In this document: positions 1-44,342 of the stretch, in pieces
Numbering within the stretch: position 1 is the stretch's first letter
Layout: the number at the start of each line of letters is the position of its first letter
Virus record (IMG/VR): IMGVR_UViG_3300048930_000335
Span: 1-44,342 of that record
DNA: 44,342 nucleotides
Source: a virus
Strand: one strand, 5' to 3'
The notes under the pieces: generated by a model
Told to the model about the DNA's origin: nothing
The model's database searches: none
The model's input: the letters and a program-made list of their open reading frames with translations, nothing else
Translations under genes and position numbers: made by a program

Positions 1-17
1 GACGCCTTTCGGACTAG
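1..17 (+). other. Possible 3' end of the terminal helicase gene if the window is circular
   Basis: If base 44342 is joined to base 1, the reading frame open at the right end continues as Gly-Arg-Leu-Ser-Asp and stops at TAG 15-17. The next gene starts at 46. No other coding signal is seen in 1-45 apart from the Shine-Dalgarno-like GGGAAGG just upstream of that start. This is inference from frame continuity only. Confidence 0.5.
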
Positions 18-45
18 ACAATATCGGCCGGCGGGAAGGTTAAGC

Positions 46-693
46 ATGGGAAAGCCGCGTAAAACCAACAGCAAGGCCCCTCCGGTAACCGAAGCCACTG
101 GTGCCGGCGCGCTCGATCTAACCGACGTAACCGAGCTTCCCGCTATGCCCGGCCCTTCGTACAAATCCGAGGGGCACCGGCTGTTTGCGGAGCTCAAGCA
201 GACCGGCTCAGCCATTGCGGCGGCACTAGGCGTTTCCGGCCCCATGGTGACCTACTGGCGCGGCGGCACGAAGGTTCCCAACCCAGAGCGCCGGGCGCAG
301 ATCGAACGCCTGTGGGGCATCCCTGCGGCCGCCTGGGACCGGGTCTCGGAGCCGCCCAAGGTGGCGCCTGCTCCGCGCGACTGGGACCCGGCGGTTCCGA
401 TTCGAGTCCCGGCCGGCATGACGCTCGAGCAGGTGGACGAGATGCTCCGCCGGCTGCGTCCGGTCATGCAGGACCCGCAGATACCGCCGTCCACGCTGGC
501 ACAGCTGACCTCCACCGCGACGCAGCTGCTACGGCTCCGCGCGTCGCTGGTCGGTGACGGGCGCACTGACGAGGAAAAGCTCGCGTCGAGTTCGGCATTC
601 CAGTCCACCGTCGCGGCAATCATCGGAGCGCTCAGGCCGTATCCCCAGGCGCTCCAAGCCGTTGAGCGTGCGCTGTCACGAGGTGCCCCGTGA
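46..693 (+). CDS. Terminase small subunit-like DNA-binding protein
   Basis: A 215-residue protein whose stop overlaps the start of the large terminase by 4 bases, the usual place for the small subunit that recognises viral DNA and recruits the packaging motor. Residues about 42-85 form a Cro/XRE-like helix-turn-helix (AAALGVSGPMVTYWRGG) followed by a basic helix and a GI..AAW segment. The N-terminal 35 residues are rich in Pro, Thr and Lys and probably disordered. The C-terminal half is helical, with an LEQVDEMLRRLRPVM segment that could serve oligomerisation. GGGAAGG precedes the ATG. The small-terminase role rests on position and the DNA-binding domain; a transcription regulator is the alternative. 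Confidence 0.7.
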   Translation: MGKPRKTNSKAPPVTEATGAGALDLTDVTELPAMPGPSYKSEGHRLFAELKQTGSAIAAALGVSGPMVTYWRGGTKVPNPERRAQIERLWGIPAAAWDRVSEPPKVAPAPRDWDPAVPIRVPAGMTLEQVDEMLRRLRPVMQDPQIPPSTLAQLTSTATQLLRLRASLVGDGRTDEEKLASSSAFQSTVAAIIGALRPYPQALQAVERALSRGAP

Positions 694-2270
694 ACGTGTT
701 CACTGACGCGCTGCTCGGACGCATCCGGAGCGAGATTGACGAGGCTACGCGCATCACGTGGCCGGCGAAGCAGTGGGCCGACGATCCCGTTGGGTTCTTT
801 CGTACCGTGCTCGGTGTGGAGCCGTGGGACCGCCAGATCGAGATGCTCGAGGCGCTGAGAGACAACCGCTTCGGCGCCTGCTCAGCGGGGCGCAAAGTGT
901 CCAAGTCGAACACGATCGCGGGCGGCGCGCTCTGGTGGTACTGCACGCAGGAGAACGCGCGGGCGGTGCTGATGAGCACCACGTCACGGCAGGTGGACGA
1001 GATCCTTTGGACCGAGGTCCGGCAGATGGTTGCTCGCTCCGGACGCTGCGTGGACTGCGTGCGAGACGATCCACACGGGCCGCGGCCGTGTCCCCATTCC
1101 GCTGTCATTACCGGAGAGATTCACCAGCTTGCGCGATCGGGAATGAAGGCGCCCGACTTCCGATCGATCGTTGGGTACACGACGCGGGACGCGGTAGCGG
1201 CGCAGGGGACCTCTGGATTCAACCTGCGGTATTTCCTGGACGAGTCTTCGGGCGTCCCCGACCCAATCATTCACGCGCTAGAGGGTAACTGCGCGGGCGG
1301 CGGCGGGATCTGGATGTGGGGCAATCCAACCAAGTCGGACGGGCTGTTCTACGACGCGTTCAAGAAGCCCGACAAGAAGATCAAGACACTCACGATCTCG
1401 AGCGAGGAAACGCCCAACGTAAAGAGCGGGCGCACCATCATTCCCGGCCTTGCGGATCGGGACTACATCGAACGCATGAAGCGCGATTACGGCGAGGATT
1501 CGGCGCTGTATCGGATTCACGTGCGCGGCGAGTTCGTTGAGAGCGAGGACGGGAAGATCCTGTCAGCGAACGCGATCATCCAGTCCGTAATGCGATGGTG
1601 GGACACGCCTGCGGATGGTCGCTTGTACATCGGACTGGACCCGGCGGGCGAGGGTGGCCAGGGCGACGAAACGGTGATGGTTGCTCGGCGCGGGCTCAAG
1701 ATGTTGGACAGCTCAGCGCAACACGGGCTCTCACATGACGCGATCCTGGCGTCGCTGCTGATGATGCTCTCCGCTCACCGCTCGTACCGCGAGGTGCCGG
1801 TGGTCGTGGTGGATCGCGAGGGCTCGATCGGTGCGCCGCTCTGGGGCGTGCTCCGAACGTACGCGTCAAACAACCCCGGAGCGTTTGAGGTGGTCGGAGT
1901 CCGCGCCTCGGACCGAGCGCAGAACGTGGGCGGCCCCGTGCGCTACGATCGGCAGCGAGACGCGCTGTGGGCCAACATGGCGGACTGGGTGCGGCGCGGC
2001 GGGGCAATCAAGCAAGATCCGAAGCTCGAGGCGGAGCTCCACGCGCCGGGCTGGAAGTTTGACGAGTGGGGCCGGCTCAAGGCCACCGCTAAGACCGAGC
2101 TCCGAAAGATGATCGGGCGCTCCCCGGACCGCGCCGACGCTCTGGCGCTCGCGGTCTGGGAGTTCACTTCGCAGCGGGAGGAGACGGTGGAAGCCCCGCC
2201 GGAGCCCGCTGACCTGCTGCAGCCGCCGACCTTGGACCCGTACGCGGGAGCCATGTATTGGGAGCGCTAA
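690..2270 (+). CDS. terL: Terminase large subunit (ATPase and nuclease)
   Basis: This is the packaging motor that pumps DNA into the prohead and cuts it. The 526-residue length is normal. The ATPase half shows a Walker A variant AGRKVSKSN at residues 66-74, Walker B RYFLDES at 180-186 with its catalytic Glu, and a coupling motif WGNPTKSDG near 210. The C-terminal RNase H-like nuclease shows metal-binding acids in IGLDPAG (D317), VVVDREG (D375) and SPDRADALALA (D480/D483). CVDC and CPH around residues 120-135 may form a small zinc site, which is unusual. The gene overlaps the small subunit by 4 bases. Confidence 0.93.
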   Translation: MNVFTDALLGRIRSEIDEATRITWPAKQWADDPVGFFRTVLGVEPWDRQIEMLEALRDNRFGACSAGRKVSKSNTIAGGALWWYCTQENARAVLMSTTSRQVDEILWTEVRQMVARSGRCVDCVRDDPHGPRPCPHSAVITGEIHQLARSGMKAPDFRSIVGYTTRDAVAAQGTSGFNLRYFLDESSGVPDPIIHALEGNCAGGGGIWMWGNPTKSDGLFYDAFKKPDKKIKTLTISSEETPNVKSGRTIIPGLADRDYIERMKRDYGEDSALYRIHVRGEFVESEDGKILSANAIIQSVMRWWDTPADGRLYIGLDPAGEGGQGDETVMVARRGLKMLDSSAQHGLSHDAILASLLMMLSAHRSYREVPVVVVDREGSIGAPLWGVLRTYASNNPGAFEVVGVRASDRAQNVGGPVRYDRQRDALWANMADWVRRGGAIKQDPKLEAELHAPGWKFDEWGRLKATAKTELRKMIGRSPDRADALALAVWEFTSQREETVEAPPEPADLLQPPTLDPYAGAMYWER

Positions 2271-2476
2271 CGGAGGGGCGGCGGCGGCTCATGCTGGTCC
2301 TGTCCGCGCTACCGTCGCACCACGTAGCGGCGCTGGTAGGGGCGTCACCGCGGATGGTGCGGCACTGGTCGTCCGGTAACCTCGATCCGACCGATCGCTG
2401 GAAGTGGCAAATGCACGTTCGACTAGGAATCGAGCACTGGACGTGGACGGTGCCGGCGCGGTTTGGTGAACGTTAA
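2258..2476 (+). CDS. Small helix-turn-helix protein
   Basis: Up to 72 residues from the TTG at 2258, or 61 residues from the ATG at 2291, which follows GGAGG. It has a compact helix-turn-helix (VAALVGASPRMVRHWSSG) followed by a GIEHWTW segment. The pattern HTH, basic helix, then hydrophobics with Trp matches the N-terminal domain of the protein at 46-693 and the regulator at 31833-32090. It overlaps the end of terL. It could be a packaging accessory or a regulator; no specific function can be assigned. Confidence 0.6.
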   Translation: MGALTEGRRRLMLVLSALPSHHVAALVGASPRMVRHWSSGNLDPTDRWKWQMHVRLGIEHWTWTVPARFGER

Positions 2477-2508
2477 CCAGAATCGCTAGCAATCCTGGAA
2501 GCGGAGTA

Positions 2509-2538
2509 AACGGGTTACGGGTCTAAACCTAACCCGTT
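2509..2538 (+). promoter_or_regulatory. Inverted repeat covering the portal gene start
   Basis: AACGGGTTA at 2509-2517 is exactly repeated in inverse at 2530-2538. Inside it, GGT and ACC can pair around a CTAA loop. The right arm runs into the TTG start of the portal gene (2537-2539), so the RNA hairpin would hide that start. The loop contains CTAAACCTAA, which also occurs in the leftward operator near 31035. It could be a translational switch, operator or weak terminator; no U-tract follows. Confidence 0.5.
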
Positions 2539-4099
2539 GGCTCGCCTCTCCACCTGGATTCGCGCCCTGCTCGGAGTGTCTGCCTATACGGCGGACACGA
2601 GCGGCCTTGCGTCGTTGGGCGATCCTGCGGTGGAGCGCATCCGTGAGGCGATGGGCGGGCAGCTCGCTCCCATCCCGTACACGCAGGCGCGCTGGCTGCT
2701 CAAGGATCTCGAGAGCGCGCAGTACGCCGCGGACCAAGGCGACATGTCGATCGCGGCCCGGCTCTGGGACGCGAGCAAGCGCGACGGCATTCTGGCCGGC
2801 GTTCTCTCGACGCGCACCGGCGGGATCGTCCGGCTGCCCAAGAAATTCCGCGGAGACGCAGAGTTCGTTTCGCAGCTGCAGCTCGGGCACGAATCCGTGC
2901 GCTCCGTGTTCGATGAGATGTGTCCGCCCGCCGAGCTTGCTCTGCTCGCGGACGACGGAATCGGCTTGGGTGTCGGCGTGGCCGAGCTCGTTCCGGTCCC
3001 GGGCCGTTCGCATCCGGTGCTGGTGCGACTGCCGCCGGAAAATCTCTATTACCGTTGGGCCGAAAATCGCTGGTACTACCGCGCCGTCGCGGGCTTCCTG
3101 CCGATTACGCCCGGAGATGGTCGCTGGGTTTTGCATATTCCCGGCGGCCGCATTGCGCCCTGGAAAGCTGGGCTTTGGAGAGCGGTAGGGCGCGCGTTCA
3201 TCAACAAGGAGCACGCGCTGCTCCACGATCAGAATTGGCAGGCCAAGCTCGCCAATCCTGCGCGCGTTGCGATTGCGCCCCAGGGTTCGACCGAGGAGCA
3301 GCAACGCGGGTTCTTTCAGCGCGTGATGGCTTGGGGCGTGAACACGGTTTTCAGCCTCACGCCGGGCTGGGACGTGAAGCTGCTCGAGTCCAACGGCCGC
3401 GGCCACGAGTCGTTCGCCGCAACCGTCGAGCGGTCAGAGCGTGAATTCGTTGTGGCGGTCGCCGGGCAAGAGGTCACCACCTCCGGCGGCGCCGGGTTCT
3501 CGAACGCTGACGTTCACAAGTCGATCCGCGCGGACTTGATCCAAGCCACCGCGGACTCGCTCGCGTACACGATCAACACCCAAATCCTGCCCGCGTGGGT
3601 GATTGCCAATTGGGGCGAAGATTCGATCGAGCAATCGCCGTGCGTCGAGTGGGATACGACTCCGCCGCGCGATCAAAACAACACCGCCACGGCCCTAATC
3701 GGCGCCGCGAACGCGATCAAGATGTTGAGTGAGGCGCTGATCCCGTTCGGCAAAACACTAGACACGGCCGAGCTCTGCAACCGCTTTGGCATCCCGATCG
3801 AGGGTGATCTTAACGGCGACGGCTCGCCCGACTCGGATCAGCAGCTCGCGGCGAAAGAGCCTGAAGAGGTCTCGACCCTTACGCTTGCTCCGACCGATAT
3901 TGCGCGCATCGTCACAGTGAACGAGGCGCGCGCTAGTCAGGGGCTCGGCGTGCTGCGTACGCCACAGGGCGCGCCTGACCCTGACGGCGCTCTGACCGTG
4001 GACGAGTTCAGCGCGAAGCGAGCGGCAAAGAGCGAAACCGTCGGCGAAGCCGAGGGTTCAAAGCTCGCCGTTGCAGTCCCGGCAAAGGCGGCCGCATGA
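2537..4099 (+). CDS. Portal protein, DUF935 / Mu gp29-like
   Basis: The portal is the dodecameric ring at the head vertex through which DNA enters and to which the tail attaches. The 520-residue size and the central GGAGFSNADVHKSIRADLIQ region, followed by DSLAYTINTQILPAW, match the DUF935 group of Mu-like portals, in which a Gly-rich turn is followed by a long helix. LYYRWAENRWYYR in the middle also fits. The start is TTG at 2537, inside an inverted repeat. The only noticeable gap in the packaging/head block, 2477-2536, lies just upstream. It overlaps the protease gene by 4 bases. Confidence 0.85.
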   Translation: MARLSTWIRALLGVSAYTADTSGLASLGDPAVERIREAMGGQLAPIPYTQARWLLKDLESAQYAADQGDMSIAARLWDASKRDGILAGVLSTRTGGIVRLPKKFRGDAEFVSQLQLGHESVRSVFDEMCPPAELALLADDGIGLGVGVAELVPVPGRSHPVLVRLPPENLYYRWAENRWYYRAVAGFLPITPGDGRWVLHIPGGRIAPWKAGLWRAVGRAFINKEHALLHDQNWQAKLANPARVAIAPQGSTEEQQRGFFQRVMAWGVNTVFSLTPGWDVKLLESNGRGHESFAATVERSEREFVVAVAGQEVTTSGGAGFSNADVHKSIRADLIQATADSLAYTINTQILPAWVIANWGEDSIEQSPCVEWDTTPPRDQNNTATALIGAANAIKMLSEALIPFGKTLDTAELCNRFGIPIEGDLNGDGSPDSDQQLAAKEPEEVSTLTLAPTDIARIVTVNEARASQGLGVLRTPQGAPDPDGALTVDEFSAKRAAKSETVGEAEGSKLAVAVPAKAAA

Positions 4100-5457
4100 G
4101 GAAGGCAACCTACTCACCGCGCGGTCTGCTCGCGCTCGAACCGTCGGCGCTCGGCCTCGAGTTCGAGATCCCGGAGCCGCGCGATCTGCAGTCTGGCAAT
4201 GTGGCCGTTGTCTCCGTCGTGGGGCCGCTGGTGCATCACGAACACCCGGTGTTTCCGAGTTATGACGGTGTCAAAGCGCGCGTTGCTGCTGCCCTGGCGT
4301 CGCCCGCGAAGTGCGTATTGCTCTCGATTGACTCGCCCGGCGGCGACCTTGCTGGCTGCCTGGATTGCCCGACTGAGCTCCGCGCCATGGCCGAGGCTAC
4401 GGGCAAACCGATCTACGCATACGTAGACGCCTGCACCACGTCCGCGGCTTACGCGCTGGCGATGGCGGCGAGCAAAATCTTTATCCCGACTGCGGGCGTC
4501 GTTGGCTCGATCGGAGTGATCTCGACTCTGATTGACACGACGGTAGCGGACGCTGCGCAGGGCGTGCGCGTAACACTTGTTACGAGCGGCGCTCGCAAGG
4601 CCGACGGGAACCCGCACGTGGTCAAGTCGGACGCGACGATCGCGGTTGAGCAGAGCAAGGTCAACGCGTTCGCCGGCAAGTTTTTCGATCTCGTGTCCAG
4701 CGTCCGGGGTATCCCCGTAGAGCAGATTCGCGGATACGAGGCCGGGCTGTTCATCGGCGAACAGGCGATCGCGGCGGGACTAGCCGATCAGATTGCCACT
4801 TTTGATCAAGTGCTTGCGCTCCTGTCGAGCGCCAGCGCGGAGCTTCAACCCGCTGCGGTTGCGGCAACACAGGCGGGCGACGAGCCCCAAGGAGACCAAA
4901 TGGAAGAGGCATTGAAAGCCCTCCGGGCGCTCGCGGACGACGAGTCCAAGCCCGAGGAAATGCGCGCCAAGGCTCGCAAGGCCATTGCCGCGATCGAGAC
5001 CGAGGAACCGAAAGAGGAAGAGGCAAAGGCCGAATCCGAAGAGCCGGTGAAGGAAGAGGAGCCCAAGGAAGAGAAGGAAGAGGAGAAGGCTCAAGCCGTC
5101 GCCGTTCCTTCGATCGCTGCTGTCGTGGCTGCGTCACAGGCTGAGTTCGAAAAGCAACAGCTGATCGCTGCTCGCGCTGACCTGCCCGTGGAAACGCGAC
5201 TGGCACTCTCCAAGGCGCCGCTCGAGAACGTGCGCGCCGTCCTCAAGACTCTGCCCAAGCTCGCAGCTGGCCCCGTGTCGGGCGCTCGCGCTGCGGCCGA
5301 GGTCAACACCGTAATCACTGCTCCGGTCGCTCCGGAGTCCAACGAGCTCGCCGCGCTTGATCGCGCGATGGGGCTCACGCGCGAGACGGTTTCCGTGAAG
5401 CGCGAAGCACACCGAACCATTTTCCCCGCGCTGGCGGTGAAGGGATCTGACAAATGA
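4096..5457 (+). CDS. Capsid maturation protease (S49) fused to scaffold
   Basis: Residues 30-230 form an S49/SppA-like serine protease. LLSIDSPGGD (75-84) is the oxyanion strand, CTTSAAYALA carries the probable nucleophile Ser116, GVVGSIGVIS follows, and Lys168 in GARKADG is the likely general base. Residues from about 269 are an extremely Glu/Lys-rich helical region typical of a scaffold, ending in a basic segment. The protease cleaves the scaffold and head proteins during prohead maturation. An internal start at 4900 would yield the scaffold alone, as in phage lambda C/Nu3. Overlaps of 4 bases on both sides indicate co-translation. Confidence 0.88.
   Translation: MRKATYSPRGLLALEPSALGLEFEIPEPRDLQSGNVAVVSVVGPLVHHEHPVFPSYDGVKARVAAALASPAKCVLLSIDSPGGDLAGCLDCPTELRAMAEATGKPIYAYVDACTTSAAYALAMAASKIFIPTAGVVGSIGVISTLIDTTVADAAQGVRVTLVTSGARKADGNPHVVKSDATIAVEQSKVNAFAGKFFDLVSSVRGIPVEQIRGYEAGLFIGEQAIAAGLADQIATFDQVLALLSSASAELQPAAVAATQAGDEPQGDQMEEALKALRALADDESKPEEMRAKARKAIAAIETEEPKEEEAKAESEEPVKEEEPKEEKEEEKAQAVAVPSIAAVVAASQAEFEKQQLIAARADLPVETRLALSKAPLENVRAVLKTLPKLAAGPVSGARAAAEVNTVITAPVAPESNELAALDRAMGLTRETVSVKREAHRTIFPALAVKGSDK
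4900..5457 (+). CDS. Nested scaffolding protein (internal start)
   Basis: ATG at 4900 is in frame with the protease gene and is preceded by AAGGAG with a 5-base spacer, the best Shine-Dalgarno site inside the long reading frame. The product is 185 residues: a short helix (MEEALKALRALADDESK), about 60 residues dominated by Glu, Lys and Ala, then a C-terminal region with little acidity. Scaffolds of this kind assemble inside the prohead, are made in excess over the protease fusion and are removed on maturation. The internal start is inferred from sequence; the nested arrangement is well known in lambda- and Mu-like phages. Confidence 0.78.
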   Translation: MEEALKALRALADDESKPEEMRAKARKAIAAIETEEPKEEEAKAESEEPVKEEEPKEEKEEEKAQAVAVPSIAAVVAASQAEFEKQQLIAARADLPVETRLALSKAPLENVRAVLKTLPKLAAGPVSGARAAAEVNTVITAPVAPESNELAALDRAMGLTRETVSVKREAHRTIFPALAVKGSDK

Positions 5458-6185
5458 CCGCTCTCGCAGCTGATAAGCCGCGCACGATCAAGCAGTTCAA
5501 GACGCTTGATTTCACGCTCACGTCCGGGACCAAGGCTTTCAAGGGTGGCATGGCCGCCATCCGGCTCCCCACCGGCAAGGTGGTTCCCGCGACGGCCGCC
5601 GCAACCGATCTGGTGATCGGCGTGTTCGCGCAGAACGTGGATGCAACATCCGCGGATAAGGCCGTGCAGGTAGATCTCGAGCGCGAAATCACGGCGGAGT
5701 GGGTCGCTAACTCTGCCTCGACTGACGCAGTTGCCGCCGCTGACGTGGGCCGCACGGTATACGTTGCTGACGACGCCACCGTCACGATCACGCCTGCTGG
5801 CGCGGTCGCCGGCCGTTGCTGGGCAGTGAGCAGCACACAGGGCGTCCTCGTGGAGAAGCTCGATGTTTCGACCGCTCCCCAGGTCGGAGCCACGCTCGCG
5901 TTCTCGTCCGCGGATATCGTCGTCACTGCCGCCCAGTGCGTTAACGGCGCGGTGTTCGATGTCCCCACGTCGGCCGCGAACAGCACGATCACGCTCCCCA
6001 CTACCGGTGTGCGCGTCGGGACGGAAGTGATCTTCAACGCTGACGGCACCAAGAACGGCCACACCGTTCAGTACCGCTTCGGAACGACTGCCATCACCAC
6101 GGCGCTCACTGCGTCGAAGGTTCATCAGGTCCGAGCCATCCGCCACGGCGCGGGCTGGACTGCAATCGCATACGTCTCGCCGTGA
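5454..6185 (+). CDS. Head decoration / capsid cement-like protein
   Basis: A 243-residue protein directly before the major capsid gene. Residues 1-135 read as a small beta-rich domain (FTLTSGTKAFKGGMAAI, LVIGVFAQNVDAT, GRTVYVADDATVT) like the DUF2190-type cement proteins that lock capsid seams. Residues 140-243 add a second beta domain (STITLPTTGVRVGTEVIF, VHQVRAI) that could project from the head as a fibre-like knob. It overlaps the scaffold gene by 4 bases. The function rests on position and composition. Confidence 0.65.
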   Translation: MTALAADKPRTIKQFKTLDFTLTSGTKAFKGGMAAIRLPTGKVVPATAAATDLVIGVFAQNVDATSADKAVQVDLEREITAEWVANSASTDAVAAADVGRTVYVADDATVTITPAGAVAGRCWAVSSTQGVLVEKLDVSTAPQVGATLAFSSADIVVTAAQCVNGAVFDVPTSAANSTITLPTTGVRVGTEVIFNADGTKNGHTVQYRFGTTAITTALTASKVHQVRAIRHGAGWTAIAYVSP

Positions 6186-6202
6186 CGCGGAGGAATTGAA
6201 TC

Positions 6203-7234
6203 ATGGGCGCTCTCACTCCTAGTTTATTCCTCGGCTTCGAGGATCGACTTTCAACCATCGCGGCCACGGAATACGCCGCGTTTCAGCAGAATCTCTGGTG
6301 GAAGTCCGTCGCCAAGGTTCGGCAATCCAGCGGTCGCAAGGAGATCATCTCCTGGTTGCTCTCCACCGCGCAGATCAAGGACGCGGGCTCGGGCGGCAAC
6401 GTTGAGTTTGACGATCTCGTGAGCACGTACACGGAGATCACGAACAAGAACGCGGCCACGGGCCTCAAGCTCCGCCGTGAGCAGCTCGAGGACACGGACG
6501 GCGGCGGGCTCGATCTCGCCTCGCATTGGGCGCGCGACGTTGGCGCGTATATGGCCTATTGGCCACAGAAGCAGGTTGCTGCGCTGCTCGTCGCGGGTGA
6601 GTCCACGACTGGCTATGACGGCAAGGCGCTGTTCGCTACGGACCATCCGGTGTGCCCGGGGTTCGCGGCTCGCGGCACGTACGCGAACCTGTTCACGAGC
6701 TCGGCCAGCGGCGCGTATCCGGGCGCTCTGCCGATTGGTGACGCGGTCTCTCACGAGGTCGCGATCAACAACCTGGCGAAGCTGTATTCCTACATGCGCA
6801 CGATCAAGATGCCCAACGGCGAGGACCCTCGGTTCCTGCGCCCGGCGTACATCGTGGCGCCGCCCCAGCTGTATCCCCGCGTGGTCAATCTGTGCGCGGG
6901 CAAGGGCCTGTTCCCGGTTGCGGCTTCCTCCGGCTCGATCGGCGGAACCGCGGACATGACTGCGTACATCGGCGCAATGGGTTTCGGTCAGCCTGTCGAG
7001 GCGCCGGAGCTCTCCGCGGACGCAACGAGCTACTACGTGATCTTCGAGCAAGCCAAGACCTCCGAGCTCGGCGGCGTGATCTACCTCGAGCGCGAGCCGT
7101 TCTCGCTGACGAACTACGGCGCTGGCGTGATTCCGCAGCTCGATCGGATGCGCGAGTTCGAGTGGCAGGTGCACGGGCGAAACGCCACGGCCCCGGGCCA
7201 TCCGTTCCTGATCGCGAAGTGCAAGGCCACCTGA
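6203..7234 (+). CDS. Major capsid protein, Mu gpT-like
   Basis: A 343-residue HK97-fold shell protein. The N-terminus (LFLGFEDRLSTIAATEYAAF), the acidic insertion LEDTDGGGLDLASHWARDVG, and YDGKALFATDHPVCPG near residue 140 follow the pattern of the Mu-like major head subunit gpT family. GGAGG sits 8 bases before the ATG, a strong site as expected for the most abundant virion protein. A terminator-like hairpin follows at 7245-7263. The protein begins with a normal N-terminus, without a long scaffold-like delta domain, consistent with the separate scaffold gene. Confidence 0.88.
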   Translation: MGALTPSLFLGFEDRLSTIAATEYAAFQQNLWWKSVAKVRQSSGRKEIISWLLSTAQIKDAGSGGNVEFDDLVSTYTEITNKNAATGLKLRREQLEDTDGGGLDLASHWARDVGAYMAYWPQKQVAALLVAGESTTGYDGKALFATDHPVCPGFAARGTYANLFTSSASGAYPGALPIGDAVSHEVAINNLAKLYSYMRTIKMPNGEDPRFLRPAYIVAPPQLYPRVVNLCAGKGLFPVAASSGSIGGTADMTAYIGAMGFGQPVEAPELSADATSYYVIFEQAKTSELGGVIYLEREPFSLTNYGAGVIPQLDRMREFEWQVHGRNATAPGHPFLIAKCKAT

Positions 7235-7244
7235 CCTCCCCCTA

Positions 7245-7263
7245 GGGCTCTGGCCGGGAGCCC
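7245..7263 (+). terminator. Hairpin after the major capsid gene
   Basis: GGGCTC (7245-7250) pairs with GAGCCC (7258-7263) over a 7-base loop, 10 bases after the capsid stop, followed by a short T-containing stretch (GTTGCGTTTC). It may be a leaky terminator that lowers expression of downstream genes relative to capsid. The rest of the 92-base gap shows no gene. Confidence 0.45.
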
Positions 7264-7326
7264 GTTGCGTTTCCCCTCCGCGCAGCAAATCCCGGCCTCT
7301 TCTCTCGCGCTGATTCGTGATTGCCA

Positions 7327-7785
7327 ATGTCGAGCGCCTACCTCACAACCGCGGAATTCAAAACTTACACGGTCATGCCGGCCGTGGACGTTGACGCGCT
7401 CGAGGCGGCGGCGCCGAACTGGCTCGCGAATCAGCTGCTGTCCGCGTCCGTGCATTTGGACGCGCGGCTTCGTAAACGCTATGCGGTGCCGTTCGCTGCG
7501 CCGGTACCCGAGATCGTCAAGATGTGGGTCACGCGCGTCGTGACGCTGCGCGCGTACCTGCGCCGCGGAGTGGACGCGAGCGATCTCCAGTTTGCCGAAA
7601 TCAAGGCCGACGCGGACACTGCAGTGGCCGAGGTCAAGGAGGCCGCCGACGCTGCCGCCGGCTTGTTCGATCTCCCCCTGCGCGCCGACTCCACCGCGTC
7701 CGCTATCACCGCCCCGTCGCCGCTCGCTTACTCCGAGTCCTCTCCGTACACATGGACTGACGTACAGGCGGAGGGCGGCCGATGA
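7327..7785 (+). CDS. Head-tail connector, DUF1320 / Mu gp36-like
   Basis: A 152-residue mainly helical protein in the position of Mu gp36, an adaptor that docks on the portal. MSSAYLTTAEFKTYTVMP at the start, then LLSASVHLDARLRKRYAVPF and PEIVKMWVTRVVTLRAYLRRG, is the typical connector pattern: membership in a helical bundle with an N-terminal helix that begins after a short YLT turn. The ATG at 7327 is preferred to the TTG two codons earlier. It overlaps the next gene by 4 bases. Confidence 0.75.
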   Translation: MSSAYLTTAEFKTYTVMPAVDVDALEAAAPNWLANQLLSASVHLDARLRKRYAVPFAAPVPEIVKMWVTRVVTLRAYLRRGVDASDLQFAEIKADADTAVAEVKEAADAAAGLFDLPLRADSTASAITAPSPLAYSESSPYTWTDVQAEGGR

Positions 7786-8219
7786 GCGGCGGTCTCGAAT
7801 CGTTGGACGAACTGATCCAGCGTCTCCGCACGTTCGGCGGCGCGCTGCCGCAGATCGCGCAGTCTCTCGTGCCCGTGCTCGAGGACGAGGCCGCGGCCGC
7901 TATCGCTGCACAACGCGGCATGGGCGGCGAGAAATGGCCCGCGACCAAGGACGGCAAGCCGGCGCTCCAGAACGCTCTCGGGGCGCTCCAGATCGAAGCG
8001 CGCGGAACGGTCGTGCTCCTGACGCTGTCCGGTCACCACGTCTGGCACCAGTACGGCACCTTTCGCACTCCCAAGCGCCCCATCCTTCCGAGCGCCGGAC
8101 TCAACAAGCGGATCGGTAACGCGATCCGGTTCGGCGTCGCGAATGTGAGCAAGGCGTTTCTTGAGCGCGAAGGCCGTCACGACATTCGCAAGAGCACCCG
8201 CAGGAAGGCGGCCCGCTAA
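7782..8219 (+). CDS. Tail completion / virion morphogenesis protein (Mu gpG-like)
   Basis: A 145-residue protein with the conserved late motif of the phage virion-morphogenesis family: a strand ending in HHVWHQYGT followed by PKRPILP and a C-terminal basic helix. The N-terminal helix (LDELIQRLRTFGGAL) also fits. These proteins join the head connector to the tail terminator. It overlaps both neighbours by 1-4 bases. The last ten residues are strongly basic (RKSTRRKAAR). Confidence 0.75.
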   Translation: MSGGLESLDELIQRLRTFGGALPQIAQSLVPVLEDEAAAAIAAQRGMGGEKWPATKDGKPALQNALGALQIEARGTVVLLTLSGHHVWHQYGTFRTPKRPILPSAGLNKRIGNAIRFGVANVSKAFLEREGRHDIRKSTRRKAAR

Positions 8220-8773
8220 TGGCCGTCACGCTCGCGCTCCCCAAGCTGTTCGCGGACGTGTCCGCGCGCGTCGTTGCTGCCGTCCCTGGAGCGGTTTGCG
8301 TGTTCGGTTGGCGCGAGCCCCAGAAGCATCTCACGGGCGCTCCAGCGGCCCGCCTCGTGTTCGTGCCGGGGGACTCGAGCGGGTCACTGGGCGAGGACCT
8401 GCCACCGCGCCACGTGGGCCGCGCTCCACGTCCGATCGCGACGTTGGGCGAGTTGTTCCAGGTCTACGTGACTGCCTACGACGCGAGCGCACCCGAGAAC
8501 GAGCTGGCGCAGTACCAGGCCGCGCGGGTGCTGTTCGATGAGTGGCGCAAGGCCATGCACCTGGCCGCGCACGGGACTTTTGAGATCCAGAGCGCGCGCT
8601 GGAACACGGACAAGAGCGAGCGCCGATACGGCGCCGAGATCATCGTCACGTGCTCGATCCAATCAATGATCCCGGATGACGAGGACGCCGCGCTCTCGGA
8701 CGCGCACGCAGCCGTCGAGGCCGAATCGCAAGGGATCACCGTTACGTTCAACGCGCCCGCCGTGGCGCCGTGA
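8219..8773 (+). CDS. Tail terminator-like protein (Mu gp37 position)
   Basis: A 184-residue alpha/beta protein between the gpG-like protein and the sheath, where Mu encodes gp37. LGELFQVYVTAYDAS and YGAEIIVTCSIQSM are edge strands typical of tail terminators, and the central helix (LAQYQAARVLFDEWRKAM) fits the same fold. The terminator caps the growing tube and sheath and gives the docking face for the head. Family assignment is from order and secondary-structure pattern only. Confidence 0.65.
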   Translation: MAVTLALPKLFADVSARVVAAVPGAVCVFGWREPQKHLTGAPAARLVFVPGDSSGSLGEDLPPRHVGRAPRPIATLGELFQVYVTAYDASAPENELAQYQAARVLFDEWRKAMHLAAHGTFEIQSARWNTDKSERRYGAEIIVTCSIQSMIPDDEDAALSDAHAAVEAESQGITVTFNAPAVAP

Positions 8774-8785
8774 GGAGTTTGAAAA

Positions 8786-10246
8786 ATGGCGCTTCCGGCC
8801 CTGAATACCACCAAGATTGACGGCGCGCTCGGCGTGCTGCCCCCGAGCTCCGGGCGTCCGCTGGCCATTGCCGGCCCCGCTGACTCCGGCACCAAGAACG
8901 CGCCAGCGGGCTACGCGCGAACCAAGGATGTGGTCGCCACGTTCGGCGGCGGGCCGCTGGTAGAGGCTGCGTGCTACGCGCTCGAGCGGTTCGGCAAACC
9001 CGTCGTTCTCGTGCGCACGGACGCGAGCACAGCCGGCGCTGCGGGCACGATCGATGTCACGGGCGTGACTGGCACCAGCGTTGTTAGCGTCACCGGCGGC
9101 ACTGTCCCGAATGACACCTATGACATTTGGGTCAAGTTCGTCACCGGTGGCACCCGCGGCACCGCCGGCATCACCTATCAGGTCTCGCTGGACGGCGGCA
9201 CGAATTACGGCGCGGTGCAGGCGCTTGGGACCGGCACCTCGATCGCGGTCAGCGGCGCCGGCACGCTCTCGTTCGCGCTCGCCGCCGGCACGATCATCGC
9301 GGGCGATCTGGTGAAGCTCCGCACGACGCAGCCGATCTGCACGTCTACAGACGTGGGCGCGCTCGCGACGGCGCTCAAAAATTCGTCCCTGGACTGGGAG
9401 CTGCTACTGCTCGCGTCGCCGGTTGACGCGACGGTGGGCGGCGCTCTGGACACGCTGATCAGCGGGATGGCGGCGCAGGGCCGGCCCCGCATGTGGATCG
9501 GTAACACGCGCGTCCCCACGCTGGCCGAGAGTGAGTCCACGTACCTGACCGCCATGCAGGCGATCTCGAGCGCGTACTCCACGACGGTGGGTGAACTGTG
9601 CGCCGGCTCGTGCCGCGTTCCCTCCTCGCTCCCCGGCCGTAACGCGATCCGCGAACTGCCGATCGCGTACGCAGTCGCAGCCAAGGAAGCGAGCGTGGAC
9701 CAAGACGTGAACATCGCGCAGATCAACGCGCCGGGCGGGCCGCTGCTCGGGGTGCAGATTCGCGACGCGAACGGGAACCCGGACCGGCATGACGAGGCGA
9801 TCAACGGCGGGCTTGACGACGCGCGCTTTACCACGCTCCGCACCTGGCCCGGCTACCCCGGCGTGTACGTGACTCGCCCGCGCGTGTTCTCGCCGGACGG
9901 CTCCGATTTCTCGATCGTGCCTCACCTCCGCGTGTTCAACCTGTTCTGGCAAACGCTGCACGCCTACTTCATTGCGCGCCTGAACAAGCCGGTTCGCGTG
10001 AACAAGGTCACCGGCTACATCCTCGAGTCCGAAGCGCTCGAGATCGAAAAGGGAGCGGAGGCTGCGCTGCGGGCGGTGCTGCTCGCGAAGCCCAAGGCGT
10101 CCGGCGTGTCCGTTGTGATCTCGCGCACGGATAACCTCTTGAGCACGAAGACGATGAACGTGGACGCGCGGCTTACTCCGCTCGCGTACCCCGAAACGAT
10201 CAACCTTTCGCTCGGGTTCACGAATCCGGCACTGAGGGCGGTGTGA
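8786..10246 (+). CDS. Tail sheath protein (contractile tail)
   Basis: The 486-residue protein is the sheath subunit that contracts on infection. The C-terminal third (VPHLRVFNLFWQTLHAYFIARLN then KGAEAALRAVLLAKPKASGVSVVISR) resembles the conserved sheath core that interlocks subunits, and GYPGVYVTRPRVFS lies just before it. Residues about 80-185 are a Thr/Gly-rich beta domain (DVTGVTGTSVVSVTGG, ITYQVSLDGGTNYGAV) inserted near the N-terminus that probably decorates the tail surface. GGAG lies before the ATG. Its presence identifies the phage as a myovirus. Confidence 0.87.
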   Translation: MALPALNTTKIDGALGVLPPSSGRPLAIAGPADSGTKNAPAGYARTKDVVATFGGGPLVEAACYALERFGKPVVLVRTDASTAGAAGTIDVTGVTGTSVVSVTGGTVPNDTYDIWVKFVTGGTRGTAGITYQVSLDGGTNYGAVQALGTGTSIAVSGAGTLSFALAAGTIIAGDLVKLRTTQPICTSTDVGALATALKNSSLDWELLLLASPVDATVGGALDTLISGMAAQGRPRMWIGNTRVPTLAESESTYLTAMQAISSAYSTTVGELCAGSCRVPSSLPGRNAIRELPIAYAVAAKEASVDQDVNIAQINAPGGPLLGVQIRDANGNPDRHDEAINGGLDDARFTTLRTWPGYPGVYVTRPRVFSPDGSDFSIVPHLRVFNLFWQTLHAYFIARLNKPVRVNKVTGYILESEALEIEKGAEAALRAVLLAKPKASGVSVVISRTDNLLSTKTMNVDARLTPLAYPETINLSLGFTNPALRAV

Positions 10247-10247
10247 T

Positions 10248-10727
10248 ATGGCCGACCAGCTCCGAGTCAATGGCAATCTCCTTTCCTGGGGCTCGATCAT
10301 CGTCAAGATCGACGGTGACCGCTACCACGGCATCACCTCGATCGCGTACGCGGACAAGCGCGAGCGCGTGAAGGGTTACGGCTCGGCCCGTCACCAGGGT
10401 CCGCGCGGCCGCAGCCGTGGCAAGTACAGCACGGAGCCCGTGAAGGTCACCGGCTTCCGCTCGTCGCTGCAGGCGATGCGCGTGGCTCTTGCGGCCAAGG
10501 CCGGGGACAACGCCTCGTATGGTGATGCCGAGTTTGACGTGGTGATCCAGTACGTCGAAGCGGACGAGACGCCGATCACGGTCGAGCTCGAGCGCTGCGT
10601 CTGGACCAGCAACTCTGCCACGGATGAGGAGGGCGCTGACCCTCTTAAGGAAGATGTGGAGTTTGATTGCATGTTGATCCGGCGGAACGGCCTCGTGCTA
10701 TTTGACGCCAGCGAAGGGAGTCCGTGA
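10248..10727 (+). CDS. Tail tube protein
   Basis: A 159-residue protein immediately after the sheath, the usual place of the tube subunit that stacks as hexamers inside the sheath. The beginning (LRVNGNLLSWGSIIVKIDGDRYHGITSIAYADK) and the repeated short strands (VQYVEAD, ITVELERCVW, VEFDCMLI) fit the tube beta-barrel. The spacing to the sheath gene is one base and the overlap with the chaperone gene is small. Confidence 0.8.
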   Translation: MADQLRVNGNLLSWGSIIVKIDGDRYHGITSIAYADKRERVKGYGSARHQGPRGRSRGKYSTEPVKVTGFRSSLQAMRVALAAKAGDNASYGDAEFDVVIQYVEADETPITVELERCVWTSNSATDEEGADPLKEDVEFDCMLIRRNGLVLFDASEGSP

Positions 10728-10729
10728 TC

Positions 10730-11179
10730 ATGTCGGAGGGGAACACGTTGCAAGAGCTCGAGGCGCGTCGCAATGAGGCGCGCCGCCGTCGTGAAGCTGC
10801 GGAAGCTGCGGCGGACAAGGCGCGGCAGCTCGAGGTGCTCAAGCTCGAGGTGGAAGCCGAGGAGCGCGCGGCCAAGGAAGCCGAAGCGTTCGCGAAGCTC
10901 GAGGCGGAGCACGGCCCGATCGGAAAGCGCTTGCTGGTCGTGAACACGGACGCGGGCGCGGTCGTGGTGAAGCGGCCAAACCACGTTTTGTGGAAGCGAT
11001 TTCAGGACAAGCCCGAAGCGAGCGGCGCGATCGACAAGATCGTTTCGAGCTGCCTCGTGTACCCGAGCAAGGTTGAGTTCGAAGCGTTGTGCGAAGAGGT
11101 CCCCGCGGCTCTCATGTTGGCCGCCGAAGCGGTCTGCAGATTGGCGGGCATCAACCGGCAAGACCTCGCGGGAAAATAA
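10730..11179 (+). CDS. Tail assembly chaperone, short form
   Basis: A 149-residue protein between tube and tape measure. Residues 1-60 are a charged helix (EARRNEARRRREAAEAAADKARQ), then a domain (GKRLLVVNTDAGAVVVKRPNHVLWKRF) followed by helices. Such chaperones bind the tape measure while the tail is built and are absent from the virion. The ATG at 10730 has GGAG 9 bases upstream, better placed than the GTG at 10724. The frame ends on the slippery sequence at 11170-11176, so a longer form is expected. Confidence 0.8.
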   Translation: MSEGNTLQELEARRNEARRRREAAEAAADKARQLEVLKLEVEAEERAAKEAEAFAKLEAEHGPIGKRLLVVNTDAGAVVVKRPNHVLWKRFQDKPEASGAIDKIVSSCLVYPSKVEFEALCEEVPAALMLAAEAVCRLAGINRQDLAGK

Positions 11180-11367
11180 CAGAGTTCCGGGCGGCGGCTC
11201 GTAAGGACTACGGAGCCGCCGCCGAGTGCCTGATCGAGCTGCTGCCCGATCGGGATGACGAGACCGAGGCCGCGCACGCGCGCCGGTACACCGCAGCGCT
11301 ACTGATCGCGGAAGCTCTCCACGAACTGACCCTAATCCGCAAGCTGCTGACTCCGAAGGAATCCTGA
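10730..11367 (+). CDS. Tail assembly chaperone, -1 frameshift long form
   Basis: After a -1 slip at G GGA AAA (11170-11176) translation continues as ITEFRAAARKDYGAAAE and stops at 11365-11367, adding 63 residues to the 149-residue short form. The added segment is helical and has no start codon of its own near its beginning, so a frameshift is the simplest way to express it. The equivalent gene pairs in Mu and lambda (gpG/gpGT) use the same mechanism. The stop overlaps the tape-measure start. Confidence 0.8.
11170..11176 (+). promoter_or_regulatory. Programmed -1 frameshift slippery heptamer
   Basis: The sequence GGGAAAA lies as G GGA AAA in the chaperone frame, immediately before its TAA. 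It fits the X XXY YYZ rule for tandem slippage to GGG AAA, after which the open -1 frame extends to 11367. Confidence 0.8.
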
Positions 11368-13142
11368 TGGCCGACGAGACGATCAGCGTAGCGATAAACC
11401 TCAAGGATGGGGTTTCGGCGCCGGCACAGTCGGCGGCCTCGCGGCTGTCCGATCTTAAGTCCAAGCTCCAGCAGGACACGGCGGCGCTGTCCGAAATGCA
11501 GCGCGTGATGAGGACACTCAAAGGCGCCACGAATCCGAACACGCAGGCGATCGGCGAGATGTCCAAGCGCATGGCCGCGCTCAAGGCCTCGTCCGCGTCC
11601 GTGGCCGAGGAGATCGTTTCGCTCGGGGGCGACTTCGGGAAGGGTGCCAAGTCGGCGGCCGTGTCAGCGGTCAAGATCGAAGGGCTGCACGATATCCTCG
11701 GGGCGCTCGGCGGCCGCGCTGGCCAAGCCGGCGGGATGCTCAAGAACCTCTCCGGCGCTGCGGGCATTGCCGGCGTTGCGTCTGCAGCCGTCGCTGCCGT
11801 CGCCGCGCTGCTCGCAATGGCGGCCGCGATCGGCGTTGCGGTCGGCGCCATGGCCTCGTTTGCGCTCGCGTCCGCTGGTGCGCGCCGGGCCGAAGCGCTG
11901 CGGCTCGAAGGGCTCACGAAAACGATCAACTATTGGGGGATCGCAGCCGGCAAGGCGAGCGATCTGCAATCGGCGATCGATCGCGTCAGCGGCGAAAGCG
12001 CGCTCGGACGCGGTCAGATCGAAGGATACGCCACGAGCCTGTACAAGATGGGGCTACGCGGCGGGAACTTGAGCAAGGCCCTCGAGGCTACCGCGACCGT
12101 CGCCAGCGCGCAGGGTGAGGAGATGGCCTCCGCGTTCATGGGCATGGCCGCCGGTGCTGCTGCTGTCGGTAGCTCCGTGGACAAGATGGCGGACCGGGTC
12201 AAGAGCAGGCTCGGCGGAATTGCCAAGGCGCAGGCGCTCGACTTCGGCGTCCAAATGTCGAAGCTGAGGGAAAACGTCGCGCGCATCTTCTCGGGCGTGA
12301 AGATCGAAGGCTTCCTGTCCGCGCTCTCGACCGTCACCCGCATGTTCTCGCAGAACGAGGCCACGGGGCGCGCGCTGAAAACGATCGTCGAGTCGCTGTT
12401 CAATCCGCTATTCGGCGGCGCCTCTGGTGCTGAGGTAGCGGTCAAGCGTTTCGTCCAGGGCTTTACGATTGGCCTACTCCTGATCGCGATCAAGATTTTC
12501 CAGGTGCGGAATTACCTCCGCGACATGTTCGCGAAGATCGATACGAGCAAGCTGGACGCCGCGTTGCTCTTCCTCGCAGTCGGGGCAGCGACGGCGTTCA
12601 CGATGGCGCTCGCAGTGTTCGGTATCGTCGCGGCCGTTGCGGCTCTCGCGTTCGCGTTCACGCTGCCGCTCGTTGGCTTGGCTGCGTTGGTGGCCGGCGT
12701 CATGTACCTGTCCACGCTCGAGTGGGGATCGATCGCCACGAACCTGATCAACGGCCTCGTCAACGGCATCACGTCCGGGGCCAGCGCTGTGCTCGAGGCC
12801 GTGAAGGCGCTCGCCACAAAGATGAAGTCCGGCTTTACAAGCGCGCTCGGGATCGCGTCGCCGTCCAAGGTGTTCCGCGCTTACGGCGAGTTCACGGCCG
12901 AGGGCGCGGCGCAGGGTATTGAGGCCGGCACCGCGGATGTGCAGGGCGCCGCGGAGCGGATGGTTTCCGTGCCGGCGGCCGCACCTCGTGGCACCGCTGC
13001 AGCGCGCGGCCCCTCGATCGTGATCCAAAACCTGAACGTGACCGGCGGCTCGGATGCGCGTGGGCTGGCCATGTCCGTCAAGCTCGAACTGGAGCGCATC
13101 CTCGAAGGCGTCGCGATCGAGATGGGAGCGCCGGCCGTATGA
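11367..13142 (+). CDS. Tail tape measure protein
   Basis: A 591-residue protein that sets tail length and is ejected into the cell. The N-terminus is helical (SDLKSKLQQDTAALSEMQ). Hydrophobic stretches at about 130-168 (AAVAAVAALLAMAAAIGVAVG) and about 395-455 (LAVFGIVAAVAALAFAF and others) are typical membrane-interacting tape-measure segments. Near the C-terminus FTSALGIASPSKVFRAYGE is the well-known tape-measure motif. The length is short for the family and suggests a tail of roughly 90 nm by the usual 1.5 angstrom per residue rule. The start overlaps the frameshift product stop. Confidence 0.85.
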   Translation: MADETISVAINLKDGVSAPAQSAASRLSDLKSKLQQDTAALSEMQRVMRTLKGATNPNTQAIGEMSKRMAALKASSASVAEEIVSLGGDFGKGAKSAAVSAVKIEGLHDILGALGGRAGQAGGMLKNLSGAAGIAGVASAAVAAVAALLAMAAAIGVAVGAMASFALASAGARRAEALRLEGLTKTINYWGIAAGKASDLQSAIDRVSGESALGRGQIEGYATSLYKMGLRGGNLSKALEATATVASAQGEEMASAFMGMAAGAAAVGSSVDKMADRVKSRLGGIAKAQALDFGVQMSKLRENVARIFSGVKIEGFLSALSTVTRMFSQNEATGRALKTIVESLFNPLFGGASGAEVAVKRFVQGFTIGLLLIAIKIFQVRNYLRDMFAKIDTSKLDAALLFLAVGAATAFTMALAVFGIVAAVAALAFAFTLPLVGLAALVAGVMYLSTLEWGSIATNLINGLVNGITSGASAVLEAVKALATKMKSGFTSALGIASPSKVFRAYGEFTAEGAAQGIEAGTADVQGAAERMVSVPAAAPRGTAAARGPSIVIQNLNVTGGSDARGLAMSVKLELERILEGVAIEMGAPAV

Positions 13143-13642
13143 ACCCGCTCACGAACCCGATCGATTACATCCTATTGGCGGGCGAGCGCTCACCCGGGAT
13201 CGCTGACGTGGAAGGCGCGGCGACTCCGCGCAAGTGGGACTCCGCGCAGGGATACGGGATGAGTGGCGCCGTCGCCCGGTACACGGGTGACGAGCTGTCC
13301 GAGTTCTCGGTCAAGCTGCGGCTGTACTCGGATGACGATTGGCTGCGGTGGGATTTCTGGAAACCCCTCGTTGCCAAGGCACCGATCGGCACCCGTCCCA
13401 AGGCGCTCGACATTTGGCACCCGTTTCTTGAGGAACTCGGGATCAAGTCCGTGGTCGTCAAGAATTGGAAGCAGCCGATCCAATCCGCTGACGGTGAGTG
13501 GACGATCGAGATCGTGTTTCTGCAGTACCGGAAGCCGCGCGCGCAGTCGTCCAAGCCCGACGGCGCGAAGAGTGCGACCACGGACCCTTACGATCAGCGA
13601 ATCGAGCAGCTCACGGGGCAGCTTAAGGAGCTCGCCGGATGA
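13139..13642 (+). CDS. Baseplate / tail-tube initiator-like protein
   Basis: A 167-residue protein between tape measure and hub/spike. It opens with NPIDYILLAGERSPGIADVEGA, then a beta pattern with WDSAQGYGMSGAVARYTGDELSEFSVKL typical of tail-associated proteins at the tube-baseplate junction. It ends in a disordered linker and a short helix (RIEQLTGQLKEL). By position it should nucleate tube polymerisation at the baseplate. The exact family is not recognised. Confidence 0.55.
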   Translation: MNPLTNPIDYILLAGERSPGIADVEGAATPRKWDSAQGYGMSGAVARYTGDELSEFSVKLRLYSDDDWLRWDFWKPLVAKAPIGTRPKALDIWHPFLEELGIKSVVVKNWKQPIQSADGEWTIEIVFLQYRKPRAQSSKPDGAKSATTDPYDQRIEQLTGQLKELAG

Positions 13643-14817
13643 GCGAATTCTTCTGCACCCTGAACGGCAACCGGGTCCCGACGCTGCGGCTGTGCGTTCC
13701 GAATGCCGGCGCCTGGTTCGCGGACTGCGATCTGGACGAGGCCGTTACGCTCTCCGGTCGCGTGGAGCTCAAGATCGGCGCGGCCACGCTCTCCGGAACA
13801 GTCCGTGATGGCGGCGCGTTCGTGGCCGGCGCGCGCGTTCGAGTCGTGGGCGGCGCTGACGGCTGGGGTCGGCTCGTGCGCCCCAAGGCGTATCACAACG
13901 ACGCAGGCGTCAAGGCGCTCCACGTTGCCACGGACGCGGCCCGCGAGACCGGGGAAGCCCTGGGATCGTTCGCGCCCACGAAAGAGCGCCTGGGGGCCGA
14001 TTACGTCCGGCGGGCGTGCCCTGCGTCGCGGGTGCTCGAGGACTGCGCCGGCTCCGCTCCTTGGTGGGTGGGGCTCGACGGCAAAACCAACATCGGGCCG
14101 CGCCCCACGTACACGAGCGCCGCGGAGCTGCTCGAGTTCGACCCGCGGAACGAGATCGCGATCTTGGTCTCGGACGAGCTTACGGACGTGCTGCCCGGGG
14201 CAGTGGTTCCGGACTCGCGCCTGGGCGGCTCCAGGACGGTCCGGGAGCTCGAGCTGCTAGTTGAGGCCGGCAAGCTCCGCGCAACGTGCTGGACGGGCGG
14301 CAGCGCGGAGCAAGGCGCAAAGCTGCCCGAGCTTCTCGCGGTGATCGCGCAACGGGCGACGGACTCTAGGCTCCACGGGCTCTGGCGCTACCGCGTAGTG
14401 TCTATGGCCGCTGACGGCCGCGTGAACCTGCAGGCGGTCCGCAAGGCCGCCGGTTTGCCGGACGTGCTGCCGGTGCCGCAACGGCCGGGCGTCGCCGGGG
14501 CACACGCGGAGCTCACCCCGGGCTCCGAAGTGCTGGTCCAATTTGTCGAGGGCGATCCGACGCTGCCGATCGTGACCGGGTTCTCGCAGAAGGGCGAGAA
14601 CGGGTTCTCTCCCACGCTGCTCTCGTTCCTTGACGGGACGCGGCCGGTCGCTCGCGTGGGTGACGCGGTGCAGGTGTTCGTCTCGTCCGCGACCCCGATT
14701 CCGATCGTCGGGACGGTAGGGGTGCCGCCAGCCACGACTCCGCTCACGGGCACGATCACGATCGCGACTCCGCTCACGGGCGTGATCTCGTCCGGGAATC
14801 CGAAGGTGCTAGCATGA
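13639..14817 (+). CDS. Baseplate hub and spike protein
   Basis: A 392-residue protein combining features that Mu spreads over two genes. Residues 1-270 resemble a hub (Mu gpP / P2 gpD-like) with beta strands at the N-terminus (LSGRVELKIGAATLSGTV) and GYRVVSMAADGRVNLQAV-like strands. Residues about 275-330 carry an OB-fold typical of gpV/VgrG spikes, with GSEVLVQFVEGDPTLPIVTGF. The Thr/Pro-rich end (ATTPLTGTITIATPLTG) contains a repeated ATPLTG-type strand that may form the start of the needle. It would plug the tube and puncture the outer membrane. Confidence 0.72.
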   Translation: MSEFFCTLNGNRVPTLRLCVPNAGAWFADCDLDEAVTLSGRVELKIGAATLSGTVRDGGAFVAGARVRVVGGADGWGRLVRPKAYHNDAGVKALHVATDAARETGEALGSFAPTKERLGADYVRRACPASRVLEDCAGSAPWWVGLDGKTNIGPRPTYTSAAELLEFDPRNEIAILVSDELTDVLPGAVVPDSRLGGSRTVRELELLVEAGKLRATCWTGGSAEQGAKLPELLAVIAQRATDSRLHGLWRYRVVSMAADGRVNLQAVRKAAGLPDVLPVPQRPGVAGAHAELTPGSEVLVQFVEGDPTLPIVTGFSQKGENGFSPTLLSFLDGTRPVARVGDAVQVFVSSATPIPIVGTVGVPPATTPLTGTITIATPLTGVISSGNPKVLA

Positions 14818-15341
14818 GCGCCGAAATCGTCGGCGAGTACACCGTTGGGGAGTGCATCCCGATCGGCGTGGCTGCAAAGGCGGCGCTGGACGTGTCGCTG
14901 GGGCTGCAGCTGCCGGAACTCCAGGCCAAGCTCGCGGGGCTGCTCGAGATCCAGGCGTCGCTCACGCTGACGCCGCCGAGCCTGGCCGCGTCGCTCTCCG
15001 CCGCGCTCGCTCTCGTGGCAAGCCTCGAGGCTTCGATCGCGCTCGGGCTGCCGTCCGCATCGATCGATCTGTCCGTGATCGCGGGCATCATCGCGGAACT
15101 AAATATCTTCCTGGGGCAACTCAACGCGCAGCTCGCGCTCTCTCTCGGATTCGGCGTTACGTTCGGGACTCCGGGCGTTCACCTGCTCAAAGCTGAGGGG
15201 CCGATCGAGGATATCGGGTCCGAACTGGCGCCGCTGATTCAGTCGCTCGCGGGCTCTGGCGCGACCGGGCACGCGCTCGTGCTTGTGGCCACGGAACCAG
15301 GCGTATGGGCTGCTCTCCAACAGGCGCTGAAAACATCATGA
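14814..15341 (+). CDS. Ala/Leu-rich baseplate-associated protein of unknown function
   Basis: A 175-residue protein between spike and wedge genes. Residues 35-120 are almost entirely Ala, Leu, Ser and Ile in regular 7- to 11-residue patterns (LQLPELQAKLAGLLEIQ, LSAALALVASLEASIALG), which suggests long helices or a trimeric coiled bundle, not a membrane anchor. The C-terminal 55 residues are mixed (GVTFGTPGVHLLKAEGP, HALVLVATEPGVWAALQQAL) and look like a small domain. It could be an adaptor at the spike tip or hub. It overlaps both neighbours by 4 bases. Confidence 0.6.
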   Translation: MSAEIVGEYTVGECIPIGVAAKAALDVSLGLQLPELQAKLAGLLEIQASLTLTPPSLAASLSAALALVASLEASIALGLPSASIDLSVIAGIIAELNIFLGQLNAQLALSLGFGVTFGTPGVHLLKAEGPIEDIGSELAPLIQSLAGSGATGHALVLVATEPGVWAALQQALKTS

Positions 15342-15805
15342 GTGCAGCCATTCTTTCCAAGATCGCCGAATATGTAAGCAATACTTCCCGCATCGCGGAC
15401 CCGCCCACTGGCGATCTCGGGTACGGCTCCGACCTGTCCTGTACTGACGATCTGTCCGAGGACTGGAGCGAACTGGACGGCTCGGACGTGCGACTCGTTG
15501 CGGAGGCGGCGTTGCGGCGACTGACCACGGCACGCGGCACGCTGCTGGACGATCCCGATTACGGTCTGGATCTGCGCTCGTTCCTCCACCGCGGACAGAC
15601 GCCGGCCGATTTGCTGGCCATGCGCGGCGCGGTTCGGTCCGAGCTGTTGAAAGACGATCGGATCGATGATGGCGCCTTGACGGTTGAGCTGATTCGGTCA
15701 GGTGTTGAGATACAAATCAGCATCTCTGTCACCGCGTCCGAAGCTCCGTTTGCGCTCACGCTCGCCGTCACCGATAGCGGCGCTCTCGTTGGGGAGATTC
15801 TGTAA
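15338..15805 (+). CDS. Baseplate wedge protein, gp25/gpW-like (Mu gp46 position)
   Basis: A 155-residue protein. Residues about 50-80 (VRLVAEAALRRLTTARGTLLDDPDYG then LDLRSFL) match the gp25-like lysozyme-fold family, where the first helix and a turn with DPDYG are conserved. The rest (VELIRSGVEIQISISVTAS) is the usual strand-rich end. The protein joins sheath to wedge. The start chosen is ATG 15338, in an ATGA overlap with the upstream stop; an in-frame ATG at 15305 lies inside the previous gene and is less likely. Confidence 0.8.
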   Translation: MSAAILSKIAEYVSNTSRIADPPTGDLGYGSDLSCTDDLSEDWSELDGSDVRLVAEAALRRLTTARGTLLDDPDYGLDLRSFLHRGQTPADLLAMRGAVRSELLKDDRIDDGALTVELIRSGVEIQISISVTASEAPFALTLAVTDSGALVGEIL

Positions 15806-16975
15806 ATGGCAACGCTCGAGGAATTGACTACCCCGCTCACGCCCGCGCAGGTGCAGGAGTCGATCTACAGCGTACTGGCGGCGCTCGGAGTCAACACCGC
15901 GAGCTGGAAACCGGGCGCGGTCGTTCGCGCGCTGATCACCGGCGTGGCTACCGTTCTCGCTGCGTTCACGGAACTGACCGCGGGCGTCGCCCGGAGCGGT
16001 TTCCTTGAGTACTCGAGCGACGCGTGGCTGACCCTGGTGGCGCGCCACACGTACGGCGTGGAGCGCATCCCGGCCACGTTCGCGGCCGGCAACGTCACGC
16101 TCTCGAACGCGGGCGGCGGCGTCTACTCGTTCGACCCCGGGGACCTGATCGTCATCAACCCGACCACGGGCAAGGGCTACCGCAACACCGCTGCCGCGTC
16201 ACTGGGCGCGCTCCAGTCCGGTCTCGTGGTCGCGGTGCAGGCCATTGAGGCGGGCTCTGACAGCACCAGCGCTCCGGGCACGATCACGCAGCTCGAGACG
16301 ACTCTGCCGGGAGTCACTGTCACGAACGCGAGCGCGATCGTGGGTGCGGACGAGGAGACGGACACGGCGCTGAAAGCACGCTGCCGCGCTCGTTTCCAGG
16401 CGCTCTCGCCGAATGGCCCCGCGAACGCTTACGACTATTTCGCCCGCTCCGCAGTCCGCGCCGATGGTACCGCGATCGGCGTCACCCGCACGCGCGTGAT
16501 GAATGGCGGCACCGGGACCGTAACCGTGTCCTGCGCCACCGCGACGGGCGGCGTCACCGGCACCGCCGGCAACCCGGCAACGGACCTCGGCGCGATCAAC
16601 CAAACGATCCAGCTCAACGCGGTCCCGCTCGGCGTTACGTGCAACGTGCAGACAGCGACGGTGCAAACGGTCAACATCACGTACGCGGTCTGGATCTACT
16701 CCAGTGCTGGGCTCACGGATGCCCAGGTCCGCTCCACGGTTGCTGACGCGATCACGGCTTACATCGCGGACCGTCCGATCGGCGGGGATAACGCGACTCC
16801 GACCGTGACCGGCAACCTTTACGTCTCCGGCCTCATTGGTGCGATCATCAACGCGCGCCCCGAAATCTTCGCGGCCACGGTTGCGGCTCCGAGCGGCGAT
16901 CTGAGCGTGGGGCCATCGTTCGTCCTGCAGCCCGGCACGATCACATGCTCGGCCGTGACGCAGGTGGCCCCATGA
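15806..16975 (+). CDS. Baseplate J-like wedge protein (Mu gp47-like)
   Basis: A 389-residue baseplate J protein. The N-terminus (LTTPLTPAQVQESIYSVLAALGV then WKPGAVVRALITGVATVLAAFTEL) and VADEETDTALKARCRARFQAL-like helix around residue 185 (GADEETDTALKARCR) are hallmarks. Central beta repeats (VTLSNAGGGVYSFDPGDLIV) follow. The protein forms wedge arms that rearrange when the baseplate is triggered. It starts one base after the gp25-like gene stop. Confidence 0.85.
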   Translation: MATLEELTTPLTPAQVQESIYSVLAALGVNTASWKPGAVVRALITGVATVLAAFTELTAGVARSGFLEYSSDAWLTLVARHTYGVERIPATFAAGNVTLSNAGGGVYSFDPGDLIVINPTTGKGYRNTAAASLGALQSGLVVAVQAIEAGSDSTSAPGTITQLETTLPGVTVTNASAIVGADEETDTALKARCRARFQALSPNGPANAYDYFARSAVRADGTAIGVTRTRVMNGGTGTVTVSCATATGGVTGTAGNPATDLGAINQTIQLNAVPLGVTCNVQTATVQTVNITYAVWIYSSAGLTDAQVRSTVADAITAYIADRPIGGDNATPTVTGNLYVSGLIGAIINARPEIFAATVAAPSGDLSVGPSFVLQPGTITCSAVTQVAP

Positions 16976-17712
16976 CGCTGGTGACGTTCCGCGACACGCT
17001 CCGGGGCGCGCTGCCGCGCTGGCTGCAGGGCGACAACGCGGTCACGCGCGCGGGCCGGCTCGTGTACGCGATCGGGGTGCAGATCGACGCGGTTGCCGAT
17101 GCGCTGATCGGCGGCGTCAAGTCGCGCTTCCCGGGCGTATACAGCACCGAGACGATCCCGGTGATCGGACGCGAGCGGCGAATCATTCGCGGCCCGTTCG
17201 AGGGGGACGAGCAGTACGCCGCGCGGCTCCGTGGCGCGTTCGATGCCCATCGCCGCGCCGGCAACCCGTTCGCGCTGCTCGAGCAGCTCCGGGCGTACCT
17301 CGCGCCCGAAACGCCGAGCGTGCTCGTGTCCGTGGTCAATCGCAACGGCACCGTCTACGCGCTCGACACCAGCGGCGTCCCCACTGTCACGGGCGGCGCC
17401 TGGGACTGGGACGCTACGCCGGAACTCTGGTCGCGGTTCTGGGTCGTGCTCCGCGATACGAAATGGACGGACGAGGGCATCAACTCGGACCCGGGCGTGT
17501 TCGGCGAGGCCGGCACCATGGGCAGCACGGCGACGGTCGAGGAAGTGGCCGCGGTCCGCTCGATCGTGTCGCAGTGGACGCCGCCGCACGCGCAGTGTGT
17601 GAACGTGATCGTGGTGCTGGACGGCGCCGCATGGGACGCAGATCAACCGGATGGCGATTGGCAGTTGTGGGGTAACCGCAACCCGGCCGCCGTCTACTGG
17701 GATGGCACATGA
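16972..17712 (+). CDS. Baseplate tail protein I / Mu gp48-like
   Basis: A 246-residue protein after the J-like wedge, where P2 gpI or Mu gp48 is found; it connects wedge to tail fibre. The helical N-terminus (RDTLRGALPRWLQGDN, GRLVYAIGVQIDAVADALIGG) and FEGDEQYAARLRGAFDAHRRAGNPFALLEQLRAYL are typical. The C-terminus is strand-rich. ATG 16972 in an ATGA overlap is chosen in place of an earlier in-frame TTG. Confidence 0.75.
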   Translation: MTLVTFRDTLRGALPRWLQGDNAVTRAGRLVYAIGVQIDAVADALIGGVKSRFPGVYSTETIPVIGRERRIIRGPFEGDEQYAARLRGAFDAHRRAGNPFALLEQLRAYLAPETPSVLVSVVNRNGTVYALDTSGVPTVTGGAWDWDATPELWSRFWVVLRDTKWTDEGINSDPGVFGEAGTMGSTATVEEVAAVRSIVSQWTPPHAQCVNVIVVLDGAAWDADQPDGDWQLWGNRNPAAVYWDGT

Positions 17713-18275
17713 GCACAGAATACGCCGGCGCTAACACCTTTCACGCGACGTGCACACTGCCGTCCGACGGGGACAACCGCAGCGCAACGGTTTGGAACGC
17801 GCCGCTTGAGGACTTGGCGGACCGGACGGCGTGGCTGAACACGAACACGGCCAAGCTCAGCGCGGTGAATACCTTCACGGCCGCGAACACGTTCAACACG
17901 GCGACGGTATTCGCTGGAACCGTGACGCAGCGCGATCCGCTGATTCTGGACCAGGACGGGCGAATTCGCCGGCGCGTGGTCAATCTCACGGACGCATCCG
18001 CAGACGCGGACACGAGCGCGGGCGACGTGTTTGTTCTCCCGCTGCTGACCGCGGACCGCGTGATCACGATCAAGGGCGAAATCGGGGAACAGGTTACCCT
18101 GATCGCGTACGCTAACAACGGGTCTTACAAGGCGACTGTGGCGCCGGATTCTGGCGGGTCCCTGTTCAGCTCCGTGGCTCCGGAGCTGCGAAACACCGCA
18201 GGATACTGGCGAACCATGGTGCTCGAGTGTATCGCCTATCGAACATGGGCCGCTGTGGCCGGATATCGGGCGTAA
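17709..18275 (+). CDS. Tail fibre-type protein
   Basis: A 188-residue protein rich in Thr, Ala and Asn. Residues 45-75 (LNTNTAKLSAVNTFTAANTFNTATVFAG) look like the repetitive fibre-shaft segments that wind into a trimeric stalk. The C-terminal domain (VFVLPLLTADRVITIKGE, VTLIAYANNGSYKATV) is beta-rich and may form a knob. It starts the receptor-binding block. The exact receptor cannot be seen. Confidence 0.6.
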   Translation: MSTEYAGANTFHATCTLPSDGDNRSATVWNAPLEDLADRTAWLNTNTAKLSAVNTFTAANTFNTATVFAGTVTQRDPLILDQDGRIRRRVVNLTDASADADTSAGDVFVLPLLTADRVITIKGEIGEQVTLIAYANNGSYKATVAPDSGGSLFSSVAPELRNTAGYWRTMVLECIAYRTWAAVAGYRA

Positions 18276-18287
18276 AGGATCACGAAC

Positions 18288-18539
18288 ATGGCATTGAACG
18301 AAGGCACCTATTCAGCAACGGCCTGCGCCGAATACTCGGATTTCACCGGCGGTATCAGCACGATCGTGAACGGGCTCCCCGCTCGAAAAATCGTCATGAA
18401 GGCCGCTGGCAATCTCGTGTACCAAGACCCGGCGGGCACAACCGTGACCCTAACCAACCTGCCGCAGTGGTACGAACACACGGCGCAGGTGGCATCCCTG
18501 GACGCTACGCAAACCGTGGCCGTGATCGTGTACTGGTGA
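18288..18539 (+). CDS. Small beta-rich fibre-block protein
   Basis: An 83-residue protein with alternating short strands (ISTIVNGLPARKIVMKAAGNLVY, TTVTLTNLPQWYEHTAQVAS, TVAVIVYW). It follows the fibre gene after 12 bases and precedes the next by 4. It is probably a fibre or tail decoration subunit; no family is recognised. Confidence 0.6.
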   Translation: MALNEGTYSATACAEYSDFTGGISTIVNGLPARKIVMKAAGNLVYQDPAGTTVTLTNLPQWYEHTAQVASLDATQTVAVIVYW

Positions 18540-18543
18540 GACC

Positions 18544-19221
18544 ATGGCGAGCTATCTCGACGGGATTCTGAGACAGTACAACGAGCGCAAAGAGCCGATC
18601 GTGTGCGTCGCTGCGGCCGCCGAAAGTGTAGACACGGCGTCACCAGCAAGCGCTGTTTTCGATTCGTACACGGTATCGCCCGGGTCGATCGTGTTCCTGC
18701 CGAATCAGTCGAACCCGGTGGAACTCGGACCGTGGCAGTTCAATGGCGTGGGCGCGCCACTAACGCGGCCCGCATCGTTCTCCGGCGAGCCGGGTCAGCC
18801 CTGTTTCGTGAGCGGTGGAGACCTATGGAAGGGGACCTATTTCCTGCTCGTTTCGGGCTCGGTTGCGGGCACCAAAGTGTTTCACTCCTCGCCCGAAGTG
18901 GCGCGCGCGATCTCGGTGAACGCGGGCGGCTCGCTCTCGTTTGACGTGCCAGTCCCGACCGATACGCGGCTCGATGTGCGGGTAGATCTCGTCGGGAGCG
19001 TTGACGGTGTGCTGACTGAGTACACGTATCAGGGCCGCTTCGTGAATGACTCCGGCACGGTTGACGCGGTCTCTGGGTTTGCCGAAACGGTATCCGCTGG
19101 CGGTTCGCTCGCCCCCGCCGTGGCAGTCGGGAGCGGCAAAATCTCCGTGACGTGCGACGCTGACGGGACGTACCAAACGCATTTTAGGATCAAGGTTTGG
19201 ACGATCCGGGGGGCGCTATGA
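18544..19221 (+). CDS. Tail fibre-block protein of unknown function
   Basis: A 225-residue protein with a short helical N-terminus (ASYLDGILRQYNERKEP), a jelly-roll-like middle (SIVFLPNQSNPVELGPWQFNG, LWKGTYFLLVSGSVAG) and a second beta domain (SLSFDVPVPTDTRLDVRVDL). It ends in an ATGA overlap with the large adhesin at 19218, so both are co-translated. It may be an adaptor that attaches the adhesin to the baseplate. Confidence 0.6.
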   Translation: MASYLDGILRQYNERKEPIVCVAAAAESVDTASPASAVFDSYTVSPGSIVFLPNQSNPVELGPWQFNGVGAPLTRPASFSGEPGQPCFVSGGDLWKGTYFLLVSGSVAGTKVFHSSPEVARAISVNAGGSLSFDVPVPTDTRLDVRVDLVGSVDGVLTEYTYQGRFVNDSGTVDAVSGFAETVSAGGSLAPAVAVGSGKISVTCDADGTYQTHFRIKVWTIRGAL

Positions 19222-21464
19222 TCAACATCGGGATCACTCTACTTCGGCGCCGGCTCACCGTCGGAGACGCTGACAATCAGTCTCCCGCCGTTGCGATCGT
19301 GGCCCCTGCCGCGGCTTCCACCGTCTACGCCGGCGACGCTTTCACCATCTCCGGCACTGCCAGCGATGCGGACGGGACAGTGAGCTACGTGGACGTGTAC
19401 CTGGGGGACCCGGGCGCCGGCGGATACTGGCTCGGGCGAGCTAACGGCGCCGCGTCATGGTCATTCTCGTGCGCGCTATCCAACGCCCGCGCAGGCGCAC
19501 GTGACCTGTATGCGGTCGCTACGGATGACGACGGGGCGACCACCAAATCAGCGGCCACAAGCATTACCGTCGCCACGACATTGGCGCGCCTCACGAACCT
19601 CGCGGGAGCTGCGCCGCTGGTTGCAGTATGGGGCAGCAACTACGCGGGCGGCACCTGGACGAATCAGGGGAGCGGTGGGGACCTCACGCAAGCGACGGGT
19701 GTGAATCAGCCAGCAGGCGGGACGGTTGAGGCAGACTATGGTCTAACCTTCGCGGCGACTGACCCGGACTACCTGGACATTCCGCTTGTGCTCTCGACGC
19801 GCACGACGTTCACGCTCGCGCTGTCGTTCGTAACCACGACGGGCGCAACGAACCGGGATATCTACAGTTGCAATAATACGTCATTCACGGTCCGCTACAC
19901 CACCGGAGGGCTGCTACGCATCCACACTGGGGCGGGCGCTTACGGTGAGGTCGCCGTCTCTAGCGGCCGGCGCCATGATATCGTCATCGTCTACAACGGG
20001 GCGGGAGCAGCCAACGCAGACCGGCTTAAGCTCTGGGTCGATGGCCGCGAGCAAACGCTTGCGTTCACCGGCACCATCATTGCCGCCATGGCTACCCACA
20101 CAGTGAGCCGCCTGGGGTACAATACCGGCGGTTCAAACCCGTTCCCGGGGACCATTTGGGGATTCGCGATTTTGCCAGCTGCGCTCAACTCGACACAGGT
20201 CGCCCAGCTCATGGCGACATGGGGCGCGGTAATTCGGGGCTCGCAGGCGCGCAAGTCGCTCGCAATTACGGCGAGCGCCCACAATACGTTTACGCATTGC
20301 ATCGGTATTGAGTCTCAAAACATCTGGTCCTACGACACGAGCCAGTTTGCCATTTACGCCAAGTACCCGGGCGTGGAGATTGCTGTGGCGAAGCGCACGC
20401 TCCCGGACGGGGCGTGGACCGAGGACGTGAGCCCAATCACCAACTCACTCCCGGCTGACCCGCACTATTTCATAAGCGGCTGCGCGGACGGCGACGGCTA
20501 CAATCACATTGGCGGCATTATCCACAATGAGCCCATGACGTTGTGGCGAGGCGCAACCCCGGGCGCCTATGACCTGGACGCATGGCAAGCGCTGCCGATT
20601 GTCTCCGGCGAGTCTGGCATCGAGGACTCGGTCTCGTACGAGCAGTTCGTGCGGATGCCCAACGGCAACCTGCTGATGACATTCCGCGACGGCGGAGCGG
20701 CCGCGGGGAATACGCATATCCGGGTCTATGACACTGCTTCGGAAACCTGGTCGTCCGTCGCGAGCCCGTTCGTGCTCGGCACCACGCTCCGAAGCGCGTA
20801 CCTTAACCAGCCGGTTGTCGGCCGTGACGGGGTTATCCACCTGTTTTGGCTGTTTTACGAGGACAGCTCGACCGCGCTTCGCGGCCTCTATTACGCCAAG
20901 AGCGCCGACGGCGGAACGACGTGGACCAAGGCCGACGGGTCCGCACTGACACTGCCCATCACCAATGATTCCGACTGCGAGCGTATCGCGACAATCGGCG
21001 AGGGCGTGGGTCTGGTGTCAATGCAGGGGGCGTGCGTTGATGATGCGGGGCGGCCGATGGTCGTGACCTCGTGGGACGTTAACAGCAGCACACTCTACCA
21101 GCACGTTGTGTATCGCTGGACTGGCTCTGCTTGGGCTGCGAGTACTATCGGCGGGGAGACGGCAGCAGCACCGGCCGTGCAGGCTCTGTCTCGAACTCGC
21201 ATCTTCTCGAAGGGCGCAAAGACGTGGGTTGTGTTTCGGTCAAACGCTCGCGGCGAAGGCGCCCGAGTCGCGGAGACAACGGACTTTGCAACATGGGACG
21301 TGTGGCGCCTAGCCGATGACGTGCTCCACGAGTGGATGCCTTCTATCGATGTAGATCGGTGGCGTGAGGAGGGCGTGTACTCAACCCTTTATTACGACGC
21401 TCGCGACGGCGGGACGCCGGTCGCGGCTGCTGCCTACGCTCTCGACTGGAGGCCGACGCTATGA
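19218..21464 (+). CDS. Multidomain adhesin: Ig-like, LamG-like and BNR beta-propeller
   Basis: A 748-residue protein ending the tail block. Domains in order: residues 15-115 Ig-like (PAVAIVAPAAASTVYAGDAF, SGTASDADGTVSYVDVYLG); about 120-335 a LamG/concanavalin-like sandwich (TFTLALSFVTTTGAT, HDIVIVYNGAG, RLKLWVDGREQTL, IWGFAILPAALNSTQVAQL); about 345-748 a propeller with an Asp-box (SADGGTTW, about residue 563) and a GYNHIGGIIHNEPMTLWRG segment near 425 resembling the BNR_4 family found in some polysaccharide-degrading proteins. The likely role is binding, and possibly cutting, a surface polysaccharide of the host. The enzyme activity is inference; catalytic residues are not resolved. Confidence 0.78.
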   Translation: MINIGITLLRRRLTVGDADNQSPAVAIVAPAAASTVYAGDAFTISGTASDADGTVSYVDVYLGDPGAGGYWLGRANGAASWSFSCALSNARAGARDLYAVATDDDGATTKSAATSITVATTLARLTNLAGAAPLVAVWGSNYAGGTWTNQGSGGDLTQATGVNQPAGGTVEADYGLTFAATDPDYLDIPLVLSTRTTFTLALSFVTTTGATNRDIYSCNNTSFTVRYTTGGLLRIHTGAGAYGEVAVSSGRRHDIVIVYNGAGAANADRLKLWVDGREQTLAFTGTIIAAMATHTVSRLGYNTGGSNPFPGTIWGFAILPAALNSTQVAQLMATWGAVIRGSQARKSLAITASAHNTFTHCIGIESQNIWSYDTSQFAIYAKYPGVEIAVAKRTLPDGAWTEDVSPITNSLPADPHYFISGCADGDGYNHIGGIIHNEPMTLWRGATPGAYDLDAWQALPIVSGESGIEDSVSYEQFVRMPNGNLLMTFRDGGAAAGNTHIRVYDTASETWSSVASPFVLGTTLRSAYLNQPVVGRDGVIHLFWLFYEDSSTALRGLYYAKSADGGTTWTKADGSALTLPITNDSDCERIATIGEGVGLVSMQGACVDDAGRPMVVTSWDVNSSTLYQHVVYRWTGSAWAASTIGGETAAAPAVQALSRTRIFSKGAKTWVVFRSNARGEGARVAETTDFATWDVWRLADDVLHEWMPSIDVDRWREEGVYSTLYYDARDGGTPVAAAAYALDWRPTL

Positions 21465-21715
21465 CTATCGCTCTCGCAATCGCACTCCTCACCGTCATCT
21501 CACGCCGGCTCGCCGCGGCTCGCCCTCTTTGGGCGCTGCTTCCGGCTCGCTTGCGATGGCTCCCTCCCGCTGTCCTCGGCGCGGTGGGCGTCGCGCTCGA
21601 ACTCCTTCCGGGCGTGCAGTCCCCGGAGCAGTGGGTGGACCTGGCGCTGGCCGTGGTCGTGGTGCTGGCGCTGGCGTGGCAAGCGGGCGCTCACGCTCCA
21701 GAGGTGCAGTCATGA
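21461..21715 (+). CDS. Holin-like membrane protein
   Basis: An 84-residue protein with two hydrophobic spans: residues 1-14 plus a basic turn, then about 27-47 (WLPPAVLGAVGVALELLPGV) and about 58-75 (VDLALAVVVVLALAWQAG). Size and position at the start of the lysis block suit a holin that permeabilises the inner membrane at lysis time. It overlaps the adhesin by 4 bases. There is no sequence family match beyond topology. Confidence 0.6.
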   Translation: MTIALAIALLTVISRRLAAARPLWALLPARLRWLPPAVLGAVGVALELLPGVQSPEQWVDLALAVVVVLALAWQAGAHAPEVQS

Positions 21716-21909
21716 CCCGCCACCGTTTCGGGCTGCTGCCGCTGCTCTTCGCGATCGGCTGCGTTCGTCCACCGGACCCGTGCACGCCCGTGGCTGCTGA
21801 GGTGCTGCAGGCCGCGTGCCTCAAGGCGATCGACAACGCGAAGACGGTGCAGGACGTGGAGCGGATCGATCTTGCGTGCCGCACATTGCAAGAGGCGAGG
21901 TGCCTGTGA
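21712..21909 (+). CDS. Small lipoprotein, possible o-spanin
   Basis: A 65-residue protein beginning MTRHRFGLLPLLFAIGC: basic, hydrophobic core, then a lipobox-like AIGC with the modified Cys at residue 17. The mature part is short and has three further cysteines (CTP, AAC, LAC, with another in the last three residues). Lysis-block outer-membrane lipoproteins often act as o-spanins that help disrupt the outer membrane. No matching i-spanin is obvious. The start is fixed by the ATGA overlap with the holin-like gene. Confidence 0.6.
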   Translation: MTRHRFGLLPLLFAIGCVRPPDPCTPVAAEVLQAACLKAIDNAKTVQDVERIDLACRTLQEARCL

Positions 21910-22088
21910 TGTCGATCTTGCGCTGGCTGCCGCTCACGCTCGAGGCCGTCGAGAAGCTGCTCACGATCGCCGAACGTCTCCGGGGCCGACCACGTACCAC
22001 GCGCGAACTGCAGGACGAACTGCGGCAGACTGCTGACAAGCGAAAGCGAGAGCTGGAGAATGGTCGAAGCCGTGGAGCGAACCGTTGA
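21909..22088 (+). CDS. Small amphipathic basic protein in the lysis block
   Basis: A 59-residue protein: an amphipathic N-terminal helix (LRWLPLTLEAVEKLLTIAERL) followed by a very charged helix (TTRELQDELRQTADKRKREL). It starts within the TGATG after the lipoprotein gene. It has no signal peptide. It could be a membrane-associated lysis accessory. Confidence 0.55.
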   Translation: MSILRWLPLTLEAVEKLLTIAERLRGRPRTTRELQDELRQTADKRKRELENGRSRGANR

Positions 22089-22287
22089 CGCGTTACGGGC
22101 TGCGCTCGAGTCGGGTGACGAGGAAGCTGCTTGGGCAGCGATCGAGTCGCAACCCGTCGTGCGGATCTTGGACGTGCTCGACGTGCTCGAGCAGGTCCAG
22201 CGAGAGGCGGCGAACTGCGTGATGGTGCCGTCACGCGCGCTCTCCCGGGTGCAAACGCTGCTCGAGCTCAGGGCGGTGGCCAGGTGA
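22060..22287 (+). CDS. Small acidic helical protein of unknown function
   Basis: A 75-residue all-helical protein (ALRAALESGDEEAAWAAIES, RILDVLDVLEQVQREAANC). GGAGA lies upstream of the ATG. It overlaps the previous gene by 29 bases and the endolysin start by 4 (GTGA), so it is placed to be co-translated with the endolysin. Confidence 0.6.
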   Translation: MVEAVERTVDALRAALESGDEEAAWAAIESQPVVRILDVLDVLEQVQREAANCVMVPSRALSRVQTLLELRAVAR

Positions 22288-23054
22288 CTGCCGTGGTCAA
22301 TCGCGATGTCTGGGCGCGTCCGTACGTGCTGCGGGCGCTTGCGGATGTGCTGGGGCGCGATCCGTACGCGGCCGAGGTGTACGCGCTGCAGGGCGTGACC
22401 CGGCTGGAGTCGTTTTACGGGGCCGGCTGGCGCTCGCCGCCTCACGCGCCGGATATGGTCGCGAGCCTGAACATGGGCGCGGTCCAGTGCACAAAGCACT
22501 GGGCGCAGTTCGGCACCAAGCCAGCCGCCGGCCCTATGCCGAACCTGCAGCACCATGTGGTCCCGTCCGCGGTCCCGGGCTGCTGCGCGCTTGCGGTCGA
22601 TTCGCGGCCGGCACCCGACGGCAAAACCCGCCTGTGGTACGTGGGGCCTTACCGCTGCTACACGGACCCGGCCGAGGCGTTTGCTCACGTCGCGCGCATC
22701 CTGCTCCGGATGAACGTGATTGGCAGCGCGTCCGCGTCCGTGACCTCGAGGACGTTCCGGGCCGTGTCCACGCGCATGTTCGAGGCGCGGTACTACGAAG
22801 GGCCGCCGGGATCGCGCGAGGAGAAAATCGCGTACCACGAGACGGCCCTGTCCCGGAACTGCGCCGCGATCTCGAAGGCGCTCGGGGAGCCGCTCGGACT
22901 CGGACCGGCACCCGTACCCGAACGCGTGATCCCGGCGCCGCCCCGTGGCCCTGAGCTACCCGGACCGCTGCCGGTGGTCGAGGTGGACGACGACAACATC
23001 GCGGCCATTGCCGCCGACCTGGCCCGCCGCGTGATCCGGGAGTACCGGCAATGA
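22284..23054 (+). CDS. Endolysin, lysozyme-like peptidoglycan hydrolase
   Basis: A 256-residue protein starting at GTG 22284 in a GTGA overlap. Residues 38-70 carry a lysozyme/transglycosylase-like signature: GVTRLESFYGAGW with probable catalytic Glu42, then SLNMGAVQ, the equivalent of the NxGAxQ substrate loop. Residues about 175-200 (EARYYEGPPGSREEKIAYHE) fit a glucosaminidase-like C-lobe. From about 215 a Pro-rich linker leads to an acidic helix. No signal peptide is visible, so release depends on the holin. It degrades the wall at lysis. Confidence 0.72.
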   Translation: MTAVVNRDVWARPYVLRALADVLGRDPYAAEVYALQGVTRLESFYGAGWRSPPHAPDMVASLNMGAVQCTKHWAQFGTKPAAGPMPNLQHHVVPSAVPGCCALAVDSRPAPDGKTRLWYVGPYRCYTDPAEAFAHVARILLRMNVIGSASASVTSRTFRAVSTRMFEARYYEGPPGSREEKIAYHETALSRNCAAISKALGEPLGLGPAPVPERVIPAPPRGPELPGPLPVVEVDDDNIAAIAADLARRVIREYRQ

Positions 23055-23464
23055 CGCCGCCGCGCGACCCTCACTCCGCCGCCGCGCGCAAGATCGCGAC
23101 CGAGCTCGAACTGCTGACCGCGGCGAGTCACGACCACGAGGCGCGACTACGCGCGGTCGAGACCATGCCGGCAACGCTGGCCGAGCACGGGGCCGAGCTC
23201 CGCGCGATCCGGCAGTCACTGGACGGCCTACACGCCGCCGTGCTGGCCGTTTCGCGGGACCGGGCTGGCGATGGTCGGCCGGCGAACGGAAACGCGTCCA
23301 GCCCCATCCTGGCGGCCGCTTGGGACCGTCTCGGGGGCTGGCTCGTGCTGGCCGGGTCCGTGGCTGCTATCGCGGCCGCGTCCGCGATCGCGCAGTCGTG
23401 CGGGCATCCGCTGCCGCAGGTGCCGCATGTGGCTCCGGCTGCGTCGGCGCGCCCGCTCCCGTAA
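23051..23464 (+). CDS. Coiled-coil protein with one membrane span (XhlA/spanin-like)
   Basis: A 137-residue protein. Residues 10-70 form a coiled coil (ELELLTAASHDHEARLRAVE, LAEHGAELRAIRQSLDGLH). Residues about 97-117 form one membrane span (GGWLVLAGSVAAIAAASAIA), followed by a Pro/Ala-rich end. The topology resembles hemolysin XhlA-type lysis accessories. It overlaps the endolysin by 4 bases and is the last rightward late gene; its end overlaps the convergent minus-strand gene by 98 bases. Confidence 0.6.
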   Translation: MTPPRDPHSAAARKIATELELLTAASHDHEARLRAVETMPATLAEHGAELRAIRQSLDGLHAAVLAVSRDRAGDGRPANGNASSPILAAAWDRLGGWLVLAGSVAAIAAASAIAQSCGHPLPQVPHVAPAASARPLP

Positions 23465-23582
23465 GCAGCGTCGCCCGCGCCCAGTCCGCCAGGCACCGCG
23501 CCCGCGCCCGGGTAGCGGCCGCCTCCAGCGCGGCGAGCTCGTCCGGGGTGAGGCGCATCTCGAATCGTGCGGAGCGGGTCAT
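23367..23582 (-). CDS. Small ribbon-helix-helix-like DNA-binding protein
   Basis: A 71-residue protein with SARFEMRLTPDELAALEAAATRAR at the start, the strand-helix-helix pattern of small ribbon-helix-helix or MobC-type proteins. The C-terminal 30 residues are Ala/Pro/Arg-rich and lie antisense to the rightward lysis gene, so true function resides in the first 40. It overlaps the upstream gene's stop by 4 bases. It may regulate its own leftward operon. Confidence 0.55.
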   Translation of the reverse strand: MTRSARFEMRLTPDELAALEAAATRARARCLADWARATLLTGAGAPTQPEPHAAPAAADARTTARSRTRPR

Positions 23583-23869
23583 AGTGTTCCCTCGTCCGCT
23601 CTATCGGTCTCGATCGGCGTCCCGAGGAGTAGCTGACCGATTGTCAGCTCTATGCGCGCGCGGCACGCTTCCTCGGCGAAAGGCGCTGCGTCGGGGGGCT
23701 CGTCCGCGGCAACCGTCCACATTCGGTCGCCGAAGTACACGCTAAACTCGACGGACGCGGGCCCGTACGGGTACGGGACTCGTCGGCGAGTAACGCGGAG
23801 CCGAGTGGCTCGGTCGGCCATGTCTGTCACATACACGTCAAGCAGTATCACCCCATCCTTGTCAATCAT
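23579..23869 (-). CDS. Hypothetical protein
   Basis: A 96-residue protein, strand-rich at the start (GVILLDVYVTDM, TRLRVTRRRVPYPYGPASVE) and ending in a helix (EEACRARIELTIGQLLLG). AGGAGG precedes the ATG, downstream of a strong hairpin at 23892-23926. No family is recognised. Confidence 0.65.
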   Translation of the reverse strand: MIDKDGVILLDVYVTDMADRATRLRVTRRRVPYPYGPASVEFSVYFGDRMWTVAADEPPDAAPFAEEACRARIELTIGQLLLGTPIETDRADEGTL

Positions 23870-23891
23870 GAAACCCTGTGCCTCCTACCGC

Positions 23892-23926
23892 GAAAGCCCC
23901 GGCCCTGGTGAGGGTGCGGGGCTTTC
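23892..23926. terminator. Strong inverted repeat between convergent operons
   Basis: GAAAGCCCCG (23892-23901) pairs perfectly with CGGGGCTTTC (23917-23926), and inside it CCCT (23903-23906) pairs with AGGG (23911-23914). The palindrome lies in a 72-base gap and can fold from either strand. It could stop rightward late transcription that runs past 23464, or attenuate the leftward operon before its last two genes. T-runs after the stem are short. Confidence 0.6.
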
Positions 23927-23941
23927 TGGCGCTGAGCACCC

Positions 23942-24244
23942 TTAGTCAGCCAGATCCGGGTAGCCGAGCGACTTCAGCACCGCGCGCGTCGGTTTCACTC
24001 GCTCCACGAGCGCGCGGCCGTTCTGGGCTATCCGTACGACCCGAGCAAGTCCCTCGGCGAAAGTCGCAACGTTATTTGTGGTGCCGCACCAGCCGGTTAG
24101 GCGAGGCTCGTTGGACATGTTCGTGTGCGCGGGCCTGCTCTGCAGGTGCCGCCTGGTCGGCATCCCGCGCTCGTGTCGCTCGGTCTTAACAAGAAAACCG
24201 ACCTGTCCAACCTGCATCCCGTAGGTGTCGCTATCAATCCACAT
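23942..24244 (-). CDS. Hypothetical protein
   Basis: A 100-residue protein starting MWIDSDTYGMQVGQVGFLVK. The start at 24244 has AAAGGA 7 bases upstream. The C-terminus (RVVRIAQNGRALVERVKPTR) is basic, and a central segment has the only Cys. No family is recognised. Three hairpins at 24269-24378 lie in its leader. Confidence 0.6.
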   Translation of the reverse strand: MWIDSDTYGMQVGQVGFLVKTERHERGMPTRRHLQSRPAHTNMSNEPRLTGWCGTTNNVATFAEGLARVVRIAQNGRALVERVKPTRAVLKSLGYPDLAD

Positions 24245-24268
24245 GTGAGAGTCCTTTCGGAACGTTGC

Positions 24269-24378
24269 CGGCGCACCGTGCGCCGCTGACAATCCAGAAT
24301 GTACGGCGCTCCGCCGTACGTTGCAAGGACAATCGGCAGGCTGACCCCGAAACCCTTTCCGCCATGCCCGAACATGGC
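24269..24378. repeat. Three adjacent inverted repeats in a 140-base leader
   Basis: CGGCGCA (24269-24275) pairs with TGCGCCG (24279-24285); GTACGGCG (24301-24308) with CGCCGTAC (24312-24319); GCCATG (24361-24366) with CATGGC (24373-24378). They fill the gap between the HNH gene and the next minus-strand gene. Possible roles are attenuation, RNA stabilisation or protein binding. Confidence 0.5.
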
Positions 24379-24387
24379 CGACGCGGG

Positions 24388-24918
24388 TTAGGCCCAATTC
24401 TCGCCGCGCCGTATCCTGTGGATCGTGTTCGGGTGTACGCCGAACCGTTGCGCAAGCCGCTGCGCGTACTTGGGGCCCGGCTCCGCCGCTCGTATCGCGT
24501 CCACGTCAGCGGCCGCTAGCTTGGCGCGCCCGTGTCGCTCGCCTCGCGGCATGAGTCCGTCCCGCTGCGCGTCCCGGATGTTGTCCGCTCTCGTGGCCAG
24601 GTACAGGTGCGCCGGGTTACAGCACAGCGTGACGTTGCAACGGTGGCAGACGCAGGCGCCATCCGGGATGGGTCCGTGTTCGAGCTCGTACGCGAGCCGG
24701 TGAGCGTTCACGGTCTTGGCGCCCCGCTTGATCGCGCCGTAGCCGGACCGAACGGAAGCGCCTGACCAGAGCCAGCACCCGGACTCGGTAACGTGCAGGC
24801 GGCGCCAGAATTTGGCACCCGTGTCTTTGACGTTTTGGGGCGGCCCGTCCGGTACCTCGGCGGTTTCGGCGAACGAGGCGGTCGAATTCTCGCGTGTTTT
24901 TGGGCTGTACTCGTCCAC
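24388..24918 (-). CDS. HNH endonuclease with C-terminal helix-turn-helix
   Basis: A 176-residue protein from GTG 24918, chosen because AGGAGGT lies 4 bases upstream. Residues 36-115 form the HNH domain seen in phage homing-type endonucleases: FWRRLHVTESGCWLW, NAHRLAYELEHGP, then CVCHRC, CCNPAHL and ATRADNIRDA, giving a metal site with paired Cys and the HNH His/Asn. Residues 135-175 (AAADVDAIRAAEPGPKYAQR, QRFGVHPNTIHRIRRG) form a DNA-binding HTH. It is probably a mobile, self-spreading gene. It is open without a stop to the Cys-rich segment upstream. Confidence 0.82.
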   Translation of the reverse strand: MDEYSPKTRENSTASFAETAEVPDGPPQNVKDTGAKFWRRLHVTESGCWLWSGASVRSGYGAIKRGAKTVNAHRLAYELEHGPIPDGACVCHRCNVTLCCNPAHLYLATRADNIRDAQRDGLMPRGERHGRAKLAAADVDAIRAAEPGPKYAQRLAQRFGVHPNTIHRIRRGENWA

Positions 24919-25164
24919 GTTACCTCCTGGGGCGGACTCAAAATCGCTTGGTACGCAATAGCTCTCCCGGTCGCGCGCCACGTAGCTGCAGCACGTAGCG
25001 CAGCCGACATCACAGGGCGCCTCGCAGCGCCGGTCCGTGTCGCCCCAGCGCACGCAGGCCTTGCCGTCGGGGCATTGCTCCCCGCCGTATTCGCACGGCG
25101 CCTCGACGCCAGAGCAGGCTAGCGCACGACCCGCAGCGCGCGCCGGGGCAGGTGCGGATGGCAC
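24919..25164 (-). CDS. Cysteine-rich segment in frame with the HNH gene, possible degraded lipoprotein copy
   Basis: In the same frame as the HNH gene and with no stop between, this segment reads ALACSGVEAPCEYGGEQCPD, then KACVRWGDTDRRCEAPC and cysteine pairs GCATCC. It is clearly related to the 96-residue protein at 29955-30245 (ASC..APELPCELGGNDCPD, YTDARCEAP). The only in-frame start is GTG 25164, giving a poor signal peptide. It overlaps the gene at 25010-25369 in another frame. It may be a remnant after HNH insertion or an N-terminal extension of HNH. Confidence 0.45.
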
Positions 25165-25369
25165 AGGCGAGGGCGGCCTCGGCGGAGTCAAAGGTTGGGA
25201 TCCCGAATCCGTTACCGAACCACTCGCCGTCGCGCAATTCGATGAACGGGTCTTGGCCATCGTTAGCGGGAGACCGTGCGACCCACAACGTGGAGCCATC
25301 CTCAAACACACTCGGCTCCCACGTCAGCCCGTGCGCCTCGAAGGGCTCGCCGGGGGTGGGGTCGGTCAT
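25010..25369 (-). CDS. Hypothetical protein, acidic N-terminal domain
   Basis: A 119-residue frame from ATG 25369 with GGGGGAGAT immediately upstream. Residues 1-72 look like a genuine domain (FEAHGLTWEPSVFEDGSTLW, DPFIELRDGEWFGNGFGIPT, SAEAALACAIRTCPGARCGS). Beyond residue 80 the frame is Arg-rich and overlaps the Cys-rich segment in another frame, so the native end may be earlier or joined by a frameshift. It overlaps the 27-residue upstream gene by 4 bases. Confidence 0.6.
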   Translation of the reverse strand: MTDPTPGEPFEAHGLTWEPSVFEDGSTLWVARSPANDGQDPFIELRDGEWFGNGFGIPTFDSAEAALACAIRTCPGARCGSCASLLWRRGAVRIRRGAMPRRQGLRALGRHGPALRGAL

Positions 25370-25449
25370 ATCTCCCCCGTTTCCGCTCGCCCCATTGGCT
25401 GCACGAGTCGCCAAACCTTGTCAGCGCAATAGGCGCACAGCTCCCTCAC
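25366..25449 (-). CDS. 27-residue CxxC micropeptide
   Basis: GTG 25449 is preceded by GGGAGG with a spacer of about 6, the start overlaps the upstream stop (GTGA), and its stop overlaps the next ATG (ATATGA). The product begins MRELCAYCADKVWRLVQPMG, with a CAYC metal-binding pair. These signals on both sides are hard to explain unless it is translated. It could be a tiny zinc-binding peptide or coupling peptide. Confidence 0.55.
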   Translation of the reverse strand: MRELCAYCADKVWRLVQPMGRAETGEI

Positions 25450-25910
25450 AGCAACCTCCCTGCCGCATCAAACGGCTTCCAAAGCAGTGTTTTCTTCCCG
25501 TCAGCGGACCGCGGCTTGACCGGGTGCACAACCCACCCAGCGCATTTGAAGCAGTATCCCTTATTGCGCGACTGTACTTTGCGGTCCCACACATACGTCA
25601 GCATCCCGTCGGGGCCGCACCCGCGCCCCGACTCAGCTAGCGCGCGCTCCGCCGCGAGAATCAGTTCGCTTGAACGCGTCTCTGACTCATTGCGGAATAT
25701 CGAACATGTCCAGCCGTCGAGTCCGTTCATGCTGCGAAGGCCGCTATCGGGGTGCGGTCGCCACCAGCCGAACACGACGCCGGGCGCCGCGAGAACGAGC
25801 GTTTCACCAGGCGGCATGAATTGAGGGCTACCAACCGTGCGCCGCGAATAGTGGCGGTCCGCTAGCTGCGCAGACGGCGCGTGAAACTTGGGCACGACTT
25901 CGAGCATCAC
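25446..25910 (-). CDS. GNAT-like (possibly Mom-related) phage protein
   Basis: A 154-residue protein of a type seen in many phages: an N-terminal DRHYSRRT-like segment with SPQFMPPGETLVLAAPG, then WTCSIFRNES, and a late KVQSRNKGYCFKCAGWV. The last segment resembles the C-terminal acyl-CoA-acceptor end of GNAT acetyltransferases. Mu Mom was proposed to have such a fold. Acyl transfer to DNA or another substrate is therefore a hypothesis only. GAGGAG precedes the ATG. It overlaps the coiled-coil gene by 4 bases. Confidence 0.6.
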   Translation of the reverse strand: MMLEVVPKFHAPSAQLADRHYSRRTVGSPQFMPPGETLVLAAPGVVFGWWRPHPDSGLRSMNGLDGWTCSIFRNESETRSSELILAAERALAESGRGCGPDGMLTYVWDRKVQSRNKGYCFKCAGWVVHPVKPRSADGKKTLLWKPFDAAGRLL

Positions 25911-26911
25911 TCCTCGCCTTCGGGGACTCGCGCAAGCTCCGCATCCTCAACGCCCTTCGCGTATATCCACGCCTCTGCGGGAGGCGAGTACGGAGCAACA
26001 TCGCGGAGGTCGGCTGGGTTCACCGAGTACCGCTCCGACTTCGCCCACTTGTCGAGGCGATCTTGCAGACCGAGCGCGTGCTGCGTTGTGTTGTCGAGCG
26101 CGAACTTGAGGTCGTCCCGCTCCCGCTCCGCCACTTCGATGCGGGCGCGAAGGGCGGCATCGACGTTGGCGCCTTCCGCTAGTGACGTGACCAAGCAATC
26201 CACACGCTCCCGGGCCTCTTTAAGGCTGTCTTGCGCCACTGTCAGCGTTGCGCGTTCGGCCCAGAGTGACACCAGCGCGCCGTCTCGCTCACGTCTCGAG
26301 ATTTCCAGTTCCAGCGTCGTGTCTTCTAGCGAGGCGCGCAACGCGTCCCGCTCCCGCTCCGCGCGTTCGGCGCGGACACGAAGTTCCGTGTTCTCGCCGA
26401 CGACGCTACGCAGCCTGCACGCGTCGTGCTTGGCGTCGTCGCTGACTCCGCTATCGTCGAGCCTTAATTCCCATTGGTAGGACCCAAGCTCCCGGGCGCG
26501 CGCTACCACCTTCTCGGCCATTGCGAGTTTTCGCTCAACCCGTTCGAGCTTCGCCTCCGCCGCCAACGCACTCTCTCCTAGCTCGACGGCTCGGTCGCGC
26601 TGCCGAGCCAGGCCGTCAACGCATTCCGCAAGTCGGGATAATCGCGCAGTAGACTCCTTGGGACCGACACCGAAACCGGCCGCGTTTAGCCGCTCCTCGA
26701 TTCGCACGAGGTAGCCCACAGCCTTCTCCGCGCGCTCCCGCAGCTCAGCGACGTGGGCGAGGATGGCGGCGCGGGCGGTGTCGTATCGCGGTTTGAACGC
26801 TTCGTATTTGGCATTCTCGCCAGGCCCCCACATGATAGCGCCGTCCCACGCAGCTGCTACTGCGTCGGCTGCCTTGTCGTATTCGTCCAACATCTCCTCA
26901 ATCTCACTCAT
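25907..26911 (-). CDS. Long coiled-coil protein
   Basis: A 334-residue protein from ATG 26911 (GGGG TGG in the leader). Residues 1-40 are acidic; residues about 60-290 are a near-continuous coiled coil (LRERAEKAVGYLVRIEERLN, EAKLERVERKLAMAEKVVAR, LRVRAERAERERDALRASLE, RARIEVAERERDDLKFALDN). The end (VNPADLRDVAPYSPPAEAW) is Pro-rich. It starts in an ATGA overlap with the Gly-Tyr protein stop, so the two are made together. It could be a structural organiser; no enzyme motif is visible. Confidence 0.75.
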   Translation of the reverse strand: MSEIEEMLDEYDKAADAVAAAWDGAIMWGPGENAKYEAFKPRYDTARAAILAHVAELRERAEKAVGYLVRIEERLNAAGFGVGPKESTARLSRLAECVDGLARQRDRAVELGESALAAEAKLERVERKLAMAEKVVARARELGSYQWELRLDDSGVSDDAKHDACRLRSVVGENTELRVRAERAERERDALRASLEDTTLELEISRRERDGALVSLWAERATLTVAQDSLKEARERVDCLVTSLAEGANVDAALRARIEVAERERDDLKFALDNTTQHALGLQDRLDKWAKSERYSVNPADLRDVAPYSPPAEAWIYAKGVEDAELARVPEGEE

Positions 26912-27159
26912 TTGCCACCCCTGCCATAGCCGTAGCCATAGCCGTAGCCGTCGCCGTAGCCGTAGCCATAGCCGTAGCCATAGCCGTAGCCATAGCCGTA
27001 GCCATAGCCGGAGCCGTCGCCGTAGCCGTAGCCGTAGCCGTCGCCGTAGCCGGAGCCGTAGCCGGAGCCGTAGCCGGAGCCGGAGCCGGAGCCGGAGCCG
27101 TAGCCGTAGCCGGTTCGCGGGGTGTTTCGTTTGCCAGGCTTGGTAGTCACGCGCGCCAT
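26908..27159 (-). CDS. Gly-Tyr dipeptide-repeat protein
   Basis: An 83-residue protein: a basic start (MARVTTKPGKRNTPRT), then residues 17-79 with Gly at every second position and Tyr (21), Ser (7) or Asp (3) between, then RGGK. It is fully low-complexity and cannot fold as a globular domain; sequences like this can form condensates or sticky fibres. GAGAGG precedes the ATG at 27159. The stop overlaps the coiled-coil gene start (ATGA). The DNA is a hexanucleotide microsatellite (26924-27113). No known phage protein family is recognised. Confidence 0.7.
   Translation of the reverse strand: MARVTTKPGKRNTPRTGYGYGSGSGSGSGYGSGYGSGYGDGYGYGYGDGSGYGYGYGYGYGYGYGYGYGDGYGYGYGYGRGGK
26924..27113. repeat. 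Hexanucleotide microsatellite (TAGCCR/GAGCCG/TCGCCG units)
   Basis: On the plus strand, GCC alternates with GTA, ATA, GGA or GTC through about 190 bases without interruption of the 6-base period, giving GGC-TAC/TAT/TCC/GAC codons on the minus strand. Runs such as TAGCCGTAGCCATAGCC repeat exactly, so unit gain or loss by slippage would keep the frame. Confidence 0.9.
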
Positions 27160-27473
27160 TCGGGAGCCTCTCGTAGCCACGCTGCGCCGACGGGTTGGCA
27201 ATAGATGACCTCGCACACGTCAGAGCTTCGGAGGTCGTTCCGTGTGAGCGTTGCGCCAATCTTGCAGTTACCGGCGCGCGCGGGGTTCGGCCCATAAACT
27301 GCCAATTCGCTCAGGCTCGCGGCTCCGTCCCAATACCAAATGCGTCGCGAGTCAGAGAGGGTGAGCCGACCGCCTTTTTCGCCAACGAGATAGCCGGAGT
27401 GGACGCCGGCGTCCTTGCAACGGCAGATGACGTAGGGGCGCTTGGTGGTCTTCTTGCTGGTCTTCTTGGTCAT
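27147..27473 (-). CDS. DUF6948-like phage protein
   Basis: A 108-residue protein with a basic start (MTKKTSKKTTKRPYVICRC), then AGVHSGYLVG, LSDSRRIWYWDGAASLSELA and GPNPARAGNCKIG. The RRIWYW.GA.SLSELA core is characteristic of a small conserved phage family of unknown function. Stop-start overlaps of 4 bases upstream; it overlaps the Gly-Tyr gene by 13 bases. Confidence 0.75.
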   Translation of the reverse strand: MTKKTSKKTTKRPYVICRCKDAGVHSGYLVGEKGGRLTLSDSRRIWYWDGAASLSELAVYGPNPARAGNCKIGATLTRNDLRSSDVCEVIYCQPVGAAWLREAPEWRA

Positions 27474-27691
27474 TTGCTTATCTCCTTCAATTCAGCCGCT
27501 TTGCACTCGGGGCAGCGGAGCGGAGTGCCGAACGTGTCGCCGTCTCGCTCAAGCTCACCGCCGAACGCACTGCACCAGAACCACTCCTTGCTGTTTCCGT
27601 CGTTGTCCCATGACAGGTTTTTGCATTGCTCCGCGTACCCGTCAGAGCACCGCTCCGGGTCGTCGAATATCTCGAGGGCGATGCGTCTCAT
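27470..27691 (-). CDS. Small probable zinc-binding protein
   Basis: A 73-residue acidic protein with CSAFGGELERDGD and PLRCPECKAAELK; the CPEC pair and other Cys (C15, C23) may bind a metal. The N-terminus MRRIALEIFDDPERCSDGYA is helical. It overlaps both neighbours by 4 bases. No family is recognised. Confidence 0.65.
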   Translation of the reverse strand: MRRIALEIFDDPERCSDGYAEQCKNLSWDNDGNSKEWFWCSAFGGELERDGDTFGTPLRCPECKAAELKEISK

Positions 27692-28107
27692 GACTGCGCC
27701 TCGATCCAGGGAACGAGCGGCAGATCATCGTGAGCTAGAGACTGGATCGAAACGGCCACGTCAAACACACGGTACTCTCCGATTAGGTTTAGCTGTCCTT
27801 CGGGCGCAAAGTACCGGCGCCCCGATTTCATCCTCTCGTATGCCACCGCGGCCGGTGCCATCTCCTCGATCTCCGCATACGCCGCCCGCAGCTTCCTATC
27901 TGTCTCGCTCATATCCGCCCGATATGCGTCCAGCGAATGACGCGCGGTCTCGGCCTCGGTCACGGCCGCATCCCGCTCGCGCCGCATCTCCTCCAGCGCC
28001 GCGATCAGGTCCTGCTTATCCGGTGTTGGCGCGTCCAGTATCTCGAGCAGCAGCTGCCCGCCGGTGCGCGCTGCGTGTCCAATGGTCCGTAGTGTTGCCA
28101 CGATCAT
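27688..28107 (-). CDS. Hypothetical helical protein
   Basis: A 139-residue protein from ATG 28107, preceded by AAGGGG. Residues 25-85 are a coiled coil (DLIAALEEMRRERDAAVTEAE, LDAYRADMSETDRKLRAA), followed by a strand-rich end (GQLNLIGEYRVFDVAVSIQS). The tRNA-like element at 28123-28196 sits immediately upstream. It shows no catalytic motif. Confidence 0.65.
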   Translation of the reverse strand: MIVATLRTIGHAARTGGQLLLEILDAPTPDKQDLIAALEEMRRERDAAVTEAETARHSLDAYRADMSETDRKLRAAYAEIEEMAPAAVAYERMKSGRRYFAPEGQLNLIGEYRVFDVAVSIQSLAHDDLPLVPWIEAQS

Positions 28108-28122
28108 GAGTGCCCCTTTCCG

Positions 28123-28196
28123 TGGTGCCAGCCGCGGGAATCGAACCCGCCCACACGCACTAGCGCGCCGCTCGTTCCGGGTCGGCGTCGGCTGGC
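28123..28196 (-). tRNA. tRNA-like element with encoded CCA, anticodon arm atypical
   Basis: On the minus strand the first seven bases GCCAGCC pair with GGCTGGC, followed by A and CCA. The T arm is perfect: GCGGG, loop TTCGATT, CCCGC. The middle 39 bases do not fold as a normal tRNA: position 8 is G not T, the D stem is weak, and the best hairpin has GCGCGC and GCGTGT around TAGT. No anticodon is reliable. It may be a decayed tRNA or a tRNA mimic. The rest of the gap 28197-28383 shows only a weak reading frame. Confidence 0.55.
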
Positions 28197-28383
28197 AAAG
28201 TGCCGGTCTCTCCCGGCTGTCACGACTGCGACCGGATACTTTCGCCCGACGGGTAATTTCCTCGGCCTCGTCTCGCTCGTCGTTCGCGCCGCCGTAATCG
28301 CGTACTGCGGGCCACACTGCAGGCGGTTTCGCGGCTGTCAGTCCCGCGCGCTCGGCTTTACGGGTCGAGCGGGTCCCGGAAGA

Positions 28384-28704
28384 TCAGAACGGAACGTCGT
28401 CGTCTCCGGCTGGCGGCGAGTTCATTCCCGCGCCGTAATCCGCATCATCAAACCCGCCGCCGCCTCGAGCAGCGCCGCCGCCGCCACCTCGAGAGCCTCC
28501 GCGCTGCTGACTCGGATCGTATTCCTTCGGCTCCCTGATGATGAACCCGCCGCCGACCGGGAACGCGTCCAAGGTCACGTTCATGCCCCCGTCGCGCCCC
28601 TCGAACGCGACACCGATCTTGGTCCAGTTCGTTTTCTCGGACCCGTCGCGGGCCTTGTACTTGCGCCCGACCAGACAATCAAACCGCTTTGCTCCACCGC
28701 TCAT
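28384..28704 (-). CDS. SSB-like single-strand DNA-binding protein
   Basis: A 106-residue protein. Residues 1-60 form a compact beta domain (KRFDCLVGRKYKARDGSEKT, WTKIGVAFEGRDGGMNVTLD, GGGFIIREPKEYD). Then comes a Gly/Arg linker (GGSRGGGGGAARGGGG) and an acidic tip DDDVPF that matches the SSB C-terminal peptide used to recruit repair proteins. It overlaps the upstream gene by 4 bases. The context with a RecE-like exonuclease argues for phage recombination. It is not a typical full-length OB-fold SSB, so a shorter analogue is the better description. Confidence 0.72.
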   Translation of the reverse strand: MSGGAKRFDCLVGRKYKARDGSEKTNWTKIGVAFEGRDGGMNVTLDAFPVGGGFIIREPKEYDPSQQRGGSRGGGGGAARGGGGFDDADYGAGMNSPPAGDDDVPF

Positions 28705-29144
28705 TTGCTAGGCTCCTCTGCTTTCGGTTGCTGCTGCCCCGTGCGCTCGAGCCGGATCATCTTCGGCTTCTTACGCGGCATGGTGATCTCGACTTCGATC
28801 GCGGACTCGATATCGGGCGAGCCGGCGACGCGGATGCAATCCACGATCTTGCTGCCAAAGCGATCGGTCGCCGGGACCAGAGTGATCCGTTTGCCGATCC
28901 AGTCCGCGACTTTGCGCCCGAACATCGCGCGGAAGCATTCGCCGTTGGTCTTGTTCAAGACCAGCTGCTTGTCCGTGCCCGCGAACGAGATGATGCCCCG
29001 ATCGCGGTCCTTGCCGTTGTCCTGCGGCAGAGGCTCCACGTCCACGTCCGCGATCGTGAGCGTGGCCGGTTTGCCGCGCAGGAGCCCCGCTTTCAGGAAT
29101 CTTTGAGAAAATAATTCGTCGAAGTCTACGGGTTTTTTGGTCAT
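28701..29144 (-). CDS. Conserved hypothetical protein of the recombination block
   Basis: A 147-residue protein from ATG 29144 (GGGGAG, spacer 7). It opens with KKPVDFDELFSQRFLKAGLL, then RGKPATLTIADVDVEPLPQD, RDRGIISFAGTDKQLVLNKT and FGRKVADWIGKRITLVPATD. A small domain with strands and a Lys-rich end (PRKKPKMIRL) is compatible with nucleic-acid binding. Between exonuclease and SSB-like genes it might assist annealing; this is positional inference. Confidence 0.6.
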   Translation of the reverse strand: MTKKPVDFDELFSQRFLKAGLLRGKPATLTIADVDVEPLPQDNGKDRDRGIISFAGTDKQLVLNKTNGECFRAMFGRKVADWIGKRITLVPATDRFGSKIVDCIRVAGSPDIESAIEVEITMPRKKPKMIRLERTGQQQPKAEEPSK

Positions 29145-29962
29145 GTTGAATCTCCCCAGTCCAGATCGCCTAGGTCGTCCTCGTCGCTCTCCACCGCCCA
29201 CGCCGGCAACCGAAACTCGATCGGCGCCACGCCCGCGACGCCTGGCCACTCCCGGAGCTCGCGGCAACGTATGAGCGTGTGCAGCGCCTCGCGGTAGTCT
29301 TCGCGGCCCTGCTCGATCACGTCTTCGGGAATCGAGTACACGACCACATCGAACGGTGGCGCGGACTCCACCGCGATCACGAAGAAGCCGCGCGCGCCCA
29401 ACGTTGCCGCGACACCGTCACTGTAAAGCGCGAATTGCATCGGGTATCCAAGCCGCGCGGCCTGCGCCTGGAAATCTCGCGGCTTGATCTTCGCGGTCGT
29501 TTTCAGGTCCACGATGTGGCCCGGAGTCAGCCAATCGATCCGCCCCTTGAGTCGCTCCCCGGTCTCCTCGTCGTTCCAAACCACCGTCGTCTCGGCCACG
29601 CCCGCGGCCAGCAACTCGCGCGCGTACGGGTGGCGCCGTACCGCTTCCCCGATCGCGAGCGCGTTCGCATACTGCTCTTCGGTCACGATCGTGCGCCCGG
29701 ATTCTGCGTGTTCCGCCAACCATTCCTTGCCGGCCTTGGTGCGCATGTCCAGCCCCGGCGGCCGCACGAGATACCGCCGATCGAGCAGGTGCGGCTCCAG
29801 CACCGCGGTGTGGACCAGCGTTCCGTTCGTAAGCGCGGGCGACTCCTTGCGACCGTACTGGAGCGTGTGCCGATAGTGTTTTGGGGACATGGCCCAAAGC
29901 TGTTTCAGCGTGCTGTAATTGACAGCCTCGATCAGGTCATAGTCGCTGCGATCGTCACTCAT
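29141..29962 (-). CDS. RecE-like exonuclease, PD-(D/E)xK (exodeoxyribonuclease VIII type)
   Basis: A 273-residue nuclease. YSTLKQLWAMSPKHYRH near the start, ALTNGTLVHTAVLEP with His51, then ERLKGRIDWL (D143) and HIVDLKTT (D152, K154) form the PD-(D/E)xK site. A C-terminal helix bundle follows. Such nucleases digest one strand of duplex ends so that an annealing protein can work. It overlaps the lipoprotein gene by 8 bases and the next gene by 4. The C-terminus is very acidic (ESDEDDLGDLDWGD). Confidence 0.85.
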   Translation of the reverse strand: MSDDRSDYDLIEAVNYSTLKQLWAMSPKHYRHTLQYGRKESPALTNGTLVHTAVLEPHLLDRRYLVRPPGLDMRTKAGKEWLAEHAESGRTIVTEEQYANALAIGEAVRRHPYARELLAAGVAETTVVWNDEETGERLKGRIDWLTPGHIVDLKTTAKIKPRDFQAQAARLGYPMQFALYSDGVAATLGARGFFVIAVESAPPFDVVVYSIPEDVIEQGREDYREALHTLIRCRELREWPGVAGVAPIEFRLPAWAVESDEDDLGDLDWGDST

Positions 29963-30245
29963 TGGGGCACCTCTCCGCGTATTCGTCCGGCAGGCAAACC
30001 ACGTAGCTATGTCCGAGCCACGTCACCGGCTGTCCGCAGGTCCCGCACAGCTCCGGCGGCACCCGCGTTGCTCCAGGCTCCAGCGGCAGCGGCGCCTCAC
30101 AGCGCGCGTCCGTGTAGCTCCACACGACGCACAACGGGGCCGCGTCGGGGCAGTCGTTGCCGCCGAGCTCGCATGGCAGCTCCGGCGCTTCCGGCACCGC
30201 GCAGGATGCGGCCAGCGCCGCGATCAGGATCATGAGAGTCCGCAT
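29955..30245 (-). CDS. Cysteine-rich lipoprotein
   Basis: A 96-residue protein from ATG 30245, chosen because GGAG lies 8 bases upstream (an ATG two codons earlier is only 2 bases away). MRTLMILIAALAASC is a lipoprotein signal with the Cys at 15. The mature part has 8 Cys in PCELGGNDCPD, LCVVW, RCEAP, LCGTCG, VVCL and ERC. It is related to the segment at 24919-25164. It should sit on the cell surface or in the periplasm. In style it recalls myxobacterial Cys-rich lipoproteins, which may hint at the host. Confidence 0.7.
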   Translation of the reverse strand: MRTLMILIAALAASCAVPEAPELPCELGGNDCPDAAPLCVVWSYTDARCEAPLPLEPGATRVPPELCGTCGQPVTWLGHSYVVCLPDEYAERCPNE

Positions 30246-30247
30246 GT

Positions 30248-30364
30248 TCATTGCTCCGTTTCTTCCGCCCCGTAGCGGGCAAACGATCCGCGGCGCCGGC
30301 TAGAGGGTGGGGCTCGGCTGCCTGCTCGATCGTTGACCCGATACGAGGCAGGAGATGGGTTCAT
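30248..30364 (-). CDS. Possible 38-residue basic peptide
   Basis: A short frame with ATGA overlaps on both sides: its ATG overlaps the upstream TGA (30361-30363) and its TGA overlaps the upstream ATG of the lipoprotein (30249-30251). It begins MNPSPASYRVND and is Arg/Ser-rich. The Shine-Dalgarno match is poor. The double overlap is the only support. Confidence 0.35.
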   Translation of the reverse strand: MNPSPASYRVNDRAGSRAPPSSRRRGSFARYGAEETEQ

Positions 30365-30711
30365 CCCCTGCGCGAGACCCGGTCCGCGTTCGTTTGCGCC
30401 TCGAGAGCCAGGTCCGCGAGCTCGCACGCGACCACGGTCCAATCCTCGGCCGTGCTGCCCCCGTGAGCGTGGACCAGTGCGACCCTGACCAGCGCTTCGA
30501 GCTTCCGCCGAAACACGCTCAGCGGGGCGGTTTCGGGGTCTAGCTCCACGTCCACGGTCCGGGTGCTACCGCAGGTGCAGTTACGGCAGCTAAGCGCCGG
30601 GTGCCCGTGGTGATCTTTCTGGACTCCGACCAGCGGCAGCGCGAGCCACTGGCGGCGGGTGTACGTGCGACCGCAGCTGCATGTCGCGATCACGGGTGAG
30701 CCGCGCATCAC
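30361..30711 (-). CDS. Zinc-ribbon-like protein
   Basis: A 116-residue protein. Residues 9-50 carry CSCG and LSCRNCTCG, spaced as a zinc ribbon around TYTRRQWLALPLVGVQ. Residues 55-105 are helical (RRKLEALVRVALVHA, ACELADLALEAQTNA). It overlaps the first gene of the operon by 4 bases. The general pattern suggests a nucleic acid or protein adaptor. Confidence 0.65.
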   Translation of the reverse strand: MMRGSPVIATCSCGRTYTRRQWLALPLVGVQKDHHGHPALSCRNCTCGSTRTVDVELDPETAPLSVFRRKLEALVRVALVHAHGGSTAEDWTVVACELADLALEAQTNADRVSRRG

Positions 30712-30977
30712 GCAGCCCTAGCGATCTCGTACGCCTGACCGAGCTCGCGTCCGGCCTGCACCCGCAGCGCTGACGAGTCCTGTTCGATCGCGCTCCCCAG
30801 GCGATCGAACGCTCGAGCCAACGCCGCGAGTGCAAGGCCACGCCGGCCCCCTACTCGCGCCCCCTCGATCCGCAACTCGCGAGCCGCCTGGCGACAGCCG
30901 ATCTCAGTGGTGAGGTCGTGGTTTTTGGCAATCTGCCGGCGACTGGATTCGATCCAAACTGGACATGCGCTGTGCAT
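30708..30977 (-). CDS. First gene of the leftward operon, hypothetical helical protein
   Basis: An 89-residue protein from ATG 30977, with GGGGG 9 bases upstream. Helical and Arg/Ala-rich (IGCRQAARELRIEGARVGG, RLGSAIEQDSSALRVQAGRE). It is the promoter-proximal gene, 49 bases downstream of the palindrome at 31027-31043. No family is recognised. Confidence 0.6.
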   Translation of the reverse strand: MHSACPVWIESSRRQIAKNHDLTTEIGCRQAARELRIEGARVGGRRGLALAALARAFDRLGSAIEQDSSALRVQAGRELGQAYEIARAA

Positions 30978-31026
30978 CGTAGTTGCCCCCTGTTGGAGCG
31001 GCGCCCCTGCACCGCAACCCCGAGAG

Positions 31027-31043
31027 CAACCTTAGGTTTAGGT
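31027..31043. promoter_or_regulatory. Left 17-bp operator-like palindrome
   Basis: AACCTTAGGTTTAGGTT is an imperfect palindrome whose arms AACCTTA and TTAGGTT differ from perfect symmetry by one base. On the minus strand it reads AACCTAAACCTAAGGTT, 16 of 17 bases identical to the right copy at 31773-31789, and flanking CCGTC and GC are also shared. In both places it lies just upstream of an operon in the same relative orientation. It probably binds the HTH regulator encoded between the two copies. Confidence 0.7.
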
Positions 31044-31109
31044 TGACGGCGTGGCAACAAAAAAACGCGACGCCAGGTGGACGCCGCGTCAATCACGCGC
31101 AAAAAAACT

Positions 31110-31751
31110 TCAGCCTCGACGAGCAGGCAGCTTTGGCGCTGGCGGCGCACTCACTACCGCGGATTCGCGCATGTTCGCCATGATCGCGAGCATGTCGGTG
31201 GCTCTCGCCGCGAACCGGATTGGCGACTCGTGGTGCTGCCCGCGCTCCAGGATCAGACGCGCGATCACGTCACGTACCGAAACCGAGTCGTGCCCCTGCT
31301 CGGACAGCACCTCTGCGAGCTCGCGCGCCCAGTCCGCGATGTGGCTCGACGGCGGGGGCAGGGAGACAGCAGGAGCCGGCGCAGGCGGCAACTCTGGCAC
31401 GTGGCGCGCGCCGCGGGATCGCCAGGCATCCCACCCGAGCGGCGCTGCGGCGGCGAAAGCGTCGTGACTGCCGCCGAAGTCCCGATCCAGAACCCAACGT
31501 AGGACGCGCCCCCCGCTCGCGCGCCGGTCGCCGCGGGTCACGAGATTACTGAGGTGTGCGGCGCTCACTCCGATTTCGCGGGCGACTTTCGCCGCTGACC
31601 CGAGTTCGGACCGTCGTGAAAGCACCGCATCTAGTGTCAGGCGGTGCTCGGCGTCGCTGGCATCTCGAGACATAGCGGCAAGGCTAGCACGTGCCCGGGG
31701 CGGGATCGCATTTCTGGCCGCTGATTTCACGCGATTGCGGGGGGAGCTCAT
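31110..31751 (-). CDS. HTH regulator encoded between the two operators
   Basis: A 213-residue protein; an alternative start at 31673 gives 187 residues. A helix-turn-helix lies near residues 51-75 (SAAKVAREIGVSAAHLSNLV). A Pro-rich linker (PELPPAPAPAVSLPPPSSH) joins it to a helical C-terminal domain (WARELAEVLSEQ, DVIARLILERGQHHES), which may dimerise. It lies between the two matching palindromes and is transcribed leftward, towards the left operator, so it is the natural candidate for the repressor or activator of both operons. No cleavable peptidase domain is seen. Confidence 0.7.
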   Translation of the reverse strand: MSSPRNRVKSAARNAIPPRARASLAAMSRDASDAEHRLTLDAVLSRRSELGSAAKVAREIGVSAAHLSNLVTRGDRRASGGRVLRWVLDRDFGGSHDAFAAAAPLGWDAWRSRGARHVPELPPAPAPAVSLPPPSSHIADWARELAEVLSEQGHDSVSVRDVIARLILERGQHHESPIRFAARATDMLAIMANMRESAVVSAPPAPKLPARRG

Positions 31752-31753
31752 TT

Positions 31754-31782
31754 TTTACTTGCCTCAACCGTCAACCTAAACT
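31754..31782 (+). promoter_or_regulatory. Candidate rightward early promoter
   Basis: TTTACT (31754-31759) and TAAACT (31777-31782) are separated by 17 bases, each matching sigma-70 boxes at 4 of 6 positions. The -10 box lies inside the operator palindrome, so binding there would block it. The first gene starts at 31833, about 45 bases downstream of the expected start site. Confidence 0.45.
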
Positions 31783-31789
31783 TAAGGTT
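31773..31789. promoter_or_regulatory. Right 17-bp operator-like palindrome
   Basis: AACCTAAACTTAAGGTT has arms AACCTAA and TAAGGTT around ACT, with one mismatch to perfect symmetry. It matches the left copy (31027-31043) in inverted orientation and overlaps the candidate promoter. It lies in the divergent gap between the HTH regulator (31751) and the small HTH protein (31833). Confidence 0.7.
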
Positions 31790-31832
31790 GCGAACGTGGT
31801 TGCACGAGTTGGCAACCGCACCGGGGGAACAA

Positions 31833-32090
31833 ATGGGTTTGGGGCGTCGGCTACTGTCAGCATTTCTGGCGGAAAACGGAATCAATCCGAACGGGGCGGC
31901 CGAGGAACTCGGTGTTTCTCGCACGGCTGTAGACAAGTGGCTCACTGGCGCCGCTCGCCCGACTGCCAAGCGGCAGGATCAAATCGAGCGGTGGAGCGCC
32001 GGCGCGGTCCCCGTCCAGTCCTGGATGACGGCCGCAGAGGTGCGCCGAGCTGAGCGTGTCGCCCGCGCTGTTGAGCAGTATCGGGCCTAA
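31833..32090 (+). CDS. Small Cro-like HTH regulator
   Basis: An 85-residue protein from ATG 31833, with GGGGGA 4 bases upstream. The N-terminus has a helix-turn-helix (NGAAEELGVSRTAVDKWLTG) followed by KRQDQIERWSAGAVPVQSW, the pattern also seen at 46-693 and 2258-2476. A helical end follows. As the first rightward gene, divergent from the larger HTH regulator across an operator, it holds the position of a Cro-like protein. An upstream TTG at 31788 lies inside the operator and is less likely. Confidence 0.7.
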   Translation: MGLGRRLLSAFLAENGINPNGAAEELGVSRTAVDKWLTGAARPTAKRQDQIERWSAGAVPVQSWMTAAEVRRAERVARAVEQYRA

Positions 32091-32125
32091 TCTGGCGCGC
32101 CGCAACCAAAGGCTACTAGTTTCGG

Positions 32126-32148
32126 CTTCCCTGAATAATTCCGGGAAG
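32126..32148 (+). promoter_or_regulatory. Hairpin with AT-rich loop
   Basis: CTTCCC (32126-32131) pairs with GGGAAG (32143-32148) over the loop TGAATAATTCC, in the gap 32091-32199. It may be an attenuator, operator or weak terminator. The rest of the gap holds no gene that can be supported. Confidence 0.4.
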
Positions 32149-32199
32149 TTGTCGGGACACATGCGCCCACGTGGCGCGAACACTGAAGGGGAAACTCAC

Positions 32200-32250
32200 A
32201 TGCACAACTCACTATTTGTCACCGCATTGCACCACGGAGCATGCACATGA
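32200..32250 (+). CDS. 16-residue leader peptide
   Basis: ATG 32200 follows AAGGGG with a 9-base spacer. The product MHNSLFVTALHHGACT ends at TGA 32248-32250, which overlaps the ATG 32247 of the next gene. It looks like a translational coupling or attenuation leader. A chance open frame cannot be excluded. Confidence 0.4.
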   Translation: MHNSLFVTALHHGACT

Positions 32251-32510
32251 TTCAGCGCGAGAGCCTGTTCGGGACCTATCCATCGGACCGCATCCTTGAA
32301 AGTGCCAGCGAACGAGCTCGCACTCGGGGCGCGGACCGCTTCGGCGCCCACGACGTGATTTGGGCGATCCTCGCGTTCCTCAACGCCGAGTACGAGACCG
32401 AGTCCGAGCGCGACACCATCCCCGCGCCGCCGCCGTACCCGAGCGACGTGCCCGGATACGAACCGGAACCCGAAGACGAGGAACTGATCGGGACGGAGGT
32501 GATGCTGTGA
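32247..32510 (+). CDS. Hypothetical acidic protein
   Basis: An 87-residue protein; ATG 32247 has GGAG 7 bases upstream, the earlier ATG at 32241 only 1. The N-terminus (SDRILESASERARTRGADRF) is helical and ends HDVIWAILAFLN. The C-terminal 30 residues are Pro/Glu/Asp-rich (PAPPPYPSDVPGYEPEPEDE). It overlaps the next gene by 4 bases. Confidence 0.6.
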   Translation: MIQRESLFGTYPSDRILESASERARTRGADRFGAHDVIWAILAFLNAEYETESERDTIPAPPPYPSDVPGYEPEPEDEELIGTEVML

Positions 32511-32917
32511 TCGTCTACATCGCCGGCCCGCTCACGTCCGGGGCGCTCAACCCGGACGGGTCGCTGGACATGTTCACGATCGCGGGGCACGTCCACCGCG
32601 CTCAGCGGCAACTGCTCTCCGTCGCGCAACTCGGGCACGCGCCAATCTGCCCGCACACCATGTACCGGGACATGTTCGGGACGCTGCCGGAGCCCGCGTG
32701 GCTCGCCCTGTGTCTGGCGCTGGTCGAGCGCTGTGACGCGATGGTGCTGAGTCAGGGGCACGCGTCGTTTCGCAGCTCGGGCACCAGGGAGGAGGTCAAA
32801 CGGTTCGCGCTCGAGCTCCGCCGTCCCGTGTACGCGTACGCGGCGGACCTGGAGCACGGGTTCGCGATGACGGAGGCGAACATTCTGGCCCTGCTTCGGG
32901 AGCACGAGGCCATATGA
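32507..32917 (+). CDS. DUF4406 / nucleoside deoxyribosyltransferase-like protein
   Basis: A 136-residue protein from GTG 32507, with GGAGG upstream. The core signature is VYIAGPLTSGALNPDG at the start, HAPICPHTMYRDMFG, WLALCLALVERCDAMVL, then an SSGTREEVKRFALELRRP end. This is the Rossmann-like fold of DUF4406, related to nucleoside 2-deoxyribosyltransferases, enzymes that exchange bases on deoxynucleosides. Activity here is not proved. It forms a unit with the methyltransferase that follows (4-base overlap). Confidence 0.68.
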   Translation: MIVYIAGPLTSGALNPDGSLDMFTIAGHVHRAQRQLLSVAQLGHAPICPHTMYRDMFGTLPEPAWLALCLALVERCDAMVLSQGHASFRSSGTREEVKRFALELRRPVYAYAADLEHGFAMTEANILALLREHEAI

Positions 32918-33465
32918 GCCGCGCACTGTCCAAGGACAAGCGCAGCCCCGGGGACTGGTACAGCACGCCGGCATGGGCCGTTCGCGCGATCCTGCGGCTG
33001 CTCCCGGCTCCGGCTTCTGTCGTCGAGCCGGCGGCGGGGAACGGCGCGATCCTGTCCGAGATCAAGCGCATGTGGCCGAACACGGCAGCGCGCGGGATCG
33101 AGATTGACCCCGGGCGCGCCGAGCAGTGCCGCGCGATCGGTCACGACGTGGGCACTGACGATTTCCTCCTCGCGCCGATTCGACCGGCGGACATGGTGAT
33201 CACGAACCCGCCGTTCTCACTCGCGCTCGAGTTCGTGCAGCGCGGACTAGAGACGGCGCCGCACGTCGTAATGCTGCTGCGGCTGTCGTTCCTGGCTTCG
33301 ATCAAGCGGGCTGCGTTCATTCGCGAGCACAGCCCGGACGTATTCATTCTCTCCAAGCGCCCTTCATTCAGCGGCGGCGCCACGGACTCGGCGGACTACG
33401 GATGGTTCTACTGGAGCCCGCTCTCCGGCAAGCGCTGGACGCTGCTCGATTGTGAGGATCGATGA
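32914..33465 (+). CDS. DNA methyltransferase-like protein (N6-adenine type)
   Basis: A 183-residue class I methyltransferase. SPGDWYSTPAWAVRAILRLL precedes the S-adenosylmethionine motif SVVEPAAGNGAILSEI; ARGIEIDPGRAEQC follows; the catalytic TNPPFSLALEFVQRG is the amino-methylating NPPF motif. The C-terminus (PSFSGGATDSADYGWFYWSP) carries the usual late region. It could protect phage DNA from host restriction or time replication. There is no partner restriction enzyme nearby, so it is a solitary methyltransferase. Stop overlaps the next gene by 4 bases. Confidence 0.8.
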   Translation: MSRALSKDKRSPGDWYSTPAWAVRAILRLLPAPASVVEPAAGNGAILSEIKRMWPNTAARGIEIDPGRAEQCRAIGHDVGTDDFLLAPIRPADMVITNPPFSLALEFVQRGLETAPHVVMLLRLSFLASIKRAAFIREHSPDVFILSKRPSFSGGATDSADYGWFYWSPLSGKRWTLLDCEDR

Positions 33466-33692
33466 TCATCCGCCGGATCCATCTCGTATCCGCGAACGAG
33501 GACAACGTGCGCCGCATGGCCGCGTACCTGAACGTGGACCCGACGCTGGACCGGGACACGCTGATCAACGTGGTCGAGGCCGCGATGTGGATGCAAGCCG
33601 AGGAGGCGCGATGCCATGGGGACGTGAGTACGGCCGCGCCTATCCGCCGGGCTGGTGCCTCGTCACCTGCACCCGCGGCACCGTCCGTCTAA
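33462..33692 (+). CDS. Small hypothetical protein
   Basis: A 76-residue protein starting in an ATGA overlap. The first 50 residues (IIRRIHLVSANEDNVRRMAA, DPTLDRDTLINVVEAAMWM) look genuine; the Ala/Pro-rich tail overlaps the next gene by 82 bases in another frame. No family is recognised. Confidence 0.55.
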   Translation: MIIRRIHLVSANEDNVRRMAAYLNVDPTLDRDTLINVVEAAMWMQAEEARCHGDVSTAAPIRRAGASSPAPAAPSV

Positions 33693-34237
33693 CTACGTAT
33701 CTGACCGGGGGACTGTTTGGTTATGTCGAGTTCAAAGACACGCGCGAAAACGCTGACCGGCTCCGGTACTTGCTCGCTTTCCGCGACCGCAACAACGCTC
33801 GAATCACAGCGGCGATTCGCCTGCGAAACCTTGAGCAACCCGCCGCGGTGGCCGTGGGTGGAGCGGCACGAGAGGCGGGGGCAGATGGTGGCGCAGTTCA
33901 TTCTGCCGCTGGCGCTCTGCCAATCGACGAATCGAACGCGCCACGCGCAGGGATGGCAACTGCAGCGGACCCGGGAAGCGCTCCTGCTGGTGATGATGCG
34001 GCAGCTCGTGACCACGGACCTGGACCTGCACGCGGAGACGGGACCGCGGGGTGCGATGGTCCGCGCGCTGCACCCGCTCCAGGGGCGGCCGCAGGTGAGA
34101 GCGATCAGGTTCAGCAGCGTGGAGCCGGACGCGTCCGCGAACTGGCAGAAACAGGCGATCGATCTGCTGCTGCCGCCCAAGACGCGGCGAACGGCGGCGG
34201 GCGTCAAACGCAGCTGGGGCTTGGGTTTGATCGCTGA
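33611..34237 (+). CDS. Hypothetical protein with long overlapping tail
   Basis: ATG 33611 opens a frame of 208 residues. The first 85 residues (WGREYGRAYPPGWCLVTCTR, LTTYLTGGLFGYVEFKDTRE, LRYLLAFRDRNNARITAAIR) form a plausible domain. From about residue 92 it lies over the gene at 33885-34337 in another frame and is low-complexity Ala/Gly/Asp, ending in QTQLGLGFDR. Either this is a true overlapping tail, or the genuine protein ends near 33885 or shifts frame. The first part is the reliable one. Confidence 0.5.
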   Translation: MPWGREYGRAYPPGWCLVTCTRGTVRLTTYLTGGLFGYVEFKDTRENADRLRYLLAFRDRNNARITAAIRLRNLEQPAAVAVGGAAREAGADGGAVHSAAGALPIDESNAPRAGMATAADPGSAPAGDDAAARDHGPGPARGDGTAGCDGPRAAPAPGAAAGESDQVQQRGAGRVRELAETGDRSAAAAQDAANGGGRQTQLGLGFDR

Positions 34238-34337
34238 CGATAAGCCGGCCGCGTGCGAGGTCCGGGCCTGGTGCGAATACGCGCCGCGGGGGATGGGGTT
34301 TGTGATGATCGAGATTTGCACCGGGGCCGCACCATGA
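33885..34337 (+). CDS. Conserved phage protein, possibly RusA-like
   Basis: A 150-residue protein from ATG 33885 with GGGGG upstream. LPLALCQSTNRTRHAQGWQL, then VRAIRFSSVEPDASANWQKQ, IDLLLPPK, GLIADDKPAACEVRAW and GFVMIEICTG. The IADDKP strand and earlier SSVEPD resemble the acidic arrangement of RusA-type Holliday junction resolvases, which cut recombination intermediates before packaging. The identification is tentative. Confidence 0.55.
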   Translation: MVAQFILPLALCQSTNRTRHAQGWQLQRTREALLLVMMRQLVTTDLDLHAETGPRGAMVRALHPLQGRPQVRAIRFSSVEPDASANWQKQAIDLLLPPKTRRTAAGVKRSWGLGLIADDKPAACEVRAWCEYAPRGMGFVMIEICTGAAP

Positions 34338-35140
34338 AACATGAGCCTAACTTCAAGTCTCAACTCACCAAGCCAGGAATCCTAAAGCCGGGAACCAACG
34401 CGTTTGGAGTCCACCGCGGGATCGTGAGCGCTGCGTCCGGCGGAGATACCGGCGCGGCAATGTTCGCTCGGATCCTGCCTAAGGCGGTCGAGGTTGCGGC
34501 TGCGCTCGGTGTGTCGGTCGAAGATTACGTCACGCGCACCGGGGCAGATTATCTCGGCCTGTCTCCGCGCCGATGCATGGCGCTGCTCGTAGCCGGCGGC
34601 CTGAAGCCGGAGCAAGCCGTCACCCTGCTCGCGAAGGTGGTCTCGCCCGCGTACGCGCAACGGGGCGCGCTCGAGGCGGGGTGGTTGGATGCGAAGGCGG
34701 TCGCGGTGCCGAAGAAGCAGAACGGTGGCGACCATGGCAAGCCGCGCAACCGGGACCAGAAGGGGCGGCTGTCACCTCAGTGTGACAGGAGTAACACTGA
34801 GGAGTGCGCGCCGGACGAATCCACGGACCCGGGCCGCAAGTACAGCCAGCGAGGCAACGCGCGCGAGTACGTCTTAAGCAAGCTCGCCCGCGACGCTGAC
34901 GGCGATCCGGTCAAGGCGCAGATACTGGACGACCTGCTCACGCGCGAGATCACGGCCGCGGAAGCGAACAGGCGCGCGGGGTATGTGCCTGAGGACTCGC
35001 TGCATAAGCGAAATAGGAATTCTGCAAAGAGCGCACTCTTGAGGCTTTCGGTCCCTGAAGTGGTCGAGATCCTGAGGGCGTATTGCGAGCACCACGGGAT
35101 TACGAGCGGACCACTATTTGAGATTTCGGAGGGTACATGA
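34334..35140 (+). CDS. Hypothetical protein
   Basis: A 268-residue protein from ATG 34334 (4-base overlap). The N-terminal third is Gly/Ala/Val-rich with GVSVEDYVTRTGADYLGLSP and LLVAGGLKPEQAVTLLAKV, a pattern of short helices. The middle is basic and disordered (KKQNGGDHGKPRNRDQKG). The C-terminus is helical (NAREYVLSKLARDADGDPVK, EITAAEANRRAGYVPEDSLH). The C-terminal helices might bind DNA. No family is recognised. Confidence 0.6.
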   Translation: MKHEPNFKSQLTKPGILKPGTNAFGVHRGIVSAASGGDTGAAMFARILPKAVEVAAALGVSVEDYVTRTGADYLGLSPRRCMALLVAGGLKPEQAVTLLAKVVSPAYAQRGALEAGWLDAKAVAVPKKQNGGDHGKPRNRDQKGRLSPQCDRSNTEECAPDESTDPGRKYSQRGNAREYVLSKLARDADGDPVKAQILDDLLTREITAAEANRRAGYVPEDSLHKRNRNSAKSALLRLSVPEVVEILRAYCEHHGITSGPLFEISEGT

Positions 35141-36162
35141 AAATCATTCACCATTCTTTATTGGGCGGGATCGACGTTGTCTCTACTCCGTCAGGAACCT
35201 GCAAAACGCAGCAAGCGATCGAGGCTGCGCGAGAGTTTGGCAACGTGCTGATCGTTGGATTGTACGTCCACGCGAACGAGTCATATTTGCGACAGATGGG
35301 GGCGGCCGTTGGCAAGGTTGGCTCAAAAGAGATGCTGAGCGACTCCGAGGGACGCCCGCTGTTCTGGGACATAGACGCCTTAGTGCGTAGCCCAAAAACA
35401 CTGGACAGTATCGTTGACAGCATAAAGGCGCGGCGGGTCAGATACGTGATTCTGGACGAGGGTGGCGCCATGCGCACAGAACATCGAGCAAACGCCGTGG
35501 ATAGCATCAAAGCGGCGTGCTCAAAGGCCGGGATCAAAACGACAGCATTGGACTCCAACCTTCACGCCGCCCCTGGTGAAACTGAATTGGCCCCAAGTGA
35601 GGATGACCCGGCTGATGCTGTGCAGGTTCCGCGTTACGTGCTGGTGAACGCGACGCAGCCCGCAAAGCTTATAAAGACAGGGGTGTCATTCCTGCAACTT
35701 GCGGGGTCGCTAAACGCTGCCAGAAAAGGGAAACAAGCTGTAATTGTGCTAGCTCACACGAACAAGGCACGAGCGTTTGCAAAGCGCGAACTTAGGAAGT
35801 TGCTCAACGAGGAGCCTTGTGACCTGGACGCGGGTGAGATCAACCGCAACGCCAGGTCATACGTGGGCTCAAGCGTGAGGCACGCTCGAGTAACTCACCC
35901 GAGCGACAACGCCTGTGTGTTGATCGATTTGAGCACACATCAAAAGCGGTCAGCTTTCGAGCAAAGCAGCAAGCGGCCGCCGGTGCTGCAGCCGATCGTT
36001 GTGCTCAAAAACAACAAAGAGAATCGCTCGCACCTTAGGCACGCCGGTCGAGAAATTGGAGATGAGGTGACTGAGGCTCAAGCAAAGCGCCTGCTCAGTG
36101 AAGCTGGGGAAAATGTCGTGGTGCTCAAGGGTTCCTACAAGGCGTACCGGGGCGCGAAATGA
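35137..36162 (+). CDS. Origin-binding/SF2 helicase-like protein of lower GC
   Basis: A 341-residue protein with a P-loop variant TPSGTCKT (residues 17-24, ending Lys-Thr), RYVILDEGG at 102-110 (DE box), QAVIVLAHTNKARAF around 200, and SYVGSSVRHARV near 245, in the order of motifs I, II, IV and V of origin-binding SF2 helicases. The Cys in the P-loop is unusual. Codon use differs from neighbours, with many AAA, CAA, TTG and ATA-type codons and visibly lower GC. It probably unwinds or melts an origin. It overlaps its neighbours by 4 bases. Confidence 0.6.
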   Translation: MKIIHHSLLGGIDVVSTPSGTCKTQQAIEAAREFGNVLIVGLYVHANESYLRQMGAAVGKVGSKEMLSDSEGRPLFWDIDALVRSPKTLDSIVDSIKARRVRYVILDEGGAMRTEHRANAVDSIKAACSKAGIKTTALDSNLHAAPGETELAPSEDDPADAVQVPRYVLVNATQPAKLIKTGVSFLQLAGSLNAARKGKQAVIVLAHTNKARAFAKRELRKLLNEEPCDLDAGEINRNARSYVGSSVRHARVTHPSDNACVLIDLSTHQKRSAFEQSSKRPPVLQPIVVLKNNKENRSHLRHAGREIGDEVTEAQAKRLLSEAGENVVVLKGSYKAYRGAK

Positions 36163-36392
36163 CCTGCACCGATCCCAACACCGGCGAACCGTGCGTAGCG
36201 ATGAGCGCGCGCCTGTACGATTACGACGCGCAGCCGCATTGCGATGCGTTCGGCGTGGAGCTCCAGGTGGAGCCCCAGGGGCGCCGCTCGCCTGGCATAC
36301 AGCGCTGCTCCGACTGCCGCGCGCGGTTCCGCTACCCGGACCAGGACGCGATCGCGTTGCTGACGGTGCGGCGGGCGAAGGGGGCGCCGTGA
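36159..36392 (+). CDS. Small Cys-containing protein
   Basis: A 77-residue protein with CTDPNTGEPC at the start, and RCSDCRARFRYPDQDA in the second half, together a possible two-knuckle zinc site. No family is recognised. It overlaps the helicase-like gene by 4 bases and the next gene by 4 (GTGA). Confidence 0.6.
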   Translation: MTCTDPNTGEPCVAMSARLYDYDAQPHCDAFGVELQVEPQGRRSPGIQRCSDCRARFRYPDQDAIALLTVRRAKGAP

Positions 36393-36517
36393 AGTCTCAC
36401 TCTCCGATCAAGTACAAGCGGCTGCCCTGGCTCGTGTGCAAGTGCTGCGGGCTGATCTACCTCAAGAACGAGGCCAGCCGCAGGGCTGCTGCAGCGGCGT
36501 GTCCAGGGGAGGAGTGA
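36389..36517 (+). CDS. 42-residue zinc-finger-like protein
   Basis: GTG 36389 overlaps the preceding stop. The product has KRLPWLVCKCCGLIYLKNEA, a pattern of small conserved phage proteins with a Cys knuckle and LKNEA helix; a C-terminal Cys may complete the site. It could be an adaptor for host enzymes; function is unknown. Confidence 0.6.
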   Translation: MKSHSPIKYKRLPWLVCKCCGLIYLKNEASRRAAAAACPGEE

Positions 36518-36954
36518 TGGTCACCGTCCTCGTAAGCCCGCACGCTGTTGCTCGGTATCAAGAGCGGGTGGACCCGAGCGCTTCAGACGCGGCAGCCGAG
36601 GCCGCACTGTTGTCAGCGTGCGCCGCTCCCGCCGTAGACTTGGAGTCTGCGGCCCGTGCCGGTTTCATTGCCAAGCGCTACGTCACGGTCGGGCAATCAG
36701 CTTTGGCGCTGGTGAGGTGGGAGCAAACGATCGCAGTGGTTGTCACCGTACTCCCAAAGCACAAGCCGAGGCGCGCTTGGAAACCAGATCGCGAGCGGGC
36801 TCTTGAGCGCGAATTGCCGAGTTTGATCGATGAGCACATGACAGTGATTCACGAAGACACGTGCGTTGAATGCCGCGCACCAATCTACGACACCGATCAG
36901 GGCATGTGCGATCGGTGTTGGCGGCTGCTCGACGAAGACCAGGGGATTATCTGA
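36517..36954 (+). CDS. Hypothetical protein with C-terminal zinc knuckle
   Basis: A 145-residue protein with GGGGAGGAG in front of ATG 36517. The N-terminus (VLVSPHAVARYQERVDPSAS) resembles small SPHA..RY.ER proteins of phages, some of which have a RelE-like or DUF4258-like fold, but catalytic residues cannot be assigned. The C-terminus CVECRAPIYDTDQGMCDRCW is a zinc ribbon. It overlaps the next gene by one base. Confidence 0.6.
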   Translation: MVTVLVSPHAVARYQERVDPSASDAAAEAALLSACAAPAVDLESAARAGFIAKRYVTVGQSALALVRWEQTIAVVVTVLPKHKPRRAWKPDRERALERELPSLIDEHMTVIHEDTCVECRAPIYDTDQGMCDRCWRLLDEDQGII

Positions 36955-37871
36955 TGTCTGAATTCATGCAGATCGATCCGCGCATCCTGGAGCACCCGAA
37001 GTTTGTGCGCGCGGTCCGTACCGGCGGCTCGGCTCCGGTGCATCTCTGGCTCGGGATCAGGTCATGGCAGGAGGCACACGACCTGGCTCCGGTGCCGCAT
37101 GACCTGATTGACGAGCCGCGCGGGCCACTCAAGCCGGAGGTGCGGGCGGAAGCACTCCGGGTACTGCTCGAGGTGGGGCTGCTGCTCGAGAGCGCGGAGG
37201 GGTACACGCTGCACGGTTTGGCCGACTGGACGGGGGACGTGAACCAGCGCCGGCTGGACCGAGCTCGAAAGCGTCGCGAGCGGGCCGAGCTGGCGACAGC
37301 TGCCCCTCGAGGAAACTTCCACGCGGAACCTGTCCGGGGTACCTCGGACAGCTCGTCACGGGTACCCGTGACACCCTGTCACGGCCAAGATAGAGATAGA
37401 GATAGAGATAGAGATGAAGATAGAGATGGTTCGGCGCCGTCACGTGACACCGTCTGTCCGCTGACACTGCACGAGACGTTTGGGGCGTACGCGCAGCTCG
37501 CCACGGCGCTCCAGGTGCCCGAGTCGGAGCTCCGCAAGGCCGCTGCCGAGTTCGTGAGCTACTGGACGATCGGCGGCGGGATGGGGCGCCGCCAGGGCAA
37601 CTGGGCGCGCAAGCTGCGCGAACATCTCCGCATCGGCGTGCGGGACGGGCGCATCACGGCACCCAAGGCCAACCCGCACGAACCGCCGCCGGTCACTCCC
37701 GAGCAGCTCCGGGCCGCACGTGACCGAGCACGGGCCGAGAATCGCGCCAGGCTTGAGGCCGCGCCCCTGGACGGGCCCGAGGTCGGGGTCGGGTCCGAAA
37801 ACGCGTCTACGGGGCAGCCAGGCGGCAGCAATGGCATTGGCGAGGCGGCGCTGCGGGAACTCGGGATATGA
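36954..37871 (+). CDS. Replication initiator-like protein
   Basis: A 305-residue protein directly before DnaB. Residues 1-105 form a winged-helix-type domain (MQIDPRILEHPKFVRAVRTG, VHLWLGIRSWQEAHDLAPVP, LKPEVRAEALRVLLEVGLLL), as in phage DnaD/DnaT- or RepO-type initiators. A disordered linker includes the DR repeat encoded at 37389-37430. Residues 165-240 have helices and WTIGGGMGRRQGNWARKLRE, like the C-terminal DnaB-contacting part. It should bind the origin and load DnaB. Confidence 0.68.
   Translation: MSEFMQIDPRILEHPKFVRAVRTGGSAPVHLWLGIRSWQEAHDLAPVPHDLIDEPRGPLKPEVRAEALRVLLEVGLLLESAEGYTLHGLADWTGDVNQRRLDRARKRRERAELATAAPRGNFHAEPVRGTSDSSSRVPVTPCHGQDRDRDRDRDEDRDGSAPSRDTVCPLTLHETFGAYAQLATALQVPESELRKAAAEFVSYWTIGGGMGRRQGNWARKLREHLRIGVRDGRITAPKANPHEPPPVTPEQLRAARDRARAENRARLEAAPLDGPEVGVGSENASTGQPGGSNGIGEAALRELGI
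37389..37430 (+). repeat. Hexanucleotide repeat encoding Asp-Arg dipeptides
   Basis: GATAGA is repeated four times, then GATGAA, GATAGA and GATGGT, giving DRDRDRDRDEDRDG in the initiator linker. AGA is otherwise rare in this GC-rich genome, so the run stands out in codon use as well. Slippage would add or remove dipeptides without a frameshift. Confidence 0.9.
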
Positions 37872-39289
37872 GCGCGCAGGGTGTCCCGCCTCCACATGAC
37901 CTGGCCGCGGAGACCACCGTGGTCTCGGCCGCGCTCCTGCTCGGTCCCGAGGTGCTCGACGAGCTCGGGGCGCTGGTCAAGCCCGCGGACTGCTACGCGC
38001 CCGCTCACGTTCTCGTCCTCGAGGCTGCGCACGCGATCCACGAGGCGGGCGGCGCGGTGGACCTGGTCTCGGTCGCACGCTGGCTGCAGGAGCGGGGCAA
38101 GCTCGAGCGGGTAGTCGATCCGGGCAACGCGGAGCTGCGCGGCTCGGCGTACCTGGCACGGATCACGGACGTGACTCCGGCCGTCGCGAACTGGCAGGAG
38201 CACGCGCGGGCCGTCCGTCGGCTGGCGCGTCAGCGGGGCCTGATCGAGCTCTCGAACGCGATCCGAGCCAAGGCGTTTGCGCCGGTCGATGACGTGGACC
38301 GGCTGCTGTCCGAGGTCGAAGCGCTGGCACTGGACGCGACACGGTCCGAGGGCACGGGCGCTGTCACGAGCGTGACGCTGGACGAGGCGCTGGAGCCGCA
38401 CCGGATCGTGCTGCGGGCCGATCCTGGAGCCGCACCAGCGATCCCGGCGATCGGGACTGGCCTCATGAGCGTGGACGCCCGCTACGGCGCCACGCCGCGC
38501 GGAGAGATGCTTTTGCTCGGCGGGAGACCTGGCACCGGCAAGACGGCGTTCGCGCTCCAGATGGCCCTGTACGGAGCACGGGCGGGGCAAGGAGTCGGCT
38601 TCGTGTCCGCGGAGATGCGGCGCTCGCAACTCTCGGCCCGCCTGCTGTGCCAGGCCACGGAGATCAACTCGACGAACTTGCGCCGCGGCACCTGCTCACA
38701 GGACGAGCGCCGGCTGCTGCTCAGGGGCGCGAACGAGATCGGGCGGCTGCCGTTCTTGATTGACGATCAGCGCTTCCCGTCGCTGAGCCAGATACGACGG
38801 GCGGCGCGCCGCATGGCAACCCGGCTGCGGGACGAGTACCGGACTCCGTTACGGCTCTTGTTCGTGGATCACTTCCACCGGCTGAATCACGAGCAGCGCC
38901 ACGGCGAGAACGAGACGCAAGCCATGGGGCGGACCGTGCTCGGACTCTCGACGCTGGCCGCGGAACTGGACGCGGTGATCGTGGTACTCGCGCAGCTGAA
39001 CAGGCAATCGGACGCGCGCGGGAACAAGGACGCACGGCCGAGAATGAGCGACTTCAAGGGCTGCGGCGCGATCGAGGAAAACGCGTTCCTTGGGCTGCTG
39101 CTGTACCGGCCCGAAATGCTCAGTCCAGGCGAGTCGCCGGGCGTGTGCGAGGTAATCGGCGGCAAGGTTCGCGATGGCGGCGAGATTGGGATCGTACACG
39201 TGGGCTTCGATGGTCCCACGACGCGGTTCTACGACCTGCAGACGCAGCGGCGAGACGAGTTTGACGGCGACTTTGATCGGGGGTTTTGA
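37868..39289 (+). CDS. dnaB: Replicative DNA helicase, DnaB-like
   Basis: A 473-residue hexameric helicase that opens the fork for host polymerase. Residues 10-110 are the DnaB N-terminal domain (HDLAAETTVVSAALLLGPEV, AYLARITDVTPAVANW). The RecA-like domain carries Walker A LGGRPGTGKTA (218-227), SAEMRRSQLSARLL, Walker B LLFVDHFHRL near 330, and VVLAQLNRQSD, then DFKGCGAIEENA. The C-terminus is acidic (EFDGDFDRGF). It overlaps the initiator gene by 4 bases. Confidence 0.93.
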   Translation: MSAQGVPPPHDLAAETTVVSAALLLGPEVLDELGALVKPADCYAPAHVLVLEAAHAIHEAGGAVDLVSVARWLQERGKLERVVDPGNAELRGSAYLARITDVTPAVANWQEHARAVRRLARQRGLIELSNAIRAKAFAPVDDVDRLLSEVEALALDATRSEGTGAVTSVTLDEALEPHRIVLRADPGAAPAIPAIGTGLMSVDARYGATPRGEMLLLGGRPGTGKTAFALQMALYGARAGQGVGFVSAEMRRSQLSARLLCQATEINSTNLRRGTCSQDERRLLLRGANEIGRLPFLIDDQRFPSLSQIRRAARRMATRLRDEYRTPLRLLFVDHFHRLNHEQRHGENETQAMGRTVLGLSTLAAELDAVIVVLAQLNRQSDARGNKDARPRMSDFKGCGAIEENAFLGLLLYRPEMLSPGESPGVCEVIGGKVRDGGEIGIVHVGFDGPTTRFYDLQTQRRDEFDGDFDRGF

Positions 39290-39290
39290 C

Positions 39291-39782
39291 GTGGACGAAC
39301 GCGAATATTTCCTGCCTGAACGCGTGTGCGATCACTACTTCGAGGTCCGGGACGAGGCCGGGAAGCTGCTCGCGATCTACGGGACCTGGCACCGCGCCGA
39401 TCGGTTCCGTGACGGGCGGCCGTGGAGCATCACGCGGGCTGTGGGTGACTTCATGCAAGCGCTGCGGACGGTGCATGGGGCAAACGCCGGTGCGCCGAAA
39501 CACTACGATCTTCCGTCGTATCTGTCGCAACCGGAGCAGCACGCGGAGGTGTGGCATTTGATATCTGAGCTCGTGGTCGAGCGCCCGGGGCTGTCGATCC
39601 TGGAGATTGCCAAGCTGATCGAGCACCCGTGGCACGACGCTCAGACGGCTGCGGCGCGCATCCGGAACGCTGTTTATCGCGGATACATCGAAGGCGTTGT
39701 GCCCACGTATGAAAAGCGGACCTGCTCCACGAACGCCGCCGGGACTCACGAGCGTGGCGGCGTGAGGCTGTATCCAGCATGA
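39291..39782 (+). CDS. Hypothetical helical protein with winged-helix-like end
   Basis: A 163-residue protein from GTG 39291, with GGGGG upstream. The N-terminus (YFLPERVCDHYFEVRDEAGK) is beta-rich; residues 85-145 (HLISELVVERPGLSILEIAK, HDAQTAAARIRNAVYRGYIE) resemble a winged helix. It follows DnaB and may be a replication accessory. Confidence 0.6.
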   Translation: MDEREYFLPERVCDHYFEVRDEAGKLLAIYGTWHRADRFRDGRPWSITRAVGDFMQALRTVHGANAGAPKHYDLPSYLSQPEQHAEVWHLISELVVERPGLSILEIAKLIEHPWHDAQTAAARIRNAVYRGYIEGVVPTYEKRTCSTNAAGTHERGGVRLYPA

Positions 39783-40018
39783 CCGAGCCCGAATACCGAT
39801 TCGCGGAACGGGCCGCGATCATTGAGTTTGACGGCAAGCTACCCCGCGACGAGGCCGAGAGGCTGGCGCGGGACGAACTGAAAGGGGCGGCGGATGGTCA
39901 AGGGGATAGTGATACCAAGGTCGGCTGCGGCGTTGCTGTACGCGCTAGCGGTCGCGATCGTGATGATGGCGGGGGCGTGGTCCACGGCGCAACTCGTGCG
40001 CGAACTGAAAACGATTGA
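39779..40018 (+). CDS. Hypothetical protein with overlapping C-terminus
   Basis: A 79-residue frame. Residues 1-40 (PEYRFAERAAIIEFDGKLPR, EAERLARDELKGAAD) look genuine and have an ATGA overlap with the previous gene. From 39894 a membrane peptide is encoded in another frame, so the Gly/Asp/Arg-rich C-terminus here may be overlap sequence. Confidence 0.55.
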   Translation: MTEPEYRFAERAAIIEFDGKLPRDEAERLARDELKGAADGQGDSDTKVGCGVAVRASGRDRDDGGGVVHGATRARTEND

Positions 40019-40046
40019 CGCTTGCACGGAGGTTTATTGGTCATGA
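39894..40046 (+). CDS. 50-residue single-span membrane protein
   Basis: ATG 39894 follows AAGGGG with a 7- to 8-base spacer. The product has a membrane span (RSAAALLYALAVAIVMMAGA) after a basic start, then STAQLVRELKTIDACTEVYW. Its stop overlaps the next start (ATGA). It lies inside the previous gene in another frame. It resembles small membrane proteins of phages; it could be an envelope-acting accessory. Confidence 0.6.
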   Translation: MVKGIVIPRSAAALLYALAVAIVMMAGAWSTAQLVRELKTIDACTEVYWS

Positions 40047-40357
40047 GCGCATGGGAATCCCTGCCGCTGGGGCTACGAATGCAGGTGCAGGCGGAACGCA
40101 AAAAAGCGTTGCACAAGGCCAAGATCGGGTCATTGGTCGCAAGAGTGCAAGCCGCCGTCCAAGCGAAACCTGGAATGAGCTTTCCGGAGCTCGTGGTGGA
40201 GCTGGGCGGCTGGCACGAGAAGCGGAAGATCCGAGCCGCCACGCTGTCCGACATGATCAACAACGGGCGCGTGCCCGGGATCACGTACCGAACGCAAAGC
40301 GGCACCCGGCGACTGTATGTGCGCGAAGACTTGCCCACGGAAGAGGTGCCAGCGTGA
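40043..40357 (+). CDS. Hypothetical protein with winged-helix-like end
   Basis: A 104-residue protein from ATG 40043 (GGAGG about 11 bases upstream). The N-terminus is basic and helical (GLRMQVQAERKKALHKAKIG), followed by PGMSFPELVVELGGWHEKRK and a wing-like end GVPGITYRTQSGTRRLYVRE-like (VPGITYRTQSGTRRLYVRED). Possibly DNA binding; not assigned. Confidence 0.6.
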   Translation: MSAWESLPLGLRMQVQAERKKALHKAKIGSLVARVQAAVQAKPGMSFPELVVELGGWHEKRKIRAATLSDMINNGRVPGITYRTQSGTRRLYVREDLPTEEVPA

Positions 40358-41589
40358 TGGTTTGGACGCCCCAGAAGATTGAAAAGGCCGTTTCGCTGCT
40401 CCGGTCCGGTCGAGAGCCTGATTCCGTAGCCCGGGCGCTGCGGGTGTCGAGCAACGGCCTCCGGAGCGCTCTCAAGCGCGCCGGTCTCCCGTCGCCGCAC
40501 GCTCTGGCGTCCGAGATGCGGGATGAGCCGGCGCTCGAATGGGAGGACTTGAGCAAGGGTCCGAGCGACCCGAAGCCGATTCAGCTTACGGAGCTCGAGG
40601 ACCTTGACCCGCTCTCGGAGCACCGCCGGAAGCAGGACGAGAGCAAGGCCAAGAGCAACGAGAAACGGCTACTCGAAGAACTCGCCCAGGCTCACGAGCG
40701 GCAGCGGGTCCTCGACACGTTCACGGACGCGCAGCCGCCCAAGATCGTGAGGCGCGAGCGGACCTCGGGGCTGCGCGAGGCTACGGCGCTCGTACTGGCG
40801 TCAGACTGGCACTATGAGGAGACGGTGACGCCGGAGCAGACTGCGGGGCGCAACGCTTACAACGTAGAGATCGCGGACCGCAGGATTGGGCGGTTCTTCG
40901 AGGGCATCCACTGGCTGCTCGGCTTCCACCGGCAGGCATTCGTGATTCGCGATCTCGTGCTCTGGCTCGGGGGAGACCAGATCACCGGATACATCCACGA
41001 AGAGCTGATTGAGAGCAACGGCATGTCGCCGACCGAGGCCGTGTTCCGCCTCGAACAGCGGATCGCGGACGGGATTCTGTCGCTGCTCGAGGACCGGGAA
41101 CTGGTGCGGATCGTGGTCGTGTGCTCGCACGGAAACCACGGCCGCACCACTATCAAGAGCCGGGCGAGCACTGGCGCGAAGAACAGCTTCGAGTGGCTGA
41201 TGTTCTCGCAGCTGGCGCGCCGGTTCGCGACCGAGCCGCGCGTGCATTTCGAGGTGACGCAGAGCGCGCACCAGTACGCGGAGGTGTACGGCGAGACGAT
41301 CCACTTTACGCACGGGGACGAGATCAAGTTCCAGGGCGGCGTGGGTGGTATCGCCGTCCCTCTCATGCGGCAGCTCGCGCGCTGGGACCAGGTGCGGCCG
41401 TCGAAACTGCACTGCGTGGGTCACTTCCACCAAAGGCGCTCGTTCCGCACGGCAATGGTCAACGGCTCGCTGATTGGCCTGAGCGCGTACGGGATGCGGT
41501 TCGGGTTCGAGCCGCCGGAGCAGTCGTTCGCGCTGATCGATTCCAAGCGCTGGCTCTGCTGCGAAACGCCGATATGGGTGGAGCCGTGA
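40357..41589 (+). CDS. Metallophosphoesterase with N-terminal HTH
   Basis: A 410-residue protein from ATG 40357. Residues 5-45 are a homeodomain-like HTH (EKAVSLLRSGREPDSVARAL, VSSNGLRSALKRAGL). A charged coil (EHRRKQDESKAKSNEKRLLE) leads to a calcineurin-like phosphoesterase from about 145, with its metal motifs D-x-H (ASDWHYEE, D150, H152), GGD (206-207 region, LWLGGDQI), GNH (259-261, SHGNHGR), HGD (THGDE, 319-321) and GHFH (355-358). It may be a phage DNA phosphoesterase or nuclease of SbcD type. The HTH fusion suggests DNA targeting. Confidence 0.8.
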   Translation: MVWTPQKIEKAVSLLRSGREPDSVARALRVSSNGLRSALKRAGLPSPHALASEMRDEPALEWEDLSKGPSDPKPIQLTELEDLDPLSEHRRKQDESKAKSNEKRLLEELAQAHERQRVLDTFTDAQPPKIVRRERTSGLREATALVLASDWHYEETVTPEQTAGRNAYNVEIADRRIGRFFEGIHWLLGFHRQAFVIRDLVLWLGGDQITGYIHEELIESNGMSPTEAVFRLEQRIADGILSLLEDRELVRIVVVCSHGNHGRTTIKSRASTGAKNSFEWLMFSQLARRFATEPRVHFEVTQSAHQYAEVYGETIHFTHGDEIKFQGGVGGIAVPLMRQLARWDQVRPSKLHCVGHFHQRRSFRTAMVNGSLIGLSAYGMRFGFEPPEQSFALIDSKRWLCCETPIWVEP

Positions 41590-41933
41590 AGCGGTTCACG
41601 TTCACGGTTGAGCCGTACGATTACGAGGTGGCGCTATGGGTAGGCGGCCCCACTCGAGCTGTGAACGAGGCATTTGAGGAGGCTGCCGTGTCCGTGCGCG
41701 CCGATGCGCTGGACGAGGGCATCGTGACGGACGAGGGCGGCGCTTTCGTGATCTGGATTCGGCGCACGAAACCGAACGTGATCGCTCACGAGTGCGTTCA
41801 CCTGGCCTGGCGCGTACTGCGGCACGCGCAGGTTCCAATCACGTACGGCAACGAGGAGGTCTTCGCGTCGCACGTGGGCAAGATGGTTGAGCAGGTGACC
41901 AAGCTCGCACGCGGGCGAAAGGTGGCGCCGTGA
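41586..41933 (+). CDS. Zincin-type metallopeptidase-like protein
   Basis: A 115-residue protein from GTG 41586 in a GTGA overlap. NVIAHECVHLAWRVLRHA holds the HExxH zinc motif (residues 68-72), and a downstream NEEVFASHVGKM (89-100) supplies the likely third acidic ligand as in small phage zincins. It is preceded by strands (FTFTVEPYDYEVALWVGG, FVIWIRR). Possible role: cleaving a host protein. The substrate is unknown. Confidence 0.68.
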   Translation: MKRFTFTVEPYDYEVALWVGGPTRAVNEAFEEAAVSVRADALDEGIVTDEGGAFVIWIRRTKPNVIAHECVHLAWRVLRHAQVPITYGNEEVFASHVGKMVEQVTKLARGRKVAP

Positions 41934-42007
41934 TGCTGGTTTTGATCCTGTGGGCGGCGCTGCTCGCGGCGCTGGTCGTGGCCGATATCTGTGGGGGTGG
42001 AGAATGA
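41933..42007 (+). CDS. 24-residue membrane peptide
   Basis: ATG 41933 overlaps the previous TGA (TGATG), and its TGA overlaps the next ATG (ATGA). MLVLILWAALLAALVVADIC is a single hydrophobic span, then GGGE. It is the size of small phage membrane peptides; chance open frame is possible but the double overlap supports it. Confidence 0.5.
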   Translation: MLVLILWAALLAALVVADICGGGE

Positions 42008-42306
42008 GCGACGGGCGCAAAGATGACGCGGGGAAACGGCGATATGACCTGCTGCCGGTGCTGGCCGAGGGCGCGATCGTGGACGTGCTCACGTACGGGG
42101 CCGCCAAGTACGGGGAAGAGAACTGGCGACACGTCGAGTACTCGGAGCGGCGCTATTACGCGGCAGCACGGCGGCACCTGGCGGCATGGCTGAGCGGCGA
42201 AGGCACCGATGCGGAAAGCGGACTGCCGCACCTGGCACATGCGGCAACGTGCTTGATCTTCCTGCTTGAGAAGCAGGTTGAGAGCGGGGATGTGGGGGGC
42301 AAATGA
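42004..42306 (+). CDS. dATP/dGTP diphosphohydrolase-type protein
   Basis: A 100-residue protein with GRKDDAGKRRYDLLPVLAEG, then IVDVLTYGAAKYGEENWRHV, YYAAARRHLAAWLSGE and GLPHLAHAATCLIFLLE. This is the pattern of the phage dATP/dGTP diphosphohydrolase family (MazG-like all-alpha fold), whose helices carry the acidic metal sites EEN and ESGLPH. It could hydrolyse dNTPs or a modified/alarmone nucleotide. No PurZ or other 2-aminoadenine enzyme is present. It overlaps both neighbours by 4 bases. Confidence 0.75.
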   Translation: MSDGRKDDAGKRRYDLLPVLAEGAIVDVLTYGAAKYGEENWRHVEYSERRYYAAARRHLAAWLSGEGTDAESGLPHLAHAATCLIFLLEKQVESGDVGGK

Positions 42307-42443
42307 CCGCGGCCGAGAAAGCAGAACGGCGGCGGGCCTGGCTCGAAGTGTTCGATCGCGTGCTCTGGTCGATGTTCGAGCGGCGATGGGTGGAGCAGGC
42401 GCAGATCGAACGCGCGGTGCTGGCGCAGCAGGGGGATGAGTGA
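42303..42443 (+). CDS. 46-residue helical protein
   Basis: A short frame with 4-base overlap at the start and one-base overlap at the end. The product (EKAERRRAWLEVFDRVLWSM, FERRWVEQAQIERAVLAQQG) is an amphipathic charged helix. It has no recognised family. It directly precedes the helicase. Confidence 0.5.
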   Translation: MTAAEKAERRRAWLEVFDRVLWSMFERRWVEQAQIERAVLAQQGDE

Positions 42444-44342
42444 TGGAGCTACGTCAATATCAATGGGACTGGATTGGCCGCATTCGAGCGAGCAAAGCGC
42501 GACGATCGTTGATCGTGGCGCTCATGGGTAGCGGCAAAACCGTCGTAGCCGCTCACCTGATGCGGACCAGCGGAGCAAGCCGGGTCCTGTTCGTTTGCCA
42601 CCGGCGCGAGCTCGTGGAGCAGGCGATCAAACGTCTGATCGAGTACGGCGTCCACCCTGACCTGATTGGCGCGGTGTGCGCAGGGATGCCGGTGAACCCG
42701 AGCGCCAAATTCATCGTTGGCACCATTCAAACGCTGACTCATAGACGCTTGCCCAAGGCGCAGGTCGTGATCGTGGACGAGGCGCACCACGCTCCTGCCA
42801 GGTCGTGGAAGCAGCTGATCGAATGCTACCCGGCTGCTCGAATCTATGGCCTGACCGCTACCCCGTACCGACTGGACGGGAAACCGCTTGGGGACCTGTT
42901 CGAGGACATGATCGAGGGGCCCAAGCCGTCCGAGCTCGTGTCGCTCGGGTTCGTGCTGCAGCCGCGCGTGTTCACGGCTCCGGAAGACTCGCGCGCTGAC
43001 GTGCGCGGGCTGCCCAGGGGCGCTGGCGACTATCGGCCCGCCGATCTCGAGCGGGTATCCAATCGACGCGTGCTCATAGGTTCGATCATCGAGCATTGGC
43101 GGCGCTATGCAGAAGATCGGCAGACCGTTGTGTATGCCGTCAGCGTTGCTCACGCGCGCGCCATTGCCGAAGAGTTTGCGTCTGCCGGGATCGTCACTGA
43201 GGTGCTGCACGGGGAAACGGCCCTCGCAGAGCGAGCGCGCATCCTGGGCGACTTTGAGGCCGGCCGCGTCAGGGTGATCGTCAATGTGGATGTGCTGACC
43301 GAGGGATGGGACTGCCCTGCGGCCAAGTGTGCTGTAATCGCGCGCCCGACGGCGTCCACAAGAGTCTGGCACCAAATCTGCGGACGGTTCGCGCGCCCGG
43401 ACGGCAGAGGAACGGTTCCGCTGATTCTGGATCATGCGGGCAACTGGAACCGACTGATCAGCCCCTTTGACGATCCGGAATACTCTCTCAAGGCGCGCGC
43501 CAAGAATGAGCGTCGGGGCGGGAACCTCGAGAAGCGGTGCCCAGGGTGCGGCAACTCGTGTTGGCTTGGTGAGCGTTCGTGCTCGTTCTGTGGGCACGAG
43601 TTCTTCCAGGGGGCGATGCCGGAGCACATTGACGGTCAACTCGTGCTGGCGAATGAGCCGCACCCGACCACGACCGTGGACGAGACTGGGAACCGATACG
43701 GGACCTTCGTGGTCACTGGTCGTGCTCCTGGGAGCAGCCACAACGGTGCCCGGTGGTCGCTCCAGTGCGACTGTGGGGCTACCACTATCAAGCTGGGCGG
43801 AAACCTGCGTCAGCACAGCAAAATGGGGCCCAAGTGCGATGTGTGCGGTCCCGCGAAGGGGAGAGGAAAGCTCATTGACGCTGTGGGGCAAAAGTACGGG
43901 ACATTGACCATTGTTGCTCGAGCCGGGTCCTCGGCATCGAGGGAAGCGGTGTGGCTGTGCAGGTGTGACTGCGGCGAAGAGGTGAACTGTCTCAGGTCCC
44001 GGCTAAGCACCGGGTCAACGTGCCCATCTTGCCGGCAGAACCAACGATCTCCCGACGCTTGCCATTGTCAGGACTGTGGGCAGGAGATGCGGCGCCACTG
44101 GAGAGCGACGACAGCGGGACCTATTCGGTGCCGTTCGTGCGCCATGAAGGTGGCTTGGCAAACGGAAGGCTATCGCAAAGCCATCATGCCAACCCGCGCC
44201 GCCGCGGGTGTCGCGAAGCGGAAGAGGTGCGCCCACTGCGGTGAGTTGTTGAAGCCTGGGCGCGGCAAGTTCCACCAAGAGTGTTGGGATGTGGTCAGGG
44301 GTGCGAAGGTGCCGCCCTCGACAGGCACAGGGGTTTGCCTTG
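42443..44342 (+). CDS. SF2 helicase with zinc-ribbon tail (open at window end)
   Basis: At least 633 residues. Residues 1-345 form an SF2 DNA/RNA helicase: Walker A VALMGSGKT (25-33), DEAH box VIVDEAHH (109-116), motif III LTATPYR (137-143), VVYAVSVAHARA near 229, NVDVLTEGWD (281-290) and QICGRFARPDG (311-321). Then come repeated Cys4 sites: RCPGCG...CSFCG (365-384); QCDCG...CDVCG (441-469); CRCDCG...CPSC (506-530); CHCQDCG...CRSC (540-566); RCAHCG (595-600). The two GxxYGTxxxxxR modules at 416 and 483 resemble tails of homing endonucleases. If circular, the protein is 638 residues. Confidence 0.85.
   Translation, partial: MELRQYQWDWIGRIRASKARRSLIVALMGSGKTVVAAHLMRTSGASRVLFVCHRRELVEQAIKRLIEYGVHPDLIGAVCAGMPVNPSAKFIVGTIQTLTHRRLPKAQVVIVDEAHHAPARSWKQLIECYPAARIYGLTATPYRLDGKPLGDLFEDMIEGPKPSELVSLGFVLQPRVFTAPEDSRADVRGLPRGAGDYRPADLERVSNRRVLIGSIIEHWRRYAEDRQTVVYAVSVAHARAIAEEFASAGIVTEVLHGETALAERARILGDFEAGRVRVIVNVDVLTEGWDCPAAKCAVIARPTASTRVWHQICGRFARPDGRGTVPLILDHAGNWNRLISPFDDPEYSLKARAKNERRGGNLEKRCPGCGNSCWLGERSCSFCGHEFFQGAMPEHIDGQLVLANEPHPTTTVDETGNRYGTFVVTGRAPGSSHNGARWSLQCDCGATTIKLGGNLRQHSKMGPKCDVCGPAKGRGKLIDAVGQKYGTLTIVARAGSSASREAVWLCRCDCGEEVNCLRSRLSTGSTCPSCRQNQRSPDACHCQDCGQEMRRHWRATTAGPIRCRSCAMKVAWQTEGYRKAIMPTRAAAGVAKRKRCAHCGELLKPGRGKFHQECWDVVRGAKVPPSTGTGVCL

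Follow-up and report, generated by a model that had tools for sequence, protein, structure and literature searches.

A conserved phage gene pair: DUF6948, a predicted Sm-like protein, and a hypervariable Gly-[Tyr/Ser/Asp] repeat protein

Results and discussion

What does a phage do with a gene that is largely a hexanucleotide repeat, and with which of its neighbours would such a gene work? The question arises from IMG/VR record IMGVR_UViG_3300048930_000335, whose 44,342 nucleotides are called the window here. The window encodes a sheath, a head protease and a DnaB helicase, which identify a contractile-tailed phage. Its repeat gene, which we call the G-X gene, sits in a minus-strand block that also contains an exonuclease VIII gene (Table 1). 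An earlier note on this DNA had described a gene made of a Gly-Tyr hexanucleotide microsatellite, and it had both the coordinates and the frame right. The ORF, read from 27159 to 26908, encodes 83 amino acids with the layout MARVTTKPGKRNTPRT-(GX)n-RGGK, and residues 17-79 form an unbroken 63-residue Gly-X run in which X is Tyr, Ser or Asp. TRF finds a 190-bp array beneath it (period 6, 31.7 copies, 86% match). Glycine is encoded by GGC in 32 of 33 counted units and X, within the run, by TAC (15), TCC (7), TAT (6) and GAC (3); a purine-rich GAGAGG lies immediately 5' of the ATG. Apart from this run, G[YSD] runs in the window reach 5 residues at most, and the longest in 20 shuffles of the window have 4-6, so a run of 63 is far beyond chance.

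Table 1. Positions of the G-X gene, its array and the surrounding genes in the window.
Feature	Coordinates	Strand	Description
HNH endonuclease gene	24388-25311	-	1.6 kb downstream of the DUF6948/G-X pair
334-aa coiled-coil gene	25907-26911	-	downstream neighbour with ATGA overlap; outside the conserved module
G-X gene	26908-27159	-	83-aa (Gly-Tyr/Ser/Asp)n low-complexity protein; short, basic N-terminus and C-terminal RGGK; ORF analysis
Hexanucleotide array	26923-27112	-	GGC + TAC/TAT/TCC/GAC, 31.7 copies; hypervariable in relatives
DUF6948/G-X gene overlap	27147-27159	-	13 bp; modal arrangement in relatives
DUF6948 gene	27147-27473	-	108 aa; conserved partner, predicted Sm/LSm-like small beta-barrel; Pfam PF22253 (4.8e-19), AF2, Foldseek
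73-aa gene	27470-27691	-	upstream edge of the two-gene cassette; meets the coiled-coil gene directly in L243

The note's author had not recognised the composition of the gene, and indeed no protein library names a G-X protein. Profile searches with the window protein gave no Pfam or PHROG match, and a DNA similarity search of phage records with the window region gave no matches. Its relatives gave low-complexity matches only (e.g. TrAA12) in Pfam, PHROG and NCBIfam, which we rejected as an identity, and the PDB sequences that the G-X protein matched resemble linkers or similar low-complexity segments. The window also holds a second 6-bp repeat, AGATAG (6.7 copies, 37388-37427), which encodes RDRDRDRDEDRD within a plus-strand ORF (36870-37871) directly upstream of the DnaB helicase gene.

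Reading frame and composition of the arrays

The repeat is open in all three minus-strand frames (Arg-Leu, Gly-Tyr and Ala-Thr/Pro) and in two plus-strand frames (Ala-Ile/Val and Ser-Arg), so openness alone cannot pick the frame, while relatives can. Gly-Tyr is the real frame according to the relatives. The earlier note, which also chose it, had listed only Arg-Leu and Ser-Arg runs for the other frames. Across the relatives, 277 repeat runs lie in the frame of the chosen ORF and 6 in another, and frame-breaking changes, which had been named as evidence against the gene, do not occur as a pattern. Of the loci with out-of-frame runs, those followed up, L128, L145 and L191, each have a G-X ORF that covers the run; at L160 a long G-X run lies in an ORF, and at several loci further runs lie in extra tandem G-X ORFs.

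Among 162 distinct arrays, the X residues are Ser (36.6%), Tyr (31.5%) and Asp (24.7%), together 93%, and all three are present in 151 arrays. The commonest other residue is Ala at 1.7%; N, H, F, C, A, T and P could likewise be reached by a single base change but account for at most 2% each. Serine is encoded by TCN in 149 arrays and by AGY (AGC) in six, including those of Neisseria gonorrhoeae prophages and of locus L010. Contigs found by DNA pattern could show TCY serine only, and the AGC arrays all come from DUF6948-selected loci. Different phages thus use one or the other of the two serine codon boxes, which means that the same residues were arrived at by separate routes and that selection acts on the protein. 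Third codon positions track genome GC (r = 0.68), and the order of units is near random (mean z 0.27). Taken as a comparison of sequences, these data show a repeat that is evidently selected as protein, for its composition and not its order.

A conserved pair with DUF6948

The gene directly upstream is a clear member of DUF6948 (Pfam PF22253), a family for which Pfam states no function. We collected DUF6948-selected loci from viral contigs (71) and from bacterial and archaeal genomes (28), plus named phage and plasmid records, and counted pairing where the sequence continued for 90 nt or more beyond the gene. A G-X frame lies directly downstream of DUF6948 at 108 of 114 loci, compared with 3 of 564 control stretches of 700 nt from the same loci. 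By source, the counts are 70/72 for viral loci, 23/27 for genomes and 15/15 for named phage and plasmid records. The complete alignment of DUF6948 is diverse and has too few conserved stretches for a genome scan; the scan used a tighter alignment and one motif only, and the prevalence in genomes is a lower bound.

Retrieval in the reverse direction gave the same picture. Of 120 contigs retrieved solely with a degenerate DNA pattern of the repeat, 102 have mixed G-X arrays and 80 of these carry DUF6948, without exception on the same strand and upstream; in many of the mixed arrays lacking DUF6948, the repeat lies near the edge of the locus. The exact 13-bp overlap of the window recurs in 88 of 177 cases, the G-X start lies within 30 nt of the DUF6948 stop in 164 of 177, and at L090 the two are fused in one ORF. 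The phages and prophages that carry the pair have hosts that include Pectobacterium, Vibrio, Neisseria, Chlorobi, Bacteroidales and Clostridia. The pair, its gene order and its overlap are thus, to judge from the loci compared, conserved among phages and prophages that differ widely.

The earlier note overlooked this near-invariant partner and looked downstream, to the 334-residue coiled-coil protein. The ATGA overlap that it reported does exist, but the conserved overlap is the one with DUF6948. The coiled-coil protein has a single relative in the viral contigs, at L243, where the G-X gene is absent, and we rejected it as a conserved partner. L243 is the nearest relative of the window (exonuclease 91% and coiled-coil protein 78% identical), and it lacks both DUF6948 and G-X, so that the 73-aa gene adjoins the coiled-coil gene. 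The pair can evidently be absent as a unit, and from this joint absence we read it as a single accessory unit, with the coiled-coil gene as a bystander.

Genes for SSB, YqaJ-type exonuclease, and ERF and RecT-like annealing proteins, assigned from their sequences, recur near the pair, and SSB, exonuclease and ssDNA-annealing genes are also annotated beside it in several records. The genomic setting of the pair is probably early. An HNH endonuclease gene follows the pair in Iodobacter phage PhiPLPE, as it does in the window. At L170 and L172 the array next to DUF6948 is a Gly-Ala rich variant, and one contig contains several related arrays. An apparent second DUF6948 gene, seen as a neighbour cluster at 15 loci, seems to be the first one again, called from an earlier start.

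Predicted fold of DUF6948

The window protein scores 68.7 bits against PF22253, where the gathering cut-off is 27, and all 56 aligned members match the family. From the alignment of these 56 proteins, AlphaFold2 gives a model with pLDDT 93 that has five strands, a pair of helices inserted between strands 3 and 4, and a further helix at the C-terminus. In a Foldseek search against the PDB, all of the best 50 matches are Sm/LSm proteins (best E 1.2e-3; TM about 0.5 by query and at most 0.75 by target), and the viral structures matched include a phage protein annotated as Sm-like. Small beta-barrels resemble one another. Sequence matches of Sm type are weak and come from 1-2 of the 56 members (LSM14 2.6e-4, SM-ATX 0.0063, LSM 0.018), profile-profile comparison with Sm/LSm by hhalign is likewise weak (probability 17%), and a sequence search of the PDB with DUF6948 gave no match. 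We therefore call DUF6948 Sm/LSm-like by predicted fold only. PHROG 18306 gave weak, partly compositional matches to both partners, to DUF6948 at its positions 154-239 (2.7e-4) and to a G-X protein at 54-132 (1.4e-4).

Predicted disorder and fused domains

In the predicted structure of a fused protein from L008, the G-X part has pLDDT of about 30, compared with 95 for the C-terminal domain, and the G-X region is accordingly predicted to be intrinsically disordered. Tyrosine, the candidate sticker residue, occupies 31% of X positions. Many loci have a C-terminal domain fused to G-X; these domains are of at least two unrelated kinds, and L070 has a third, which contains cysteines. Domain 1 (about 150 aa, with FAHGxTL...LTGSCExGR motifs; L008:4288-5055, L033:4249-4977 and others) has a confidently predicted fold with no Pfam or PDB match; similar domains presumably end phage leucine-rich-repeat proteins. 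Domain 2 (FWRSDKxGxPxNGG...ALHATxxPxKWKGERxWIVAL) is found at L106, L125, L159, L160, L175, L186 and L187, and the members scanned have no Pfam match. From locus to locus, the net charge of DUF6948 shows no co-variation with that of G-X.

Hypervariability and tandem copies

The Pectobacterium phages Ymer, Abuela and Amona are identical over 1,770 bp upstream and 1,250 bp downstream of the G-X gene, which is 222, 222 and 204 bp long, respectively. The array units of Amona are ordered differently from those of Ymer, and the Ymer and Abuela arrays are identical. In Taid, whose DUF6948 gene is 99.7% identical, the G-X gene is 258 bp. Phages of the Ymer genus were assembled with metaSPAdes from Illumina NextSeq libraries, and the identity of the Ymer and Abuela arrays argues that the arrays are reproducible despite short-read assembly. 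Near-identical metagenomic pairs also differ, by 96 bp (L065/L066), 156 bp (L135/L176) and 120 bp (L049/L050), and two N. gonorrhoeae chromosomes with three prophage copies each have G-X genes of 288 or 294 bp. All of the length differences compared between relatives are multiples of 6, and the earlier expectation that unit number would vary six bases at a time, with the frame kept, is borne out. The PLSDB "plasmids" NZ_CP119142.1 (L229) and NZ_CP119140.1 (L235) are 2.17-Mb, chromosome-sized N. gonorrhoeae replicons with three DUF6948/G-X pairs each.

Some loci have more than one copy. L103:1693-2968 carries five G-X genes in tandem whose ends (MGLKAFLKF ... EPNLTSAGATVVEE) and spacers are identical; their arrays differ and are built of GGC-GAT, GGC-TCT and GGC-TAT only, with zero synonymous variation. 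Two G-X ORFs occur at 14 further loci. The tandem set of L103 is possibly a repertoire. Among the relatives compared, the arrays evidently turn over very fast, in 6-bp units and by processes that keep the frame. We infer that turnover is fast enough to purge neutral synonymous variants, and that the three residue types would persist through selection for the mixture.

What the pair may do

The explanation that we favour, at a probability of a little under 40%, is a two-gene module that splits an Sm-like core from a low-complexity partner. The two proteins would act together, as suggested by their overlapping genes and the one natural fusion, and would do so early in infection, beside the ssDNA-annealing, SSB and exonuclease genes. 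DUF6948 would be the folded core, possibly binding RNA or ssDNA, and the disordered G-X chain would be its multivalent partner, in which Tyr stickers and Gly/Ser/Asp spacers drive local assembly. Such a system would be the split counterpart of LSm proteins with low-complexity tails. If the chain needs composition and rough length only, then slippage and unit recombination could scramble the array freely. Condensate formation by the G-X protein, one of the earlier suggestions, is possible. The description of G-X as a mere tail may not hold generally, given the folded C-terminal domains on many G-X proteins, and the array-only differences among the tandem paralogues of L103 hint that diversity itself may matter.

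That hint leads to the main rival of the split module, which we consider possible but doubtful, namely that diversity is the function. The G-X gene would be a contingency locus in an accessory anti-host or anti-defence cassette, where fast reshuffling yields a set of Tyr/Ser/Asp/Gly surfaces, akin in composition to antibody CDR-H3 loops, that bind or decoy changing targets in the host or escape sensing by it. The arrays of Ymer and Amona differ while none of about 3,000 flanking bases do, which is what such a locus would show, as are the tandem genes of L103 and the loci with two G-X ORFs, and the presence or absence of the cassette between the window and L243 suits an accessory role. A compositional parallel exists in the bovine ultralong CDR-H3, a hypervariable binding loop with Gly-Tyr repeats (PMC7366855); this belongs to a vertebrate antibody, and the analogy is one of composition only. 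However, neutral turnover under a composition constraint would also give near-random order and constant composition, and neither a host target match nor a dedicated diversifying enzyme was identified. PADLOC profiles matched neither DUF6948, the window G-X protein nor three fused G-X proteins. A broader and rather speculative reading combines these elements: a widespread system of an Sm-like protein and a separately encoded hypervariable Gly-[Tyr/Ser/Asp] chain, with tandem repertoires in some phages, would supply rapidly changing low-complexity sets that meet or evade changing hosts.

The fused domains, at least one of them predicted to be well folded, raise the possibility that G-X is an accessory scaffold or adaptor for C-terminal domains, with the stand-alone forms stripped down. 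We think this unlikely, as such domains are lacking in the window and in most relatives, and the constant partner is DUF6948. A virion surface or adhesive fibre, as in the earlier suggestion of a sticky fibre, would fit the silk-like composition and the tail fibre gene that adjoins the pair on the opposite strand in Pectobacterium phages, but the families that recur nearby belong to recombination and replication and the window copy shares its block with exonuclease VIII, so the early recombination setting makes this role quite improbable. Least credible is that the array is a microsatellite evolving neutrally, that it acts as untranslated DNA or RNA, or that it arose as an assembly artefact. 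Its DNA is a simple repeat, and most of the metagenome contigs were probably assembled from short reads, as the Ymer-genus phages were. However, the same amino acids are encoded through different codons and GC contents, the frame is kept, Ymer and Abuela gave the same 222-bp array, and prophage copies in complete N. gonorrhoeae chromosomes differ in frame by 6 bp; we consider it very unlikely that the array arose neutrally or as an artefact.

Comparison with known systems

The pair is apparently a widespread and undescribed phage system. The G-X partner of DUF6948, the overlap and the Sm-like fold are undescribed in the protein libraries and open-access literature that we searched, and that literature, which leaves closed-access papers outside our scope, holds no paper on DUF6948, G-X phage proteins or the repeat motifs. 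Similarity searches mask low-complexity sequence, which may explain why the pair went unnoticed. Its biochemistry may prove to be of a known type. An uncharacterised domain is now tied to a near-constant low-complexity partner across phages and prophages of very different hosts. The arrays are a natural replicated experiment in the evolution of a disordered protein with composition fixed and order free, and the isolated near-identical phages that differ at the G-X locus offer a genetic handle.

Low-complexity tails are found on Sm/LSm proteins such as LSm4, Scd6/LSM14, Ataxin-2 and SmD1/D3, and Hfq has a disordered C-terminus. The phage pair likewise has a predicted Sm-like fold and a Gly-rich disordered chain, but its tail is a separate overlapping gene with strict alternation of Gly with Tyr, Ser or Asp. 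Prion-like domains of the FUS type are disordered and rich in Tyr, Gly and Ser, with Tyr stickers and Gly/Ser spacers. G-X has the same candidate stickers and spacers and predicted disorder; in contrast, it has a strict dipeptide periodicity, Asp in place of Gln and a phage origin. Diversity-generating retroelements and phase-variable phage loci diversify proteins rapidly and locally, as happens at G-X. We did not see the scattered, adenine-specific substitutions of the retroelement type, and the units are almost solely TAY, TCY and GAY and change as wholes. Unlike those systems, G-X changes whole 6-bp units and their order, at the repeat and in frame.
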